From Enterococcus florum (lineage in GTDB: Bacteria > Bacillota > Bacilli > Lactobacillales > Enterococcaceae): 64,000 bases of DNA. A program made the position numbers and the translations under genes. Below, piece by piece: positions 1 to 64,000 of the stretch (within the stretch, counting starts at the first letter, position 1; each line of letters starts with the position of its first letter). The stretch lies in NCBI RefSeq assembly GCF_004309355.1, contig NZ_BJCC01000034.1:1-64000 (forward strand), read 5' to 3'. The notes under the pieces were generated by a model. It ran no database searches. It was not told the origin of the DNA and was given only the letters and a program-made list of their open reading frames with translations.

Positions 1-39
1 AAGACGTTCAATACTCAAATTACGAGTTTTGAACGTCTT
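1..39. terminator. Bidirectional hairpin terminator
   Basis: The arms AAGACGTTCAATACTC and GAGTTTTGAACGTCTT pair over 16 positions with one mismatch around a short AT-rich loop, followed by T residues. It lies at the window edge, so the gene to its left is not visible. A second hairpin sits at 55-75. Confidence 0.7.
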
Positions 40-54
40 TTGTCTACAGTCTGA

Positions 55-79
55 AACAGCTCATGACGAGCTGTTTTTC
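55..79. terminator. Hairpin terminator downstream of the formate/nitrite channel gene
   Basis: AACAGCTC and GAGCTGTT form an 8 bp stem with a 5 nt loop. The T run lies on the + strand side, so it stops transcripts entering from the left best; it lies just past the minus-strand stop codon at 83-85. Confidence 0.6.
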
Positions 80-82
80 TGG

Positions 83-955
83 TTAATCGACATAGTCTGT
101 TTCTGTTTTGTTCAACCAAGCATAGCCCAAGCCCATTACCAACCCTCCACCGATAAAGTTTCCGATCAATGTGAAGAACAGATTATGAAGAATATTGGCT
201 GAAGTCATTTCAGCGATCGTCCCATGGGAAGCAAAATAAGCGAGTGAAAATGCTGGGAAGTTCGCGATAACGTGCTCATAGCCCAAGAAAGCAAAGATAA
301 AGATGATAAAAATGATAGCCATCACTTTCGCAGCGTCATCTTTCATGCGCATGCTGATCAGCACTGCAATATTTACTACGATATTGGCAAACATGCCTTC
401 TACTAAAATCTGCAGCGTTGATTTCGTAAGCTTGCTTGCGATCCCAGTAAACATATAATTTCCCGGCTCAAGATGTCCAAAAGGTGCTGTTAATGAAAGG
501 AGGTATCCGCAGATTACTCCGCCAATCAAATTAAAGAATATACAAGTGAATAATAATTTAACACCGAATGAAAGAGAGACCTTTTTCCGATATACGCCTA
601 CTGTCATGTACAACATATTCGAAGTTCCCAGCTCTGCATTCATAAAAAGAATCATGACCAGTGACCAGCTGAACATAAATGCATAGGCCATTTTTTCCAG
701 TCCAGGAATCGCCTCTTGGGTGCGAATCGCAATATAAAACGCGATCGCTGTACCTAATGATAAAAATAAGCAGGCAAATACAGAACGAACTGCGTAGCGG
801 GCAAAACTGCTTTCGATCAATTGTTTCTTTTTCATGATCGATTTATCCAATTGACTCATCAATGGAAAATACTTTCCTTGCACGTCTTCTTTTTCCATCT
901 TTTGGGAAGCCTCCGTTACCTCTTCTGTTATTTCCATCGCCAAATTCGACTTCAT
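83..955 (-). CDS. Formate/nitrite transporter (FNT) family channel
   Basis: A 290-residue polytopic membrane protein of the formate/nitrite channel family, expected to move formate, nitrite or a related small monovalent anion across the cytoplasmic membrane. A hydrophilic N-terminal segment of about 55 residues precedes six hydrophobic segments; the stretch with ELGTSNMLYM and FFNLIGGVICGY resembles the conserved pore region of the family. The frame is open further upstream to a TTG, but the ATG at 955 has an AGGAAGG ribosome binding site, and a consensus promoter lies inside the longer version, so the shorter start is preferred. It appears monocistronic. The transported ion cannot be told from sequence. 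Confidence 0.88.
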   Translation of the reverse strand: MKSNLAMEITEEVTEASQKMEKEDVQGKYFPLMSQLDKSIMKKKQLIESSFARYAVRSVFACLFLSLGTAIAFYIAIRTQEAIPGLEKMAYAFMFSWSLVMILFMNAELGTSNMLYMTVGVYRKKVSLSFGVKLLFTCIFFNLIGGVICGYLLSLTAPFGHLEPGNYMFTGIASKLTKSTLQILVEGMFANIVVNIAVLISMRMKDDAAKVMAIIFIIFIFAFLGYEHVIANFPAFSLAYFASHGTIAEMTSANILHNLFFTLIGNFIGGGLVMGLGYAWLNKTETDYVD

Positions 956-997
956 TTGTTTCCTTCCTTCTCCTGATAGTAGGTCATAATTACTCGT

Positions 998-1026
998 ATC
1001 ATACAGTATTTTCAAAACATTTTCAA
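998..1026 (-). promoter_or_regulatory. Promoter of the FNT channel gene
   Basis: On the minus strand, TTGAAA (1021-1026) and TATGAT (998-1003) are separated by exactly 17 bp. Its position inside the longest possible reading frame supports the ATG start at 955. Confidence 0.65.
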
Positions 1027-1060
1027 TATTTTTTCACAGATAATTTTCTTAGAGATTTCT

Positions 1061-1089
1061 TTGAGAATGATGGTAAGAAGAGTTACCAT
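1061..1089 (+). promoter_or_regulatory. Possible promoter of the OsmC-family gene
   Basis: TTGAGA at 1061-1066 and TACCAT at 1084-1089 have a 17 bp spacer, about 30 nt before the start codon. The -10 element is weak. Confidence 0.4.
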
Positions 1090-1119
1090 AGACGTATGAA
1101 TAAGTGAGGAGGAGCTTAC

Positions 1120-1557
1120 ATGGTGAAACAAGTATTGAAAGCAGAAGTGGAGTCGTTAGGGGGGTTGCAGTTGAAATGCTCAGCTCGCGGATTTGATTTT
1201 TTGATTGACGAACCGGAAAACGTCGGCGGCAGCAACCAGGCGATGAATCCTTTAGAAGCCCTGCTTTGTTCGTTAGGTGCCTGCAAAATGATGGTAGCTC
1301 GTTTCTTCTATCAGGCGCAGCAGATTAACCTTCATTCGATGAAAGTCGAAATGCTTGGAGAAATCGATTCCGAGCGTTTAAAAGGACTGGAAGGGATAAA
1401 AGTTGGTTTCTCGAAAATCACCACTCATTACACGATCAAAGCAGACAACACCGCGGAGGAAATTCAAGCCTTCATCTCTTTTATCGAACAAACCTGTCCG
1501 GTTAAAGATACAATCGTCAATACCCCTGAATTCGAGATCAAAATCGACGCTATCTAA
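1120..1557 (+). CDS. OsmC/Ohr family peroxiredoxin-like protein
   Basis: A 145-residue cytosolic protein of the OsmC/Ohr superfamily, whose members reduce organic hydroperoxides through two cysteines. The expected pair is visible: Cys55 in the SLGACK motif at the start of the central helix, and Cys126 in the EQTCPV motif. Length is normal. The start has a strong GAGGAGG site 6-7 nt upstream. It stands alone between two hairpins and is convergent with the wall hydrolase gene. The family contains YhfA-like proteins of unclear substrate as well as Ohr, and this sequence is nearer the former, so a detoxification role is inferred. Confidence 0.85.
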   Translation: MVKQVLKAEVESLGGLQLKCSARGFDFLIDEPENVGGSNQAMNPLEALLCSLGACKMMVARFFYQAQQINLHSMKVEMLGEIDSERLKGLEGIKVGFSKITTHYTIKADNTAEEIQAFISFIEQTCPVKDTIVNTPEFEIKIDAI

Positions 1558-1559
1558 AA

Positions 1560-1592
1560 AAACTGCAGGGATCAAATGATCTCTGCAGTTTC
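1560..1592. terminator. Bidirectional terminator between osmC-like and nlpC genes
   Basis: AACTGCAGGGATC and GATCTCTGCAGTT form a 13 bp stem (one G-U pair) with a 4 nt loop, flanked by A and T runs on both sides. Confidence 0.85.
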
Positions 1593-1600
1593 TCTTCAAT

Positions 1601-3556
1601 TTATTCAACTGGCGGCAAAATCGCCATCAATCCTTTGCTCAACGCAATATAGATTGGCGAAGTCGGCGGAATCTCTTCGATTGGTTTTCTTGATCGAGAA
1701 GAATTAGCTGCCAAAGCTATCAGGCTGTCTGCCTTGAACAAGCTTACAAAATGTTGTGTAGACATCACTGTTGGAATCTCTGGTCCCAATTCCAAGCTGG
1801 TGATCAATTTTGTTTTTAACACGTCGTTCAATGTGAAAGACGTTTGCAGATCCGTCAATTCCGGACGCTTGTTTTCGGTCTTTTTCGCTTCATCGTATGT
1901 CGTCAATTTGTAGGCTTCAATGATCGCATTTAGTTTTTCTGCGTATTTTTTGTCCGTCGCATAACGACCTTGCAAGTGCTTGGTTGCATCTTTGTACGAA
2001 TCAGCTTCCGACTTCCAGGCTGCTTTGTAGAAGTCCTTCTTGCCCTTAATCCCATCCTTCATCAACTTCGCATAATCTTCTAGAGACTCTTTGTAAGATG
2101 GGTACTTGCGAAATTCCGCTTTGATCTTGTACCCCTTGCCATCCTTGTCTTGTTCAGTCGTAGTAAAGGAAACACTTTGATTCTTATATTTCCCTTTGAT
2201 CCCAAACAAATTATAATTTGGTTCAGCTGCTAACGAACTGTTGCCTGAGCTGCTTTCTAAAATTGCCTGCGCAATCATGACTGAGGCATAAATATCATTT
2301 TTTTGCCCAATTTCTCTTGATTGTTCCGCGATTTTCTCAATGAACTTGTCTGTCGACTGGTTTCGATTGACAATAAAAGGCTGGTCAGTACTGTATTTCC
2401 CAAATGCATTAGACAGGGATGCAGAAGCTGCTGGCAATCCAGAAATTCCTACACGCAATGCAAAGGTCGGACTGAAAGAACCGATGCTGCCGATCTTTAC
2501 AACGTCTCCTGGTTGAGGTGCATGGATATATTGCCCATTTCCAATATAGATTGCCACATGAGTAGTGATGCTCGTTGGTGCGCCCCAGAACAGCAAGTCT
2601 CCTGGCTGTGCCGCGCTTAATGGAATCTGTGTCCCTGCGTATTGCTGGGTTCCTGTCCATCCGCCAATGTAATGACCTGTTGCTCGTGCGTAGACATAGT
2701 AAGCCAAGCCTGAACAATCGAAAGCATTAGGTCCTTTTGCTCCCCAAACATACGGCTTGCCCAAATGCTCGTAGGCTTCTTTTACGATGGCCGTTTGAAC
2801 ATCACTGCTAACGGTCGGCGTCTTTTGGTTAGAAGGCTCACGTACATCAGAAGGGGTGCCCGCTGGTTGACGATTGGTATCATTATTTGGGATCGTCGTA
2901 GACGGTTTGCTGTCATTTTTGTTGTCTTCTTTGGGTTTATCTGGCTTTGGTTTTGGTTTCGGCTCAGGTTCCGGTTTTGGATCTGGTTTGACTGGTGTCT
3001 TATCTTTTTCAAATACTGCTTTAAAGGAAACGTCCCCTTCCGGCATCTCGAAAGATTTGCCGTCGTTAGGCACTTCTTCATCCGTCACAGTATCCACAAA
3101 AGTTAGTTTTTTCAGCTTATATTGTTTAGCAGGCTTAACCGTAAAGGCTACCTCTTCCCCTGCTTCAATATCAGTGACCTTCTCTTTAAAGATCAGCTGG
3201 TTGCCTTCTTTGTCTTTATAGATCTTATCATCCATCACTTCATCATCAACAAGCAAAGAATAGGTCTTTTCCTCTGGCTCGCTAGAACTCGATGAGTCAG
3301 TCGTATCGGTGCTAGACTCCTGCTGTCCTGTAGACGAACTGCTGGTTTCGCTTGTTCTCGTATCTGAATCAGAAGAAGTGCGTTTTGATGACTCTGCAAA
3401 CGGCAATGAAGGTTGCGTTGTCGTCGTTGAGATGGCGCTTTCTGAACCTGTTGAGTTTTCCTGGGCACCTGCCGCAAAAGCCTGATGAGTCGACAGCACG
3501 GCTGGGGCGATCAGCGCTCCAACGGTCATCAATCTCGCCAGTTGGTTATATTTCAA
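1601..3556 (-). CDS. Secreted bifunctional wall hydrolase: NlpC/P60 plus glucosaminidase
   Basis: A 651-residue exported peptidoglycan hydrolase. Order of parts: signal peptide (1-29, cut near AFA-A), Ser/Thr-rich low-complexity stretch (about 30-95), a beta-rich InlB-B-like repeat (about 97-185), a Pro/Lys linker (about 188-245), an NlpC/P60 domain (about 255-370) with Cys281 in DCSG and His333 and His345, and a glucosaminidase domain (about 400-560) with Glu434 in the AILESSSGNS motif. It should cut both stem peptides and the glycan backbone. The start is TTG with GAGGGA six nt upstream, confirmed by the signal peptide. No LPXTG or LysM is seen, so surface retention is unclear. Related to enterococcal SagA in its peptidase domain, but the second catalytic domain is extra. 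Confidence 0.88.
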   Translation of the reverse strand: MKYNQLARLMTVGALIAPAVLSTHQAFAAGAQENSTGSESAISTTTTQPSLPFAESSKRTSSDSDTRTSETSSSSTGQQESSTDTTDSSSSSEPEEKTYSLLVDDEVMDDKIYKDKEGNQLIFKEKVTDIEAGEEVAFTVKPAKQYKLKKLTFVDTVTDEEVPNDGKSFEMPEGDVSFKAVFEKDKTPVKPDPKPEPEPKPKPKPDKPKEDNKNDSKPSTTIPNNDTNRQPAGTPSDVREPSNQKTPTVSSDVQTAIVKEAYEHLGKPYVWGAKGPNAFDCSGLAYYVYARATGHYIGGWTGTQQYAGTQIPLSAAQPGDLLFWGAPTSITTHVAIYIGNGQYIHAPQPGDVVKIGSIGSFSPTFALRVGISGLPAASASLSNAFGKYSTDQPFIVNRNQSTDKFIEKIAEQSREIGQKNDIYASVMIAQAILESSSGNSSLAAEPNYNLFGIKGKYKNQSVSFTTTEQDKDGKGYKIKAEFRKYPSYKESLEDYAKLMKDGIKGKKDFYKAAWKSEADSYKDATKHLQGRYATDKKYAEKLNAIIEAYKLTTYDEAKKTENKRPELTDLQTSFTLNDVLKTKLITSLELGPEIPTVMSTQHFVSLFKADSLIALAANSSRSRKPIEEIPPTSPIYIALSKGLMAILPPVE

Positions 3557-3700
3557 AATTGATCCCTCGTTTCGTGATAGTTTATCATAATTTTAATCAC
3601 AGATATCAATCTAATAATAACACGTTTCATTTTGCTTGTCTAAAGAAAGTCGCATCAAGAATTCTCTTTTTTTTCGTTTTTTTTGAGAAACATCACAGCT

Positions 3701-4042
3701 TTACCGATTGATTAAAATTTCTTTCATCTTTTTTGCGGCTTCTCTTTCATAGTAATGTGTCAATCGAACGGTTCCTTGTTCCATCGTCTGCCAAATTTTA
3801 TTTTTTCCCAGTTCGATCGTGTCACGCTGGTGATCCATTACTTCTTTGGCATAACCGAGAACCAGTTCAATCGCCTCCTTGGTCGGTCTGTCGCTTCGAA
3901 AATAAGCAGGACAAGACCTTAAAAATTCTGCAAGATCGCTGTTTTTTGAAATTTTCCAGTCCTCTACAAAATCATTTAATGCGTCGACTAAGTCCTTGGT
4001 TTCGATATCCCACAGCTTTACTGTGGCCGCTTTGTTCAACAT
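3701..4042 (-). CDS. Hypothetical protein, 113 residues
   Basis: A soluble, charged, mostly helical small protein with no signal peptide or membrane segment. I do not recognise the family. The start ATG is preceded by GGCGGGG. It lies between the divergent metal exporter gene and the wall hydrolase gene with its own spacing, and gives no functional hint. Confidence 0.6.
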   Translation of the reverse strand: MLNKAATVKLWDIETKDLVDALNDFVEDWKISKNSDLAEFLRSCPAYFRSDRPTKEAIELVLGYAKEVMDHQRDTIELGKNKIWQTMEQGTVRLTHYYEREAAKKMKEILINR

Positions 4043-4276
4043 ATTACCCCGCCTTTTTTGTATTCGTTTACATATAGTATAAATACATTTGTTAGCAATC
4101 CCCTGAGAGTCCCCGAAAATTTCTATTAAAAGGTCCGGAATATTTCAACAGACCACCAACCTAAACCAATGATCTTGTGATTTAATTATTATTATTTAGG
4201 TCATCCTTAATCCTTTTTTTCTAACACTATTTTCGCTATACTCGAAATTATTAGTATTTGATAAGGGAAGTGCCGT

Positions 4277-5434
4277 ATGTTAACTAGATTAATCCATTAT
4301 GCAACAAAAAAAAGCAAGACCAATCAGCGAACGACTATCGGATTTCTGGCTGGAGTGCTCGGGCTGCTCTCAAACTTAGTTTTGTTTCTTTCAAAATTTT
4401 TTATAGGAACTTTTTCCGGCAGTGTGTCGATTATGGCAGACGCGATGAACAACCTCTCTGATACAGCCTCGTCTATTATTACTTTAGCTGGTTTTAAGAT
4501 TGCTGGAAAACCTGCTGACAAAGACCACCCCTACGGACACGAACGATTTGAATATGTTAGCGGATTTGTTGTATCGATTTTGATTACGTATGTTGGATTT
4601 CGCTTTTTAGACAGCTCATTTGATAAAATCCTTCACCCTGCCAATGTTCGACTCTCTTCGATCGTGTACATCGTGCTGGTGTTATCGATTTTAATGAAAT
4701 TTTGGCAAGGCAGTATGTATAAACGTTTAGGGGAAGCGATTCATTCGAATACTTTGTTTGCTACGGCTCAAGATAGCATGAACGATGTATATACTACGAT
4801 CGCTGTATTGTTTTCAGCGATCGTTGAATGGTTGACCGGATGGCGGATCGATGGATACATTGGCTTTTTGATTGCGTTGTACATCATCTATTCCGGTATT
4901 AAAATGATCAAAGAATTTGTTGATGAATTGATGGGAATGCGTGCTCCAGAAGAGGAAATCCTCGCCATTAAGCACTTGCTGCGCCACTACCCCAATATTA
5001 TCGGGTACCATGATTTGCTGATTCACAGCTATGGACCGAACAGCGTTTTTGCCTCGGTACACATTGAAGTGAATGAAGCTTGGAGCTTGTCTTACGCCCA
5101 TGAGGTGATCGATCGAATCGAACAAGACGTGAAAGAAAATCTGGGGGTCGATCTAGTCTGTCATCTAGATCCTTACCCTATAGATGATGAAGAATTCAAG
5201 CGAGTTTCACCTAGGCTGAAGGGCCTGCTGCGTGAGATCCACCCTCATTTGCGAATGCACGACTTGCGGATCGATACAAGCACAAAGCCAGAAACTTTGG
5301 AATTCGATTTAGTGATTCCTGAGGAACTAAAACAGTCTGATCAAGAAATCTACGACCGTATCGTTCAAGGATACCAACAACTGAATGGACCGGTACAGTT
5401 CAAAATTACTTTTGACCGAACGTACTTACTCTAA
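4277..5434 (+). CDS. Cation diffusion facilitator (CDF) family metal exporter
   Basis: A 385-residue CDF transporter, expected to export Zn2+, Mn2+, Fe2+ or similar ions in exchange for protons. Six membrane segments occupy about residues 20-215, followed by a long cytoplasmic domain. Metal-site motifs are visible: SIMADAMNNLSD in the second helix and DHPYGHERFE after it. An extended C-terminal region after the usual regulatory domain makes it longer than the approximately 300-residue minimum. AAGGGAAG precedes the ATG. It is monocistronic with a terminator. The ion cannot be fixed from sequence. Confidence 0.88.
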   Translation: MLTRLIHYATKKSKTNQRTTIGFLAGVLGLLSNLVLFLSKFFIGTFSGSVSIMADAMNNLSDTASSIITLAGFKIAGKPADKDHPYGHERFEYVSGFVVSILITYVGFRFLDSSFDKILHPANVRLSSIVYIVLVLSILMKFWQGSMYKRLGEAIHSNTLFATAQDSMNDVYTTIAVLFSAIVEWLTGWRIDGYIGFLIALYIIYSGIKMIKEFVDELMGMRAPEEEILAIKHLLRHYPNIIGYHDLLIHSYGPNSVFASVHIEVNEAWSLSYAHEVIDRIEQDVKENLGVDLVCHLDPYPIDDEEFKRVSPRLKGLLREIHPHLRMHDLRIDTSTKPETLEFDLVIPEELKQSDQEIYDRIVQGYQQLNGPVQFKITFDRTYLL

Positions 5435-5438
5435 ACAA

Positions 5439-5466
5439 GCATGCCTGAAAATGGCATGCTTTTTAA
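5439..5466 (+). terminator. Terminator of the CDF exporter gene
   Basis: AGCATGCC and GGCATGCT pair around TGAAAAT and are followed by TTTT. Confidence 0.8.
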
Positions 5467-6278
5467 AATGAGCGATAGACATATTGGTTTTTAGGCGCTG
5501 CAATTTTCTGTACGTTTTCTACTTCTACCGTAGGCAGCATTCGATGGAAAGGCGTAAAATATTCCGTTTCGATTGTGCCCTCCACCCTTAGCCACTGATT
5601 ATTCCTGCTCGGTTCTGGCAATTTGACTTGAAGACCAAAGACGCCAGAATCTGCTACACAATGAATGATCCCAAAACGAAATAGAAAGTCATAGGTCTGC
5701 TGATCGTTGATGGTTTCGTAAACAAATCCCTCGTAAATAACCTTCTTCCCTACAAATGTATTGGGGTACGTGTAAATCAATTCCATAACCTCTAAATAAT
5801 TCTCATCTGTGATCGTCAGAACTTGATCCTTTTGATATTTTTCCATCAATTGATCCATCTGATGCGCATAATCGGTTTGATTGTAATAGATGCTGGTATC
5901 TGGTTTTAAATATTGCGTGTTCATTTCCGGATCGCCGATAGATTCCTGACTTACAGGAAAACTAAATCCCTTTGCCTCTACGATTGTGGTATCCAAGCTG
6001 ATCGTTGGGAAAAACATCCCAATGATCAACGGCAGACTCAACAAGACATAAGAAATCACGCGCTGATGCTTTTTTGTCAATCCATGATCACTGTGTTCGC
6101 TCACCTTATCTGCACTTGACCACGTTTTTAACTGGACCAGCGCCATTAATAAGGAAAGGCCCATCGTTAAATAAGTCAGATAGCGGTAATGAGTATTGAT
6201 GTATTGATCCAATCTATTCGTTACCTGTAAAAACATCATTAATTCAAAATACCCTGATACGATCAAAAAACGAACCAT
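5463..6278 (-). CDS. TIGR03943-type putative permease subunit
   Basis: A 271-residue membrane protein with hydrophobic segments in the first 100 residues and a soluble C-terminal half (about 105-271). It resembles the TIGR03943/YcgQ proteins that are almost always encoded next to a UPF0718/DUF318 permease, as here with a 38 nt gap. The C-terminal domain (about 150-260) would sit outside the membrane and looks OB-fold-like by its pattern of beta strands, which is inference. The two proteins probably act as one transport or folate/metal-related complex of unproven substrate. Confidence 0.75.
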   Translation of the reverse strand: MVRFLIVSGYFELMMFLQVTNRLDQYINTHYRYLTYLTMGLSLLMALVQLKTWSSADKVSEHSDHGLTKKHQRVISYVLLSLPLIIGMFFPTISLDTTIVEAKGFSFPVSQESIGDPEMNTQYLKPDTSIYYNQTDYAHQMDQLMEKYQKDQVLTITDENYLEVMELIYTYPNTFVGKKVIYEGFVYETINDQQTYDFLFRFGIIHCVADSGVFGLQVKLPEPSRNNQWLRVEGTIETEYFTPFHRMLPTVEVENVQKIAAPKNQYVYRSF

Positions 6279-6316
6279 TGATCTGCACCTGCCCTTCTAA
6301 CAGAATGAATCCGAAA

Positions 6317-7201
6317 CTAAATTAGGTATGCGTAAAACGCCACCACAAGCAAAATGATTGTTAGCAATTGAAGAATGAATGCTGCTTCAAAATGGTGCTT
6401 CATCATCATTAAATTCTTGATGTCAACCATCGGACCGAAAACCAAAAATCCAACGACCGAATTCATTCCAAACAGAGAAAGCAGCGAGGAACCGACAAAC
6501 GCATCTGCTTCAGAACAAAGCGACATGGTAAAAGCCAGCATCAGCATGACGAGGATCGATAAAATTTTTGAAGAAGCCAGCCCCACCATCCACTGCGTAG
6601 GAAAATAAACCTGCATACCCGCAGCAATCAGCGCCCCCAGGATCAAGTAACGTCCCGTATCAAAAAATTCATCGATGCTGTGAATAAAGACAGACATAAT
6701 AGGTGACTTTTCGGCATGGGCATGAGTATGCGAATGCCTTTTACGATCACTTTCTTTAAGAATGGGACCTTGATGAAGATAAGCGATCCATGTGCCAATG
6801 ACCAAGGCCACCAGCAAACTGCCGCCCACTCGCAGCAAAGCGAGTTTCATACTATTGCCTAACGCTACAAATGTAGAAAAAAAAACGATTGGATTAATAA
6901 TCGGTGCGGTAACCATAAAAGCAAAAGCAGTATGATTAGGCACACCCTTTTTGATAAATTGACTCACGATCGGGACGATTCCGCATTCACAAGACGGAAA
7001 GAAAAATCCTAATAATGACCCCACGATCACCGCCAAAAAACTATTTTTGGGAATTATTTTTTTTACTCGCTCAGCCGTCAAAAAAACGTGTAATGCACCT
7101 GAAATCAGGCAGCCCAATAAGACAAAAGGAATGGCTTCGATCACGATGGATAAAAAGATTGTACTAAGCTGTAAAACAGAGCTGGGAAGCAATTGAAACA
7201 T
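6317..7201 (-). CDS. UPF0718/DUF318 family permease with His-rich loop
   Basis: A 294-residue polytopic permease with about eight hydrophobic segments. It carries the family motif FPSCECGIVP near residue 70 and a second Cys-containing motif, SLCSEADAF, near residue 225. The cytoplasmic loop near residue 150 contains RKRHSHTHAHAEK, a cluster of alternating histidines typical of metal-binding loops. First gene of a two-gene unit with the TIGR03943 partner. AAAGGAGG precedes the ATG. Substrate is unknown; a divalent metal or metal complex is suggested only by the loop and by the nearby CDF gene. Confidence 0.75.
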   Translation of the reverse strand: MFQLLPSSVLQLSTIFLSIVIEAIPFVLLGCLISGALHVFLTAERVKKIIPKNSFLAVIVGSLLGFFFPSCECGIVPIVSQFIKKGVPNHTAFAFMVTAPIINPIVFFSTFVALGNSMKLALLRVGGSLLVALVIGTWIAYLHQGPILKESDRKRHSHTHAHAEKSPIMSVFIHSIDEFFDTGRYLILGALIAAGMQVYFPTQWMVGLASSKILSILVMLMLAFTMSLCSEADAFVGSSLLSLFGMNSVVGFLVFGPMVDIKNLMMMKHHFEAAFILQLLTIILLVVAFYAYLI

Positions 7202-7343
7202 AACAGTCCTCCTTTTTGCTTGTTTACTATATCGCTAGACCCCTTTTCAGACAAGCTGCTTTTAAAACAACGAAAAAAAATTTAAAAAGTTTTTATCATT
7301 TGAAAATAAAAAAAACACTTGTTGTTTTAGAATCCTTAAACAC

Positions 7344-7388
7344 AAAAAAATAAAGTAAACTTTTTTAATTGAAGTTTACTTTATTTTT
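7344..7388. terminator. A/T-rich hairpin in the gap before HU
   Basis: AAATAAAGTAAACTT and AAGTTTACTTTATTT form a long stem with flanking A and T runs, so it could end transcripts in either direction. No gene ends immediately beside it. The rest of 7202-7600 has no convincing gene; it holds three short repeats of a GAGAAAAATGCCGCA-like sequence. Confidence 0.55.
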
Positions 7389-7606
7389 CCGGAATAATTG
7401 AATTTTTCGTTTTATCTCAATTGTGAAAATCAAACGAGAAAAATGCCGCAATCTCATTCTGTGTTCCAGCAGGTAGACTAAACTTTCGATTCATCGATTC
7501 TTACATAAATAAATTTTTTCGCTTAATACAAAAATACCGCATTTCAACGCTAAAAATCGAGAAAAAATGCCGCATGAAAAAAGATTGTGAAATTTTTTTT
7601 ACAAAA

Positions 7607-7637
7607 AAACTCGTTGATCAACGACCAACGAGTTTTG
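7607..7637 (-). terminator. Terminator of the HU gene
   Basis: AAACTCGTTG and CAACGAGTTT pair around a 9 nt loop, just past the HU stop codon; T residues follow on the minus strand. Confidence 0.8.
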
Positions 7638-7642
7638 AATCA

Positions 7643-7918
7643 TTATTTTACAGCGTCTTTTAATTGTTTACCGGCTTTAAAAGCAGGTGATTTGCTTGCT
7701 GCAATCGTGATTTCTTCCCCAGTTTGCGGGTTGCGTCCTTTACGTGCTGCACGCTCACGTACTTCAAAGTTACCAAAACCAATGACTTGTACTTTCTCGC
7801 CATCTTTTAATGAAGATTGGATGCCGCCAAACAGTGCGTCAACCGCTGCAAGAGCGTCTTTTTTTGCCAAACCAGTTTTTTCTGCTACTTGTTCAACTAA
7901 ACTTTGCTTATTGATCAT
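7643..7918 (-). CDS. hup: DNA-binding protein HU
   Basis: A 91-residue HU-family nucleoid protein that bends and compacts DNA as a homodimer. The N-terminal helical dimerisation part, the [20 protein letters not shown] region entering the DNA-binding arm, and the C-terminal [16 protein letters not shown] are all present. Length is standard. GGAGG sits 6-7 nt before the ATG. Single gene with promoter and terminator. Confidence 0.97.
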
Positions 7919-7959
7919 GATATAGCCTCCGTTATTAATTAAAGTTTATTCCAAAGTAT

Positions 7960-7988
7960 ATTGTATTCGTTCTCTTATTGAAAGGCAA
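7960..7988 (-). promoter_or_regulatory. Promoter of the HU gene
   Basis: On the minus strand TTGCCT (7983-7988) and TACAAT (7960-7965) are separated by 17 bp, about 40 nt before the start codon. Confidence 0.6.
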
Positions 7989-8028
7989 CTGTTAAATCAT
8001 AATATGGCTAATTTCTCACTTTTTTTCT

Positions 8029-8064
8029 TTTTTATTTTATTTAGGAACAAAAATAAAATAAAAA
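8029..8064. repeat. Perfect A/T-only inverted repeat upstream of the Mga pair
   Basis: Arms of 14 bp made only of A and T (TTTTTATTTTATTT and its complement) flank an 8 nt loop. It lies between the divergent HU and Mga genes in a strongly AT-rich stretch (7990-8235) likely to be curved. Mga-family proteins such as MgaSpn and MafR are known to prefer curved AT-rich DNA, so autoregulation is a reasonable inference. Confidence 0.5.
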
Positions 8065-8183
8065 TTTCTAAGTTTTTTTAAAACACTTCTGTTATTCCTT
8101 ATTATCACAAGTTTTTATTTATAATAATTATCACTACCACTTAATAAAATAACGCAATGTTGCCTATTCTCATAAAGAGATAG

Positions 8184-8212
8184 TTGTTTTATCAATTCTT
8201 TCGCATTATATT
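8184..8212 (+). promoter_or_regulatory. Candidate promoter of the Mga pair
   Basis: TTGTTT (8184-8189) and TATATT (8207-8212) with a 17 bp spacer, ending 27 nt before the first Mga start codon. Confidence 0.45.
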
Positions 8213-8239
8213 AAATAAAAAAAATACCGGGGGAAGAGT

Positions 8240-9760
8240 ATGAATTTACAAGGATTAATGAAAAAAGAAACGATTAGAAGAGTGACAATCATTGAAAGTT
8301 TATACTATTCGGAAAGCTTTCTATCTTCTGATCAACTAATAGATCAGCTTGATTGTTCACTGCCAGCACTGATCAACGATATTCGTTATCTAAATAATGA
8401 TGATACACCATTACAAATTCGTAAACATAAGGGCTTGTATCATTTGGATTTTGATCCTGGCTCCTCCATCGACACCTATTATGCAGGTGTCTTGAATAAA
8501 GTTTTGGAGTTTCAAATCCTAGAAGGACTTTTTTTTGAACGCTTGACTTGCATTCAAAAATTTTCAGCTCAATTAAACTGCAGCTTTTCAAATTTGCAAC
8601 GCTATTTGAAGAAAATCGATTCAGGGATTCAACAGTGGGATTTTCACATATACCACCGTCCGTTGCGTATTGAAGGCAATGAAGAGATGATTCGACAATT
8701 TTACTATCTTTTTTTCAAAGAAAAACGCATGCCCTTTAAAAATTACGGATTTTCTGAGAGATTGCTGCAAGGCGTAGACAAATTCATCCATTTATTGATG
8801 CAGGAAAACAATGTCACCAATAATATGAACACGCATTTCCAGTTGCTGCATCACTTTTTGATTGCTCTGCACCGCATCACAAAAGAGCATCATTTGGACA
8901 CCCATTTGCCGAATTCAAGTGCAGTCAAGCTGGGATCCGAAATCGATCAATTCAACCTTCGATGTTTGATAGAGCGAGAACTAAAAATCCCCTTCACAGA
9001 TCAACTGATGAAGGAATGTTTGTGGCCATTGCTATCGGACAAAATCGTATTGAATGCGGAGCAGCAGAATACTCAACGCAACAAAAATTTGTATTTGGCT
9101 GCCTTTTACCACACTCACCGTGAACTTGTTAGTCGGGTGAATGAGGAATTGGGCTATACTTTGTCGGAAAGTGAAGTCTCTGAGGCTTTACGCATCTTAG
9201 GAAACGATATTTATTTCTTTTATCCAAATCGGGAGCCCATCTCGATTCTGGCAGCCCCGAAAAAGTATATGATCACACTGCTTCGTATGAAGTACTCGCG
9301 AGCGATCTCAAAAATCGAAAGAATCGTTCAAACCTTTTTAGATACAAGCCACCTCCCTTACACGCAAGAGAGGAAAGACATTTATTGCTGCAGCTTGATT
9401 ATTGGCATTCCACATCTATTGGAACGGTTGACCGTCCGAGAAAAGCCGTTGAAGGTGCTGCTGCTTTCTGACGCATCGCCGAAGCATGAGGTTCTTTGGG
9501 GGAGTATTTTAGAAAATTTTATTAAAGCTCCTTTGCATTACGAATATTTTGAAACACCCTTTTTAGAACCTGAAAAATTAGCTGCTGTAGCCAATAAATA
9601 CGATCTGATAATCACAGATGTCACGATGCCTAAACTGGATACCAACACTGCAATCATTGCAGTCAACTCGTGCCCGACGCCCCAGGATCTGGTCGCGATC
9701 CAACAGTTTTTTGACAATATTGCTCCGGTTGAGCAGTGCCAGCTAGAGAGGTATGCATAA
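8240..9760 (+). CDS. Mga/AtxA-type transcriptional regulator, copy 1
   Basis: A 506-residue regulator of the Mga/MafR/AtxA class. The N-terminal 120 residues hold two helix-turn-helix units (around SDQLIDQLDCSLPALINDIRYLN and SAQLNCSFSNLQRYLKKI), the middle (about 170-390) resembles the PRD-like domains, and the C-terminal 100 residues (KVLLLSDASPKHEV to DLIITDV) resemble a PTS EIIB-like domain. The family controls virulence or metabolic genes, often by sugar phosphotransferase signals. GGGGGAAGAG precedes the ATG. It is followed 1 nt later by a paralog, so the two are co-transcribed and probably translationally coupled. Targets are unknown. Confidence 0.85.
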   Translation: MNLQGLMKKETIRRVTIIESLYYSESFLSSDQLIDQLDCSLPALINDIRYLNNDDTPLQIRKHKGLYHLDFDPGSSIDTYYAGVLNKVLEFQILEGLFFERLTCIQKFSAQLNCSFSNLQRYLKKIDSGIQQWDFHIYHRPLRIEGNEEMIRQFYYLFFKEKRMPFKNYGFSERLLQGVDKFIHLLMQENNVTNNMNTHFQLLHHFLIALHRITKEHHLDTHLPNSSAVKLGSEIDQFNLRCLIERELKIPFTDQLMKECLWPLLSDKIVLNAEQQNTQRNKNLYLAAFYHTHRELVSRVNEELGYTLSESEVSEALRILGNDIYFFYPNREPISILAAPKKYMITLLRMKYSRAISKIERIVQTFLDTSHLPYTQERKDIYCCSLIIGIPHLLERLTVREKPLKVLLLSDASPKHEVLWGSILENFIKAPLHYEYFETPFLEPEKLAAVANKYDLIITDVTMPKLDTNTAIIAVNSCPTPQDLVAIQQFFDNIAPVEQCQLERYA

Positions 9761-9761
9761 G

Positions 9762-11288
9762 ATGAATCTGCGATGTCTATTAAAACGAGACAGTCAACGA
9801 AAGCTGCTGTTGATTGAATCCTTTTACCAATCAAAAAATCCAAAATCGACCGCCGAACTGCTGAAAATGCTGGATTGTACAGCGCCTGTTTTGGCAAGCG
9901 ATATTCGATTGATCAACACACACGAATCCCACTATCATATTCATCGAGACGGTGGATATTGTTCCTTGGAAATATCGGATAATGCTAGTTTAGATGAGCT
10001 CTATGCTTCGCTGATCAGAAATTCATTCGCCTTTAAAGTGTTGGAGATGGTTTTTCAAGAGGATTGTATGTCCTTAGATGAGATGGCAAAACGCCTATAT
10101 TGTAGTCTTTCCGCCGCCCAGACCCACTTTAAGGATCTAGAATCGGTGTTAAAGCACTGGAAAATGACGATCCACCGCAGACCTTTTCGAATTACTGGAG
10201 ACGAAGCAACGGTAAGACACTTGTACTTTTTGCTGATATCTGAGAAAAAAATGACTTATGAAGAATCTGGTTTAAGCCCGGAATTATTCAAAGCGGGTGA
10301 TGCACTCATCCATTCTTTGTTAAAAAACAATGGGTTCTCCTGTTCATTTGCTCAATATTGTCGAATCCATACCCTGTTTTATACAAGTTTGATACGAGTC
10401 AAACATCGTCATCGTTTTTCACAACGCTTTTTAAATTCTACCGCCATCGATCCGCCGGATGAAGAGTTGTGTCTCATTTTTTCCGCACTGCTTTACCAAG
10501 AATTGGGCGTGGTCTATACGGAGGATGTCATGAAAGAAAGTTTTTGGCTGCTTTATTCTGACATGCTGTTGTTAAGCAGAGAACAGACCCAACGGGCATT
10601 AACGACAAATTTTTCTTTAGCTTATCACTATGAATCACACATGGAGTTAGTCGATGAATTGAGTCTGATGCTCGTTAAACCCTTGACGGATGAAAAAAAG
10701 CATATGCTGACCTCTATCTTAATCAATCAGCACCTTTTTCATGTCGGCACCAAAGAATTTGTCAGTATGCTGCAAGACCGCAAACGCGATTGCTTGGCAT
10801 TATTGGAATATTTTCATGCCAATTATGTTTTACGTATCCGTCAGGTCGTCGAAAAATTTATGGATGAATATCAGTGTTTTCAAGGCGATGAATTCATTGA
10901 CAATTATGTCTATCAGATCATCGCGGCAATCCCTGCTTTCTTAAACGGCATGAAAAAAGTAACTAAGCCTGTGAATATCCTAATCATTGCCTCAGATTCT
11001 ACGACGCAAGAATCTTTGCTTGTTGAGCTGATTCGCTTTTCTATCCGAGGAAATTATAAGATCCACCGCATTGATTTTAAGAAATTACAGAAAAAGAACT
11101 ACCAAGATTTTTTTCCAGATTATGATTTGGTGATTTCGACTTCGACCTTCGATCTTCCTGATTTAAAGACTCCCTTCATCGGTGTTGAACTCTGTCCAAG
11201 TATCCATTCTTTAAACAAGATTCAGTCCATGGTTGACCAGATCGAACGTGAGAAAAACTTTTTTCCATTGAAAAAAGAACTTTACTAA
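9762..11288 (+). CDS. Mga/AtxA-type transcriptional regulator, copy 2
   Basis: A 508-residue paralog of the preceding gene with the same layout: HTH units, PRD-like middle and EIIB-like C-terminus (NILIIASDSTTQES to DLVISTSTFD). The frame also opens at ATG 9753, but the GAGAGG site at 9746-9751 is only 1 nt from that codon and 10 nt from ATG 9762. From 9762 the protein begins MNLRCLLKRD and lines up with MNLQGLMKKE of copy 1, so this start is preferred. The two proteins are clearly diverged, which points to an old tandem duplication with separate roles or a heteromeric regulator (inference). Confidence 0.85.
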   Translation: MNLRCLLKRDSQRKLLLIESFYQSKNPKSTAELLKMLDCTAPVLASDIRLINTHESHYHIHRDGGYCSLEISDNASLDELYASLIRNSFAFKVLEMVFQEDCMSLDEMAKRLYCSLSAAQTHFKDLESVLKHWKMTIHRRPFRITGDEATVRHLYFLLISEKKMTYEESGLSPELFKAGDALIHSLLKNNGFSCSFAQYCRIHTLFYTSLIRVKHRHRFSQRFLNSTAIDPPDEELCLIFSALLYQELGVVYTEDVMKESFWLLYSDMLLLSREQTQRALTTNFSLAYHYESHMELVDELSLMLVKPLTDEKKHMLTSILINQHLFHVGTKEFVSMLQDRKRDCLALLEYFHANYVLRIRQVVEKFMDEYQCFQGDEFIDNYVYQIIAAIPAFLNGMKKVTKPVNILIIASDSTTQESLLVELIRFSIRGNYKIHRIDFKKLQKKNYQDFFPDYDLVISTSTFDLPDLKTPFIGVELCPSIHSLNKIQSMVDQIEREKNFFPLKKELY

Positions 11289-11303
11289 AAAAGTTCTTTT
11301 TTA
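11271..11303 (+). terminator. Terminator overlapping the end of Mga copy 2
   Basis: AAAAAAGAACTT and AAGTTCTTTTTT pair with the stop codon in the loop region; a T run follows. Confidence 0.75.
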
Positions 11304-11340
11304 TCAAATGTTCACATATTCATGAAAAGGAACACAATTC

Positions 11341-11739
11341 TTATTGTTTTTTCATTTTATTCTGTTCATCGATCATACGAAGTAGTTCTGTGTCCATTGA
11401 TCGTTTTTCTTGTTTTAAGCTTTTTACCATCCGCTCGTATTTTTCGGGCGGGTTTTTTTTACGCATCAGATTCAATTGAATAAAGCAATAAGCTAAGACA
11501 CCTAGCGACAATAGACTCAGTACCCCAAGGATCAGATTGAACTGACCTCTGGTAATCGCATAAATAAAAATAAACGCTCCGATCAGAAACCCCGACACTG
11601 AAAGCAAACCATGTCTGCCGCCGCCAAATAGAATCCGTCGAAATGTAGTCCCGTCTCTTAGTTCCTCATATCGTGTGATACGAGCCTCTAAAAAACTGAT
11701 TTGTTCTTTTAATGTATCGATTTGTTTAGACTTGGGCAT
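11341..11739 (-). CDS. Hypothetical membrane protein with coiled-coil ends
   Basis: 132 residues: an N-terminal heptad-like helix (about 5-27, LKEQISFLEARITRYEEL), two hydrophobic segments (about 45-68 and 70-92), then a charged helical tail (about 95-132). Family not recognised. It stands alone between the Mga pair (convergent) and alanine dehydrogenase (divergent). It may be a small oligomeric membrane protein, but function cannot be stated. Confidence 0.65.
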   Translation of the reverse strand: MPKSKQIDTLKEQISFLEARITRYEELRDGTTFRRILFGGGRHGLLSVSGFLIGAFIFIYAITRGQFNLILGVLSLLSLGVLAYCFIQLNLMRKKNPPEKYERMVKSLKQEKRSMDTELLRMIDEQNKMKKQ

Positions 11740-11908
11740 AACGGTCTCTCCTCTTTCTCATTTTATTATCGCTACTTTGAGGGAATTACGCAATTATTTT
11801 TTATTCATCAAAAGAGAATCTTTATTTCTTGTGGTAAAATCGTATTGTTCATTCATTCACAAATCACAGGTACTGGCAAAAAACTTATTTTTTCTTAACG
11901 ATTTTTAA

Positions 11909-11936
11909 TTGTCAGGAACGAATAATCTTGTACAAT
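11909..11936 (+). promoter_or_regulatory. Promoter of alanine dehydrogenase
   Basis: TTGTCA (11909-11914) and TACAAT (11931-11936) with a 16 bp spacer, about 45 nt before the start codon. Confidence 0.65.
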
Positions 11937-11942
11937 GAATTT

Positions 11943-11956
11943 AGAAAGCGCTTCCC
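11943..11956 (+). promoter_or_regulatory. Possible CcpA cre-like site in the ald leader
   Basis: AGAAAGCGCTTCCC has the palindromic core GAAAGCGCTTC of catabolite-responsive elements but deviates from TGWNANCGNTNWCA at the ends. It sits at the expected transcription start, where CcpA binding would repress. Confidence 0.4.
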
Positions 11957-11981
11957 GGCGTTTAAAGAAGGAGCACATCAA

Positions 11982-13097
11982 ATGATTATTGGAATTGCAA
12001 AAGAAATTAAAAACAACGAGAATCGGGTGGCACTTCCACCCTCGGGCGTGTTTGATCTAGTCAGTCAAGGCCATCAAGTGCACGTTGAAACACAAGCCGG
12101 AGCCGGCTCTGCAATCCCGGACGAGGAATATGCTGAAGCAGGGGCAACAATCGTTCCAGACGCCTCTTCTGTCTGGGCCGCCGACATGGTTATGAAGGTC
12201 AAAGAGCCCTTGCCAGAAGAATATCGCTATTTTAGAAAAGATCTGCTTTTGTTTACCTACCTGCATCTAGCGGCGAACAAACCTCTGACAGAAGCGTTAG
12301 TCAAAAGCGGCGTAAATGCCATCGCTTATGAAAATGTGCAGCCAGCTGATCATTCCTTGCCGTTACTGGCACCAATGAGTGAAATTGCCGGCCGGATGGC
12401 TTCGCAAATTGGTGCAAACTACCTAGAACGCGTCAACGGCGGAAAAGGCATCCTGCTTTCTGGTGTCCCTGGCGTACGTCGTGGAAATGTTGTCGTTATT
12501 GGTGGCGGTGTCGTTGGGGCCAATGCAGCAAGTATCGCTATCGGACTTGGAGCCAATGTCACGATTTTGGATGTCAGCGTTCCTCGATTAAAAGAGCTGG
12601 ACGTGATGTTTGGCAACTCGATCCAAACGATGCTATCCAACCGTTACAACATTCAAGAAGCCTTGAAGACGGCGGATTTAGTTGTCGGTGCTGTGTTAAT
12701 CCCTGGACATAAAGCTCCGACCCTTGTAACGAAAGAAATGGTCAAAGGCATGCCTGATCATTCCGTGATCGTGGATGTAGCGATCGACCAAGGAGGAATC
12801 TTTGAAACAGTTGACAAGGTAACTACCCACGATGACCCTACTTATGTAAAAGAAGGTGTCGTCCATTATGCGGTAGCCAACATGCCAGGAGCTGTCCCTC
12901 AGACTGCAACCTACGCATTAAGCAACAGTACTTTAGCCTATGCAAGTCTCTTGGCAAACCATCCGCTAGACGAGGTGCTTAAAAACAATTTAGCTTTACG
13001 CCGAGGAGTGAATACCTTCAGTGGTCATCTAACACTTGAGGCAGTGGCAAAAGACCTGGAGATGCCGCACACGCCGATTGAAGAGTGTCTTCACTAA
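11982..13097 (+). CDS. ald: Alanine dehydrogenase
   Basis: A 371-residue NAD-dependent alanine dehydrogenase, reversibly converting L-alanine, water and NAD+ to pyruvate, ammonium and NADH in the cytosol. The N-terminal [20 protein letters not shown] and the Rossmann motif [14 protein letters not shown] (about residue 170) are characteristic. Length equals the family norm of about 370. The reading frame is open from ATG 11928, but that lies at the promoter -10 element; ATG 11982 has AGAAGGAG 8 nt upstream and gives the conserved N-terminus. Monocistronic with terminator; the cre-like site suggests carbon-source control. Confidence 0.96.
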
Positions 13098-13104
13098 AAA
13101 ATTT

Positions 13105-13135
13105 CTGTCAGTTGAAAGACTGGCAGTTTTTTTAT
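13105..13135 (+). terminator. Terminator of ald
   Basis: CTGTCAGT and ACTGGCAG pair (one G-U) around TGAAAG, followed by seven T residues. Confidence 0.85.
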
Positions 13136-13233
13136 TTAGCTAAATCTTCGGTAGTTGAGCCCCTGTTCGTTGAAATGTACTCACGTTGCTTGGTTAGCTG
13201 AGGTATAATAATACTACGGAATGGAGGTTATTT

Positions 13234-14937
13234 ATGAAATTTAAAGACTACCAATACCAGCGTCCAAATTTTGAATCTTATCAAACTGATTTTCAAACAG
13301 CGCTGCATCAATTTGAAGCAGCAGAATCTATTGAAGAAACTAAAATACCGCTTGAAAAGTTGAATCATCTGAGACGCAACGCGGATACGATGGCCAAGCT
13401 TAGTTACATCCGTCATTCTATCAATACAAAAGATGCCTTTTATAAAAAAGAGAATGCATATTGGGACAACCAACAGCCTTTATATGACCATTTACACAAC
13501 CAGTTCTATCGAGCGTTATTGGATTCCCCTTTTCAAACGGAGCTGAGAAAAATATTTCCTGAAACACTTTTTCTGCTGGCAAAAGACCAATTACGTTTGT
13601 TAGATGACTCCGTTTTGGCTTATAAACAGGAGGAAAATGAGTGGATCAGTCAATACATTCAATTAGTCGCCTCTGCAGACTTATTGTTCAATGGACGTAA
13701 ACATACACTTTCAGAGTTGATGGCCTATTTCACCTCACCCGATCGCTTCACCAGACGCAAAGCCCAAAAAGTATACGAGGGTTTTTTTATCAAACATGAG
13801 CAACGCTTTGACGAGATCTTCGACCACTTAGTAACTGTTCGAACCAAAATGGCCAGAAAATTAGGCTTTGAAAACTATGTCGCTTACGGCGATATCGCGA
13901 TGAACCGCTGGAGCTACAATCGGGAGCAGATTCGCAGGTTTCGCCAGTTCATTTTAGATGAAGTCGTTCCACAGACTCAGCGGCTTTATAAGCGGCAAGC
14001 CGAACGGTTAGGGGTGAAGGATTTCACCTATTACGACCTACCAGTGTTTTTCTCTGAAGGCAATCCTCGCCCTACGGGTAACGCCGAAGAATTGGTTCAA
14101 AAAGCTGCTGACATGTACCACCAACTGTCTGAGCAAACAGGACAATTCTTTGAGATTTTAAAAGAAGATCAGTTGATGGATTTAAAAAGTCGTCCTGGAA
14201 AACAGAGCGGCGGCTACTGCGAGTTTATCGATGCCTATCGTGTACCGTTCATCTTCGCCAATTTCAACCAGACTTCGGATGATGTGGATGTACTGACTCA
14301 CGAAACCGGTCACGCTTTCCAAGTTTATCTTTCTCGCTGGATTAATGAGCCTGAACTGACCTTTCCAACGTCAGATACTGCAGAGATTCATTCCATGAGT
14401 ATGGAATTTTTGACCTGGCCTTGGATGAATGAATTTTTTGGTGAAAAGGAACAGCAATACCGCTTTGCGCACCTGAGCAGTGCGCTGCAATTTTTGCCTT
14501 ACGGCGCGCTAGTCGATCATTTTCAAGAAGAGGTTTACACACATCCAGAATGGACTCCGCGACAACGCAAAGCCTGCTGGCGCAGCTTAGAAAAACAATA
14601 TTGTCCAGAAAAATGCTATCGGCAATCTCCAGCATTAGAAAGAGGTATTTATTGGTTTAGACAGGGACATATTTTTGAAGTGCCGTTTTATTACATCGAT
14701 TATACGTTGGCCCAGGTTTGTGCCTTTCAATTTTGGGATCGGGCCATTATTCAGAAGGATTCTGCTTATTGGGAGGATTATTTAGCAATTTGTCAGATCG
14801 GCGGAACAGCGACCTTTTTAGAGACGGTCCGATTGGCTCATCTGGATTCTCCTTTTGATACCCAAGCGATGAAGGCTGTGATTCAGCAAGTCATGAATTA
14901 TTTGAATCAGCAATCTGAGGAGGAACTTCTTAGATAA
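13234..14937 (+). CDS. M3 family oligoendopeptidase (PepF-like)
   Basis: A 567-residue zinc metallopeptidase of family M3 that cleaves short peptides in the cytosol. The zinc motif HETGH occupies residues 356-360, with the downstream glutamate region SDTAEIHSMSMEF completing the site. The protein is a little shorter than PepF (about 600) and matches the M3 oligoendopeptidase subgroup common in Lactobacillales. GGAGG precedes the ATG. Single gene with a downstream hairpin. Its role is probably turnover of imported oligopeptides. Confidence 0.92.
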   Translation: MKFKDYQYQRPNFESYQTDFQTALHQFEAAESIEETKIPLEKLNHLRRNADTMAKLSYIRHSINTKDAFYKKENAYWDNQQPLYDHLHNQFYRALLDSPFQTELRKIFPETLFLLAKDQLRLLDDSVLAYKQEENEWISQYIQLVASADLLFNGRKHTLSELMAYFTSPDRFTRRKAQKVYEGFFIKHEQRFDEIFDHLVTVRTKMARKLGFENYVAYGDIAMNRWSYNREQIRRFRQFILDEVVPQTQRLYKRQAERLGVKDFTYYDLPVFFSEGNPRPTGNAEELVQKAADMYHQLSEQTGQFFEILKEDQLMDLKSRPGKQSGGYCEFIDAYRVPFIFANFNQTSDDVDVLTHETGHAFQVYLSRWINEPELTFPTSDTAEIHSMSMEFLTWPWMNEFFGEKEQQYRFAHLSSALQFLPYGALVDHFQEEVYTHPEWTPRQRKACWRSLEKQYCPEKCYRQSPALERGIYWFRQGHIFEVPFYYIDYTLAQVCAFQFWDRAIIQKDSAYWEDYLAICQIGGTATFLETVRLAHLDSPFDTQAMKAVIQQVMNYLNQQSEEELLR

Positions 14938-14940
14938 ATT

Positions 14941-14969
14941 GGTTGCTTCTTCTAGGGAGCAGCCTTTTT
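14941..14969 (+). terminator. Terminator of the M3 peptidase gene
   Basis: GGTTGCT and AGCAGCC pair (one G-U) followed by TTTTT. Confidence 0.7.
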
Positions 14970-15040
14970 GCCGTGCTTTTAAAACTTTGACAATCCCACT
15001 TATTTCTTTTGCGATATTTTTATTATGTATTTTACAATGT

Positions 15041-15066
15041 AAAAAAACTCCTGAATCCAGGAGTCA
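15041..15066 (-). terminator. Terminator of the YlmA-like ATPase gene
   Basis: On the minus strand ACTCCTG and CAGGAGT form the stem, followed by seven T residues, six nt past the stop codon. Confidence 0.85.
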
Positions 15067-15071
15067 CTTAA

Positions 15072-15854
15072 TTATTTTTTGGGCATGACAATCAACCGAT
15101 CTTTCGTAAGTGCACGAATCGTGATTGGTCGAGAATAAAAGCTGGTCAAATTTTCTTCGGTGATCAATGCTTCTCTAGTTCCTTTTTTGAAAATTTTTCC
15201 ATCCTTGACCATCAGCACGTGCGTGATCAATGGCAAGATTTCTTCGGTATGATGCGTGACATAAAGCAGGCTTGGTGCTCCTTTTCCTTGCTTGATCTGT
15301 TGGATTCGTTCCAGCAGATCCTCGCGTGCAAACAAATCCAATCCCGTGCAGGGCTCGTCAAGTATCAGCAATTCCGGCTTAGCCATCAAAGCTCTAGCAA
15401 TCAAAACGACCTGCCGTTCCCCTTGCGACAGTACTTGATACGGCTTTCCGATCAAATCTTTGCCGCTTAAAGAGGACAAAAGCTGCTTAGCCTCTTCCAT
15501 GTCTTCTTTTTGATATTGCTGATAGATCCCGATACTGGCGAATTTACCGGAAAGGACGATTCGTTCAGCTTCTTCCGTTTGCTGAAAACGATATTGCAGC
15601 AAATTGCTGACCCAGCCGATGCGTTTGGTCAAATCGGGAATGGAGGTTTTGCCGAAAATCTGGTTTAAAACCGTCAGTTTGCCCCTTGTTGGCCACATGT
15701 TGCCAGAGATCAATTGTAACAACAGCGTCTTTCCTGCGCCGTTCAAGCCGAGCAGCGCCCAATCTTCCCCTTCCTCGATCTGCCAATTGATCGAATCCAG
15801 CAATTTCTTTTTTTGGCGAATCAAGGAAACCTCTTCAAATGTTAAAATGGCCAT
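15072..15854 (-). CDS. ABC transporter ATP-binding protein (YlmA/ModF-like)
   Basis: A 260-residue stand-alone ABC ATPase. Walker A is LGLNGAGKT, the signature is LSQGERQ, Walker B is LLILDEP, and the switch histidine is in YVTHH. It resembles YlmA of Bacillus. No permease gene is adjacent, so its partner is elsewhere or it has a non-transport role. The ATG at 15854 has AAGGAGG seven nt upstream; the frame is open nine codons further but without its own site. Single gene, with a terminator. Confidence 0.85.
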   Translation of the reverse strand: MAILTFEEVSLIRQKKKLLDSINWQIEEGEDWALLGLNGAGKTLLLQLISGNMWPTRGKLTVLNQIFGKTSIPDLTKRIGWVSNLLQYRFQQTEEAERIVLSGKFASIGIYQQYQKEDMEEAKQLLSSLSGKDLIGKPYQVLSQGERQVVLIARALMAKPELLILDEPCTGLDLFAREDLLERIQQIKQGKGAPSLLYVTHHTEEILPLITHVLMVKDGKIFKKGTREALITEENLTSFYSRPITIRALTKDRLIVMPKK

Positions 15855-15930
15855 CACTGTTCCTCCTTCGTAAATAAACAATCATTTTTGTTATCATACC
15901 AAAGTTTGACGAGGTTGTGGACAGAAACTC

Positions 15931-15939
15931 TGATATAAT
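15931..15939 (+). promoter_or_regulatory. Extended -10 promoter of the AIM24 gene
   Basis: TGATATAAT matches the extended -10 pattern TGNTATAAT, 26 nt before the likely start codon. No good -35 is at normal spacing. Confidence 0.5.
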
Positions 15940-15965
15940 TTATCTCAGAGAAAGGAATGATAAGA

Positions 15966-16664
15966 ATGAATGTAGACATTTCCAGCAGTACCTTTGCACC
16001 AATCGCAAAGATCACGCTGCAGCAAAACGAACAGATTCGACTTGAGCCGGGAGCGATGGTTTATGAACAAGGGGAGATCAACCTTGAAGGGCATATGAAT
16101 GCGAATGGTAAGAAAGGTTTAGGCGGCGCATTAAGTGCATTAGGCCGGTCCATGACCAGCGGTGAAAGCTTTTTTATCAGCTCCGCAACCGCCCTGTCAC
16201 AAAATGCTGTTCTTGCAGTGGCTCCGCCAACTTTAGGCAAGATCTTTTCACTTGATATTGGACAAGAGCATTGGCGGTTGAATACAGGAGCCTTCTTGGC
16301 CTGTGAATCAAGCGTGGCCTATAACATGGTCCGTCAAAAATTATCGGGCGCTTTGTTCGGTGGTACCGGCGGATTGTTTGTCATGGAAACCTCTGGAAGC
16401 GGGACTCTTTTAGCCTCTGCCTTTGGCGACATCGAAAAGCTTACCTTGGATGGTTCAGCTCCCGTCGTTGTTGACAACCAACATGTGATTGCTTGGTCGA
16501 GTTCACTGGATTATGACATCAAGGTCGCTTCCGGCATCTTTGGATTTACTACCGGGGAAGGCATCGTCAACGAGTTTCATGGTGTCGGTACTATCTATCT
16601 TCAAACTAGAAATCTGGAAAATTTTGCCAATCAAATCACCCCTTTCGTCCCTGAAAAACGATAG
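15966..16664 (+). CDS. AIM24/TIGR00266 family protein
   Basis: A 232-residue soluble protein, rich in glycine and beta-strand pattern, of the AIM24/TIGR00266 family; conserved features include QIRLEPGAMVY near residue 24 and FLACESSVAYN. The biochemical role of the bacterial family is not established. ATG 15966 is preferred because AAAGGA lies 9 nt upstream, whereas the earlier ATG 15957 directly abuts it. It is followed by the flippase gene in the same direction without an obvious terminator. Confidence 0.8.
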   Translation: MNVDISSSTFAPIAKITLQQNEQIRLEPGAMVYEQGEINLEGHMNANGKKGLGGALSALGRSMTSGESFFISSATALSQNAVLAVAPPTLGKIFSLDIGQEHWRLNTGAFLACESSVAYNMVRQKLSGALFGGTGGLFVMETSGSGTLLASAFGDIEKLTLDGSAPVVVDNQHVIAWSSSLDYDIKVASGIFGFTTGEGIVNEFHGVGTIYLQTRNLENFANQITPFVPEKR

Positions 16665-16752
16665 GGTTTTCATTAAGATTCAAACTACGGATTGTATCTG
16701 TGGGAAATAACAGGTAAAATATGGGAGAATCTTTTTGAGAAAGCTGGTTTGT

Positions 16753-18483
16753 ATGACTGAGAACAATGATTTTGAGACAAAAATTTACAAGGGCGAGCCT
16801 CCGCTTTCCCGAATGAGTTTATACCATAAAAAAGAACAACTGCAAAAACATGCCCCGGAAACTTCAGTAAAAAAAGAAGCCTCCGCGCAGGAAAAGATGG
16901 TGCAAAGTACGGTTTGGCTGACAGTCGGCAATATTTTTTCACGCTTGCTGGGGGCTGTTTATATCATTCCATGGTACATGTGGATGCAGCCTCATGGAGA
17001 GGCCGCCAATGTTTTGTACGGCAAGGGCTACAATGTGTACGCCTTGTTTTTGATGATCTCTACTGCAGGGATTCCTGCAGCAGTAGCCAAGCAGACCGCG
17101 CGCTATAACTCGATGAACGAATATGGCTTAAGCAAAAAGCTGCTGTTTTATACCTTGCGGATCATGCTGGCGGGCGGGATCCTCTGCGCAGCCATTATGT
17201 TTTTCGGTGCGCCGCTGTTGTCCCAGGGCAATCCCGATCTTGTGCCGGTGATGCGTTCATTAAGTGTAGTTTTGCTGATTTTTCCAATGATGAGTGTGAT
17301 CCGCGGCTTCTTCCAAGGAAACAGCGAAATGAAGCCTTACGCGATGTCGCAAATTTTAGAACAGGTCGCGCGAGTGTTTTACATGCTGGCTTCGGCGTTC
17401 ATCATCATGCGTATCAACAATGGCAGCTACAAAACCGCCGTCGTTCATTCGACATTTGCAGCCTTTGTGGGCGTGGCTGTAGCTATGGCTGTGCTGCTGT
17501 ACTCTTTATTCAAACAAAAAGAACGTTTTCGTGTTTTAGAAAACCACAGCAATAACCAAGTCTCCTTTTCCGGAGGTCAGCTGGTCATGCAAATGGTTAT
17601 GCAGGCCATCCCGTTTATTGTTGTGGGTAGCGGGATCAGCATTTATAAACTGATCGACCAGTACACCTTTGAACCGATCATGCAATGGATAACAAATAAT
17701 TCGCCTGAACGCAATGCTGAACTGTTTGCCTTCATTTCACCCAATCCGGATAAATTAACGATGGTGGTGATTGCTTTAGGAACAGCGATGGCAACTGCTG
17801 GTCTGCCTTTGATCACTGAGCGATTTACGAAAAAGGATTTTGCTGGTTTGGCTAGTTTGGCTTCTAACAATTTCCAGCTGTTTTTCTTTGCGATGATGCC
17901 GGCAACCATTGGGATGATCGTTTTGTCTTACCCGTTGAACACATTGTTTTATCGGCCGAATGCAGAGGCTTCTCAGCTGCTGGCCTTTTCCTGTGTCGTA
18001 GGGATCATGATGGGGTTATTCATGGTTTGTTCGATGATGCTTCAAGGGTTGGATGGCAACCGTTTGACAGTGGGGCTTTTAGCTATTGGGATGGTCGTCA
18101 AATTGGTCGCTCAAGTGCCATTGACATTTATCTTTAAAGCTTATGGACCATTGCTATCTACGTTTATTGGTCTGTTGTGCTCCAATCTCTTTATCCTAGA
18201 TCGCATTCACAACATCACAGGTTTTCCGATGCGTAAGACCCTTCTTTCGATCGGCAAGATCACCGGGATGTCGCTTGTGATGGGCGTCGTCGCTTTTCTT
18301 GTAAAACTTGCTGCTCAAATCGTTTTGAGCCCTGATTCCAAAACGCAATCATTGGTGATCATTTTGATCGTAGCTGTCTTTGGCGGACTGACCTACATGT
18401 TCTTAGCTTTAAAAACCCGAATCGCCGATCAGCTGCTGGGGGCTCGAGTAGAAGGTCTGCGCCGCAAATTGCGAATTCGCTAA
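16753..18483 (+). CDS. MurJ/SpoVB-like polysaccharide or lipid II flippase (YtgP type)
   Basis: A 576-residue polytopic protein of the MOP flippase superfamily, with about 14 hydrophobic segments after a charged cytoplasmic N-terminus of about 50 residues. It resembles YtgP/SpoVB proteins, which flip lipid-linked wall precursors to the outer face of the membrane; conserved pieces include STAGIPAAVAKQTARYN and RGFFQGNSEMKPYA. Start choice is uncertain: TTG 16735 has GGGAGA seven nt upstream, ATG 16753 has GAGAAAG nine nt upstream. Function as a lipid II flippase is inferred from the family. Confidence 0.88.
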   Translation: MTENNDFETKIYKGEPPLSRMSLYHKKEQLQKHAPETSVKKEASAQEKMVQSTVWLTVGNIFSRLLGAVYIIPWYMWMQPHGEAANVLYGKGYNVYALFLMISTAGIPAAVAKQTARYNSMNEYGLSKKLLFYTLRIMLAGGILCAAIMFFGAPLLSQGNPDLVPVMRSLSVVLLIFPMMSVIRGFFQGNSEMKPYAMSQILEQVARVFYMLASAFIIMRINNGSYKTAVVHSTFAAFVGVAVAMAVLLYSLFKQKERFRVLENHSNNQVSFSGGQLVMQMVMQAIPFIVVGSGISIYKLIDQYTFEPIMQWITNNSPERNAELFAFISPNPDKLTMVVIALGTAMATAGLPLITERFTKKDFAGLASLASNNFQLFFFAMMPATIGMIVLSYPLNTLFYRPNAEASQLLAFSCVVGIMMGLFMVCSMMLQGLDGNRLTVGLLAIGMVVKLVAQVPLTFIFKAYGPLLSTFIGLLCSNLFILDRIHNITGFPMRKTLLSIGKITGMSLVMGVVAFLVKLAAQIVLSPDSKTQSLVIILIVAVFGGLTYMFLALKTRIADQLLGARVEGLRRKLRIR

Positions 18484-18496
18484 AACGTTTGACCCC

Positions 18497-18538
18497 AAAA
18501 AAGTGGCACTGCAAACAACCTCGCAGTGCCACTTTTTT
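18497..18538. terminator. Strong bidirectional terminator
   Basis: AAAAAAGTGGCACTGC and GCAGTGCCACTTTTTT form a perfect 16 bp stem with a 10 nt loop between the convergent flippase and deacylase genes. Confidence 0.92.
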
Positions 18539-19028
18539 AGTCTGAAATCATCGCATAAATGGGTGTTCTATTTAATGCTGTTAAATAACGCTGAAAATCT
18601 CCAAAGGCCAGGACCAAGGTTGCCGTATTTGTATTGGGATGAAAGCCAATATTGGCCTGCTGGTCAATCGACAGGTCGATAACAACAGTGACCTTTCTCT
18701 TATCGTCATGAGGCAACGCTAAAGGAGTGACCGAACCTGGCGTCAATCCCAGCAGCGCCATCAGCTCATCTGCTGAAGCGAAAGACAGTTGTTTTTCACC
18801 CAAAGCCTGTGCTAAAGCCTTGATATTCAACCGCTTTTCACTAGGACAGATGACAAAATAAAACCGGCCGCTCTTTTTGGATTTCATCAAAAGATTTTTG
18901 ACCTCTGTGCCGTTAATGCTAAAATCGATCTCCGCTACTGTGTAAACAGCTTGATGCGCCACCTTCTCATAAGGGATGTTTAGTTCTTCCAATAGTGGAT
19001 ACACTTCTTGCTCCGTTGCCTGTTTCAT
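18537..19028 (-). CDS. YbaK/PrdX-type aminoacyl-tRNA deacylase
   Basis: A 163-residue single-domain protein of the YbaK/ProRS-associated family. Members hydrolyse mischarged tRNAs, for example Ala-tRNA-Pro or Cys-tRNA-Pro. The conserved lysine is in the NLLMKSKK segment and the GLTPGSVTPLAL motif is intact. The ATG directly follows the stop of the TetR-type gene, so it is the last gene of the exporter operon. Its link to export is unclear and may be incidental. The specific tRNA cannot be told. Confidence 0.85.
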   Translation of the reverse strand: MKQATEQEVYPLLEELNIPYEKVAHQAVYTVAEIDFSINGTEVKNLLMKSKKSGRFYFVICPSEKRLNIKALAQALGEKQLSFASADELMALLGLTPGSVTPLALPHDDKRKVTVVIDLSIDQQANIGFHPNTNTATLVLAFGDFQRYLTALNRTPIYAMISD

Positions 19029-19667
19029 TTAATCCTCCTCCAAAAAACCTTGCTCCATGATCGCCAATGTTGTCTTCAGCTTTTTTATCCAAGGATCCAG
19101 ATCCTCCATCGTCGTCCATTCAGGATGTTTAGCCATTTCCTCTTGAAGCGATGCTTGCTCGCCGCGCAAAACCATAGTGATCGCTCGCAGCACTTCTTCT
19201 TTAGTAAAGGCTGCTTTGATTGCCACGTTGTCCAGCCAGGAATCCAGCAATTGGCGAGTCACATCGTATTCAAGCCACTCTTTTTGATTCAGCTCTTCCT
19301 GGAATTCCTTCGGCAGTCCGTTGCGATCCTGCATCGTGCGAAAAACAAATTTCGTTTCAATCGGATACTCTATTTGGATCGTCAGTTTGTATTTCATGGC
19401 GTTGACCACCATGTCTTTTAGATCCGTCGAATTCAACCAGACAGCATGATCCAACAGTCCGTTAAAAAAATTCAGGACATATTCATAAGCGGCTAGAAAC
19501 AAGCCCTTTTTGCTTGAATAATAATGAAAAATTAAGCCTTTGGAAACACCTGCTGCTTTCGCAATATCCTCGGTTTTAGCCGCTTGAATCCCCTTTTCGC
19601 CAAACAAAACGATGCTCGCCTGTAAAATGGCTTTTTCCTTCTCGGGATCTTTGACTATTTTTCTCAA
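19029..19667 (-). CDS. TetR/AcrR family repressor of the adjacent ABC exporter
   Basis: A 212-residue one-domain-HTH repressor. The HTH (about residues 28-55, TEDIAKAAGVSKGLIFHYYSSKKGLF) is typical, and the remaining part is the variable ligand domain. The start codon is TTG, preceded by AGGAGGGG seven nt upstream; no ATG occurs near. It is third in an operon with ATPase and permease upstream and the deacylase downstream. It most likely binds the two operators upstream of the ATPase gene and is autoregulated. Confidence 0.88.
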   Translation of the reverse strand: MRKIVKDPEKEKAILQASIVLFGEKGIQAAKTEDIAKAAGVSKGLIFHYYSSKKGLFLAAYEYVLNFFNGLLDHAVWLNSTDLKDMVVNAMKYKLTIQIEYPIETKFVFRTMQDRNGLPKEFQEELNQKEWLEYDVTRQLLDSWLDNVAIKAAFTKEEVLRAITMVLRGEQASLQEEMAKHPEWTTMEDLDPWIKKLKTTLAIMEQGFLEED

Positions 19668-19678
19668 TCGTACCCCTC

Positions 19679-21277
19679 CTATACGTCTCTTTGATTATAC
19701 CCAAAAATTCCTAGGGATGTCAGAACAATCGAAAGAGCGATCATTGCCACTAACCAATGCAAGGATAAAGAACCGACAGGCACTTTGTCTGTCCAACCTA
19801 ATGGAGAAAGTTTTTGCCAGTCATCTGAAAGATTCAGCAACGGCGAAAAATAGCGGCCTGCAAAGCCAATCGCTAAATACCCCCAAAAGAGCATCGTTCC
19901 TCTTGGCAAAATCCCTACCAAAAAGGCGGCCAGCCCTAAGAAAGACAACACAACCAAGCAATTGACCCCAAAAGTTTGCCAGTAATAGCCAATGTCCAGC
20001 GAGTACGCTAATGCTTGTTCTCCCGCCAACGCCATGCCTAGTATTGAAGCACCAAGCACTAGCAAAGCACCCACGGCAGCTACGATATAATGACTTAAAA
20101 AAAGCTGAGTCCTTGAGACAGCTTTAACATGAAGCAGCTCCAAGTATCCTTTTTCTTCATTCTTTTTGAGAGAAAAAATAATCATCGCCCCGCATAGGAC
20201 TGCCATCAGACTGAAGATGACACCTAAAATGTTGATATAATTTAAAACGATCGTTCGGTTGGCATTGTTGACGGCACTGACACCTAAAACGGCCTCATAG
20301 GTTGGATTGACCTTCAATATATCACCTACACTGTTAAAGACGGAGCCATAGCCCGCGCCTAATACCAGTGAACCAACGATCCAACCGATCAATCCATTTC
20401 GTTCGATACGAACCTGCAACGCTAGCGTACTCCGCAGCCAGCCGCGTGCTGTTTTCCTGCCGCTGCGAATCGGCAACAGACCGCTGCCTAAATCACGAGA
20501 ACGAATGGTTACAAACATGCCGACGAAAAGCAGCAGGCTGCTCGCTCCAAGTAAAGCGACTGACCGCCAGTCATTTTCTTGGTACACCCCTGCCTTCGTC
20601 AGCCAACCAAAGGGAGAAAGCCAGGAATAATCCGGATCAGTCACATCAGTAATCATTCGAACGACATAGGTGACAGCGAAAACCAAATAGCTGAGCAGAT
20701 AACTTTGACGACTGTCATTGCCGATCTGAGCTGCCAGCAGACCTACAAAGCCATACAATATTCCTATAACGACCAGCAATACCGCAAACAGACTGTCACC
20801 AGCTAAACTGCTGTCCTGCAAGTCAGCAACCCGCAGCGAAAGAAAATAGAAGCCTCCCAGTAATCCATTGACGATCACTAATTCCAAGATTCCCGCAGTC
20901 AACGGCGCATGTTTCCCGACAGCCTTCGAACGAACCAGCTCTAAAATCCCGCTGTCTTCCTGCTTTCGGGTACTGCCGATCGCCAGTTGAATATTCAGGA
21001 TAACTACAAAGATGCCCATGAATATCAGCATCATTGCGGCCAACAAGCCAGCCGTTGTAGACAATTGCTGATCGCTGAAAGCACCAAATAGGGTCACCAT
21101 CGCCGGCGAGCGCATCATTTCCTTGATTGCTGCAATTTCATCTGCCGTACCAAAAAGGTCATTGAAATACAGTGCGATTCCGGCAAACAGCCCTACCAAT
21201 AAAACCAGCCAAATCAAAATCAATACTCGGTTTTGCTTCAGATTGGCCTTCAACAGGATGCCTGCTCCTTTATTCAT
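19679..21277 (-). CDS. ABC-2 type exporter permease
   Basis: A 532-residue membrane protein with about 12 hydrophobic segments, arranged as two similar halves, resembling the fused permeases of antibiotic-type ABC exporters. ATG 21277 overlaps the end of the ATPase gene as ATGAATAA, with GGGAG eight nt upstream; the earlier ATG at 21292 lies before that site. It should form the membrane part of a drug, peptide or lipid exporter with the neighbouring ATPase. The substrate is unknown. Confidence 0.85.
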   Translation of the reverse strand: MNKGAGILLKANLKQNRVLILIWLVLLVGLFAGIALYFNDLFGTADEIAAIKEMMRSPAMVTLFGAFSDQQLSTTAGLLAAMMLIFMGIFVVILNIQLAIGSTRKQEDSGILELVRSKAVGKHAPLTAGILELVIVNGLLGGFYFLSLRVADLQDSSLAGDSLFAVLLVVIGILYGFVGLLAAQIGNDSRQSYLLSYLVFAVTYVVRMITDVTDPDYSWLSPFGWLTKAGVYQENDWRSVALLGASSLLLFVGMFVTIRSRDLGSGLLPIRSGRKTARGWLRSTLALQVRIERNGLIGWIVGSLVLGAGYGSVFNSVGDILKVNPTYEAVLGVSAVNNANRTIVLNYINILGVIFSLMAVLCGAMIIFSLKKNEEKGYLELLHVKAVSRTQLFLSHYIVAAVGALLVLGASILGMALAGEQALAYSLDIGYYWQTFGVNCLVVLSFLGLAAFLVGILPRGTMLFWGYLAIGFAGRYFSPLLNLSDDWQKLSPLGWTDKVPVGSLSLHWLVAMIALSIVLTSLGIFGYNQRDV

Positions 21278-22175
21278 GCTGTGCACTCCCATCTTTGTAG
21301 TAGCTCAAGAAAAGATCTTCAAGTGTCGGTGGTGTGCTTTGCAAGGAAAGAATCATTTTTTTCGACAACAACGTCATCGTTTCAGCTAATCTGTCCTGTT
21401 CAACAAAAAAATGAGCCCGATGATCCGTCTCAAGAACAAGCTGATGAATCCAAGAACATTCTTCAAGATCCCGCAGCGCCTCTTGCGTTTCCACCGTGAT
21501 TTCCAACCGCGTTAGATGACGCATCTCTGTCAGATTGCCCTGTTCGATGATGCTTCCCTCGCGAATAACGACGATTCGATCGCACATTTTTTCGACCTCC
21601 GAAAGGATGTGGCTGGAAAGCAACACACTTTTCCCGCTTTCCTTCAAACGCAGAACCTCTGTTTGAAAGGCTTGTTCATTTAGAGGGTCTAAGCCTGACG
21701 TCGGTTCATCGAAAATATACACGTCAGCCTCTTGGGACAAGGCAGCGATCAGCGCGACCTTTTGCCGATTGCCCTTTGAATAGGTGCGTGCCTTTTTACT
21801 TGTGTCCAGCTGAAACAGTTTGATCAAACGTTCAGTTTCTGGGCTCCGCTGTTGCTGGTTTAGACGCAGCAGCAGGTCAATGATTTCTCCTCCAGTCAAA
21901 TTAGGCCAAAGAAAGACATCTCCAGGTACGTAAGCAATCCCTTTGTGAATCGCCACATCTTCTTTCCATACGTCCTGACCGAAAATTTTGGCTTCTCCAC
22001 TGTTGATCTTGAGCATGCCCAACAGCACTCGGATCGTCGTGGACTTCCCAGCACCGTTCGGACCGATAAATCCTAAGATTTCACCTTTGTTCACAGTAAA
22101 ACTGACATCCTTCAACGCCTCAAACTTACCAAATCGCTTCTTTACCTGGTTTAATACGATCACTGCTTCTTCCAT
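21270..22175 (-). CDS. ABC exporter ATP-binding protein
   Basis: A 301-residue ATPase with Walker A GPNGAGKST, a variant signature YSKGNRQK, Walker B VYIFDEP and switch LSSHIL. The C-terminal 80 residues are the usual extension of the drug-exporter subgroup. First gene of the operon, with GGAGG seven nt from its ATG, immediately downstream of the TetR operators. It couples ATP hydrolysis to the fused permease. Confidence 0.9.
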   Translation of the reverse strand: MEEAVIVLNQVKKRFGKFEALKDVSFTVNKGEILGFIGPNGAGKSTTIRVLLGMLKINSGEAKIFGQDVWKEDVAIHKGIAYVPGDVFLWPNLTGGEIIDLLLRLNQQQRSPETERLIKLFQLDTSKKARTYSKGNRQKVALIAALSQEADVYIFDEPTSGLDPLNEQAFQTEVLRLKESGKSVLLSSHILSEVEKMCDRIVVIREGSIIEQGNLTEMRHLTRLEITVETQEALRDLEECSWIHQLVLETDHRAHFFVEQDRLAETMTLLSKKMILSLQSTPPTLEDLFLSYYKDGSAQHE

Positions 22176-22187
22176 TTTACCGCCTCC

Positions 22188-22205
22188 ATTGACTCATCAG
22201 TCAAT
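22188..22205. promoter_or_regulatory. TetR-type operator O2 (proximal)
   Basis: ATTGACTCATCAGTCAAT is an imperfect palindrome with ATTGACT/AGTCAAT arms. It overlaps the expected transcription start and ends just before the ribosome binding site of the exporter ATPase gene. Confidence 0.7.
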
Positions 22206-22208
22206 ATA

Positions 22209-22237
22209 AGTGTACTCCCGATTGACTGGTGAGTCAA
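22209..22237 (-). promoter_or_regulatory. Promoter of the ABC exporter operon
   Basis: On the minus strand TTGACT (22232-22237) and TACACT (22209-22214) with a 17 bp spacer; the -35 element lies inside operator O1. Confidence 0.65.
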
Positions 22238-22238
22238 T
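22221..22238. promoter_or_regulatory. TetR-type operator O1 (distal)
   Basis: ATTGACTGGTGAGTCAAT is the reverse complement of O2 except for one base. It covers the -35 box, so occupancy would block RNA polymerase. Confidence 0.7.
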
Positions 22239-22346
22239 AGAAAATCGTACCGCCTCTTCACTTGACTTCCTCACGCAGTAATTTGAACATCATCTTTAAG
22301 TCTCCCTGTCCAAGTGGATCATCCGGGCGTATCGTCACAATCAAAA

Positions 22347-22383
22347 GCCGATAACTCTGAGTCATCTCACAAGTTATCGGCTC
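22347..22383 (-). terminator. Hairpin in the gap after the flavin reductase gene
   Basis: AGCCGATAACT and AGTTATCGGCT form an 11 bp stem with a 15 nt loop and TTTT on the minus strand. It lies 190 nt beyond the reductase stop codon. The 22384-22572 stretch between has no convincing gene. Confidence 0.6.
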
Positions 22384-22572
22384 TGCTTCTTAACATCTAG
22401 GCCTGTAATAGAGGACTAAATTCATTTTTTGGTACATTGTCGAGTATTTCTTTTTGCGCTCCGCATAGAACAATGGAAAGTTTTGAAGTTTAGGTTCATC
22501 CTGCATTTTTATTCTGGCATACAGAACACAGGATCGATGCGTCATTATTTGGTCTAGGCAACAATTAAAGGC

Positions 22573-23256
22573 TTATTTCGTAACCCATTCAATGGGTTTG
22601 CCTGCTTCTATTGTTCCGGGGCCAACAGGAGTAATGTCTCCTGTTTCCGGATTGGTCGGCTGATCAATGTAGTACATATACCCCTTCTTTCCATACCTTC
22701 CCAGTTTGGTTTGGTCGTAGTAGTCACTATCCATGCAAATATTGACCGCTCTTACGGCAATTGCTACTTCATTACTGCCCTCAAAAAGTGCCTGTTCCCA
22801 TAAATATTCACACTCAATATTCAAAAAGCACTCTTTGATTTGCGGCGCATGAACCTTGGCAGCTTTCTCTACCGTAAGCCCCGAAGCGGTGATTTCGTCT
22901 GTTTCAAACTGGTTATTCCCAATCGTTTTAACACAGCGATCATACCTATCGATTGAAGGAAAGTTCAATACGCAGGCTTTCGTTTCTTTCAGGGATTGAT
23001 ACATATGCCCGTCTTTATTGACTTTTCCCAATATACAGATAAAGTTTTCCAAGCCACTTCCCATAAAACTAGACCAAGAGTGCAGACAAGCATTTTCCTT
23101 GCCATTGGATTTCCAACCAGTCACTACAAAAACCAATTGCGGCATGGATGTAACAAAATCATACCAAGACAAGTTGCCGCAACATGCTGCGTATTGTTCA
23201 ATCTCATATCCAGCAAGCTGCTCAGGTCTATCAAACATTGAAATTTCTTTTTTCAT
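22573..23256 (-). CDS. Flavin reductase / NADH:FMN oxidoreductase-like protein
   Basis: A 227-residue protein with the split-barrel FMN-binding fold of the flavin reductase (DIM6/NTAB) family. The segment with NACLHSWSSFMGSG and later ACVLNFPS corresponds to the flavin phosphate-binding region. Such proteins reduce FMN with NAD(P)H or bind FMN in small oxidoreductases. The WYL regulator gene lies 68 nt upstream in the same direction and may control it. The substrate is unknown. Confidence 0.82.
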   Translation of the reverse strand: MKKEISMFDRPEQLAGYEIEQYAACCGNLSWYDFVTSMPQLVFVVTGWKSNGKENACLHSWSSFMGSGLENFICILGKVNKDGHMYQSLKETKACVLNFPSIDRYDRCVKTIGNNQFETDEITASGLTVEKAAKVHAPQIKECFLNIECEYLWEQALFEGSNEVAIAVRAVNICMDSDYYDQTKLGRYGKKGYMYYIDQPTNPETGDITPVGPGTIEAGKPIEWVTK

Positions 23257-23324
23257 AACAAAAGCCCCCTTCGATTTTAGGTAGTTTTAGCTTAGCATGA
23301 GGAAGACGACACCTGTATGTCCTA

Positions 23325-24236
23325 TTACTCATAGTGAGCGAACATATTTTTTGCATGTTGGCGGATGCTATCAACTAAGTCTTGCGGCTCTATAACCTTT
23401 ACGGCATCACCATAACTTAGTACCCATTGCAGTAAGTAGCTGTAATTAGTAAACACGTTTTCAAACCGTAATTTGCCGGATTGATCATCAAAGGTTACAC
23501 ATTCAAGCCCATACTCATCAATCAGTCGATATTTTACGTGCATGTCAAAAAGCGCGACTAGCTTGATATCGTCGCGCCAAATAGATGCGTCAAAATCAAG
23601 TGCCTTTTCTGAAATATACCTTTCCTCATAACTGGTTTTTAGCTTTTGCAACTCACTTAGACGATTCAGTTTGAAAAGTCTAAAATCTTGTTTGGCAAGA
23701 CAGTAGCCATAAACGTACCAGGCAAACCACCTAAACATAATAAAATAAGGCTCAATAATGCGTTCGCTTTCTCCCTTTTCAGAATAATAGTGGAATGAAA
23801 TGAGTTCCCGATGGGTAATCGCCATTTTTATCACGTCAAATTTTTCTGACAAGCTCTCTTGATAAAATGAAGTTAAATCAATCACCACTCTATTTCGATC
23901 GTCCAGGATACTCCCCTTTTCACTCGTGAGCTTTTCCATCAAACGTTGAGTAACACTGTATTTTGAAATAGTATCGATGCTTTTAAGCCCCATAAAAATG
24001 GCACTCACTTCTTTTTCTGTCAATAATGTTTTATCAATTTTGTACCCTTCGGCAATGGATAGTCCTCCCCCATATCCTTGCATGGATACAACAGGAATGC
24101 CAGCTTTACAGATCGTTTCAATATCCCGTTGGATCGTCCGCTTTGAAACCTCAAACCGCTCTGCTAATTGTGATGTTGTAACTTTCTCCTTTTGCAACAG
24201 AATTGTAATAATTCCGATTAGACGGTCTATTTTCAT
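23325..24236 (-). CDS. WYL-domain transcriptional regulator (YafY type)
   Basis: A 303-residue regulator: an N-terminal DeoR-like HTH (about residues 1-55, TTSQLAERFEVSKRTIQRDIET), a WYL domain (about 140-215, containing FRWFAWYVYGYC and FKLNRL), and a C-terminal WCX-like extension. WYL domains sense ligands or nucleic acid. GAGGTGAG precedes the ATG. Placed 30 nt downstream of the trans-sulfuration gene and upstream of the flavin reductase gene; its target is most likely one of these neighbours. Confidence 0.87.
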   Translation of the reverse strand: MKIDRLIGIITILLQKEKVTTSQLAERFEVSKRTIQRDIETICKAGIPVVSMQGYGGGLSIAEGYKIDKTLLTEKEVSAIFMGLKSIDTISKYSVTQRLMEKLTSEKGSILDDRNRVVIDLTSFYQESLSEKFDVIKMAITHRELISFHYYSEKGESERIIEPYFIMFRWFAWYVYGYCLAKQDFRLFKLNRLSELQKLKTSYEERYISEKALDFDASIWRDDIKLVALFDMHVKYRLIDEYGLECVTFDDQSGKLRFENVFTNYSYLLQWVLSYGDAVKVIEPQDLVDSIRQHAKNMFAHYE

Positions 24237-24266
24237 CTACTCACCTCACGAACGATTGTATTCTTT

Positions 24267-25412
24267 TTATTGATCGATTTTCTCTAATGCCTGCGCTAAG
24301 TCGCCAAGCAAATCTTCTGTCTCTTCAATCCCTACGGATAAGCGAAGCAGCCCTTCTGTGACGCCCTGCTTCTCCCGTTCTTCCTTTGGTACACACGCGT
24401 GACTCATGGTGACTGGATAAGAAAGAATCGATTCTACACCACCTAAACTGACTGCAGCAATGGGCAGCTTCACTGCATCCGCAAACGAGTAAACAGCCTG
24501 TTGATTGGCCAACTCAAATGACAGAACAGCGCCACCATTTTTCGCTTGCTTTTGATGGATCGCGTATCCAGGATGACTCGGCAGCCCGGGATAATACACG
24601 TTTCTCACCTGTGGTTGCTTTGCCAAGAAATGACTGATTGCTTCAGCGCTCTGACAACTTTGCTGCATTCGCAGACCTAATGTCTTCATTCCTCGCATAA
24701 TTAGCCAACAATCCTCCACCCCTAACATGCTGCCGAGCACTTTCTGCTGCAACTTGATTTGCTCCGCCCATTCTGGATCATCAGTCACGACTAAACCTGC
24801 CACCACATCACTATGACCGTTGATAAATTTAGTAGCACTGTGGATCACAAGATCGACTCCTAGCTCCAACGGTTTTTGCAGCAGCGGCGTCATAAACGTA
24901 TTGTCGATAATCGTGGTCAGCTGGCTTTCCTTAGCGATCGACACGACCGAAGTTATATCGGTGATCTGCAGCAGAGGATTGGAGGGGGTTTCTAAATACA
25001 GTGCCTTTGTATTTGGTCTAATTGCCTGCCGCCATTGGTCAAGGTCGGTCTCATCGACAAAGCTTACCTTGATACCAAAACGCTGCAGCACCTCGTTGAC
25101 CAGCTGAAAAGTCCCGCCATAAATACTTTTGCCCATCACAAGATGGTCTCCCCGGCTGAAGCTTAGCAATACAGCCGATATCGCCCCCATGCCAGAAGAA
25201 AAAGCAGATGCAAAGCGCCCGCCCTCAATCGAAGCGATCCCTTCTTCCAATGCTCGCCTTGTCGGATTGCCAAAGCGAGAATAGGTGTAGGGCTGATCCT
25301 GCCTGATCGATGTTTGCTTAAAGGTTGAACATTGATAGATAGGAATCGATGATGCCCCAGTTTGTTCATCGAAAACCTCGTATCCATGAATCAGTCTTGT
25401 GTTGTCTCTCAT
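24267..25412 (-). CDS. Cystathionine gamma-synthase/beta-lyase family PLP enzyme
   Basis: A 381-residue PLP enzyme of the Cys/Met trans-sulfuration family. The PLP lysine is in the motif SATKFINGHSDVVAG near residue 195, and YSRFGNPTRRALE near residue 45 carries the phosphate-binding Tyr and Arg. These enzymes interconvert homoserine esters, cystathionine, homocysteine and cysteine; beta-lyase, gamma-lyase and gamma-synthase cannot be separated by eye. The Ser- and flavin-related neighbours fit sulfur amino-acid metabolism. A good GGGGAGGGAC site precedes the ATG. Confidence 0.9.
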   Translation of the reverse strand: MRDNTRLIHGYEVFDEQTGASSIPIYQCSTFKQTSIRQDQPYTYSRFGNPTRRALEEGIASIEGGRFASAFSSGMGAISAVLLSFSRGDHLVMGKSIYGGTFQLVNEVLQRFGIKVSFVDETDLDQWRQAIRPNTKALYLETPSNPLLQITDITSVVSIAKESQLTTIIDNTFMTPLLQKPLELGVDLVIHSATKFINGHSDVVAGLVVTDDPEWAEQIKLQQKVLGSMLGVEDCWLIMRGMKTLGLRMQQSCQSAEAISHFLAKQPQVRNVYYPGLPSHPGYAIHQKQAKNGGAVLSFELANQQAVYSFADAVKLPIAAVSLGGVESILSYPVTMSHACVPKEEREKQGVTEGLLRLSVGIEETEDLLGDLAQALEKIDQ

Positions 25413-25530
25413 TTAAGTCCCTCCCCTTCAGTCAATCTGATTCTACCATTAAAAGAAACCGTTTTCTTCCATTATGGAGAGGTTTTTAGCAGATTTTTAG
25501 TCGACTATTACTTAAAGGCTCACTGCATCA

Positions 25531-25569
25531 AAAAAGCCTTGAGCTCCATCCGCGGGCGTCTCAAGGCTT
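25531..25569 (-). terminator. Terminator of the serC-serA-DUF1015 operon
   Basis: AAGCCTTGAG and CTCAAGGCTT form a perfect 10 bp stem with T residues on the minus strand. Confidence 0.85.
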
Positions 25570-25574
25570 CGGTG

Positions 25575-26801
25575 TTATGTTGTTTCTAAATCATGTAAAA
25601 ACAAGCCGCTTAATAGTTTTGGTTCGAACCAAGTCGATTTTGGCGGCATGATTTTGCCCGCATCGGCAACAGATAATAAGTCAGACATCGCAGTTGGGTA
25701 CATTGAAAATGCCAGTGTCCATTCCCCGGAATCCACTAATTTTTCCAACTCGGCTGTTCCTCGAATGCCTCCGACGAAATCGATTCGCTTGTCTGTCCGA
25801 ATATCCTTGATCCCAAATAGCTGATCGAAAACGTAGCGTTGCAGTAACGCCACATCCAACCGTTCCACAGGGTCATCAGAAACACTTTCGGGCTTGATCG
25901 TCAAGGTGTACCAAGCATTCCCATCGTAAAGCTGAACCTGGCCTGCTGCTGCAGGGGTTTTGACTCCGCTTTTTTCGACTTGATAGTGCTTGGCTAAGCC
26001 CTCCCAAAAATTCGCTGGCGGCGCAATCTTCAACACTCGGTTGTATTCCCAGATCGCCAACTCCTCATCCGGAAAAATAATGGAAAGAAAGCGACTGCTT
26101 TCCGGACTTTCCTGTCCGTTTTTGCGTTTTTCCAGACCCACTTTGACCGCTGATTCGGTCCGATGGTGGCCATCGGCGATATATAAGGCATCCACTTGAT
26201 CAAACGCTTGCTGCAGCTGCTGGATCACGGCTGGATCATCCATTACCCATACCTTGTGGGTCACGTCATGGAAGCTGGTAAATTGGTAAACGGCTTTATG
26301 GGTAGCTTTCCAGTCATCCATCAATCGCTGAATCAAGTCATTCGAACGATAACTCAAAAAAATTGGACTGGTATTGGCATCACAGGCCTTGATATGATTG
26401 ATTCGGTCTATTTCTTTTTCTGGGCGAGTAAACTCATGCTTCTTGATCTTCCCCGCTGTATAGTCGTCAATCGAGGTACATGCGGTCAATCCGGTCTGAC
26501 TGCGGCCGTTCATGGTCAATTCATACAAGTAATAACATTCTGTTGTTTCTTTTTTCAACCAGCCCTGCTGCAGAAAATCCGCTAGGTGATCAGCTGCCTT
26601 TTGATAGACCTGCGGATCATATGGGGAAATATCCTCTGGAAGATCGATTTCTGCTTTGTCGATGTGGAAAAAACTGTAGGGATTATCGGCAGCCAGTTCC
26701 TTCGCTTCCTTAGAGTTCACTACATCGTAAGGCAATGCTGCGACTTGTTCTGCCTTCTCCTCTGCTGGACGAATCGCCTTAAAGGGGCGTACATAGACCA
26801 T
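25575..26801 (-). CDS. DUF1015 family protein
   Basis: A 408-residue protein of the DUF1015 family, recognisable from the N-terminal VRPFKAIRP and AALPYDVV and the central IADGHHRTESA motif. Members are often encoded with serine biosynthesis genes, as here: its ATG overlaps the serA stop codon by one base (TAATG). The HHR motif has been likened to catalytic sites, but the activity is not established to my knowledge. The context suggests a role in serine, phosphoserine or hydroxypyruvate metabolism. Confidence 0.85.
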   Translation of the reverse strand: MVYVRPFKAIRPAEEKAEQVAALPYDVVNSKEAKELAADNPYSFFHIDKAEIDLPEDISPYDPQVYQKAADHLADFLQQGWLKKETTECYYLYELTMNGRSQTGLTACTSIDDYTAGKIKKHEFTRPEKEIDRINHIKACDANTSPIFLSYRSNDLIQRLMDDWKATHKAVYQFTSFHDVTHKVWVMDDPAVIQQLQQAFDQVDALYIADGHHRTESAVKVGLEKRKNGQESPESSRFLSIIFPDEELAIWEYNRVLKIAPPANFWEGLAKHYQVEKSGVKTPAAAGQVQLYDGNAWYTLTIKPESVSDDPVERLDVALLQRYVFDQLFGIKDIRTDKRIDFVGGIRGTAELEKLVDSGEWTLAFSMYPTAMSDLLSVADAGKIMPPKSTWFEPKLLSGLFLHDLETT

Positions 26802-27985
26802 TAATAGCCCACCTCCGTATTTTTGATCGTGCGAACCCGAATGACTCCCTCATTCTGAGCCAATTTGTCAGCGATTGCCTGAATTTTTTCAGGGTCAGTC
26901 TCGTCGACATCCACTAGGGTATAGGCATGATCATCCCTCCCTCGATTGACCATGTTCGCGATATTCACATCCAATGAAGCGATATCTGAAGCAATCTGTC
27001 CTAACATATTGGGTACGTTTTTATTGATCACTGTGATTCGGTAAGGTGCATCGAAGGCCATTTCAACCGTTGGAAAATTGACAGAACGTTTGATGATTCC
27101 GGTTTCTAAGAAACGCTTCAATCCGCGAGCTGCCATCTTGGCACAATTAATCTCAGCCTCTTCCGTTGAAGCGCCTAAATGTGGAAGAACCGTAATCTTG
27201 TCGACGTTTAGCAGTTTTTCTTCAGCAAAATCCGTTGTATATCCGCCAATTTTGTCATTAATAACTGCCTCTAATATAGCATCTGTGTCAACGATCTCTC
27301 CACGAGCAAAGTTGAAGAGCTTTGCAGTCGATTTCATTTGAGCAAGCTCTTCGGTGCTGATCAAATGATGTGTTGCATCAGTCAACGGTACATGGATCGT
27401 GATAAAGTCACAATTGGTCAACACTTCTTTGATATCCATCGCCCGTTTTACACGGCGAGAAATGCTCCAAGCGGTGTCAACTGAAACATAAGGATCGTAG
27501 CCAGTGACCTCCATGCCTAGACGATAGGCATCGTTGGCAATCATTGCTCCGATCGCCCCAAGTCCGATCACGCCTAGTTTTTTGCCTTCCAGCTCAGTCC
27601 CGGCAAATTGCTTTTTGTTTGCTTCTGCCTGCTCTTCGACATCCTCGCCGGTGAGTGTTTGAACCCATTGGATCCCTTGCACCATCGGACGAACAGAAAG
27701 CAGCAGACTTGCTAATACCAGCTCTTTGACAGCATTGGCATTGGCACCTGGTGTGTTGAACACCACGATCCCTTTTTCTGTACACTCACTAACGGGAATA
27801 TTGTTGGTTCCCGCGCCGGCTCTGGCAACAGCTAAAACAGAATCAGGAAATGCGTAATCGTGCAGTTTTTGACTACGTAAAATGATCCCATCAGGTGTTT
27901 CGCTTTCATTGATTTTATAGTTTTCTTTATCGAAACGCGTCATTCCCTCTGGAGCGATCGCATTGAATGTTTTGATATGAAACAT
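26801..27985 (-). CDS. serA: D-3-phosphoglycerate dehydrogenase
   Basis: A 394-residue NAD-dependent dehydrogenase that oxidises 3-phosphoglycerate to 3-phosphohydroxypyruvate, the first step of serine synthesis. The Rossmann motif GLGAIGAMIAND lies near residue 145, the catalytic His is in PHLGASTEEAE near residue 280, and an ACT domain (about 320-394) starts with YRITVINKNVPNMLGQI. It is the short type lacking the intervening domain. It immediately follows serC without a gap. Feedback control by serine through the ACT domain is likely. Confidence 0.95.
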   Translation of the reverse strand: MFHIKTFNAIAPEGMTRFDKENYKINESETPDGIILRSQKLHDYAFPDSVLAVARAGAGTNNIPVSECTEKGIVVFNTPGANANAVKELVLASLLLSVRPMVQGIQWVQTLTGEDVEEQAEANKKQFAGTELEGKKLGVIGLGAIGAMIANDAYRLGMEVTGYDPYVSVDTAWSISRRVKRAMDIKEVLTNCDFITIHVPLTDATHHLISTEELAQMKSTAKLFNFARGEIVDTDAILEAVINDKIGGYTTDFAEEKLLNVDKITVLPHLGASTEEAEINCAKMAARGLKRFLETGIIKRSVNFPTVEMAFDAPYRITVINKNVPNMLGQIASDIASLDVNIANMVNRGRDDHAYTLVDVDETDPEKIQAIADKLAQNEGVIRVRTIKNTEVGY

Positions 27986-29065
27986 TTATTTTCCCCCATT
28001 GTCCTGTTCAAATTTTTTCATGAACGCGATGAGTGCATCCACGCCTTCAATCGGAAAGGCATTGTATAAGCTTGCCCGCATGCCGCCAACGGATCGGTGC
28101 CCTTTCAGGTTCTCGAACCCGGCAGCCAAAGCCTCTGCATTAAACTGCTTGTCCAGCTCTGCATCGCCAGTGATGAACGGTACATTGGTCAAAGAACGGC
28201 TGTCTTTTTCGACCGGACTTTGGAACAATCCAGATTCTTCAATTGCTTGATACAAACGACCCGCTTTTACTCGATCTTGTTCGGTGATGCCGGCAACGCC
28301 GCCTTGTTCCTTGACCCACTCAAACACCAGCTTCGCGATATAAATGGCAAAGGTTGGAGGTGTATTGTACAACGAATGATTGTCGGCCTGAAGCTTGTAA
28401 TCCAGCATCGGCGCAGCGATCTCAGTTTGGCCCAGCAAGTCTTCTCGCACGATGACGACTGTCAACCCGGCAGGACCAATATTTTTTTGCGCCCCTGCAT
28501 AGATCAATCCAAAATCCTCAACCTTGTAATCATTTGCTAAAATATTCGAAGACATATCAGCGACGATCGGTACAGCACCGCAATCTGGAATCTTTGCAAA
28601 AGCCGTTCCTTCAATTGTATTGTTTGTTGTGATATGGACATACGCTGCCTCTTGATCGATCGTTTCTGGAAGCTCTGGAATATACGTGAATTGTTTGTCT
28701 TCGCTTGAGGCGATCACTTCAACCTCAACACCAAGAGCCTTCGCCCCGCTAATCGCTTTTTTCGACCATGAGCCGGTATTTACATACAATGCTTTCTTCC
28801 CTTGAGCCAAATTCATCGGCACCATCGTGAATTGCAGGCTTGCTCCGCCTTGCAGGAAAAGCACCTGATAATGATCTGGAATCGCCATGAGCTCTCTTAA
28901 CAGCTGTTCAGCGTCTTGAATGATCGCTTCAAACCAGGAGGAACGATGACTCAACTCCATCACCGACATGCCGCTGCCCTTATAGTCCAGCAGCTCGGAC
29001 TGTGCTTTCTCCAACACCGCTTTAGGTAGTACGGCTGGTCCAGCAGAAAAATTGTAAATTGTCAT
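27986..29065 (-). CDS. serC: Phosphoserine aminotransferase
   Basis: A 359-residue PLP aminotransferase converting 3-phosphohydroxypyruvate and glutamate to phosphoserine and 2-oxoglutarate. The N-terminal [10 protein letters not shown] and the PLP lysine motif [11 protein letters not shown] are diagnostic. ATG 29065 has AAGGAG nine nt upstream; the frame is open six codons further to a GTG that overlaps that site. First gene of serC-serA-DUF1015. No serB-type phosphatase gene is in the window. Confidence 0.96.
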
Positions 29066-29098
29066 ATTTGTTCGCTCCTTCACTAAGATGTGATGACA

Positions 29099-29107
29099 AT
29101 TATAACA
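29099..29107 (-). promoter_or_regulatory. Extended -10 promoter of serC operon
   Basis: On the minus strand TGTTATAAT matches TGNTATAAT, about 33 nt before the start codon. No strong -35 is present. Confidence 0.5.
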
Positions 29108-29243
29108 GAAGTTTTAAAATGATAAAAGTCTAATTTTAGTACCATTCGGCTGTAATTTGATTTTTTTGCATAAATTTTCAATATTTTTTACATCTCAATT
29201 TTCATTCCTCGGATTTTTGCTCTTGTTTAATAAGAAGAAAGTC

Positions 29244-29272
29244 GAAAGATTTCTCCTTCGACTTTTCCGCTT
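29244..29272 (-). terminator. Terminator of aroK
   Basis: AAGTCGAA and TTCGACTT pair around a short loop; a T-rich stretch follows on the minus strand just past the aroK stop codon. Confidence 0.7.
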
Positions 29273-29279
29273 CCTGTTT

Positions 29280-29783
29280 TTATGAGGCCACGTGTTGGAT
29301 AATTTCAGCTGCAATTTCTTTCGGGCAGCGGTTCGATGTATCTACAGTCAAACGAGCCAATTTTTCGTACATTTTTTCGCGTGCGTAAAAAAGATTTTTG
29401 ATTTCGCTGTCTTTCTTATGGGTCGCGTTTGGCCGAATGTTTTCTTTGTCTTTGCGAATGCGATCGATCAAGATTTCTGGGTCAGCCTTCAAGTAAACCA
29501 CCATCTTATCAGACAACACCTTCTGGTTTTCCTCCTGCATAATGACTCCGCCGCCAGTAGCGATCACGGATTTTTGGTGAACGGCTTCTTTCAGCAAGGC
29601 TGTTTCATGCTGGCGGAAAGAGGCTTCTCCGTATTTTTCAAAGTATTCGCTGATGGAGCCGATCCGTTCTACCAGCACATCATCCATGTCAACGCGTTGG
29701 CAATCTAAGATTTCTGCTACCTGTTTACTGATCGTGGTTTTTCCGGCACCCATAAAGCCGATTAAAATAATTGATTTCATCAT
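29280..29783 (-). CDS. aroK: Shikimate kinase
   Basis: A 167-residue P-loop kinase that phosphorylates shikimate with ATP, the fifth step to chorismate. Walker A is GFMGAGKTT, the shikimate-binding region includes DMDD and FRQHE, and ATGGGVIM is the conserved glycine motif. TAGGAG precedes ATG-ATG. It is separated from aroB by its own promoter and attenuator leader, so its expression is governed separately from aroF-aroB but by the same signal. Confidence 0.95.
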   Translation of the reverse strand: MMKSIILIGFMGAGKTTISKQVAEILDCQRVDMDDVLVERIGSISEYFEKYGEASFRQHETALLKEAVHQKSVIATGGGVIMQEENQKVLSDKMVVYLKADPEILIDRIRKDKENIRPNATHKKDSEIKNLFYAREKMYEKLARLTVDTSNRCPKEIAAEIIQHVAS

Positions 29784-29852
29784 ACATTCTCCTATTCTCT
29801 GTTTTATCCCGAATTCTGTTTTGATTCTATCTGATACACCTGAACTGTCGGC

Positions 29853-29942
29853 TCATCCAGCCCCGTCATCCTTTCGCCAACGCGTATGGATCCCCTTCTT
29901 TTTATGGTCCACTCGCTTCGCTTGTATACGATCTTGTGTCAC
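29853..29942 (-). CDS. Candidate 29-residue ORF between the attenuator and aroK
   Basis: GTG start with a near-perfect AAGGAGGG six nt upstream, directly after terminator T2 of the leader. The peptide is very basic (begins MTQDRIQAKRVDHKKKG). A similar arrangement, with an unrelated peptide, follows the aroF leader. It may be a translated spacer that keeps ribosomes on the read-through transcript, a regulator, or chance. No family recognised. Confidence 0.35.
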   Translation of the reverse strand: MTQDRIQAKRVDHKKKGIHTRWRKDDGAG

Positions 29943-29967
29943 GTGATTCCCTCCTTGGATACAAAAA

Positions 29968-30000
29968 GACTCATCATAGATTGAAAATCTACAATGAGCC
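29968..30000 (-). terminator. Terminator T2 of the aroK leader (segments 6 and 7)
   Basis: On the minus strand GGCTCATTGTAGAT (segment 6) pairs with ATCTATGATGAGTC (segment 7), followed by TTTTT. Segment 6 can instead pair with segment 5 of the upstream terminator. Confidence 0.8.
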
Positions 30001-30025
30001 TTCGCCTAAAAAGGAAAAATAAAAA

Positions 30026-30052
30026 GCCACTATAGATTTTCATCTATGTGGC
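30026..30052 (-). terminator. Terminator T1 of the aroK leader (segments 4 and 5)
   Basis: On the minus strand GCCACATAGAT (segment 4) pairs with ATCTATAGTGGC (segment 5) with a GAAA-type loop, followed by TTTTTATTTTT. Segment 4 can instead pair with segment 3 at 30071-30088. Confidence 0.85.
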
Positions 30053-30128
30053 AGAAGTCAAAAGAAATTTCTCTAGCCATCATAGATACAAACGTGTCGT
30101 CTGTACCCATGATTGCATGAATACAAAC

Positions 30129-30185
30129 CTATCTAAAATAGCTAAAGTAAAAATTATTCAGTTGTGCAGTCATTTTATTCATCAT
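30129..30185 (-). CDS. Aromatic-rich leader peptide of aroK
   Basis: An 18-codon ORF with the sequence MMNKMTAQLNNFYFSYFR and GGAG eight nt upstream of the first ATG. Five of the last seven residues are Phe or Tyr. The codons for FSYFR lie in pairing segment 1 of the attenuator. It matches the leader upstream of aroF in length and at 9 of 18 aligned positions. Acts in cis as a sensor of charged Phe- and Tyr-tRNA (inference); the peptide itself probably has no function. Confidence 0.75.
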   Translation of the reverse strand: MMNKMTAQLNNFYFSYFR

Positions 30186-30225
30186 TGATCTCGCTCCAAA
30201 CTGATTGTTCTCTAATGTTATTCTC

Positions 30226-30254
30226 ATTCTAGAGATTGTCTTTTGATTTGTCAA
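30226..30254 (-). promoter_or_regulatory. Promoter of the aroK leader
   Basis: Minus strand TTGACA (30249-30254) and TAGAAT (30226-30231) with a 17 bp spacer, about 35 nt before the leader start codon. The same pair of boxes precedes the aroF leader. Confidence 0.85.
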
Positions 30255-30376
30255 CTATTATTTTGTAAAAGATTTAAAAAAATTTCATCAAACGAATCGT
30301 TGCGGTTCTGCTGCCCACAGAGCGGAGCAAATGCTGTCGATGCCATGAAGCACCAAACAGCAGAAAGAATCCCCAG

Positions 30377-31440
30377 TTATTCTAGCGTGACATACTCTCG
30401 CAATTCATTCAAAGGGACAGACATGATCCGGCTTTTTCCGATGTCTTCAACAATCACGATTCTGATCTTGTCTCCTCGAACCTTTTTATCATGGGTCATC
30501 GCTTGAAAAATCTTTTCTTCGTCCCACGGTTGATACCGTGCAGGCAAACCAAAGGCCTCGACCATCTCAATCAGCTCTTGGGTCAGGTTCCTTCGGCTTA
30601 GTGCTTTTTTTCAGTCACCCCGGTCATTTGGACCATGCCTAAGGCCACTGCCTCGCCATGGCTGATCATTTCATAGTTTTGACTCGCCTCTAGCCCATGA
30701 CCGATCGTGTGTCCGAAATTCAGCAGCAAACGCTGTCCCTGATCGAATTCATCTTCCTCGACCAATGCTTTTTTGACCTTTAAAGCCCTCAAAATAATAT
30801 TCTCACTGTATCCTAGAAGAATCTCCAGACGATTGGTTTTTTGCAGCTCTTGCCACAGATCGGCATCACGGATCATCGCACATTTAATGACTTCAGCCAT
30901 GCCTTCAGATAGACGTTTTTCTGGCAAAGATTCTAAGGTTAAAGGATCGATCAATACTCCGTCCGGCTGAGCGAAGGTACCTATCAAATTTTTGGCCTTT
31001 TCACAATTGACGCCGGTCTTGCCGCCGATGCTGGAATCCACCTGTGCCAAAAGCGAAGTAGGAATTTGAATAAAGGACAATCCCCGCATGTAGGTCGATG
31101 CCACAAAGCCGGTTAAATCTCCAATCACACCACCGCCTAACCCAATGAGTGAATCACTGCGGGAGAAGCCTTCATCAGTCAAAAAATCATAGATCTCTTC
31201 GGCCGTCCCCAGGGATTTGCTTTTTTCGCCGGCAGGTACGACATGAGAAACAACTTCAAATCCGTGCCATTCAAGGTATTGAGTGACCGTGCGACCGTAA
31301 ATCGGGAACACATTTTCATCACTGATCAAAGCGATCTTGCGTTTGCTCCAAATCTCAGAGACCCAGGCACCGACCGTTTCCAGTGCCCCCTTCTTCACGA
31401 TGATGTCGTAACTTTTATTGGCTAAATGAATGGTTAACAT
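30377..31440 (-). pseudogene. aroB: 3-dehydroquinate synthase, frameshifted at A-AAA-AAG
   Basis: Encodes the NAD-dependent enzyme converting DAHP to 3-dehydroquinate. The first frame gives 280 residues with the expected GGGVIGDLTGFVAS, SIGGKTGVNC and NFGHTIGHGLE motifs, then stops at 30598. The missing C-terminus (ending in LREYVTLE) continues in the -1 frame to 30377. The break is at a run of seven A (30605-30611) that reads GAA-AAA-AAG-CAC-TAA. One extra A, or -1 slippage on A-AAA-AAG, restores about 354 residues, the normal length. The ATG overlaps the end of aroF by 7 nt. It may be a true null, a sequencing error, or programmed frameshifting. Confidence 0.85.
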
Positions 31441-32474
31441 ACGATTTCCCCCTTGGTTAAGCTTTTGATCTTTTGCATCGCTTCGACAAGTACTTCCACT
31501 TCTTTCATCATTTGCAGGTAATTCTTTTCATTCAATGACTGATCGCCATCCGACCAAGCATTCAACGGATCAGGATGGATCTCGACGATCATGCCGTCGG
31601 CCCCGCTGGCAACCCCTGCACGTGCCATCGGCGACACCAGATCCCAAATACCAGTTCCATGACTTGGGTCAACGATCACTGGGAAATGACTCAGCTTCTT
31701 CATCAATGGGACTGCACTCAGATCCAACGTGTTGCGCGTCGCTCGTTCGTAGGTACGAATGCCGCGTTCGATGAATAGGATATTAGAATTTTGCTGAACC
31801 GCGATGTATTCCGCTGCGTTTAGCCATTCCTCGATCGTGCCAGAGATCCCGCGTTTGAGGCCAATTGGTTTTCCTGTTTTTCCAACAGCCTCCAACAAAC
31901 GGAAATTTTGCATGTTGCGGGCACCGATCTGAATAATGTCGGCGTATTCCGCAACCACATCAATGTGGGCTTCATCCATCACTTCAGTAATGACTTTTAG
32001 CTCGTAAGCGTCTGCTGCTGCCCGCATGATCTTCAATCCCGTCTCCCCTAATCCTTGGAAAGCGTAGGGAGAAGTTCTAGGTTTGTAGGCCCCGCCTCGT
32101 AAAATTTTGGCTCCGCCGGCGTGCGCCATTCTAGCAGCTTCCATGATTTGTTCTTCTCCCTCTACTGAACAAGGACCGGCCATCGTAACGAAGCTGCCAT
32201 CGCCGATTTTAACACCGTCAACATCTACAACCGTGTCTTGCGGATGAAATTCTCTTGAAGTCAGCTTGTAGCTGTTTGAGATTGGGACGACTTTGTCGAC
32301 GATCGGGTACTGCTGGAAAGAAACGGAACGTAAAATCTCAGGATCTCCCAAGAGCCCTAACACAATCCGATTCTCGCCATGGTTGATCTGAACGTCCAAG
32401 CCTGCACGCTTGATTCTATTGATAATGGGAGACAATTCCTCTGTACTTACTTCTGGTTTCATAATAACGATCAT
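31434..32474 (-). CDS. aroF: 3-deoxy-7-phosphoheptulonate (DAHP) synthase
   Basis: A 346-residue type I-beta DAHP synthase that joins phosphoenolpyruvate and erythrose 4-phosphate, the first step of aromatic synthesis. An N-terminal ACT-like regulatory domain (about 1-70) precedes the barrel, with [27 protein letters not shown] and VDPSHGTG visible. AGGAGG lies eight nt before the ATG. First enzyme gene after the attenuator leader, overlapping aroB. Control is expected at two levels: transcript attenuation and possible ligand binding by the ACT-like domain. Confidence 0.95.
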
Positions 32475-32535
32475 GATAATTCCTCCTAATTTTTTAATTG
32501 ATCATAAGTGACGACTAATTGATTTTTCTCAGTGC

Positions 32536-32652
32536 CTATTCTGACGTCTCAGATGCTTGCACTGCTTGGCTGCCTCCAAAAGATCTGGAGGTCGTGCTGC
32601 GTATAACCCTGTGATAAAACGCGCTGTCTTTTCCCGAATCCGTGTTTTCCAT
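32536..32652 (-). CDS. Candidate small ORF between the attenuator and aroF
   Basis: ATG start with GGAGG seven nt upstream, giving 38 residues beginning MENTDSGKDS. An alternative frame from GTG 32657 gives 42 residues beginning MLWKTRIREK and ending at 32529, but its spacing to GGAGG is only 2 nt. It occupies the same place as the 29-residue ORF before aroK. Which frame, if either, is translated is not clear. Confidence 0.3.
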   Translation of the reverse strand: MENTDSGKDSAFYHRVIRSTTSRSFGGSQAVQASETSE

Positions 32653-32673
32653 AACACTCCCTCCACATACAAA

Positions 32674-32708
32674 AGGCTCATCATAGATGAAAAATCTACA
32701 ATGAGCCT
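32674..32708 (-). terminator. Terminator T2 of the aroF leader (segments 6 and 7)
   Basis: Minus strand GGCTCATTGTAGAT (segment 6) pairs with ATCTATGATGAGCC (segment 7), followed by TTTTG. Segment 6 can instead pair with segment 5 of T1. Confidence 0.8.
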
Positions 32709-32731
32709 ACCTCTGCAAAGGAAAATTAAAA

Positions 32732-32758
32732 GCCACTATAGATTTTCATCTATGTGGC
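32732..32758 (-). terminator. Terminator T1 of the aroF leader (segments 4 and 5)
   Basis: Minus strand GCCACATAGAT (segment 4) pairs with ATCTATAGTGGC (segment 5), followed by TTTTAATTTT. Segment 4 can instead pair with segment 3 at 32777-32794 with one bulged A. Confidence 0.85.
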
Positions 32759-32837
32759 AAAAGTCATCTTAAAACTCTTTAGCCATCATAGATACAAACT
32801 GCGTGTCGTTTGCATCCATGATTTCATGAACACAAAC

Positions 32838-32894
32838 CTATCTAAAATAGCTAAAGTAATAGTTATTCAGTTGTGAAGTTGTCCTTGTATTCAT
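32838..32894 (-). CDS. Aromatic-rich leader peptide of aroF-aroB
   Basis: An 18-codon ORF encoding MNTRTTSQLNNYYFSYFR, with GGAG eight nt upstream of the ATG. The last seven residues contain Tyr-Tyr-Phe, then Tyr-Phe. It aligns without gaps to the aroK leader peptide, keeping QLNN and YFSYFR. A leader of this sort reports Phe/Tyr tRNA charging by ribosome stalling, as known for enterobacterial pheA and pheST; its use here is inferred. Confidence 0.78.
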   Translation of the reverse strand: MNTRTTSQLNNYYFSYFR

Positions 32895-32942
32895 GGTCTC
32901 CACTCCAAACGTTTTTGTTTTTCTTTGTTTAAGATGGTGTTT

Positions 32943-32971
32943 ATTCTAGAGACTTGTTCATGGAATGTCAA
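32943..32971 (-). promoter_or_regulatory. Promoter of the aroF-aroB leader
   Basis: Minus strand TTGACA (32966-32971) and TAGAAT (32943-32948) with a 17 bp spacer, about 42 nt before the leader start. Confidence 0.85.
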
Positions 32972-33146
32972 GCGTCATTTTGCCCTTTTGTAGTTTAAAT
33001 CACAAGAGAAAGTTAGGCAGCTTTTTCTGAAAATAAGTGCAGAGGAAATGGAAAAAGCTATATATATCAATATTTTATCAAAATGATAAATCTTGTTTAT
33101 CGATCGACATCCAGCCTAATAAATAACACAAAAAAATAAAAGAAAA

Positions 33147-33179
33147 AAACCAAAAATCGGCAAATGACCGATTTTTGGC
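33147..33179 (-). terminator. Terminator of the aldo/keto reductase gene
   Basis: CCAAAAATCGG and CCGATTTTTGG form a perfect 11 bp stem; TTTTTTT follows on the minus strand. Confidence 0.9.
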
Positions 33180-33192
33180 CTCTGTGTTCGTC

Positions 33193-34146
33193 TTATTTCA
33201 ATTCTAAATAAGTAATCTCTTCATTCGTCAATTTGACGTGCTGGGTTTTCAAACTGGAAAGCAGCTCATACTTATTCCGCGGCCCGATCGAGGCAAACAC
33301 ATCAAAACGATCAGCCAATACATAGGCTAACGCAATGTTTACCGGTTCGACTCCTTTTTCCTTAGCCAATTCTTGGACACGAGCTAATTTTTGGAAGTTT
33401 TCTTCCGTGAAAAAGGCTCCTTTGATATCCTCAGGCGCTTCAGCCTCCATGTTTTCCCACAGGGGAACAAAAAATCCAGCGCCTTGGGCCCCCCAGCTCA
33501 TCACCGTGATCCCCAAGTCATTGTTTTGTTTGACGTAATCAGCATCCACATAAACCGCCTTGTACCAGCGTGGTTTCTTGACAGTAGCCAGCGTGTACGA
33601 GGGACTGTTCAAAGTGATTCCTGCGTATCCTTTTTTCTTACAGTAGGCATTCGCAGCCGCAATCCGCTCCAACGACCAATTGCTGACTCCGTAAACAGTG
33701 ATCTTTCCTTCCTTGCGATGCTGTTCAAACCGATCCATCAACTCTTCTACCGGCACGTTTTCGTTGTCTCGATGCATAATGTAGATATCAAAGTGCGACA
33801 CCCCCATATTTTTCAGGCTGTATTCTAAATCCTCAGTGATGTAATCTGCCCCTACACGACTTTGATCCGGGTACTGAACATTGTTTTCGTCCACATAATG
33901 ATGGCAAGCCTTGTTGACTAACAGCAGCTGGTCACGATTGCCTCGCTGCTGCAGCCACTTTGTGATGACCTGCTCTGATTTTCCCCCATTGTAAAATCGG
34001 CCTGTGTCGATCACATTTCCACCTTCAGCGACATATTGATCCAACAAATCGAAAATCACCGCTTCATTTTCTGGTCCGAACCAGCCGGTACCTAAAGCAA
34101 TACGAGCGACTTTCGTGTCTAATCCTTTGATCTGGCAATACTCCAT
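33193..34146 (-). CDS. Aldo/keto reductase
   Basis: A 317-residue NADPH-dependent oxidoreductase of the aldo/keto reductase barrel family. Catalytic residues can be placed: Asp and Tyr in VIDTGRFYNGG, Lys in LLVNKACHH and His in DIYIMHRD. Length is normal. AAGGAGAG precedes the ATG. Monocistronic. The carbonyl substrate is unknown; sugars, aldehydes or 2-oxo compounds are all possible. Confidence 0.9.
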   Translation of the reverse strand: MEYCQIKGLDTKVARIALGTGWFGPENEAVIFDLLDQYVAEGGNVIDTGRFYNGGKSEQVITKWLQQRGNRDQLLLVNKACHHYVDENNVQYPDQSRVGADYITEDLEYSLKNMGVSHFDIYIMHRDNENVPVEELMDRFEQHRKEGKITVYGVSNWSLERIAAANAYCKKKGYAGITLNSPSYTLATVKKPRWYKAVYVDADYVKQNNDLGITVMSWGAQGAGFFVPLWENMEAEAPEDIKGAFFTEENFQKLARVQELAKEKGVEPVNIALAYVLADRFDVFASIGPRNKYELLSSLKTQHVKLTNEEITYLELK

Positions 34147-34256
34147 CAGACTTCTCTCCTTTTTGATTCCTCTTAGATTTATTCTAGAGAAAACGCACAG
34201 TGGAATCTACTACGCCAGCAGTAAATATTGATAGCATTTTTGTTATCGTTCTTTCG

Positions 34257-34637
34257 TCAAGGAATTCCGAACTGTTGCGGACGTTTCTGGTCGAAGCCGC
34301 GAGTCAGTTTCTCGATCAATAGAAGATACGTTCTGAGGGGAAAGCATTTTAACAGCAGCAATGCCCATTCCTGCTCGGAAAAATACGATTTGAAGTAAAA
34401 CAAATAGCGCTTCATCGCCCTAGTCACCCGGGTGTTCAAATACAGATGTCTTGCTAAGCCCTTCATGAAGAATGTGAAGTCTTCTGTTCCCAGACGGTCT
34501 CGAATTTGGATCGCCAGCAACAATTTCAAGGTGATCGTCTGATTCTGTGTACGAAAATAGTAATCACCAATGCGCCGTTCCAGCGTTTTGCGAGACAAGC
34601 GAAACAATTGTTCTGCAGTAAAGGGATGCTGCTGCAT
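34257..34637 (-). CDS. Hypothetical protein, 126 residues
   Basis: A basic, soluble, aromatic-rich helical protein; no family recognised. ATG 34637 is preceded by AAAGGAGGGGG five to six nt upstream. The frame is open to 34715, but the longer version has no site and would overlap the terminator of the permease gene upstream. It is located between the permease and aldo/keto reductase genes. Function unknown. Confidence 0.6.
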   Translation of the reverse strand: MQQHPFTAEQLFRLSRKTLERRIGDYYFRTQNQTITLKLLLAIQIRDRLGTEDFTFFMKGLARHLYLNTRVTRAMKRYLFYFKSYFSEQEWALLLLKCFPLRTYLLLIEKLTRGFDQKRPQQFGIP

Positions 34638-34702
34638 CTTTCCCCCTCCTTTCACTTTCATAAACGAAGGCAAAAATGTTTTTTGAACCATCGCAAAAAA
34701 AA

Positions 34703-34731
34703 CTGCGTCCCGCACTAGTAGCGGGACACAG
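34703..34731 (-). terminator. Terminator of the YjeM-type permease gene
   Basis: On the minus strand CTGTGTCCCGC and GCGGGACGCAG pair (one G-U), with TTTTTTTT following. Confidence 0.88.
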
Positions 34732-34735
34732 CTTT

Positions 34736-36232
34736 TTACTTAGACAAGGTATCCTTTTTTTCACGCTTCAAGTAATTTTGATACAAGACCATCCCTAAGA
34801 CCGTAAAGCCAACTGGCCCAGCAATCATCCATAGCGTATCGCCGACTCCCGCTCCTTCGATGATTGGCTGGAAAATCGTAAAGATGTTGGCTCCCAACAC
34901 AAGGATAAAGACCAAGGTACTGATGGTCATCGTCATCCCCTTCGATTTATAAACCTCGAAGGTCTGCGGCATGCCTTTTTGTTTAAATTTCGGAAAAGCA
35001 AAGATCAAGAACAAGTAAGGCAAGGTCATCGAAACATTCGCCATCAAAGTCAAGATGTTATAGAAGGCGGATGGATCAGGTGTAGCAAACGAGGCGATTA
35101 AAATAATCAAAACAACGATCGCACATTGTGCCCACATCGCGTAACTTGGCATACCATGTTCATTTAACTCTGTAAATTTTTTCGGCCATATTTTTTTCGG
35201 AGTTCCCATGATCAAGGTTTTCAATGGAGAGTAGGTCAAGGTAAAGAACGCGCCACTATATGCTAAAAACATACCCAAGCCGGTGTAGCGAGCAAACCAG
35301 TTTCCCATGCTTGCTGCAGCAGAATGGCTCATACCGATCGCATTGGCAAATTCGACCCCTAGATTATTCATCATGACATAGCTGATATTACCCAAGTTGG
35401 TTGAATCACTGGATAATACCGCGTCCCAATTAGTACTTACGCCCCACAAGAAGATCCCCAACGCATAGCCGATCGAAATCACTAATGCAGAGAAGACAAC
35501 CCCTCTAGGGAAAGTTTTTTCTGGGTTTTGAGTCTTATCGACCATTCCGCCGACAGCCTCGATACCGCCGTAGGCAAAGATCGCAAATACCGCAAACCCA
35601 AGCAATCCGATCGGACTTTGATAAGAAGGATTTGGTGAATGCAGAATGTGGTCAAAGGGCTGAGCCAGCTGTCCGCCTTTTGCCACCAAAATAATCCCTG
35701 AGATAACGATCAAAACAACATTCAAGCTTGTGACAGCCAAGCCGCCGATACTGGTGATCTTAACGATTCCTTTGACTCCTTTGATCGAGACCACTGTGAC
35801 GATCACCATCCATAAACAAGCCAGTAAACCAACCATTTGAGTCGAATTCAACCCAAACAAACTCAATTTTTGCGTCTGGTCACTTCCGGCAAATGCCGTC
35901 GTAAAAGGAATCCATACTTTCGAAGAAGTAGAAACCATCCAAACAACATAGGAGGCAAACCACATAAATGTACCTATAAAGGCAAATTTCGGCCCCACAC
36001 TGACCTCCAGCCATTTGTACATCCCGCTGTTTTCTCCTTTAATGGTCGAACCGAATTCCGCCATCATCAGCGCAAATGGGATAAAGAATAAAATAGCTGC
36101 AATGATGTAGAAAACGATCGAACCATAGCCCATCAGGTAGAATGCTACCGGGCCATTTGCGAAACCAAACACTGAGGTAAAGATCATCATTACCAGAGCG
36201 CCGAGCGTCATGCCTTTTTCCGCTTTAGACAA
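34736..36232 (-). CDS. APC superfamily amino-acid permease (YjeM type)
   Basis: A 498-residue permease with about 12 to 13 hydrophobic segments, resembling the YjeM branch of the glutamate:GABA antiporter family; GFANGPVAFYLMGYGSI and FAYGGIEAVGGMVDKTQNPEKTFPRG are characteristic. Start: TTG 36232 has TTGGAG eight nt upstream; GTG 36239-36241 directly abuts that site, and ATG 36211 is a further option. Single gene with terminator. The 690 nt upstream gap may contain its promoter, but no clear boxes were found. The amino acid carried is unknown. Confidence 0.85.
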   Translation of the reverse strand: MSKAEKGMTLGALVMMIFTSVFGFANGPVAFYLMGYGSIVFYIIAAILFFIPFALMMAEFGSTIKGENSGMYKWLEVSVGPKFAFIGTFMWFASYVVWMVSTSSKVWIPFTTAFAGSDQTQKLSLFGLNSTQMVGLLACLWMVIVTVVSIKGVKGIVKITSIGGLAVTSLNVVLIVISGIILVAKGGQLAQPFDHILHSPNPSYQSPIGLLGFAVFAIFAYGGIEAVGGMVDKTQNPEKTFPRGVVFSALVISIGYALGIFLWGVSTNWDAVLSSDSTNLGNISYVMMNNLGVEFANAIGMSHSAAASMGNWFARYTGLGMFLAYSGAFFTLTYSPLKTLIMGTPKKIWPKKFTELNEHGMPSYAMWAQCAIVVLIILIASFATPDPSAFYNILTLMANVSMTLPYLFLIFAFPKFKQKGMPQTFEVYKSKGMTMTISTLVFILVLGANIFTIFQPIIEGAGVGDTLWMIAGPVGFTVLGMVLYQNYLKREKKDTLSK

Positions 36233-36241
36233 TTCAATCAC

Positions 36242-36884
36242 TCCAATTCAATTTTCATACTCGTTATTGATTGAACAAGTACAGGTTAGGATATCGACCT
36301 TTCCTGACCTGACTTTACAATGAAAACTGTCCCCTCGCAACAAGAGTGATTGGGATAGATCTTCTCGTTTTCACTTTATTTTAAACAAGTATTTTGAAAT
36401 GAATATTCAGTGATAAAATGTCAAAATAATGATAAATTCGGACTTTACAATACAAATAAAAGTGTTTTTTTAAAGACTCTTCGGGTCGAACACTTGATTG
36501 AGCACACTGTAGAGTAAAATCAACCTAAATAAAACATTTCACTTTTTCACCAAAATTTTAAAAAAATCATTTCGTTTACATTTTATTCATTCAACTAGCC
36601 TGTTGAAATATATAAAAACTTTTAAAAGTCTTTTTGCCCTGCCCAAACATTGTGATCTAAAGTGAATAATTTTAGTGCTCTATTGCCAAAATATTTTTTT
36701 CAGCTCACGAATTTATTCTCATAGTATAATTTTTCTGAAAATTTACACGATTTACTTTTTCGCTTGATTACGCAGATCATCTACGTCAGCCTCCTCTTCG
36801 ATCGAAGAAAAGACATCTCGATAAGGCTTGTCTCAGCTTTTGATAATTCTCTTATCCTATTTGTCTCTATAAATCTATGTTGCC
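36242..36884. other. Long AT-rich gap without a visible gene
   Basis: No reading frame with a ribosome binding site, no repeat and no RNA fold I can support. It must contain the promoter of the permease gene, but only scattered partial boxes are present. It could hold a small RNA that cannot be recognised by eye. Confidence 0.4.
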
Positions 36885-36919
36885 AAACGAACCGCCAACT
36901 CACTGACAGCGGTTCGTTT
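36885..36919 (-). terminator. Terminator of the TetR-ATPase-FtsX operon
   Basis: AAACGAACCGC and GCGGTTCGTTT pair perfectly around a 13 nt loop just past the FtsX stop codon. Confidence 0.85.
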
Positions 36920-36927
36920 TCTATTAA

Positions 36928-39141
36928 TCAATCCTCTTGAATCTTCAAACCTTCAACAATGTCCAGCTTGTTAATAAAACGATTGGCCGCAATGATCCGA
37001 AGACTGCTCATGATCAGAATCACGGTACCTGAAAGAATAAAGCTGATTGGACGAATCGCTGGGTATAAAGCAAAGCTGTTTTGAGAAAATTCTCCCTTGA
37101 TCATCTGCAGCAGCAGATACCCGCAGAAAAATCCAGTCGGAATCGCTAAGCAAAGCTGCACGATACTTTCTTTAAAGATGGCAGAAAGAATTTTTCTCTT
37201 CGAATAGCCCATGATATTCATAAACATGTACTCAAATTCTCGAACTGTCAAGTTCATCAAATTGATGCATAGAACCACCGTGATCCCCAAGATGACTCCA
37301 CATGCGATCAATAGCCAAATCAAGATCTGTAAATTTTCCAGCAAACTGTTGAAGGAGGAAATATCGTCTTTCACAGTAGAGAAAACATACTCGTCTTCTA
37401 GTAAAGCAGTTTCTAGCGAATCAAGTCGCTCACTTTTCATGTAGGTTGTGTTGTAGACTTGCGGCACGTCTGGTAGAACGTCCTTGGCATAGTGATAGGA
37501 AGTAAACATGCTCAATCCCATACCCAAGCGAATGATTCCAGAGATTGAGACGCGGTGATCGTCGATTTTAACAGTATCGCCAACACGGACCCCCCACTTT
37601 TCTGCATAATACTCAGGGATGACGATTCCCTCTTTCAGCTCCTGCTGATTCAAGTTCAACATTGTAGTGTCACTCTCTAAGACAGTCAGCAGATACTCCT
37701 CCCCGCGAACCTTCGTGGGCATCTGCAAAGCAGGACTGTGCTGATCGATCTTCGAGTAGCCTGCGAAAGGATTGTTTCCTAAAGGCAGCGGCTCACCTTC
37801 CACCACCAGATCATAACTAGCAAATTCATCAAAGTATTGGTGAGTGATTTGATGCAGCGAATCATTGAAGCCTAAGGAAAAGCACATCAATGCTGTAGAT
37901 GCAGCAATTCCCAACACCATCACGAAAAAACGTCCTTTGTTGCGGACGCTGCTTTTCATGGCATACCGAGTATTAAAGGACCATTTGGACCAAATAAAGG
38001 TCAATTTCTCAAAAAGACTTCGCTTCGTCGCACGAGGCATTCGCGGTTTCATAGAAACTGCTGGAAGTTCTTTTAAAACAGACAACATCGCTAGACTGCC
38101 TGCCAATAGACAACCGAGCACCGAAACCCCGACTGCAACCGACCAAACCTTCGGATACATGCGCAAAGCCAGCGTCGGAAGTTCAATCATGATTCTGATC
38201 ATGGACAGCAGCCAATTGGAAAGTGGGATCGAAGCAAGACAGCCAAGACTAGAGGCAATGATCCCTAACAGCCCGAACTGCATCAGGTAGATCTTCATGA
38301 TCGTTGTATTGCTATGTCCCAGTGCTTTCATGATTCCCAGCTGTTTATGCTCCTTCAGAATCGTTCGGCGCAGCAAAATAAAAATAATACAGAAGGAAAT
38401 CAACCAAAAAATCGTCGGAAAAATGAAGGCAAAGGATTCAAATTGTCCTAGGTCTCCCTCATACATCTGGTAATTGATTTGATCATCAACCTTCGTGTAT
38501 TGGTTGAATTTAATCTTGGAGGCCAGCCTTTTTTCTGAGAGCGCATCAGAGGTCTCCAAAAGAATTTGATTGTACGGACCGGGCAGCTGATCCACAAATA
38601 CCACTGCAAATTTATCAAGATCAGCAAACATCGTTCGCGCATTTTGCACATAGTAGACGTATTCTGGAGAACTAACGATCCCGACGACCTTTCGCTCTTG
38701 ATTAGAAATCGTCAGCGGATCGCCAACAGTTATCTGATGTTTGCGGGCGAACTGACTGATGACGGCACATTCCTTTGTATTTTTTGGCAAACGCCCCTTG
38801 GTGATAGAAAGCTGATTCATTTTCGAGGTAAGGGAGATGAAACGATACGTGATTTCTTGATCCTTCACTTCCATCAGGCTTCGTGCCTCTACCTTCGTAA
38901 TCCCCTGCTCTTTTTCAAGCTTGGCAACCTCTTCTTTTGTAAAGGAACCGGTGAGGGTAATGTCTGCATAGTGCTGCTGTTGAAAATAATCTTCTGTAAA
39001 AACCTGATAAGTGTTTTTAAAGGAGTAGATTGTGGTAAAAAACAACGCAGCGACAAAAATCAACAGCCCCATGCCGAGCATTTGCCCGCGTTGTTTTTTC
39101 ATTTTTCGAAAGATAAAACGTGTAGAGGTTTTCATTACCAT
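36928..39141 (-). CDS. FtsX/MacB-type ABC transporter permease
   Basis: A 737-residue membrane protein with the layout of duplicated FtsX permeases: one hydrophobic segment near the N-terminus (about 20-40), a large extracellular domain, three segments (about 235-370), another near 405, a second extracellular domain, and three more segments at the C-terminus. It overlaps the ATPase gene by 7 nt. Such pairs export or extract lipids, peptides or lipoproteins. Either ATG 39141 or ATG 39135 could be the start. Substrate unknown. Confidence 0.87.
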   Translation of the reverse strand: MVMKTSTRFIFRKMKKQRGQMLGMGLLIFVAALFFTTIYSFKNTYQVFTEDYFQQQHYADITLTGSFTKEEVAKLEKEQGITKVEARSLMEVKDQEITYRFISLTSKMNQLSITKGRLPKNTKECAVISQFARKHQITVGDPLTISNQERKVVGIVSSPEYVYYVQNARTMFADLDKFAVVFVDQLPGPYNQILLETSDALSEKRLASKIKFNQYTKVDDQINYQMYEGDLGQFESFAFIFPTIFWLISFCIIFILLRRTILKEHKQLGIMKALGHSNTTIMKIYLMQFGLLGIIASSLGCLASIPLSNWLLSMIRIMIELPTLALRMYPKVWSVAVGVSVLGCLLAGSLAMLSVLKELPAVSMKPRMPRATKRSLFEKLTFIWSKWSFNTRYAMKSSVRNKGRFFVMVLGIAASTALMCFSLGFNDSLHQITHQYFDEFASYDLVVEGEPLPLGNNPFAGYSKIDQHSPALQMPTKVRGEEYLLTVLESDTTMLNLNQQELKEGIVIPEYYAEKWGVRVGDTVKIDDHRVSISGIIRLGMGLSMFTSYHYAKDVLPDVPQVYNTTYMKSERLDSLETALLEDEYVFSTVKDDISSFNSLLENLQILIWLLIACGVILGITVVLCINLMNLTVREFEYMFMNIMGYSKRKILSAIFKESIVQLCLAIPTGFFCGYLLLQMIKGEFSQNSFALYPAIRPISFILSGTVILIMSSLRIIAANRFINKLDIVEGLKIQED

Positions 39142-39842
39142 TCCACCTCCGTTGGCAGAAGAGGTCGTGGATTTTCTGTGTATTCTATGATCTGCCCGCT
39201 GCGCATCCGAATCACGACATCAGCGATTTTTGCAATTTCCTTGCTGTGGGTGATAAGCAGGATCGAACTGTGGTTTTCGGATTGTATAGCTTTCAATACT
39301 TCAAGAATATGGATCCCTGTTTCAAAATCCAATGCCCCCGTCGGCTCATCACAAAGCAAAATCTCCGGTTGTTTGGCCAACGCTCTGGCAATCGAAATCC
39401 GCTGCTGCTCTCCGCCAGACAGTTGGGCTGGAAAATGCGCCCCTCGATCAGCAAGTCCCACCGCCGCGACTGCCTGCTGCGCATAATCTTGGCTTAAGCC
39501 CACTACCTCGGTTGAAAATTCGACATTTTCAACCGCATTTAGGTCCGGCAGTAAATTGTAGCTTTGAAAAACAAAGCCGATCTTCTCCTTACGAAACTCT
39601 GTCATCTCAGCCTTATTCAGGTTTGTGATTGGCGTTCCCTGACAAATGATCTCGCCGCTTGTGGGCTTGTCCATGCAGCCGATCATGTTCAGCAATGTCG
39701 ATTTTCCAGACCCGCTTTCCCCTAATATCACGACGAACTTGTGGGCCGGAATCTCTAAAGAAATCTTGTTTAGTGCAGTAACCGCGGATGAATCTTTTCC
39801 ATAGATCTTCGTCAGATCACGAATCGAAAATAGGGTCATCAT
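39135..39842 (-). CDS. MacB/LolD-type ABC ATP-binding protein
   Basis: A 235-residue ATPase. Walker [11 protein letters not shown]-loop FVFQSYNLLP, signature LSGGEQQR, Walker B ILLCDEP and switch LLITHS are present. It works with the adjacent FtsX-type permease. It starts directly after the TetR-type gene, so the three are one operon. Confidence 0.93.
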   Translation of the reverse strand: MMTLFSIRDLTKIYGKDSSAVTALNKISLEIPAHKFVVILGESGSGKSTLLNMIGCMDKPTSGEIICQGTPITNLNKAEMTEFRKEKIGFVFQSYNLLPDLNAVENVEFSTEVVGLSQDYAQQAVAAVGLADRGAHFPAQLSGGEQQRISIARALAKQPEILLCDEPTGALDFETGIHILEVLKAIQSENHSSILLITHSKEIAKIADVVIRMRSGQIIEYTENPRPLLPTEVEW

Positions 39843-40433
39843 TTACACCTCCAAATAATCTAACAGGCCATCGATCATCACTTCAATCGTAGGATCAATA
39901 AATTCCTTGATCAAAATCTCTCCATGGCTGACACCGAAAAAGATAATATGGATATAGTTTTGCAAAATCTCTGGTTGTTTGCCTTTTAGATTCATACTGT
40001 TGAACATTTCTTGATAATTCCGCTGTTCCATCGCTTCCAGCTCTGCTAGTCCATCCTTTGCGTAACGCAGCATAAAGCGTTCAACTTCATTGTGCTCCTC
40101 AATAAAAAAGCGTTGTTCGGGATCCTTCATCATCTCCATAAAAAAGCGCTTGATTTTGACTCTTTTTTCTGCAGAAGGCAATTGAGAAATGTCACGCAAA
40201 ACCGTCTTGATGCGCGCAAATCCTTGTTCATGGAGCTGAAACACCAAATGATAGAGAAAATCATCCTTCGAAGAGAAAAAATTGTAAAAGCTTCCCTTCG
40301 CCATCCCGGCCTCCTTTACGATATCATCTACACTGACCCGACTGATTCCATATCGAATGATCAGTTTTCTTCCATGACTGATTAGCAGCTGGCGTTGACT
40401 TTCTTTTTCCTGCTCTGTTAAACCTCTTGGCAT
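39843..40433 (-). CDS. TetR/AcrR family regulator of the FtsX-type ABC operon
   Basis: A 196-residue repressor with an N-terminal HTH (about residues 28-60, SVDDIVKEAGMAKGSFYNFFSSKDDF). First gene of the operon, immediately upstream of the ATPase. A palindrome overlapping its own promoter suggests autoregulation and control of the exporter. Inducer unknown. Confidence 0.88.
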   Translation of the reverse strand: MPRGLTEQEKESQRQLLISHGRKLIIRYGISRVSVDDIVKEAGMAKGSFYNFFSSKDDFLYHLVFQLHEQGFARIKTVLRDISQLPSAEKRVKIKRFFMEMMKDPEQRFFIEEHNEVERFMLRYAKDGLAELEAMEQRNYQEMFNSMNLKGKQPEILQNYIHIIFFGVSHGEILIKEFIDPTIEVMIDGLLDYLEV

Positions 40434-40452
40434 AATGACACTCCTTTCGAAC

Positions 40453-40486
40453 TATAATGACCAATAATTTCTATATAGTCATTATA
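40453..40486. promoter_or_regulatory. Palindromic operator overlapping the TetR operon promoter
   Basis: TATAATGAC and GTCATTATA arms are separated by 16 bp. The distal arm contains the -10 box (TATAAT on the minus strand, 40481-40486); TTCACA lies 17 bp upstream of it. The arrangement fits repression by the adjacent TetR-type protein. Confidence 0.5.
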
Positions 40487-40552
40487 CCCTGAAAATCGTA
40501 TAATGTGAATGTTTTTTTACCTTCACTCTCTATTCTTTAGAAAGACAAAAAA

Positions 40553-40583
40553 TCCTGTTCAACAGCTGAGCTGCGATTGAACA
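40553..40583 (-). terminator. Terminator of the BceAB-like operon
   Basis: Sequence TCCTGTTCAA (40551-40562) and TTGAACAGGA (40576-40585) form a stem downstream of the permease stop codon with T residues following on the minus strand. Confidence 0.65.
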
Positions 40584-40595
40584 GGATGAACACTA

Positions 40596-42572
40596 TTATG
40601 CTTCACGTTCCACGATCTTATAATAACTGCGAGCTGTCAGCTGATAAACGATAAAGTACAAAAGGCTGAAGATCAGGACGACCGCAATCGTGGTGATTAA
40701 AATGACATGCCAGTTGACTAAACCAAACAGGATCAATAGCTTATTGATCAACGGAAATGCAAATCCCAAATGGACAACCGCGACTAGCAGTGGAAAGAGA
40801 AAGACCAGCAGCACTTGACTGTGAATCACCTTGCGAACCTCCTCGTGACTCATGCCGACCTTTTGCAAAATCTCAAAGCGCTGTTGATCATCGATCCCCT
40901 CAGAAATCTGTTTGTAGTAAATGATCAAGGCCGTCGCTAGTGTAAAGATCACGCCAAAAATCATGCCCAGGAAGAAAAAGCCGCTAGTAAAGGTTTTATT
41001 GGATCGAGCGTAGATATCTTTTGAATCAAAACTAAATCCGAGCGCCTCATCGGAAAATTGGCTGCTGTACATCGTCTTTAGGTCCTGCGCAAAGTGATAC
41101 CGTTCACTTTCATCTGCGTTGATATCAAAGCCTAAAGAGTACTGTGGCTGCCGATCTTCTTCAGGAACCCGCCACTCTTTTAACAATTGATCAATCATCT
41201 GCTGATCCTTGACTGCAATGATGAAAACATCCGATAGATTGTTTTGCTGGTGCAGCCCAATAAAATGATCCACCTTTTCCTTTACGCGATACTTAGTGCC
41301 GTTTATCGTGATTGCCTCTTGAGAAATGTCGCCACTGGCTGTAAAAACAGCGATCTGATTGTCTTTCAGTTCGACAGATCGTTCTGCATGCTTGTTGTAC
41401 TCCGCCATTGTCATCAGACTGATCATCGCGGCATCATTTAATTCACTGATCTGCGCTTCACTGCGAAATTGAAACGTATCCCCCGTACGCTTGAAAAATA
41501 AGCTTTTCGTCGTTTCAACTTCTTGCATATTCGTCAACTCAATCCCTTTCTTTTGAGCCAACTGTTCCGCAGATTGTCTAATTTCCGGTACGTTTTGGTA
41601 GCTGGAGATACTGACTGAATGAGAATAACGGGAATTCAATAATTCCTGTTGCCCGAAAAACAGACTGCCTGTCGTTCCCATCGTGACTAGAACCATTGTC
41701 GACAAAATGCAAATACTCGCCAGGCCGGCCGCATTTTGCTTCATGCGATAGATCATGCTGGAGACGGAGATAAAATGATTGGTCTTGTAATAAAATCTCT
41801 TTCGGTTCTTCAGCGTCTTCAACAATGTGATGCTGCCTGAAATAAACAAATTATAGGTTCCAAAAATGACTAAAACCACCGCAACAAAGAAAAACGTCAA
41901 TGCATCAACGGGTGATTCAATCAACAAGGCCAGGCTGTAGCCGCCTGCAAGACAGCCGATCCCGATCACAGTAGCGATCCATTTGCTCTTTGGCTCGATC
42001 TCTCCTCGTTTGTCGCCATACAGCAACTCGATCGGTTTGGTCCGCTTGATTTGAAGACAGTTCAATAAGAAGAGAAACAAGAAGATGCCCAGAAACAGCA
42101 GTACGACGATCCCCAATGTTTCGAACGTTAAAGAAAAAACGAAACGCTCTCCTATACCGATCATTTTTTGCAAAACTAGAAAACCCAGCTTGCCTAGAAT
42201 CGTGCCGGAGATGATCCCAGCGGCCAGGACGATCCAAAAGCTGAAAAAATTTTCCCAAAACATCATGATGTACAGTTCTCTTTTGCCCAAACCTAATACA
42301 TTGTAAAGTCCAAATTCCTTTTTTCGCTGCTTTAATAAAAAGCTGTTCGTATAGATTGAAAAAATGCCTGAAAAGATCATCAAAATAATATTTCCAAAGC
42401 TAAACATCGTGATTGCACTATAGCTGTCAGGCAATTGTTTCATTCCAGGATTTTTTACGATCACCTGTGTCATGGTAATGGCTGCGACCAAAAAGAGCAT
42501 TGAGATCAAAAATGGTAAGTAGGCTCGATGGTTTTTCTTTAAATTGGTAAAAGCTAGTTTCATATAAAACAT
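40596..42572 (-). CDS. BceB-type ABC transporter permease
   Basis: A 658-residue permease with the Bce layout: ten hydrophobic segments and a large extracellular domain (about residues 310-520) between segments seven and eight. In this family the permease senses antimicrobial peptides bound to wall precursors and signals to a partner kinase. It lies one base after the ATPase gene. The peptide recognised cannot be read from the sequence; bacitracin, nisin-like or similar are candidates. Confidence 0.9.
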   Translation of the reverse strand: MFYMKLAFTNLKKNHRAYLPFLISMLFLVAAITMTQVIVKNPGMKQLPDSYSAITMFSFGNIILMIFSGIFSIYTNSFLLKQRKKEFGLYNVLGLGKRELYIMMFWENFFSFWIVLAAGIISGTILGKLGFLVLQKMIGIGERFVFSLTFETLGIVVLLFLGIFLFLFLLNCLQIKRTKPIELLYGDKRGEIEPKSKWIATVIGIGCLAGGYSLALLIESPVDALTFFFVAVVLVIFGTYNLFISGSITLLKTLKNRKRFYYKTNHFISVSSMIYRMKQNAAGLASICILSTMVLVTMGTTGSLFFGQQELLNSRYSHSVSISSYQNVPEIRQSAEQLAQKKGIELTNMQEVETTKSLFFKRTGDTFQFRSEAQISELNDAAMISLMTMAEYNKHAERSVELKDNQIAVFTASGDISQEAITINGTKYRVKEKVDHFIGLHQQNNLSDVFIIAVKDQQMIDQLLKEWRVPEEDRQPQYSLGFDINADESERYHFAQDLKTMYSSQFSDEALGFSFDSKDIYARSNKTFTSGFFFLGMIFGVIFTLATALIIYYKQISEGIDDQQRFEILQKVGMSHEEVRKVIHSQVLLVFLFPLLVAVVHLGFAFPLINKLLILFGLVNWHVILITTIAVVLIFSLLYFIVYQLTARSYYKIVEREA

Positions 42573-42573
42573 C

Positions 42574-43335
42574 TTACCCCTCCTTCGATAAAAGAGCCGT
42601 CATGGTCTCTGTAATCGTCTCAAGGAATTGATAGTTTTCTTTTTGTCCGCGGTACAGCTGATGAAAGACCTGTCCATCTTTGATAAATAGGACCCGATCC
42701 GCATGGCTGGCTGCAATCGAGCTGTGAGTCACCATCAGGATCGTTTGCCCCCGCTGCTTCAATTGCTGGAATATCTGCAGCAGCTGCTCAGAAGTTTTTG
42801 AATCCAAAGCCCCTGTTGGTTCATCGGCTAAGAGCAATTCGGGTTCGGTGATGATCGCCCGAGCCACCGCCACACGTTGTTTTTGTCCACCAGAAAGCTC
42901 GTAAGGATATTTTTCTAGCAATCCCTCAATGCCGAGAGCTTTGGCAACCGGCATAAGTTTTCGTTCCATTTCCTTCACTTTGTACTGCGAAAGCACCAAA
43001 GGCAGCAAAATATTGTCCTTGGTAGAGAACGTATCCAGCAAGTTAAAGTCCTGAAAAACAAAACCCAGATGGTCCCGGCGAAAGGCCGCCGCATGTTTTT
43101 CCGGGATGCTGGTCAGGTCCATCCCGTTTAAGTACATTGTCCCAGCAGTTGGCTTGTCCAAGGTGGCAACCAGGTTCAGCAGCGTACTTTTTCCTGAGCC
43201 TGACTCCCCCATGATAGCGACATACTCTCCTTGATCGATTCCTAAATTGATCGATTTTAATGCTTCAACGGACACGCCGCTTAATTTGCTTTGATACACT
43301 TTTTTAACACTCGTTACGCTTAATAGTTCATTCAT
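42574..43335 (-). CDS. BceA-type ABC ATP-binding protein
   Basis: A 253-residue ATPase with Walker [11 protein letters not shown]-loop [12 protein letters not shown], signature LSGGQKQR, Walker B LLLADEP and switch MVTHS. The Q-loop with DFNLLDT is typical of Bce ATPases. The ATG is preceded by a very strong GAGGAGGGGG. Partner of the BceB-like permease. Confidence 0.93.
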
Positions 43336-43404
43336 TGTTGAATTCCCCCTCCTCTCCTTATATCTTAGCTAGTTAAAGAGAACGGTACTACTTACAAAAA
43401 GAGA

Positions 43405-43432
43405 CCCAAACTTACAGTTTTGGAAGTTTGGG
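43405..43432. promoter_or_regulatory. Inverted repeat between kinase and BceA-like genes
   Basis: CCCAAACTT and AAGTTTGGG arms around a 10 nt centre, 70 nt before the ATPase start. On the minus strand a TCTCTTTTT stretch follows, so it could be a partial terminator after the kinase gene. Equally it could be the response-regulator binding site upstream of the transporter genes. Confidence 0.5.
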
Positions 43433-43448
43433 AATGTTGTCGGCTTCA

Positions 43449-44438
43449 CTAATCAAAGCCGCTATATTCTTTAGGAAAAAACATCATGACGGTCGTACCG
43501 ATACCGATCTTTGACTCGATCGCCAAACGGCAGCCGATCTTTTGAGCAACCAGACGGCTCAAATACAGTCCTAACCCGCTGGCCCGTTGTTCTTTTCTTC
43601 CGTTGTATCCCGTGTAGCCCTTTTCAAACACCCGCGGCAGGTCCTCCGCTCGAATACCGATCCCCGTGTCTTGGATCGTCAGCTGGTTTTCACTAAAGGC
43701 AATCGTGATTTTGCCTTCGCGGGTATATTTGATGGCATTGAACAAGAGTTGTTCCAAGATGAAGCCAGCCCATTTTTGATCGGTGTACACCATTCCATCA
43801 AGCTCTTTTAGTTCCAGCTGCAGATTCTTTTGAGAGAAGAAAAAGGCATATTTTTTTAAGACCTTTTTGACTAGCATATCCAGTGATACATTTTCGATTA
43901 CCATGTCCTGATGGTCAAGATTTTGGCGTAAATAATTCAGCATCATTTGTAAATATTCATTAATTTTGAACAGCTCTGCCTTCATCAAACCAGGGGAGCT
44001 GTCGCCTGATTGGATCATCAGATCCAAGGCCGCTACCGGTGTTTTGATTTGATGCATCCACATTCCAAAATCTTCGAAGACTTCTTGTTTATCCTGATTG
44101 GCTTGGGAAATGTAATATCCTTTTTCCTTGATCAGCTGATCCAGCATATGCTGGTAGCTTTTCTCCGCTTGGGTACTTGGTTTTGGCAGCAGCGTTTGGA
44201 TCGAGGATTGTAAAACCTGTCTGCTAAACAGTTGTAATTGCAACTGTTTACGGTAATATCGGTAACACCCTATAATCGAATAGACCAACAGAGCAAAAAA
44301 AGTGAATAAGATGCTGTCCCAAAACGCCAGCAATGGAAAATCATAGAGATAGAAAGTAAACAAAAACAGGCCCATCAAGATCAGATACATCAGGTAGAGA
44401 ACCCGCTGTTCCCAAAGAAATCCCTTGATTCGCTTCAT
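43449..44438 (-). CDS. BceS-type intramembrane-sensing histidine kinase
   Basis: A 329-residue kinase. Two hydrophobic segments in the first 60 residues have almost no extracellular loop, as in intramembrane-sensing kinases that receive their signal from a BceAB transporter. The phospho-accepting His is in MWMHQIKTPVA near residue 130; ATP-binding motifs are NAIKYT, DTGIGI and GLGLYLS. It overlaps the response-regulator stop codon by one base. Confidence 0.92.
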   Translation of the reverse strand: MKRIKGFLWEQRVLYLMYLILMGLFLFTFYLYDFPLLAFWDSILFTFFALLVYSIIGCYRYYRKQLQLQLFSRQVLQSSIQTLLPKPSTQAEKSYQHMLDQLIKEKGYYISQANQDKQEVFEDFGMWMHQIKTPVAALDLMIQSGDSSPGLMKAELFKINEYLQMMLNYLRQNLDHQDMVIENVSLDMLVKKVLKKYAFFFSQKNLQLELKELDGMVYTDQKWAGFILEQLLFNAIKYTREGKITIAFSENQLTIQDTGIGIRAEDLPRVFEKGYTGYNGRKEQRASGLGLYLSRLVAQKIGCRLAIESKIGIGTTVMMFFPKEYSGFD

Positions 44439-45118
44439 CAGTAATCACCCTCGATCAAATAGCCTTTATTTTTAACGGTGTGAATAAGATCCGGCAACCC
44501 GCCTGCCGCCAATTTTTTTCTTAATCGGGTCAGATTGACCGCCAAAGTATTATTATCAATAAATTCATCGTTCTGCCACAGCATCTCAATGATGGACTCC
44601 CGCGGGACGATACTGCCTTTATACTGGCAAAGCAATTGCAGGATCCGCGCTTCGTTCGGTGAAATCGGCACAGTAGTCTGCGCATTCCGCAGTAAATTTT
44701 CTGTTGGAAAAAAGGTGAACTCCCCCAATTCATACGTCGTCTCATGATGACCATACTGATAGCTTCTCCGCAGGATCGCTTGAATTTTGGCCAGCAGCAG
44801 AGTCAAATCAAAAGGTTTAGGGATAAAATCATCTGCCCCCATAGTCATCGCCATCACCTGATTCATTTTGTCTTCAGCTGATGATAAAAAGAGGATCGGG
44901 ACCTCTGAGAACTCTCGAATCTTTTGACACCAGTGAAACCCGTTGAAAAATGGCAGGGAGATGTCCAGAATCACCAGATCTGGCTTCTCCTGTTTGATTT
45001 CCTCATCTACGCGTTGAAAATCAGCAGGGATAAGGCATTCATAATCCCATTGCTCCAAATGCTTTTGAACGATCTCGACGATCGTGGGATCATCCTCTAC
45101 TAAAAAAAGCTTCATCAT
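44438..45118 (-). CDS. BceR-type OmpR-family response regulator
   Basis: A 226-residue regulator with a receiver domain (phosphoacceptor Asp in LVILDISLPFFNG near residue 51; DD at 9-10) and a winged-helix DNA-binding domain from about 125. ATG 45118 has AGGAG seven nt upstream; the earlier GTG 45124 is too close to it. First gene of regulator-kinase, followed by transporter genes in the same direction: a full Bce detoxification module. It should activate the BceAB-like genes when the transporter detects peptide. Confidence 0.92.
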   Translation of the reverse strand: MMKLFLVEDDPTIVEIVQKHLEQWDYECLIPADFQRVDEEIKQEKPDLVILDISLPFFNGFHWCQKIREFSEVPILFLSSAEDKMNQVMAMTMGADDFIPKPFDLTLLLAKIQAILRRSYQYGHHETTYELGEFTFFPTENLLRNAQTTVPISPNEARILQLLCQYKGSIVPRESIIEMLWQNDEFIDNNTLAVNLTRLRKKLAAGGLPDLIHTVKNKGYLIEGDY

Positions 45119-45189
45119 GGTCACACTCCTACCCTCATTTTTTCCATTATACTAAATAATCGGAGGAAGATTTGATTTTTTTTATCAAA

Positions 45190-45215
45190 AAAGCCGCTCC
45201 CCAACTAGGAAGCGG
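45190..45215 (-). terminator. Terminator of the EcsAB-like genes
   Basis: Minus strand CCGCTTCC and GGGAGCGG pair, followed by TTTTTT, just past the permease stop. Confidence 0.75.
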
Positions 45216-45221
45216 ACTCGT

Positions 45222-46817
45222 TTAATCCATTAATTTTTGCCAGAAATACTTTTTCTGATTGTTCAAATACAAAAAGGCTATTGTTGCCAATACAAGGAAA
45301 ACTGCACCATTGAGTAAAAATGGATTGACTTTGAACAACACAGCAACGACATACAGCGTCAGCAATATGCCACCAACGATCATCACTCCAAACATCCAAA
45401 AAACGATCGCAAAATTCCCATTGCCCCGTGTAAACAGCTCCCCGACATTGTTCCAATTCAGGTTCAATAAATCGTAATCGCGAATGAAGAAGTGCACACA
45501 GAACAAGTAAGTTCCGCACAACGCGCCGATCACAAAGAACAGCAGCAGCAGCAGAGGCATCCGTGAAAATACTCCGGCCAACAACGCAACACCGCCCGTG
45601 ATAACGAACTGGATCAGCGTCCCCGTGATCATTTTAATCCGCAAATATTCTCGAAAAGACAGCGGCAGTGACCGAATAAACAAGAAATTCTCCCGATCCA
45701 AAGAAATGATCGAACTGATTAGAGACGTTTGATTGATTGTCATGGCAGCCAAGAAAATACCGGCACAAAAGAAAACACCGAAAAAAGCCGGGCTTAAATG
45801 TTGGAATGAAAATTGTCCAGTCACCATGAATGTGATAAAGAAAACGACTGGCATGATCAAGGAAGAAGACAGCATTTGTGTAATCAAATTCGGATTCTTA
45901 ATCAGCTGCAGATTGTAGCTGCGCAACAGCTGGACCAGATTTTGATTTTCTTTGCGTTTTCTTTTCTTGGAGACCGTTTGCTGATTCTCGTCACTGAACT
46001 GGTCATATAATTTCGGTACGATTTTTTGTTGAATAATAAAGAAGACGACCGTCAGGCAAATCAAAATTCCCAGTAGGCTCAGGAACCCTGGCAACGAGAA
46101 CGGATTGGTCAACACATAGTAAAATGGCAAGAATGGTGTCAACACCGGACGATCCACCATTGTCGTGGAGTGCTGAATATCTGTCTGGGTGAAATTGATA
46201 ATCAAAATGCCGCCGATTACCAAAACCATTGACAATCCCATCATCCCCGTCATAAAGGTCTTCTTGTGGCGGTAAAAAATTTTAGTTTGTGTAAGCCCGA
46301 AAATCACCAAGCTGCACAACCCAAACAGCAACAGCACGAATCCGACGAAAATGATCAAACCAGCCAGAACGGCCAACACGATCATCATACCGCCCCGCCA
46401 GGCTGCTAAATAAAACAGGACTACCAGCGGGAGCAAAAACGGAACGATCGTCAACCCGACGACCAGGAATTTTGCCAAAAATACTTCGCCCTGTCGAAAC
46501 GGCAGCGGCAGATAGTTTTCTAGGTCCTTGCTTTCAAAAAACACATTAAAAATCGAGGACATTGCCTGCGAAAAGCCGATCAGACCAAATAAGGCAAGAT
46601 AATAAGTGAAAAAACCAGGAAATTTTGAAAAATCAATCGCAAACATCGTTGCCGTATAGACAGCTAAGAAAACAACCCCGGATAGTAAATAGGATAAAAA
46701 AATGTTTCGAGTCAGAGCGGCACCCTTTTTGCCTTTTTTGCGAGATTGGGTGGTTGCGGAAGGATTGACGTACAGCAGATTGATCCGCATCAGTGCTTTT
46801 AATTGCTGCAGCTTCAT
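45222..46817 (-). CDS. ABC-2 family exporter permease (EcsB-like size class)
   Basis: A 531-residue membrane protein with about 12 hydrophobic segments; conserved SKDLENYLPLPFRQGEVFLAKF near residue 95 is a feature of this exporter group. It overlaps the ATPase gene by 4 nt (ATGA). Substrate unknown. Confidence 0.82.
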   Translation of the reverse strand: MKLQQLKALMRINLLYVNPSATTQSRKKGKKGAALTRNIFLSYLLSGVVFLAVYTATMFAIDFSKFPGFFTYYLALFGLIGFSQAMSSIFNVFFESKDLENYLPLPFRQGEVFLAKFLVVGLTIVPFLLPLVVLFYLAAWRGGMMIVLAVLAGLIIFVGFVLLLFGLCSLVIFGLTQTKIFYRHKKTFMTGMMGLSMVLVIGGILIINFTQTDIQHSTTMVDRPVLTPFLPFYYVLTNPFSLPGFLSLLGILICLTVVFFIIQQKIVPKLYDQFSDENQQTVSKKRKRKENQNLVQLLRSYNLQLIKNPNLITQMLSSSLIMPVVFFITFMVTGQFSFQHLSPAFFGVFFCAGIFLAAMTINQTSLISSIISLDRENFLFIRSLPLSFREYLRIKMITGTLIQFVITGGVALLAGVFSRMPLLLLLFFVIGALCGTYLFCVHFFIRDYDLLNLNWNNVGELFTRGNGNFAIVFWMFGVMIVGGILLTLYVVAVLFKVNPFLLNGAVFLVLATIAFLYLNNQKKYFWQKLMD

Positions 46818-47569
46818 TCCGTTCCCTCCTGTTCTTCCAATTCCTCCAATTCTTCCGACTTGCGACCGGCCATTTTCAAGTAGACGCTCTCCAATGATTC
46901 GTTCGGATAGTCCTCCAGCAGTGAATCAACAGAGCCGTTGTAGATCAATTCGCCCTTTTTCAAAATAGCTAGTTCATCGCATAGTTGCTGTGCAGTATCT
47001 AACACATGAGTGGAAAAGATGACAGTATTGCCTTTTTCAGCATGCTTTTTCATCAATTCCTTTAAGTCAAATGCGGCTTGCGGATCTAGTCCTTGCAAAG
47101 GTTCATCCAAGATCCAAATGTCCGGATCCGGCAGCAGAGCACCGATGATGATGGTTTTTTGCCGCATGCCATGAGAAAAACTTTCAATTGTTTCGTCTAC
47201 ATGGGGCTGCATATCGAACAAACTGATCAGCTCCTGCAGACGAGCGGCTTCATTGTTCAGTCCATAGGCTGCTTTGATTAAATCCCAATATTCATTGGCG
47301 GTCAATTGCAAAAAAAGATCCGGTGTGTCAGGAACATAGGCGATTTTCTTCTTGATCTCCAAGCGATTCTCTGTCAAATCCTTGCCATCAAAACGAATCG
47401 TGCCTCCTGACGGTTCGATGATACTGACCAAGCTTTTGATCGTCGTTGATTTTCCCGCTCCGTTGTGGCCGAGAAACCCAAAAATCTCACCGTTGCTAAT
47501 CGTTAATGATAGGTTATTTAAAGCAGTCTTTTTGCCATATTTTTTTGTCACATTGATTAATTCGATCAC
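46814..47569 (-). CDS. ABC transporter ATP-binding protein
   Basis: A 251-residue ATPase with Walker A GHNGAGKST, signature FSHGMRQK, Walker B IWILDEP and switch FSTHVL. The C-terminus is very Glu-rich (KSEELEELEEQEGTE). It resembles EcsA-type exporter ATPases. Operon with the downstream permease. Confidence 0.9.
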   Translation of the reverse strand: MIELINVTKKYGKKTALNNLSLTISNGEIFGFLGHNGAGKSTTIKSLVSIIEPSGGTIRFDGKDLTENRLEIKKKIAYVPDTPDLFLQLTANEYWDLIKAAYGLNNEAARLQELISLFDMQPHVDETIESFSHGMRQKTIIIGALLPDPDIWILDEPLQGLDPQAAFDLKELMKKHAEKGNTVIFSTHVLDTAQQLCDELAILKKGELIYNGSVDSLLEDYPNESLESVYLKMAGRKSEELEELEEQEGTE

Positions 47570-47743
47570 TTTTACCAGCTCCTTTGATACTTACTATACG
47601 TGAAATTGGAAAGGCTGACAATCTGAACTTCTTGTTTTTCCCATGAAATTTTCTGAATACAACAGAAAAAATTACTTTTAAAAAATCTGCTTTTTTCAGT
47701 CTTCCAGCAAAGAGTGCGATACAATAGATACGAGGTGAAGTAC

Positions 47744-50137
47744 GTGAAGCGAGACATTCAACTGCGGGATTACCAGCAACGAGTTTTGGATCAATTAGCC
47801 GATTATTTAAGCAATGACAGCATTCATATTGTGGCACCGCCGGGCTCGGGAAAAACCCTTTTAGGCATTTCAATCATTGAAAGGATCCAACGAAAAACCT
47901 TGATCCTCGTCCCTTCTCTGCTATTGAAAAAGCAATGGATCGAGGCTTTGACGGCTTACAAACTAGAAGGACAGCTGTCGGATCAGCTGATGGAGCCTAA
48001 AGATATCACGATCGCTACCTATCAGGATCTTTACAGCAAAAAGGATACCGAAGCGACTTATTTACTCGATCATCAAATTGGATTTCTAGTGCTGGATGAA
48101 TCCCACCATCTTAAAAAAAGCTGGTCAGATCACTTGCTGTCGCTTAAAGTGCAAACGGATCGGATTCAAACCTTGGCGTTGACAGCGACACCGCCTTTTG
48201 ATGCGAATCAGCGAGAATGGAAAAACTATATGGAGCTGACAGGAACAATCGATGAAGAGATTGCCGTTTCAGAATTGATCAAAGCTGGTGTCTTGGCCCC
48301 TTATCAAGATTATGTGTATTTGACTCCATATACGCAAGAAACTCAGCTGGCTTTTGAACAGTTCCAACGATCACAGGAACAAATCGCAGAGCGGCTCTCC
48401 AGCAACCAAGAGGTCACTGATTATTTGCTGTCACAGAAATTTATCACCTCGCCTCTGGAGGATTTGCAGTTTATTTATCAGCATTTTGATCTTTATTTAA
48501 GTGCTCTCTTCTATTTAAACAACCAAGCGTATTCTTTGTCTGATGACCACTGGCAAGTGTTAGGTATGAAGAAAAAGAAACGACCTGTTCCGCCACAAAA
48601 TCGCAAAAGCCTGACTGTACTTTATCAGTATTTATATGAAGCTGCTCCCGAGCTGGCAATTTTTCACGATTTGGCAAAAAATCATTGGCTTTACGAGAAC
48701 AAACTTGATTTATTTCCAGATTACCAGAGAGCTGAATGGCAGCAAGAAGTGCCGCAGCTAAAAGAAGCAATCGCTCATATCGTCATCAAGGAAGAACGTG
48801 CGATGGGCAAACAATTATGCGGTGTTTTGCTATTTGATCAGATCAAGAAAGACGTTTTGGATGGTCAGGAGGATTTTCTAGCTTATGGGGTGGCTCCAGC
48901 ATTTTTGGAGTTGAAAGAACTGCTGCGCCCCGACACTTCCTTAGCAGCGATTTGCGGAGAATTTGTGCTAATCCATCAACAGTTGTATGAGAAATACTTG
49001 CTTGACTATGCAGACTCGATGAGAGAAAAAGAACTTGCTGGGTACCGCTATTTGAAGTTAACGGATCAGACGCGCAGCTCACTGCTGGCATTGATTACCG
49101 ACTTGTTGAATCGTGGCGAGATCCATTTGCTGATCGGAACTGTCAGTTTGCTGGGAGAAGGCTGGAATTGTCCAGCAGTCAACACAGTGATTTTAGGCAA
49201 TCGCGCCGGTTCGTATGTGCAGACTCAGCAGATCCGTGGCCGCGGATTGCGGAGAACAGACGAGACTAAGCTCACGAATATCTGGCATATTGGTTCGGTT
49301 TTTCCTCATGTTCCACTGGACGAACAGCCAGCTTTGGCGCCTCTTTTACGCAGATTGAGCTTCATTGAAGGCCTAAATTTGATCGAAGAACCAGTGATCT
49401 CAACGGGAATCGAGCGCTTTCAGCTACCCCCACAGCCAGGATTGACGGAAATCTTCAGCTTCACTCAAACGAATTTAGATCAAGCCAAGCAACGGCGGAC
49501 TTATCTACGACTCTGGGAGGAAGCCTTAGCGAAAGGGTCGCGGCTAGCGATGCCTGTATTCGTTCGAGCAGTACCAACCAAAGCCGGTCAACCTCCCCAA
49601 GAGGGTGCCTTTACGAAGCAAAAGGGGCACGTACCCGGATTTATCCAATCCTTGCTTCAAGGTCAGTTAGGCCTTTATTTTACAGATCGAAAACGGCGAA
49701 GGTCGTGGCAAAAACGCTGTATCCTGCAAAAGCATCTGATAGTGACTCTTTATCAGCTGATGCGAGAAGATCATTTGATCAATAACGAGCAGTGTCTGTC
49801 GGTGGATTGGAATGAAACTGTCTTTACTTGTGAGTTGGCTGCTCCTTATCAGTTGAAGAAGCTGTTTAATGAGCAGGTAGCGGAGATTTTAAATGAAGTT
49901 GATACGCCGCGGTACGTATTGAAAATCGATAAATTTTACGCAGCCGTGCCCAGTCGATACAGTAAAAATAGGCAAGAGGCACAACGGTTTTTAGAAACCC
50001 TTTCTCGTGAACATCCCCATTTTGAATTGATTTATACTAAAAATTTGGCAGGCCGCAAGCACCTGATGGAGGCGCGGCTTCAAACTTTGACTGCGGATTC
50101 ACGTTCAGAAGTAAGGGAAGAAAAATTCTGGCAATAA
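47744..50137 (+). CDS. Orphan superfamily II DEAD/DEAH-box helicase
   Basis: A 797-residue SF2 helicase-like protein. Walker A is PPGSGKT at 32-38, the DEAH-type box reads DESHH, motif III is LTATPP, and the C-terminal helicase part holds GTVSLLGEGWNCPAVN and the arginine-finger motif QQIRGRGLRR. About 240 further residues have no motif I know. GTG 47744 has GAGGTGA five nt upstream and is preferred; the frame opens at GTG 47714, but the stretch between carries a TACAAT -10-like box. No nuclease, methylase or defence gene is adjacent. Role unknown: DNA repair, RNA processing or defence are possible. Confidence 0.83.
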   Translation: MKRDIQLRDYQQRVLDQLADYLSNDSIHIVAPPGSGKTLLGISIIERIQRKTLILVPSLLLKKQWIEALTAYKLEGQLSDQLMEPKDITIATYQDLYSKKDTEATYLLDHQIGFLVLDESHHLKKSWSDHLLSLKVQTDRIQTLALTATPPFDANQREWKNYMELTGTIDEEIAVSELIKAGVLAPYQDYVYLTPYTQETQLAFEQFQRSQEQIAERLSSNQEVTDYLLSQKFITSPLEDLQFIYQHFDLYLSALFYLNNQAYSLSDDHWQVLGMKKKKRPVPPQNRKSLTVLYQYLYEAAPELAIFHDLAKNHWLYENKLDLFPDYQRAEWQQEVPQLKEAIAHIVIKEERAMGKQLCGVLLFDQIKKDVLDGQEDFLAYGVAPAFLELKELLRPDTSLAAICGEFVLIHQQLYEKYLLDYADSMREKELAGYRYLKLTDQTRSSLLALITDLLNRGEIHLLIGTVSLLGEGWNCPAVNTVILGNRAGSYVQTQQIRGRGLRRTDETKLTNIWHIGSVFPHVPLDEQPALAPLLRRLSFIEGLNLIEEPVISTGIERFQLPPQPGLTEIFSFTQTNLDQAKQRRTYLRLWEEALAKGSRLAMPVFVRAVPTKAGQPPQEGAFTKQKGHVPGFIQSLLQGQLGLYFTDRKRRRSWQKRCILQKHLIVTLYQLMREDHLINNEQCLSVDWNETVFTCELAAPYQLKKLFNEQVAEILNEVDTPRYVLKIDKFYAAVPSRYSKNRQEAQRFLETLSREHPHFELIYTKNLAGRKHLMEARLQTLTADSRSEVREEKFWQ

Positions 50138-50183
50138 GAGTCTTTTATAAGTTCCAATAGCATGTCTGTTTTAAAAATGAATA

Positions 50184-50222
50184 CCAGCCGCCAACTGTTT
50201 TTTACAAACAGTTAACGGCTGG
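50184..50222. terminator. Bidirectional hairpin between helicase and anchored protein genes
   Basis: CCAGCCG...AACTGTTT and AAACAGTT...CGGCTGG pair over about 15 positions with a small internal loop. Confidence 0.75.
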
Positions 50223-50230
50223 CTTCATGT

Positions 50231-50824
50231 TTATTCAGTTACTCGCTGTACCGACTGAGCAATAGTTGCCATTTCCGCTTTAGCAGAATCAAAATGACTT
50301 TGGGCACTGGAAGCAAAGACCTGCAAATAATTCTGCTCTGATTCCAACAAATACACCAGGCATTTGAATCGCTTCCCCTCACTTTCACCGGTCAGAATTA
50401 CTTCTGTTCCGTGCATGCCGTTCACCTCAATGGGGTTTCCTTGCTCCAAAATCTGATCACCGCGAGATTCATATCCGTTGATGATACTGCTTTGATAACT
50501 CGAAAAATCGATAAAATCCTCCTTGGCCTCTATTAGCACATCGATTCCTTCTCGACTGCCGAAAATCATAAAATCCGACTCTGGCTCTTCTTTTCGACGC
50601 CATTTTTTAGGCATTGCACATTGGAACTTCTCTCCGTTTTTTGCTTGGAAGTCAACGACCTTTGTTTTCGGAATTTCTTTAACTGATCCCGCTGACGTCT
50701 CAGCCTTTTCTTCCGAACTTAACGGATTATTCTCTGTCGTTCCGGCATCCTCTTTGCCGAGTACAAAAAAGAGAAACATACCCGCTACCACGAACATCCC
50801 AAGGATCAACCACTTCTTTTTCAC
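50231..50824 (-). CDS. Membrane-anchored extracellular protein of unknown function
   Basis: A 197-residue protein with a single N-terminal hydrophobic segment (about 4-22, WLILGMFVVAGMFLFFVLG), a Ser/Glu-rich linker (about 25-55) and a soluble domain (about 60-190) of alternating beta pattern. GTG 50824 has GGAGG seven nt upstream. There is no lipobox, so it is anchored by the helix or secreted. The domain size and pattern resemble PsbP/Mog1-like folds, which is only a guess. Confidence 0.7.
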   Translation of the reverse strand: MKKKWLILGMFVVAGMFLFFVLGKEDAGTTENNPLSSEEKAETSAGSVKEIPKTKVVDFQAKNGEKFQCAMPKKWRRKEEPESDFMIFGSREGIDVLIEAKEDFIDFSSYQSSIINGYESRGDQILEQGNPIEVNGMHGTEVILTGESEGKRFKCLVYLLESEQNYLQVFASSAQSHFDSAKAEMATIAQSVQRVTE

Positions 50825-51100
50825 TTTGCTTCCTCCATCTCTCTTGCAAATAGCTCGTTGAAAAATCAACGATATACCTCCCGTTTTCCTGAAATTTCAG
50901 TTCAGCGATTCTCTTCCTCTTCCCACCGATTCAAAGAATGAAACAACGGATTATTTCACAAGTATAGCAAAGTTTATTCGTACTGAACATCTCTAAAAGA
51001 CACCAAATTTGCCCGAAACTATTCACCCCTGTTCGGACTTTGTCTGGAACAATGCCTTTTAGTTGAAAACCTATGTATAATGTGCCGTATCTCAAAAAAA

Positions 51101-51130
51101 AAGAAAACCCTCAAGCTTGAGCGTTTTCTT
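51101..51130. terminator. Terminator of the aldehyde/acyl-CoA operon
   Basis: AAGAAAAC-CTCAA and TTGAG-GTTTTCTT arms form a long stem with T residues on both strands, 11 nt past the last operon gene. Confidence 0.8.
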
Positions 51131-51140
51131 TTATCACTGA

Positions 51141-51818
51141 TTAAGCCATTTCTTCCTCTTCTGTCATTTTCGCCGGGCCGCTGCCTTGCTTTGCGGCAAA
51201 GGACAAGATAATTCCCAGTGCGATTGAAGAAAAGGCGGCTACTACGACCTGTATCTCTGCTGGAAGCAAAAAGACGATACTGTGTACAGGAATCCAGAAA
51301 AAGATCCCTACCTTCAGCCAATTAAAGGTCACGAAGGTTCCCCAGTCGATTTTGTTCACGAGTCCCTTAAAACTGACCTTTTCGTTATTGTGGGCACTTT
51401 CGATCCAAAGATCCATCAACCGGTGGAACGTGTTCATTGCTGGTGCGAAGGTCAAATTCATAATGCTGCTGCCAAAAATCGCTTGTGCCACAGGTACTTC
51501 AAAAAATGGCAGATAATGGCCAGCTTGAGCTAATCCGGCGCCCCCCATGTAGACGGGGAAAACCAAAGTAACCATCAGTCCGATCGTTCCCCAAACAAGT
51601 GCGCGCAGCAGCACCTGTGAAGATAGGGTGTACTCCCCTGAAACGATTCGTTTCCCAAGTACGTCTCCCATTGTAGCTAGAATCGCAAACTTGATGAATC
51701 CGCCAATATAGTGGTGGGCGTTGCTTGCACTCAAGATCGCATCTCGTGTCGTCGGAACTACGAACAGCAATACACAGACCAGCAGCATCAGGGCCCAAAT
51801 GATGTCTCCTTTTTTCAT
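51141..51818 (-). CDS. Polytopic membrane protein, last gene of the aldehyde/acyl-CoA operon
   Basis: A 225-residue protein with about five hydrophobic segments and an acidic C-terminal tail. The segment WLKVGIFFWIPVHSIVFLLP near residue 165 recalls the WPxxQxxNFxxVP signature of Mpv17/PMP22 proteins, so a distant relationship is possible. It lies 12 nt after the alcohol dehydrogenase gene and must be co-expressed. It could move the alcohol, aldehyde or acid across the membrane (inference). Confidence 0.65.
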   Translation of the reverse strand: MKKGDIIWALMLLVCVLLFVVPTTRDAILSASNAHHYIGGFIKFAILATMGDVLGKRIVSGEYTLSSQVLLRALVWGTIGLMVTLVFPVYMGGAGLAQAGHYLPFFEVPVAQAIFGSSIMNLTFAPAMNTFHRLMDLWIESAHNNEKVSFKGLVNKIDWGTFVTFNWLKVGIFFWIPVHSIVFLLPAEIQVVVAAFSSIALGIILSFAAKQGSGPAKMTEEEEMA

Positions 51819-51829
51819 TGGTTTTCCCC

Positions 51830-52948
51830 CTAGTTTGGTGGCTGATAGGATTTATCCATCACCACGACTGGTTTAATCACTTCTCCGCCTAATGAATCCG
51901 CTTCAGCTTGGTTGATGTCTTCAAAGTCATAGAATTTAACGAATTGATCGAATGGAAACTCTCCGCGTTGATAAAAATCGATCAAGTTCGGCAAGTGGAA
52001 CTTAGCGATCGTATCCCCAATCAGTACACCTTGAATTTTTTTGTTGCCGAAAACTAATTCAAAGAACGTATTGACTTCAAAATTGCCTTTCGTAACGGCT
52101 AATGGTACAAAAGTTCCCGAATTGCTCAATGACCCCAGCGCTTGTTTCATTACCGGCTGTACCCCAGTAGAATCAAGCACATAATCTAAGCCCCTGCCTT
52201 CGGTCAATCCCATGATAAATTCTTGCGGGTCCGCCTCTTTGCTGTTGAAGATATGGCTGGCTCCTAATTCTTTGGCTGTTTCTAAGCGTTTGTTATTGAT
52301 GTCGATCGCAATGATTGGGTAGCAGCCGGCAATTTTTGCTGCCATAACTGCCGCAAAACCAACTGCACCAGTCCCAAATACAGCGATGCCTTCCCCAACC
52401 TTTGGCTGCAGGACACTTAAGACGGCCCCGCTGCCTGTTCCTAATCCACAGCCTAAAGGTCCCATCAAACGTAAATCTACGTCTTTGGAGATTTTCACGA
52501 TGTTGGATTCGTCCGTTAAACTGTAAGTCGAGAAGGAAGATTGATTGAAGAAGTTGTTGACCTCTTCCCCATCCTCTGTGTGCAAAATGAATTCTCCACG
52601 CGGATTTTTCCCTAAATTATTAACAGTAAACCATTTTTCACATGAAGATGGGTGACCTTCTGCACAATGTTTGCACTCGCCACAGTAGGCATAAGACAAG
52701 ATCACATGATCGCCGACTTCAACTGACGTCACTGCATCGCCAACTCTTTCAACAATCCCAGAGCCTTCATGACCCAATACATTAGGAAAGTTTAAGCTGT
52801 TTCCATTTCGTTCGCCATAATCGGAACGGCATAGACCAGAAGCCACGATTTTAACTAAGACATCCTTTGCTCCAACTTCTGCTAATTCCAATTCAGTAAT
52901 TTCGTATGGTGCACCTTTTTCTTTGACTAACGCCGCTTTGATTTTCAT
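51830..52948 (-). CDS. Zinc-dependent medium-chain alcohol dehydrogenase
   Basis: A 372-residue NAD(P)-dependent dehydrogenase. Catalytic-zinc ligands: Cys in SGLCRSDYG and GHEGSG; the structural-zinc loop is CGECKHCAEGHPSSC near residues 90-104; the Rossmann motif is GTGAVGFAA near residue 195. It resembles aryl- or branched-alcohol dehydrogenases. Fourth gene of the operon; it would interconvert an alcohol and the aldehyde used by the acylating dehydrogenase. Confidence 0.9.
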   Translation of the reverse strand: MKIKAALVKEKGAPYEITELELAEVGAKDVLVKIVASGLCRSDYGERNGNSLNFPNVLGHEGSGIVERVGDAVTSVEVGDHVILSYAYCGECKHCAEGHPSSCEKWFTVNNLGKNPRGEFILHTEDGEEVNNFFNQSSFSTYSLTDESNIVKISKDVDLRLMGPLGCGLGTGSGAVLSVLQPKVGEGIAVFGTGAVGFAAVMAAKIAGCYPIIAIDINNKRLETAKELGASHIFNSKEADPQEFIMGLTEGRGLDYVLDSTGVQPVMKQALGSLSNSGTFVPLAVTKGNFEVNTFFELVFGNKKIQGVLIGDTIAKFHLPNLIDFYQRGEFPFDQFVKFYDFEDINQAEADSLGGEVIKPVVVMDKSYQPPN

Positions 52949-52963
52949 TCAATAAATCCTCCT

Positions 52964-54028
52964 CTACTTGTATTCAAATTGTTGTGCTTGCTCTTCCCCT
53001 AAAACAACTCGTTCTGCGCCTTTGGAAAGTGCAATCATTTCATGTTCGCCTGCTTCAACCACAACAGGCGCAATAAATTCGACCCTTTTTTTCAATCCGC
53101 TGACTACTGCTTTGGAATGTGCGACACCGCCAGTCAGGGCGATTCGGTCGACTTGACCGCACGCCACCGTGGATAATTCACCGATGCCCTTGGCGATCTG
53201 ATAGATGAAGGCCTCATAGACCACTCTTAATTCTTCATCGCCTGCTTCGATTCGAGATTCGATCTCCCGGGCGTCGCTGGTCCCAGCGTAGGATTTTAAT
53301 CCACCTTCCCGCTTGTAGATCCGCATCATATCTTTTAAACTATGCTCGTAACACAACGGCATAATATATTTCAGCGGCAATCCGCCTGTTCGCTCGGTCG
53401 AAAATGGGCCTTCATCGTCAGAAATCGAATCGATCATCCGTCCTTTATGGTGGATACTGATGGAATTTCCACCACCCAAATGAGCCACGATCAAGGTTGC
53501 TTCGTTATATGGAATCCCTGCCTCTCTGGCTACCTTCATAGCCACCGCACGCATGTTGAGTGCATGACCAATGCTTTTTCGCTCGATGCCTTTCAACCCA
53601 GAGACGCGGGCCACATCGTCGAACTCATCGACTGACACCGGATCATAAATCAAAGCAATCGTCTGTTCGTTGCCGTTTTCCTTGATCTCATGAGCCAAAA
53701 TCGCACCTAAATTTGATGGGTGGTCGATCGTCGTTACGTGCTTTAAATAGTGAATCATAGATTCGTTGACCTCAAAAGCCCCCGAAGAGACTGGCGGCAA
53801 AATGCCTCCGCGGCCCACTACGGCATCTAATTCTTGCGGTGAAATGCCTTTTTCCTCCATAAAACTCAAAATAATGTCCCGTCTAAAATCAATCTGATCG
53901 ATGGTTCGCTGAAAATGCTGCAGGTCTTCTGTCGCATGCGAAATGCTCTGCTCTTCAACGATTGAGCCGTCATTGTAATACGACACCTTGGTGGAAGTCG
54001 ATCCCGGATTGATGGCTAAAATCTTCAT
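52964..54028 (-). CDS. buk: Butyrate kinase family acyl kinase
   Basis: A 354-residue ASKHA-fold kinase that transfers phosphate from an acyl phosphate to ADP, releasing a short-chain acid and ATP. Motifs NPGSTSTK at the N-terminus, GRGGILPPVSSG, and AHLGGGNSI are diagnostic of butyrate kinase. ATG 54028 follows GGAGAAAGG. The frame is open further but lacks a site. It works with Ptb. Branched acids such as isobutyrate or isovalerate are as likely as butyrate. Confidence 0.92.
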   Translation of the reverse strand: MKILAINPGSTSTKVSYYNDGSIVEEQSISHATEDLQHFQRTIDQIDFRRDIILSFMEEKGISPQELDAVVGRGGILPPVSSGAFEVNESMIHYLKHVTTIDHPSNLGAILAHEIKENGNEQTIALIYDPVSVDEFDDVARVSGLKGIERKSIGHALNMRAVAMKVAREAGIPYNEATLIVAHLGGGNSISIHHKGRMIDSISDDEGPFSTERTGGLPLKYIMPLCYEHSLKDMMRIYKREGGLKSYAGTSDAREIESRIEAGDEELRVVYEAFIYQIAKGIGELSTVACGQVDRIALTGGVAHSKAVVSGLKKRVEFIAPVVVEAGEHEMIALSKGAERVVLGEEQAQQFEYK

Positions 54029-54092
54029 TCGCTCACGCCTTTCTCCATTGATGAATATGAATCCAATCATTCTTGCCTATTCATTTTGACAA

Positions 54093-54137
54093 CTCTTTCC
54101 TCCCCATCATCCTGTAGAGTAGCTAGAGAGGAAAGAG
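54093..54137 (-). repeat. Intercistronic hairpin between ptb and buk
   Basis: CTCTTTCCTC and GAGGAAAGAG form a perfect 10 bp stem with a 25 nt loop in the only long gap (114 nt) of the operon. No T run follows, so it may adjust mRNA stability or buk translation rather than end transcription. Confidence 0.5.
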
Positions 54138-54142
54138 GCTGA

Positions 54143-55039
54143 TTAGTCCTCTTTGCTGCAATACATGGCAACGAGGATCGAATAGGCTTTTTCTTCTTCG
54201 GTTGACCCTCTTGAGGTCATCACGATTGGTACAGCGGCTCCCATAATGATCCCAGCCATTTTTGCTCCAGCGAGGATCGTCAGGCTTTTGCCCAGCACAT
54301 TCATTGTTGTAATATCTGGACCCACCACGATATCTGCATCACCAGCTACTGGACTGTTGTAATGCTTCAGCTCAGCCACCACTGGGCTCAATGAAAGGTC
54401 TAATGAGATTGGACCATCAATAAAGCATTTGTCAGGTGTTTCTGCCTGGATCTCCTTCATGAGTTCTTCTGCTTCGATCGTTGAAGCAACTTTCGGATTG
54501 ACATTTTCAGCCGCGGCCAAAAGTCCGACTTTCGGTTTTGCAATCCCAATCTTATTCATTACTTGAACACCATGATCAATTAAAATTTTCTTTTCTTCTT
54601 TCGAAGGAGCCAGAACCATTCCACCATCCGTCGTCAGCAACAGCTTATGGTACGCCGGAATCTCATTTAACGCCACATGGCTCAGCAAACCGCTTTTTGC
54701 GATTCCGTCTTCTTTGTTTACAACCGCTTTCAAGAAAGTCCGTGTTTGAATATGTCCTTTCATCAGAAAATCAATTTCCCGGTTTTTGACCATCTGGACA
54801 CCGATTGCTGCGCACTCTTCCTCAGAGGCTGCTTCAACAACTGTGGCAGTTTCTCCCAACTCTCCCAATAGAGTGATGATCGTAGCTGCCTCACCAATCA
54901 GGACCGGGTCTAAAAACGCTCTCACTTTTTCGTTAAATACAGATTGAATCGTGACTTTGTCGTTGGCACAAACCACGCCGATCCGAATTTTTTTCTCACT
55001 GCTGAAATTTGCCAATAGTTCCTCAAACTTTTTCATCAT
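54143..55039 (-). CDS. ptb: Phosphate butyryltransferase (acyl-CoA to acyl phosphate)
   Basis: A 298-residue phosphotransacylase that exchanges CoA of a short-chain acyl-CoA for phosphate. Features: DFLMKGHIQTRTFLKAV near residue 90, CFIDGPISLDLSLSP and VVGPDITTMNVLGKSLTILAGAKMAGIIMGA. Length matches Ptb, not acetate Pta. AGGTGA precedes ATG-ATG, seven nt after the aldehyde dehydrogenase stop. It links the dehydrogenase product to butyrate kinase. Confidence 0.92.
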   Translation of the reverse strand: MMKKFEELLANFSSEKKIRIGVVCANDKVTIQSVFNEKVRAFLDPVLIGEAATIITLLGELGETATVVEAASEEECAAIGVQMVKNREIDFLMKGHIQTRTFLKAVVNKEDGIAKSGLLSHVALNEIPAYHKLLLTTDGGMVLAPSKEEKKILIDHGVQVMNKIGIAKPKVGLLAAAENVNPKVASTIEAEELMKEIQAETPDKCFIDGPISLDLSLSPVVAELKHYNSPVAGDADIVVGPDITTMNVLGKSLTILAGAKMAGIIMGAAVPIVMTSRGSTEEEKAYSILVAMYCSKED

Positions 55040-55046
55040 TTATCAC

Positions 55047-56387
55047 CTAATCCCAAGGAGAGCCATCGTGCTTTGGTTCGATCGGCATTGCGATCCGCAA
55101 CGTGTTGATCAAATGCTTGTAGCTAAGATTTTCTGAGATGATGTTGTTGCCCCAAGAACCGCACCCTAAGGAAACAGTTGGGCTCAAGCCGTTAGCTGGT
55201 GATCCCCCTGCATCAATGGTTGGTTGATTGATGACCAGACGGCTGACTGGCAGTTCATTTCCAGCATATACCATATGGTCTTTATTGTGTGTGAACAATC
55301 CTGCTGAATGTCCCGCTCCTTCTAATAGAAGATTTTCTTTAGCATAAGCAACAGCTTCTTCAAACTCGTCGTAAGCCAATAATGCTAATACTGGTACCAT
55401 TTTTTCTTTGCAGAATAGTTCTTCTTTGCCTGCTTTGTCTACTTTGACCGCAATGATTTGTGCACCTTCTGGAATAGCTACGCCCGCTGCTTCTGCGATC
55501 ACACCCGGATCTTGTCCGATCATATCCGGATTTGCACGGCCTTCTGGGAACACCGTATCTCTTAGTTTTTGCAAGTCGCTCTCGTCTGTAATTACAGCTG
55601 CCTGCTTGTCTTCCAATGCCTTGAAGACTTCTGCTTCCTTACTTCTTGGATAAATCAAGCTTTGCTGACACGCACAAACGATTCCATTATCAAAGGAACG
55701 ACCAATCACAGTCAGTTCAGCTGCAGCCTCCACCTCAAAATCGTCATCTAAGATCGCTTGCACATTTCCCGGTCCAACGCCATAAGCTGGTTTGCCGCTG
55801 GAATACGCGGATTTTACTAGTCCTGGTCCGCCAGTTGCAACGATCACATCTACGGATTTCATCAATTCTTGCGACATTTCAATACTAGGTTCTTCAATCA
55901 CTTGCAGCAGGTCTCTTGGTGCGCCAACACTGACAAGTGCTTCTCTCATTAATTCAATGGTTTCTTTTGTGGTTTTTTTCGAACGAGGATGCGGCGATAC
56001 GATCATGGCATTTCTTCCTTTCAATGCCATCAATCCATTGCCTAACGGCGTGATTGTCGGATTTGTCGTAGGAGTAACGGAACCAATAACACCAACTGGA
56101 TGACCCATTTCAATAAGTCCTTCTTCTGGAATCTCGCGCAACACCCCAACAGATGGTTTGTTCTTCAATGCGGCAAAAATATTGGTAGCCATTCCCTGGT
56201 TTTTTCCGATTTTGTGATCCAATCTTCCTAAACGAGTTTCTTCGATCGCTAATTTTGCAAGTGGTTCAGCCTGCTCAAAAACTGCTTTGGACATTGCATA
56301 CAGCATCTTGTCTACTTGCGCTTGATCATACTCACTGATTTCCTCCATTGCAACACGTGCCTGTTGTACCATTTCCTCAATTGTCAT
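55047..56387 (-). CDS. CoA-acylating aldehyde dehydrogenase
   Basis: A 446-residue NAD-dependent dehydrogenase that joins aldehyde oxidation to acyl-CoA formation (or the reverse). It resembles the N-terminal half of AdhE and EutE/PduP; the catalytic Cys is in the DNGIVCACQQS motif near residue 237, and GVIGSVTPTTNPT is characteristic. It lacks the long N-terminal extension that targets EutE and PduP to microcompartments. First gene of the operon. The aldehyde chain length is unknown. Confidence 0.92.
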   Translation of the reverse strand: MTIEEMVQQARVAMEEISEYDQAQVDKMLYAMSKAVFEQAEPLAKLAIEETRLGRLDHKIGKNQGMATNIFAALKNKPSVGVLREIPEEGLIEMGHPVGVIGSVTPTTNPTITPLGNGLMALKGRNAMIVSPHPRSKKTTKETIELMREALVSVGAPRDLLQVIEEPSIEMSQELMKSVDVIVATGGPGLVKSAYSSGKPAYGVGPGNVQAILDDDFEVEAAAELTVIGRSFDNGIVCACQQSLIYPRSKEAEVFKALEDKQAAVITDESDLQKLRDTVFPEGRANPDMIGQDPGVIAEAAGVAIPEGAQIIAVKVDKAGKEELFCKEKMVPVLALLAYDEFEEAVAYAKENLLLEGAGHSAGLFTHNKDHMVYAGNELPVSRLVINQPTIDAGGSPANGLSPTVSLGCGSWGNNIISENLSYKHLINTLRIAMPIEPKHDGSPWD

Positions 56388-56413
56388 AGTGATAAAGCTC
56401 CTTTCATATTTTT

Positions 56414-56431
56414 ACATACACCGATGTATGT
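56414..56431. promoter_or_regulatory. TetR-type operator of the aldehyde/acyl-CoA operon
   Basis: ACATACACCGATGTATGT has perfect 7 bp arms (ACATACA/TGTATGT) around CCGA. It lies just downstream of the -10 box, a typical repressor position. The divergent-distance TetR gene at 56525-57106 is the natural candidate. Confidence 0.7.
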
Positions 56432-56443
56432 TTTAACGATTTA

Positions 56444-56471
56444 ATAATACCACGTATGAAAGCGCTGTCAA
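56444..56471 (-). promoter_or_regulatory. Promoter of the aldehyde/acyl-CoA operon
   Basis: Minus strand TTGACA (56466-56471) and TATTAT (56444-56449) with a 16 bp spacer. Confidence 0.75.
56457..56470. promoter_or_regulatory. CcpA cre site of the aldehyde/acyl-CoA operon
   Basis: TGAAAGCGCTGTCA fits the cre consensus TGWNANCGNTNWCA at every position and overlaps the -35 box, so catabolite repression is expected. Confidence 0.85.
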
Positions 56472-56524
56472 TTTAGTGAAAAAGGTAACTTGTCGATCTT
56501 CGTTTTCAAAATGCACAAATTTGT

Positions 56525-57106
56525 TTATTCAATCGTTTTAAAAATAGAGAAAATATTCTTTTCAATAATTTCCAGTGTATAATTCTCTACGACCTCTTGA
56601 GGAGTGCCAGAGGCATACATTCCTTCGAAGTAACTATAAAAGAGACTTGCCAGAGCATTGGCCTCCGCCAGAGGAACTTGCTGCTCCACCAACCCATCTA
56701 AAAAGAAGTAGTATAATTTGGCTTTTGAATCCTTAATTTTTTCCAGCAATACCGTGAATTCCGGGTGCTGCTCAATCGTTTGGATCGAGCGCTGCAGGAA
56801 CTTAAAATTACTGCTGTCTTGGTAGGATACAAAAATGATCCGGACCACTTTTTCTTGAAAAGAGAGTCGTTCATCCTGGATGATCTGCTGCTTTTCTTCA
56901 TAGACTTCTTCTAAAATCAATTCGATCAAATGGCTAAACAGCTCGGATTTATTGGCAAAATGCCAGTAAGCTGCGCCCCGACTGAGCTTAGCATCTTTTG
57001 ATATTTTATCTAATGAGGTGTTCTCGAAGCCGACCTCATAAAAATTTTTAAATGCGGCTTTTAATAGGTGTTTTTTGGTGATTTGACTGTCTGCTTTTCG
57101 TGACAT
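56525..57106 (-). CDS. TetR/AcrR family regulator upstream of the aldehyde/acyl-CoA operon
   Basis: A 193-residue repressor with an HTH near residues 27-55 (SLDKISKDAKLSRGAAYWHFANKSELF) and a TetR_C_2-like ligand domain similar to that of AcrR and TtgR. It is transcribed in the same direction as the operon, ending 137 nt upstream of the first enzyme gene. GAGGAGG precedes the ATG. It probably binds the palindrome at 56414-56431; the inducer may be the alcohol, aldehyde or acyl-CoA. Confidence 0.88.
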   Translation of the reverse strand: MSRKADSQITKKHLLKAAFKNFYEVGFENTSLDKISKDAKLSRGAAYWHFANKSELFSHLIELILEEVYEEKQQIIQDERLSFQEKVVRIIFVSYQDSSNFKFLQRSIQTIEQHPEFTVLLEKIKDSKAKLYYFFLDGLVEQQVPLAEANALASLFYSYFEGMYASGTPQEVVENYTLEIIEKNIFSIFKTIE

Positions 57107-57358
57107 AAAAAGTCCTCCTCGTTTGGCTGCTGTTTTTTAATAGGCAATGGATCTGGCACTTTATAAAAGCGTGATCTCCACCATAAGATAACAAAGTGAA
57201 AAATCCAAAAAGTTCATAAAAAAAATATTTAAAAATTGTCAGTTTTGATAATTCGCTACGATTGTGAATGAATACTCAATCTTTCCGGCTGATTTTCGCA
57301 TCTTTTCTCCTAAATTATAACACGAAGAATCTGAGCCTTCACTTGCAGACAAAAAAAC

Positions 57359-57384
57359 AGCAACCCAAAATTTCTTGGATTGCT
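57359..57384 (-). terminator. Terminator of the AraC-type regulator gene
   Basis: Minus strand AGCAATCCAA and TTGGGTTGCT pair (one G-U), followed by GTTTTTTT. Confidence 0.8.
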
Positions 57385-57395
57385 ATAATTTTTGA

Positions 57396-58247
57396 TTATT
57401 TTGTTCTGACTGGCAGCCAGATTTCAAAGCTTGCGGCGGCTGGGTCCATATTCAGATACACTTCAATATCTGGTTTTTCAGCATATTCAAAGCCCGAAGT
57501 CGGCAGCCATTCGGTGAAAATCGCCTGTTGCATGTCTTGGATCGCATGAGGCATAGGCCCTGTCCCAGAAAAGATCGCCCATTTAGCTTCTGGCACTTCA
57601 AATTGATGGAATCCTTCCGGCACCTGCTCTGCGGCAACACCGATCACGTATTCCCACTCCTCTTGAATCTCCCGCGTCATCATGCTGACTCCCATGACTC
57701 CTGGCGTATTAGGGTCCATCAAAGGCACTAGCTGTTGGACCTTTCCGCTTTGAGCCGTGTCGTTCCAGAACTGTGGAATTTTCTTCTGTGAGGTTTCCAT
57801 GTCCTGATCAAGCGGGATCGATACTCCCGTCACCTTGAAGGCTGCTTTGTCTTCTAAACGATATTCCATTGCTTCCACTCCTTTTACTGTAAGTGTGAAG
57901 GTCAACATTGGATAGCTGGTCAATGTAGTTCCTGATTTTTTGGCCTCTTGAGGGGTCACACCGTGCACAGACTTAAACACTCGGTTGAAGGAGGTCGGCG
58001 AGTCATAGCCATATTTCCCAGCCACGTCGATGACCTTCATTCCCTGTTGCAGATCCACTCCTGCCAAGCTCATTTTTCTTCGCCGAATGTATTCCCCCAT
58101 CGTTGCGCTGGCGATGTAGGCGAACATCCGCTGATAATGATAGGTTGAACAGCAGGCCAATCGTGCTGCTTCTTCGACTGAGATTTCTCCTGTCAAATTT
58201 GCTTCAATGTACGCCAAGCTATCATTAAACTGATCGATCCATTCCAA
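57396..58247 (-). CDS. AraC-family regulator with GyrI-like effector domain
   Basis: A 283-residue regulator: two HTH units in the first 110 residues (ISVEEAARLACCSTYHYQRMFAY and VIDVAGKYGYDSPTSFNRVFKSVHG), then a GyrI-like/effector-binding domain (about 125-283). Rob and SoxS-like fusions of this kind sense small hydrophobic compounds. Single gene. Its target is not evident. Confidence 0.9.
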   Translation of the reverse strand: MEWIDQFNDSLAYIEANLTGEISVEEAARLACCSTYHYQRMFAYIASATMGEYIRRRKMSLAGVDLQQGMKVIDVAGKYGYDSPTSFNRVFKSVHGVTPQEAKKSGTTLTSYPMLTFTLTVKGVEAMEYRLEDKAAFKVTGVSIPLDQDMETSQKKIPQFWNDTAQSGKVQQLVPLMDPNTPGVMGVSMMTREIQEEWEYVIGVAAEQVPEGFHQFEVPEAKWAIFSGTGPMPHAIQDMQQAIFTEWLPTSGFEYAEKPDIEVYLNMDPAAASFEIWLPVRTK

Positions 58248-58375
58248 TAGGTTGTTCCTCCTGTCAGTCTCCTTCTGACACCTTCAGTCTAAAGGATTCG
58301 GTTTTTTCTTTCCTCTTCATTTTTGCACAATTGAAAGAGTTTTTCACTAAACATTTCATAAAGCGCTGTCGATAA

Positions 58376-58403
58376 AGAGCATAAAGACCGTTTTGCTCTT
58401 TGC
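58376..58403 (-). terminator. Possible terminator of the aminotransferase operon
   Basis: AAAGAGCA and TGCTCTTT pair around a 12 nt loop about 30 nt past the aminotransferase stop. No strong T run follows. Confidence 0.4.
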
Positions 58404-58431
58404 AGAAACACAGGAGCCGTGAAAGGTCTCA

Positions 58432-59586
58432 TCATTCAAACGTCAGTTTTTCCAGTCGATCAAAGGCTTCCGCCAACAGCTCCAGCGATTGGGTTGCTGC
58501 TAGGCGTACATAGGCATCGCCGACCGTTTCACCGAAAGCTTTTCCGGGCACAAAAAGTACGCCCGTTTGTTCCAATACTTCTTCAACAAATGCTACCGAG
58601 CCTAGTCCCGACCTGCTGATGTTGACGAAAGCATAGATGCTGCCGCCAACAGGTGCTAAACTCATGTAAGGAATCTTTGCTATACGCTCTTCGATGTAAT
58701 CCAAGCGTTCCTTGAACAGCGCTGTAGTTTTAGGAACGATCTCATCGGCGTGCTGCAAAGCGTAAATAGCGGCCTGCTGCGAGATACTAGGCGCCGAATA
58801 GGTCACACTTTCGTTGATCACACCTGCCGTATGATTGACGTAATCAGGTGCGATCACATAGCCCAATCGCCAGCCTGTCATAGCATACCCTTTTGACAGA
58901 CCGCTGATGGTGATCGTATGCTCCGGTGCTAAGCGCGCCATCGGGACAAACGTTTCTTTAAATGCAAAATCTTCATAGATTTCATCGGAAATGACGAACA
59001 GATCATGGTCGATCGCCACCTTCGCGATCCCTTTAAGCGTTTCTTCAGAAAAAACCGCCCCTGTCGGATTATTCGGAGAATTGATCAAGATCGCTTTGGT
59101 ATTGGGAGTGATCGCCTTTTTCAAGTCTGCCACATCCAACTGAAATTGATTTTCCTCATAGGTGGGAACGATCACCGGCGTGCCGCCTGCCAGCAAGACC
59201 TGCTCTTTATAGGGAGAAAAGAACGGCTCGTGGATAATCACTTCATCCCCTGGATCTAGTATAGCTTGCATAATCAAATACATCCCGTGAAGAGCGCCTA
59301 CGGTGACGCGCACCTGGTCGAGCCTGAATGCCAGGTCGTATTTTTGCTGGTAATGAGCAATGATCGTCTGAAGAAGTTCTTTTTGTCCTGCTGGAGAAGT
59401 ATACTTTGTTGCTCCTGCTTTGGCGGCTTGAAAAGCAGCTTCTGTGATCGCTTGATCGGTGATGATATCTGGATCACCGATCGATAAATCGATGATTTCT
59501 TCCTTTTCTTTAGCTAAAACGGCAATTTTCATCAACAAATTATCTGCCGGTTGTTGAAATTTTTTTGCCAATTTTCGTTTGTCCAT
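58432..59586 (-). CDS. Class I/II PLP aminotransferase
   Basis: A 384-residue fold-type I aminotransferase. The PLP lysine is in SGLSKGYAMTGWRLGY near residue 230, NSPNNPTG near 170 and the C-terminal Arg in YVRLAA near 365. It resembles the aspartate/aromatic/methionine aminotransferase branch. It is last in an operon with a glutamine-type ABC transporter, 16 nt after the ATPase gene, so its substrate is probably an imported amino acid. The divergent HcxA-like gene supports a 2-oxo acid product. Confidence 0.9.
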   Translation of the reverse strand: MDKRKLAKKFQQPADNLLMKIAVLAKEKEEIIDLSIGDPDIITDQAITEAAFQAAKAGATKYTSPAGQKELLQTIIAHYQQKYDLAFRLDQVRVTVGALHGMYLIMQAILDPGDEVIIHEPFFSPYKEQVLLAGGTPVIVPTYEENQFQLDVADLKKAITPNTKAILINSPNNPTGAVFSEETLKGIAKVAIDHDLFVISDEIYEDFAFKETFVPMARLAPEHTITISGLSKGYAMTGWRLGYVIAPDYVNHTAGVINESVTYSAPSISQQAAIYALQHADEIVPKTTALFKERLDYIEERIAKIPYMSLAPVGGSIYAFVNISRSGLGSVAFVEEVLEQTGVLFVPGKAFGETVGDAYVRLAATQSLELLAEAFDRLEKLTFE

Positions 59587-59602
59587 CCTTACTCCCTCTT
59601 TC

Positions 59603-60325
59603 CTACAAGACCTTGTTCAAAAAGTCTTGGGTTCGCAGATTCTTCGGCTGTTCAAAGATCTGCTCTGGTGTGCCTTCTTCCTGAATCACCCCATCGGCCA
59701 TGAAGATCACCCGATCAGCCACTTCTTTGGCAAAGCCCATTTCGTGGGTCACTACGACCATGGTCATGCCTTTTTCGGCCAAATCCTTCATAACCGCTAG
59801 CACCTCGCCTACCATCTCTGGGTCTAATGCCGACGTAGGCTCATCAAACAGCATCACATCCGGATTCATCGCTAAGGCGCGAGCGATTGCTACCCGTTGC
59901 TGCTGACCACCAGACAAACTGCTGGGGTAAGCTTCCGCCTTGTCGCCCAATCCGACCTGATCTAGTAGGGCCAGCGCACGTTTTTTTGCTTGTTCTGGGT
60001 CTTCTTTTTTGATTTTAACAGGTGTGATAGTTAAATTTTCCACTACACTCATATGTGGGAACAAATTAAAGCTTTGGAACACCATCCCCATTTTTTGACG
60101 CAATTGATCAATATTGACATCCGGCGAGGTGATGTTTTGTCCCTCAAAGAAAATTTCTCCGGAAGTTGGTTCTTCCAATAAATTCAGACAACGCAGGATC
60201 GTACTTTTTCCGCTGCCGGAGGGTCCGATGATCACGACTACCTCACCGGCTTTGACAGATACATCGATCGATTTTAAGACCTGATTGTCTCCAAATGACT
60301 TCGATAATTGTTTTACATTAATCAT
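59603..60325 (-). CDS. Polar amino-acid ABC transporter ATPase (GlnQ-like)
   Basis: A 240-residue ATPase with Walker [11 protein letters not shown]-loop [12 protein letters not shown], signature LSGGQQQR, Walker B VMLFDEP and switch VTHEMGF, all typical of polar amino-acid importers. ATG 60325 overlaps the end of the transporter gene as ATGATTAA; a GTG at 60331 is an alternative start closer to AAGGAG. Confidence 0.93.
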
Positions 60326-61769
60326 TAACACCTAATCTCCTTTCGGCGAAACCAAGCAATCTTGAAATACAGAAGGTCAACACAAAGTAGATCAAGGAAA
60401 CGATCACATATGGCAGAAACGGCTTGAAGCTGGCTCCTTGAACCACACCTGTCTGGAAGATCAATTCCGAGACCCCGATGACAGAGACCACGGAGGATTC
60501 TTTGATGATCGTAACGAACTCATTTCCTAATGCAGGCAGGATATTCTTGATCGCCTGTGGGAATACGATGTAGCGCATCGCTTCTTTTTGGTTCATTCCC
60601 AATGAACGGGCCGCTTCAGTCTGACCTTTATTGACAGCATTGATCCCGGCCCGCACGATTTCTGCTACATAGGCTCCGCTGTTTAAGGAGACTGCGATAC
60701 ACCCAGCCACCAGCTTAGATAAATCTAATCCGAGTACTCCAGTTCCAAAATAAACGATAAAGATTTGAACCAGCAATGGTGTTCCCCTTACATATTCAAT
60801 ATAAGCGACAGCCAAATACTTTAACAGCTTGTTTTTGCTGAGCTTCATCAGAGCCAGCAAACTGCCGATGATCATGCCGAACAAAACTCCGACAAAAGCA
60901 AGCAGGATCGTGTATTTTGCTCCATTAATATAGAAGGGAATGTATTTTTGGAAGAAGGACTCCTCTTCTTGGAACATCAAATCATTAGCTTCTTTTTTGT
61001 ATTGGTCCACTAGATTTTCTTCTTCGATTTCTTGGATCGATTGATTGACCGCCTGCATCAAAGCGGGCGTATTTTTCGACATGGCGATCGCGGTGACATT
61101 ATCGCCGTTCTCAAACTCGACTGGCGCAATCGCTAGGGTTTCATTGGTTTGAACATAGGCTTCAGCGATCGCTTTTTCCACGATCACACCATCCACTTTA
61201 CGGTTAATTAGGTTATTAACCAGATCAGGAACCTTCTGCAAAGAGGTCACCTCAGAGCCGACCAGCTCATTGTGGGCTAATTCTTCCTGCAGGGTTTGCT
61301 TTTGTGCTCCGACAGGCACACCATCAAAGTCAGCCGTCGAATTATATTGATTGACATCGTCTTTTCTGACCAGCACTCGTTGACTCACAGTGTAATAAGG
61401 ATCAGAAAAATCGACTTCCTTCAAGCGTTCTTCAGTGATCACCATTCCAGAAATGACCAAATCGACTTTGCCGGTCTTCAATGACCCCAACAAGGCATCA
61501 AACCCCAGTTCTTCCACACGCAGCTTCACCCCTAAATCTTTGGCGACCTTCTCAGCAATGGAAACATCAAATCCCACTACTGTATCTTTGCCGTCTACTT
61601 CTGCGTGAAATTCATAAGGCGCATAGTCGGCAGAAAGCCCGACGACCAGTTCACCATTTTTTTGAATTCTTTCGTACACCGGATCGGTTTCTTCTGCACT
61701 GGCTGCTGCAGGCAACAGGCCGACGACCAGTAAAAGCAGTGCAACGATCACACCTAATTTCTGTTTCAT
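60318..61769 (-). CDS. Fused substrate-binding/permease amino-acid transporter (GlnP-like)
   Basis: A 483-residue fusion. Signal peptide (1-28, cut near ASA), one extracytoplasmic SBP_bac_3 domain (about 35-255) with [14 protein letters not shown] and [27 protein letters not shown], then a HisM-type permease domain (about 270-483) with the EAA-like loop [24 protein letters not shown] 61769 has GGGAG eight nt upstream. Imports a polar amino acid, such as glutamine, glutamate, arginine or histidine, with the GlnQ-like ATPase. Confidence 0.92.
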
Positions 61770-61842
61770 TTCATCCACTCCCATTTTATGAATAATAAAT
61801 TCAATAAAATCGATAATAAGTATAAATATACATTTTATTCGA

Positions 61843-61872
61843 TTGCATTTATACTATCATACTCGTTATAAT
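61843..61872 (+). promoter_or_regulatory. Candidate promoter of the HcxA-like gene
   Basis: TTGCAT (61843-61848) and TATAAT (61867-61872) with an 18 bp spacer, 44 nt before the start. The divergent region is AT-rich and also holds TGAAT/ATTCA pairs at 61793-61808 and 61890-61900. Confidence 0.55.
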
Positions 61873-61915
61873 ATGGAAAGATGAAAATGAATATTCAATG
61901 AAAGAAGAGGAAAAG

Positions 61916-62998
61916 ATGAGCCAACCATTGATCGTACGGGGTGCTCCCCAAGAATATGAAATAAACCAACACGCTTGGCAGCTGCTGCCAGCGCACTTAA
62001 ACAAACGCAAGCTTGCGAAGCTGCTGATTTTACATGGCGATGCTTCTTGGCGAGCTGTCCAGCAGTACTTCCCTGATGTATCAGATTTTGCTGCTACGTT
62101 CTGCTATTATGGCGGGCAATGTACTGATGTCGCGGCGGATCATTTTGCCGGTATTGCCCAAGAGAAACAAGCAGAAGCCATTATTGCTGTGGGTGGAGGG
62201 AAGGTTGCGGATTTAGCTAAATTGACGGCCTTCCGTCTTCACCTGCCGATCATTATTCTGCCGACATTAGCCGCGACCTGTGCTGCCTACACCCCTTTGA
62301 GCGTGGTATACAATGAAGAGGGCGTAATGCTGCGTTACGATATTTTCCACAAGGCAACGGATTTAGTCTTGATCGACCCGGAAATTATTCTGCATTCCCC
62401 TTATGAACTGATGGTCGCCGGGATCGGGGACACTTTAGCGAAATGGTATGAGGCCGATGCGGTGATCTCACAGCTGACAGTCAAAGCAATCGAGATCCAA
62501 GTCGCTGAATTTGCTGCTAAAAAATGCCGTGACCTGCTGTTGGCCGAAAGCCGGTCCGCCTTGCAGGCAATGAAAAATAAAACCTTGAATCAGGCCTTTA
62601 TTGATGTCGTAGAAACGAATATTCTGTTGGCTGGGATGGTCGGCGGGTTTGGAGACGAATACGGTCGGACTTCTGGAGCCCATTCGATCCATGATGCGTT
62701 GACCGAGCTTCCGCAAAGCCACCATTTGCTCCATGGCAATAAGGTCGCCTATGGCATATTGGTCCAATTAATGATCGAGGGAAAAACTGAAGAGATCCAC
62801 CGTTTGCTGCCTTTTTACCGGGAACTGCAGCTGCCAGCTAGCTTAGAAGAGATGGGATTGAACCTAACAGAAGCAGAGTTTCAAACGGTCGGTGCTCGTG
62901 CTGCCGAACCAAATGAAAATATCCATTTTATGAAACAAACGATCACTTCCGAAGTGGTAGTAGCTGCAATGAAGCAATTGGAAAGGCTGAAGGCGTAA
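61916..62998 (+). CDS. Iron-containing alcohol dehydrogenase family (GldA/HcxA-like)
   Basis: A 360-residue metal-dependent dehydrogenase. GGGKVADLAK near residue 93 binds NAD(P); metal ligands are expected in GIGDTLAKW, SGAHSIHDAL and HHLLHGNKVAYG. It resembles E. coli HcxA (YbdH), which reduces 2-oxo acids and lies beside the aminotransferase gene ybdL there; here an aminotransferase operon is divergent. ATG 61916 has AGAGG five nt upstream; ATG 61898 lacks a site. Likely role: 2-oxo acid to 2-hydroxy acid, but glycerol dehydrogenase activity cannot be excluded. Confidence 0.87.
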   Translation: MSQPLIVRGAPQEYEINQHAWQLLPAHLNKRKLAKLLILHGDASWRAVQQYFPDVSDFAATFCYYGGQCTDVAADHFAGIAQEKQAEAIIAVGGGKVADLAKLTAFRLHLPIIILPTLAATCAAYTPLSVVYNEEGVMLRYDIFHKATDLVLIDPEIILHSPYELMVAGIGDTLAKWYEADAVISQLTVKAIEIQVAEFAAKKCRDLLLAESRSALQAMKNKTLNQAFIDVVETNILLAGMVGGFGDEYGRTSGAHSIHDALTELPQSHHLLHGNKVAYGILVQLMIEGKTEEIHRLLPFYRELQLPASLEEMGLNLTEAEFQTVGARAAEPNENIHFMKQTITSEVVVAAMKQLERLKA

Positions 62999-63064
62999 CA
63001 TGTCGCGCCTAAAACTTCGGGAAGCTCTTGGAATGATCCGGTCCGCCGCCGAATAATTCAGTAA

Positions 63065-63105
63065 AAAATAAGCGGTCACGATCGAAAGATCGTTTCCGCT
63101 TATCC
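63065..63105. terminator. Terminator of the pepX unit, probably bidirectional
   Basis: ATAAGCGG/CCGCTTAT outer and ACGATC/GATCGT inner pairs form a long hairpin, with TTTTTT on the minus strand. Confidence 0.85.
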
Positions 63106-63161
63106 CTTGTTGACGTTATGCGTTTGGTTAAAGCCGTACAGTCACTTCATGTACTAACGCG

Positions 63162-63290
63162 CTAAAAAAGCTTTCCTGTCTTTACGGCGTAGATCGTTAA
63201 TGAGATAAGGATCAACAAAGCGGTCGTTTCCAGTAAAAGATCCGAAACCTTTACGGAATGCTTCGCGGCATCCTTTTCCTTCTTTATCAC
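63162..63290 (-). CDS. 42-residue single-pass membrane protein coupled to pepX
   Basis: GTG start overlapping the pepX stop codon as GTGA, with GGAGG seven nt upstream inside the end of pepX. The peptide has a basic/acidic N-terminus (MIKKEKDAAKHSVKVSD), then a hydrophobic stretch LLLETTALLILISLTIYAV and a short KTGKLF tail, so it should span the membrane once. No family recognised. Coupling and spacing strongly favour translation. Confidence 0.6.
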   Translation of the reverse strand: MIKKEKDAAKHSVKVSDLLLETTALLILISLTIYAVKTGKLF

Positions 63291-64000
63291 CTGCAAGCCT
63301 CCTGAGTGAGGGGCACCGTTAGCTGCGATGCCGCTAAGTCGATCGTATACTGAATGTCTTGATTGCCGCGAACCGTTTTTTCAAAATCTGTTCCGAACAC
63401 CGCTACTCCGATCTGACGTCCTGCCGGCAAATGGTAGATCGTTGGATGCAATTCCAATTCGATCTCCACGAATTCTCCAGCCTTCAAGTCATCATTTTTC
63501 CACGGATAGTGGCGATTCTGCAGATTCATATGTCCTCGGGTGATCAGCTTGTGGTCGCTTTCTCCAGCTAATTTCAGTTCCACTAAATTGTCTTCACGCC
63601 AATTGTACCCCAGTTGCAGGCCTTTTAAAACCAATACATCCGGCACTGGCTTCAAACGTTTGGCTGGACCAAAGTCGATCAACTCCACACTCAGCATCCC
63701 CACATCCTGACTCGATGCCACTCTGATTTTTACCGTTGGGCGGCCATTGATAAAGAGCTCGTCAGAAAGCACAGCCGTCTTGGCCAAATAGCGATGGCCG
63801 TCCATTGGACCTGCCTCTTTTACTTCTTTTTCCCAACGCTCGATGTTCTTGGTATAGCTAGTAAATTGTTCATTTGGCAGCTGATCGGAAAAGGTGACTG
63901 TGCCCTCCTGCGCCATTTCAGCCAAACGATCCTCTCCAAAGAAATACGTCTTCTTCTCTTCTCCTTGCCAATCCGTCAATGTCTCCCAAGTTTCTGCCTC
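63287..64000 (-). CDS. pepX: Xaa-Pro dipeptidyl-peptidase, C-terminal part (cut by window edge)
   Basis: About 237 C-terminal residues of PepX, the serine peptidase that releases Xaa-Pro dipeptides from peptides. The visible part is the C-terminal beta-sandwich domain with LPAGRQIGVAVFGTDFEKTVRGNQDIQYTIDL near the end. The catalytic Ser, Asp and His lie beyond position 64000. The frame is open at the edge, so the gene is partial here only because of the window. It ends in a coupled small ORF and a terminator. Confidence 0.92.
   Translation of the reverse strand, partial: EAETWETLTDWQGEEKKTYFFGEDRLAEMAQEGTVTFSDQLPNEQFTSYTKNIERWEKEVKEAGPMDGHRYLAKTAVLSDELFINGRPTVKIRVASSQDVGMLSVELIDFGPAKRLKPVPDVLVLKGLQLGYNWREDNLVELKLAGESDHKLITRGHMNLQNRHYPWKNDDLKAGEFVEIELELHPTIYHLPAGRQIGVAVFGTDFEKTVRGNQDIQYTIDLAASQLTVPLTQEACR

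Follow-up and report, generated by a model that had tools for sequence, protein, structure and literature searches.

The aroF and aroK genes of Enterococcus florum are very probably each controlled by a ribosome-mediated transcription attenuator that responds to the charging of tRNA-Tyr and tRNA-Phe. Two complete copies of this element lie on the minus strand of the window, that is, the whole analysed stretch of 64,000 nucleotides (contig NZ_BJCC01000034.1, positions 1 to 64,000). At the sequence level, the leader ORF, its codons, the gene context and the pairing of the RNA strands are conserved in relatives. Leader-peptide attenuation of amino acid genes is a textbook case in enteric bacteria. 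In Firmicutes, it is rarely reported and T-boxes are common, according to the accessible text of PMC2965389 and PMC9413887.

Layout of the two leaders in the window

The aroF element extends on the minus strand from 32971 to 32674, at the position given in a preliminary description of this DNA. This description had claimed a consensus promoter, an 18-codon leader ORF and complementary segments arranged in a chain, two terminators included. All of these are present: the promoter agrees with the consensus at 11/12 positions, the ORF has its GGAG and ATG, and the pairs 1:3, 3:4, 4:5, 5:6 and 6:7 were found. Promoter-like sites in the aroF leader region are not commoner than in shuffles (7 vs 6.6). 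The features of this region are:

32943..32971, minus strand: promoter TTGACA-17-TAGAAT of the aroF leader (11/12 consensus positions)
32903-32906, minus strand: Shine-Dalgarno GGAG of the aroF leader (sequence reading)
32838..32894, minus strand: leader ORF MNTRTTSQLNNYYFSYFR and stop, 18 codons, ATG at 32894, stop ending at 32838 (frame and Shine-Dalgarno kept in relatives)
32839..32856, minus strand: segment 1, end of the leader ORF, partner segment 3 (pairing energy, covariation)
32825..32837, minus strand: segment 2a, partner 2b (pairing, covariation)
32808..32820, minus strand: segment 2b, partner 2a or, alternatively, segment 3 (pairing, covariation)
32777..32799, minus strand: segment 3, switch strand, partners 1, 2b or 4 (core search, pairing, covariation)
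32748-32758, minus strand: segment 4 (pairing)
32732-32743, minus strand: segment 5 (pairing)
32732..32758, minus strand: hairpin 4:5, predicted first terminator, then TTTTAATTTT (hairpin scan, fold)
32694-32708, minus strand: segment 6 (pairing)
32674-32688, minus strand: segment 7 (pairing)
32674..32708, minus strand: hairpin 6:7, predicted second terminator (hairpin scan, fold)
32687..32854, minus strand: match to Rfam RF02863 sRNA_2410 (76.7 bits, cut-off 61)
31434..32474, minus strand: aroF (DAHP synthase), presumed regulated gene (TIGR01361, 403.1 bits)
30598..31440, minus strand: 5' part of aroB, frame ending early (ORF list and profile match)

In the aroF copy, duplex 1:3 has 17 bp (-19.0 kcal/mol), 3:4 has 12 bp (-15.1 kcal/mol), 4:5 has 11 bp, 6:7 has 15 bp and 5:6, by inspection, about 10 bp. 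The second terminator is followed by a short U-run (TTTTGTAT). Segment 2, absent from the earlier list of segments, forms the hairpin 2a:2b, and its 3' arm, 2b, is complementary to segment 3 over 13 bp (-16.4 kcal/mol). The whole leader folds with z = -8.2, and none of 200 dinucleotide shuffles was equally stable.

A core of 19 bases from segment 3 occurs exactly twice in the window, where 0.02 occurrences are expected, and no further match with up to 3 mismatches was found there. The other occurrence belongs to a second complete copy upstream of aroK (30254-29966, minus strand), which carries its own promoter and leader and folds with z = -8.3:

30226..30254, minus strand: promoter TTGACA-17-TAGAAT of the aroK leader (consensus match)
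30129..30185, minus strand: second leader ORF MMNKMTAQLNNFYFSYFR and stop (sequence reading)
30006..30145, minus strand: second RF02863 match (71.1 bits, cut-off 61)
30026..30052, minus strand: aroK copy, predicted first terminator 4:5 (hairpin scan)
29966..30002, minus strand: aroK copy, predicted second terminator 6:7 (hairpin scan)
29280..29783, minus strand: aroK (shikimate kinase), presumed regulated gene (closest profile that of shikimate kinase, scoring under the model cut-off)

Our own model R1, built from 48 sequences, recovers both copies and also, at low scores, the strands antisense to them (24.5 and 16.4 bits).

We propose that RNA polymerase would transcribe the leader ORF with a ribosome behind it. 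Under starvation, this ribosome would stall at the YYF or YF codons and mask segment 1; hairpin 2a:2b would form and the free segment 3 would pair with segment 4. Segment 5 would in turn be freed to pair with segment 6, so that neither 4:5 nor 6:7 would form and aroF-aroB, or aroK through its own copy, would be transcribed. At sufficiency, the ribosome at the stop codon would cover 2a, and the freed 2b would trap segment 3, acting as a second lock; once the ribosome leaves, segment 1 could trap it likewise. With segment 3 trapped, segment 4 would pair with 5 to give the first terminator and segment 6 with 7 to give the second.

Several further features of this locus were recorded. The aroB gene is split (30377-31440, minus strand): a 280-aa ORF stops after an A-run and a 62-aa ORF resumes in another frame, which is either a real frameshift or a sequencing error. 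Short ORFs with a Shine-Dalgarno-like sequence lie between the second terminator and aroF (38 codons, 32536-32652, minus strand) and before aroK (29 codons, GTG start, 29853-29942, minus strand). The idea that the gaps before aroF and aroK hold a remnant of aroE was dropped, since their alignments mostly did not exceed the best of 100 shuffles, with a largest excess of 3 points; an intact aroE is located elsewhere in the genome. Downstream of aroK (24267-29083, minus strand) lie look-alikes, judged by eye, of serC, serA, a DUF1015-type protein and a PLP-dependent sulfur amino acid enzyme.

Leader peptide, pairings and target genes in relatives

RF02863 matches the E. florum genome six times, five of them above the cut-off, before aroF, aroK, aroC-tyrA (the last two names assigned by eye) and three TrpX-like ABC substrate-binding proteins; model R1 adds a seventh copy, of tryptophan type. 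RF02863 matches were found in 101/105 genomes of the family, in 222/395 sampled genomes of the order at E <= 0.01 (99/395 above the cut-off), in 27/299 genomes of the class and in 0/14 control genomes. R1 matched 35/398 genomes of a class sample and 4/398 of a phylum sample; three of these four belong to the order, including that of E. florum, and one (G1133) lies outside the class. A match at L161 (Zixiibacteriota) was discarded as a chance match inside a gene. A scan with the 19-base core gave at least 113 stretches, 12 of which were inspected; among the matches listed (80 records), Enterococcus predominates, with Vagococcus, Tetragenococcus, Carnobacterium, others and some Clostridia. As claimed previously, there is no T-box motif in the window (no RF00230 match), and the 21 T-box matches of the genome (10 above the cut-off) all lie on other contigs. 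The element family therefore coexists with T-boxes in E. florum.

From the matches listed, 119 RF02863 loci were chosen for spread, first 99 and later 20 more distant ones. The first 99 precede 71 ABC substrate-binding protein genes, 21 aroE, 3 aroF and one each of aroK, aroC, pheA and another amino-acid ABC gene; representatives of the first four classes and pheA were named by profile match, and aroC and the other ABC protein by eye. Targets of the distant loci, named by eye, include DAHP synthase, pheA (leader end FFFSDFR), transketolase, aminotransferase and NSS-type transporters. In genome G548, the element precedes transketolase-like and aminotransferase-like genes (L107 and L144), with the leaders RYYYFGWFS and FYYYFGFFR; such loci would mean an aromatic regulon reaching into precursor supply. 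At L103, a SAM riboswitch (RF00162, 85.2 bits, 174-276, minus strand) lies near an element of Trp/Tyr type.

In all 119 loci, the leader frame starts with an ATG and runs uninterrupted into the conserved end, and in 105 of them it carries a strong Shine-Dalgarno. The two alternative frames are open in only 7 and 8 loci, and with a Shine-Dalgarno in 0 and 1; 69/2049 random positions have an open frame from ATG. The 14 loci that miss a strong Shine-Dalgarno include 8 of the 11 members of family f3, probably streptococci. Two codons that lie outside the RF02863 model, starting 7 and 4 bases ahead of its match, are aromatic in 97/119 and 117/119 loci, and the two codons preceding these control codons in just 5 and 1. 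No excess of changes at the third codon position was found in the leader (343/399/415 changes by position), so the coding evidence rests on frame, start, Shine-Dalgarno and control codons. FSYFR before the stop is nearly invariant and the remaining peptide varies; C-termini such as FSDFR, YGYYR, FGWFS and FNNHFR also occur. Locus L056, before pheA, has a mixed Phe/Tyr leader (VYFSYFR), indicating that control codons and gene product are not always matched one-to-one. Collectively, the conserved frame, Shine-Dalgarno, control codons and target genes bear out the earlier proposal of Phe/Tyr leader-peptide attenuation.

Pairing was examined in 116 loci, after exclusion of L089, L115 and L116, where segment 3 or a terminator is unclear. 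In 27 of these loci, less than 72% alike, the own duplex was better than swapped ones in 26 loci for 1:3, 23 for 2b:3, 20 for 3:4 and 24 for 5:6, bearing in mind that the RNA models used to find the loci already include 1:3, 2a:2b and 4:5 and thus favour those pairs. Control pairs gave 12 (1:4), 12 (1:2b), 6 (2a:4), 9 (3:6), 15 (4:7) and 17 (1:5) of the 27 loci. Since 5:6 is absent both from the pairs of the Rfam model and from the choice of segments, it constitutes the cleanest pairing result.

Alignment A1 comprises 48 of the 116 loci, near-duplicates and long or distant 4:5 hairpins having been removed. Double changes were observed at 29/41 pairs of the terminating fold (1:3, 2a:2b and 4:5, the pairs built into the search models) and at 10/13 pairs of the alternative 2b:3, with none of 500 shuffles as high in either case. 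Segment 1 had been presented as the lock on segment 3; the pair 1:3 is indeed conserved, but it is not the sole lock, as 2b:3 is conserved and covarying too. Covariation of 3:4 and 5:6 had been suggested as a check of the alternative fold. It is weak for 3:4 (4/12 pairs; 109/500 shuffles as high), a pair kept in 86.5% of A1 cells vs 26-55% when slid, and 5:6 gains its support from the 24/27 loci in which the own duplex is better. By eye, conservation in A1 falls mostly on the strands that pair with one another and on the ORF end, with variable loops and linkers, and no conserved unpaired core is apparent.

Tryptophan type, known families and alternative readings

The seventh copy in the genome has the leader MNQHYLSNQLNSWQNWRR, with Trp codons (WQNWRR), and lies before a TrpX protein; the Trp version is mostly found before trpX-type transporters. 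This copy, L140 (G000:C12:150170, before trpX), and the Phe/Tyr-type copy L006 (153163, before aroC-tyrA) stand in tandem about 3 kb apart, and the same spacing recurs between the matches found in relatives, G015 and G056 among them. The WQNWRR pattern occurs in 27/295 genomes of the order; the reversed control pattern gave nothing among the matches listed. L140 scores 62.1 on the Rfam model RF04312 (cut-off 59), the trpB motif, and the aro copies of the window score 37.3, below this cut-off. Of 14 control genomes, 4 match RF04312 at E <= 0.1 and 1 (Lactococcus lactis) at 1e-5, none above the cut-off.

As a guard against circularity, 30 loci (24 above the cut-off) were taken by RF04312 search irrespective of their leader, the model lying downstream of the ORF; five of them (L305, L315, L316, L318 and L321) had also been found by the WQNWRR pattern. 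A leader ORF with ATG and Shine-Dalgarno is present in 28/30 loci, and all 28 leaders have Trp within their last 12 residues (two in 23, one in 5), against a background of 6 Trp in 9875 residues of downstream proteins. In the remaining two loci, TGG codons stand in the same place by eye. The proteins after the RF04312 loci are nearest to TrpX in 25/30 cases, to the Phe/Tyr branch in none and to neither in 5, two of which look TrpB-like by eye. Conversely, the proteins behind Phe/Tyr leaders, 71 among the first 99 loci, are all nearest to their own branch, one of them being the reference itself. The NCBIfam TrpX model (cut-off 390) gives 413-480 bits for Trp-type proteins (5/5 tested) vs 304-335 for Phe/Tyr-type ones (4/4 tested). 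At L302, an RF04312 match precedes a look-alike of a group II intron reverse transcriptase, possibly inserted between leader and target gene.

Segment 3 changes along with segment 1 between the two types. When strands were crossed between the types, with 26 of the 27 Phe/Tyr loci included, duplex 1:3 of the Trp type reached -17.2 kcal/mol with its own partner vs -10.4 kcal/mol with that of the Phe/Tyr type (own better in 10/10). Within the Trp type, own was no better than swapped (1:3 in 3/10, 2b:3 in 4/10), and 5:6 is weak (-6.8 kcal/mol, own better in 7/10).

On balance, we favour the view that RF02863, RF04312 and the aromatic 'riboswitches' of S. agalactiae form one superfamily of leader-peptide attenuators across Firmicutes, and Fusobacteria by the published range of RF04312. 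In this superfamily, the locks 1:3 and 2b:3 on one strand would separate a ribosome starved at aromatic codons from one that has come to the stop codon, and the biosynthetic and Trp versions would drive two serial terminators by a chain of strand exchanges. The E. coli trp and pheA and Salmonella his attenuators likewise combine a leader peptide, control codons and mutually exclusive terminator and antiterminator, his with a chain of alternating stems. They belong to another phylum and differ in sequence, whereas the element described here has two locks on a single strand and two serial terminators. A PCE signal is said to have been reported by Panina in 2003 before DAHP synthase and shikimate kinase genes of Streptococcus and Lactococcus; it may or may not be the element of the window, and was not found in the open-access literature searched.

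The element itself is not new, contrary to the preliminary description. It corresponds to RF02863, sRNA_2410 of E. faecium (PMC5593968), with both window copies above its cut-off; this family is annotated as an sRNA, and its model starts inside the leader end and stops within 6:7. The accessible part of the source paper gives neither leader peptide nor function, and reports two transcripts on a Northern blot (PMC5593968). In S. agalactiae, the leaders of gbs2033 and gbs1262 show premature termination by RNA-seq, with short and long transcripts from one start; they precede paralogous ABC operons and are conserved in Lactobacillales, and the gbs2033 type also precedes E. faecium aroFBC-tyrA (PMC4448216, in its accessible parts). 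They were proposed in 2015 as riboswitches, a putative aromatic family, and we liken them to the window element by their published description alone; one of the two may be the Trp type. The main text of PMC4448216 contains none of the words peptide, ORF, tyrosine or phenylalanine.

For the trpB motif, Narunsky 2024 favoured a strong riboswitch candidate and left a classic attenuator open, in the accessible text (PMC11109978). The P1 of RF04312 is 2b:3 here and its second hairpin is the terminator 4:5, while the leader codons, 1:3 and 2a:2b fall outside the model. Accessible text of other reports describes leader-peptide attenuation in or near this phylum for S. aureus ilv-leu (PMC5794164) and a predicted one, uORFC-13-1, before Acholeplasma aroF, the same target gene (PMC8632094), each in a single lineage. 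The homologous transporter operon trpXYZ of S. suis responds to tRNA charging through a Trp T-box that has no leader peptide (PMC9382623, in part). Within the open-access literature searched, to which subscription papers and supplements did not belong, RF02863 was not found as a term and the element is nowhere called a leader-peptide attenuator; the leader peptide, the unification of the families and the second lock are new as far as this search extends.

Attenuation by the ribosome has to be weighed against other readings of these leaders. A metabolite riboswitch, in which the RNA itself would bind an aromatic amino acid or one of its precursors and the ORF would be incidental, agrees with the strong conservation and covariation of the RNA and with the published proposals for the S. 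agalactiae relatives (PMC4448216) and the trpB motif (PMC11109978), so far as their accessible text goes. However, the conserved bases are, by eye, mostly pairing strands and the ORF end, the leader ORF has its Shine-Dalgarno in 105/119 and 28/30 loci, and the change of target from Phe/Tyr to Trp is accompanied by changed control codons and a changed segment 3; we regard a riboswitch as very unlikely. Slightly less likely still is nascent-peptide arrest of the TnaC kind, with the C-terminal FSYFR stalling the ribosome on free amino acid. The near invariance of FSYFR before the stop would suit such an arrest, but its bases are those of segment 1, held by pairing with segment 3; the rest of the peptide is unconserved, other ends exist (FSDFR, YGYYR, FGWFS, FNNHFR), and stalling by amino acid excess would have the wrong sign for biosynthesis. 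The RF02863 annotation suggests instead a trans-acting small RNA whose active product is the terminated leader, as it was detected in E. faecium as an sRNA (PMC5593968, accessible part). This we consider the least probable of all, as the loci, with a leader ORF of their own, stand before genes that are mostly aromatic and run in line with them; the terminated product may nevertheless have a trans role.

If ribosome-mediated attenuation is correct, an annotated sRNA would be explained and an orphan riboswitch candidate dissolved, the signal being charged tRNA read by the ribosome, with no bound ligand. Furthermore, the leader codons would predict the substrate: where a TrpX-like transporter has a YYFSYFR leader, its expected substrate would be Phe/Tyr and not Trp.

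Ribosome state and the two terminators

Partition functions were computed at the decision point, with the transcript ending in the 4:5 loop and the ribosome footprint kept unpaired, its edge being placed, by assumption, 12 bases downstream of the first nucleotide of the A-site codon. Over the 27 loci, the mean predicted probability of 3:4 is 0.15 without ribosome, 0.58, 0.67 and 0.49 with the ribosome stalled at the first, middle and last aromatic codon, and 0.29 at the stop codon; it rises on stalling in 19, 22 and 20 loci for the three positions. With the ribosome at the stop codon, 2b:3 increases in 27/27 loci. These differences suggest that the RNA could distinguish a ribosome held up by starvation from one completing the leader. 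In the Trp type, the mean probability of 3:4 is 0.41 without ribosome, 0.79 and 0.80 at the Trp codons and 0.34 at the stop codon.

Folding gives mixed support in the case of the window's aroF copy. Stalling had been expected to release 3:4, but in the aroF copy this pair is already predicted at 0.94 without ribosome (0.96, 0.96 and 0.69 stalled) and is lost just at the stop codon (0.31). The aroC copy likewise starts at 0.67 without ribosome and shows no appreciable rise on stalling; in L001, the pair peaks at just 0.39.

Equilibrium folding of the full-length leaders was rejected as a proof of the switch, for on average it shows none: the terminators are kept in every ribosome state, with mean probabilities of 0.80-0.90 for 6:7 and 0.84-0.90 for 4:5. 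Since terminators win at equilibrium on average, the decisions must fall during transcription and the switch would be kinetic in most copies. The classical attenuators are kinetic switches. The full-length aroF copy is an exception: stalling lowers 6:7 from 0.97 to 0.12, 0.15 and 0.35, and with the ribosome at the stop codon it is again 0.97. Hairpin 4:5 does not respond to stalling and keeps a probability of 0.86-0.99. Of the two terminators proposed to be switched off in one chain, this fold thus predicts a response for the second and not for the first.

One fixed scan of 163 loci scored a hairpin followed by a U-run for both hairpins. Both were found in only 5/86 Phe/Tyr loci before substrate-binding proteins, in 30/50 Phe/Tyr loci before other genes and in 26/27 Trp loci, counts in which the fixed limits are perhaps unsuited to L103 and L146-L148, and L274, L293 and L299 duplicate L140, L141 and L143. 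Serial terminators therefore seem to be a recurrent variant linked to gene class; the two-terminator cascade described earlier is present in the aroF copy, but it is a feature of a subset of the family. In most transporter copies, hairpin 4:5 looks like a relay alone. In the aroF copy, both terminators may act jointly. That only one hairpin terminates in vivo, the other being a relay strand as in the transporter copies, is possible but rather unlikely. The scarcity of two terminators in the Phe/Tyr transporter copies and the unresponsive 4:5 of the full-length aroF fold speak for such an arrangement; their frequency in the other Phe/Tyr loci and in the Trp loci, together with the near-identical tandem terminators seen by eye in six Clostridia relatives, speaks against it.

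The Clostridia relatives L167, L179, L180, L185, L223 and L225 precede a BrnQ-type-looking transporter, with leaders such as KYYFSYYS and FYFYWLL, and this transporter branch may carry aromatic amino acids.
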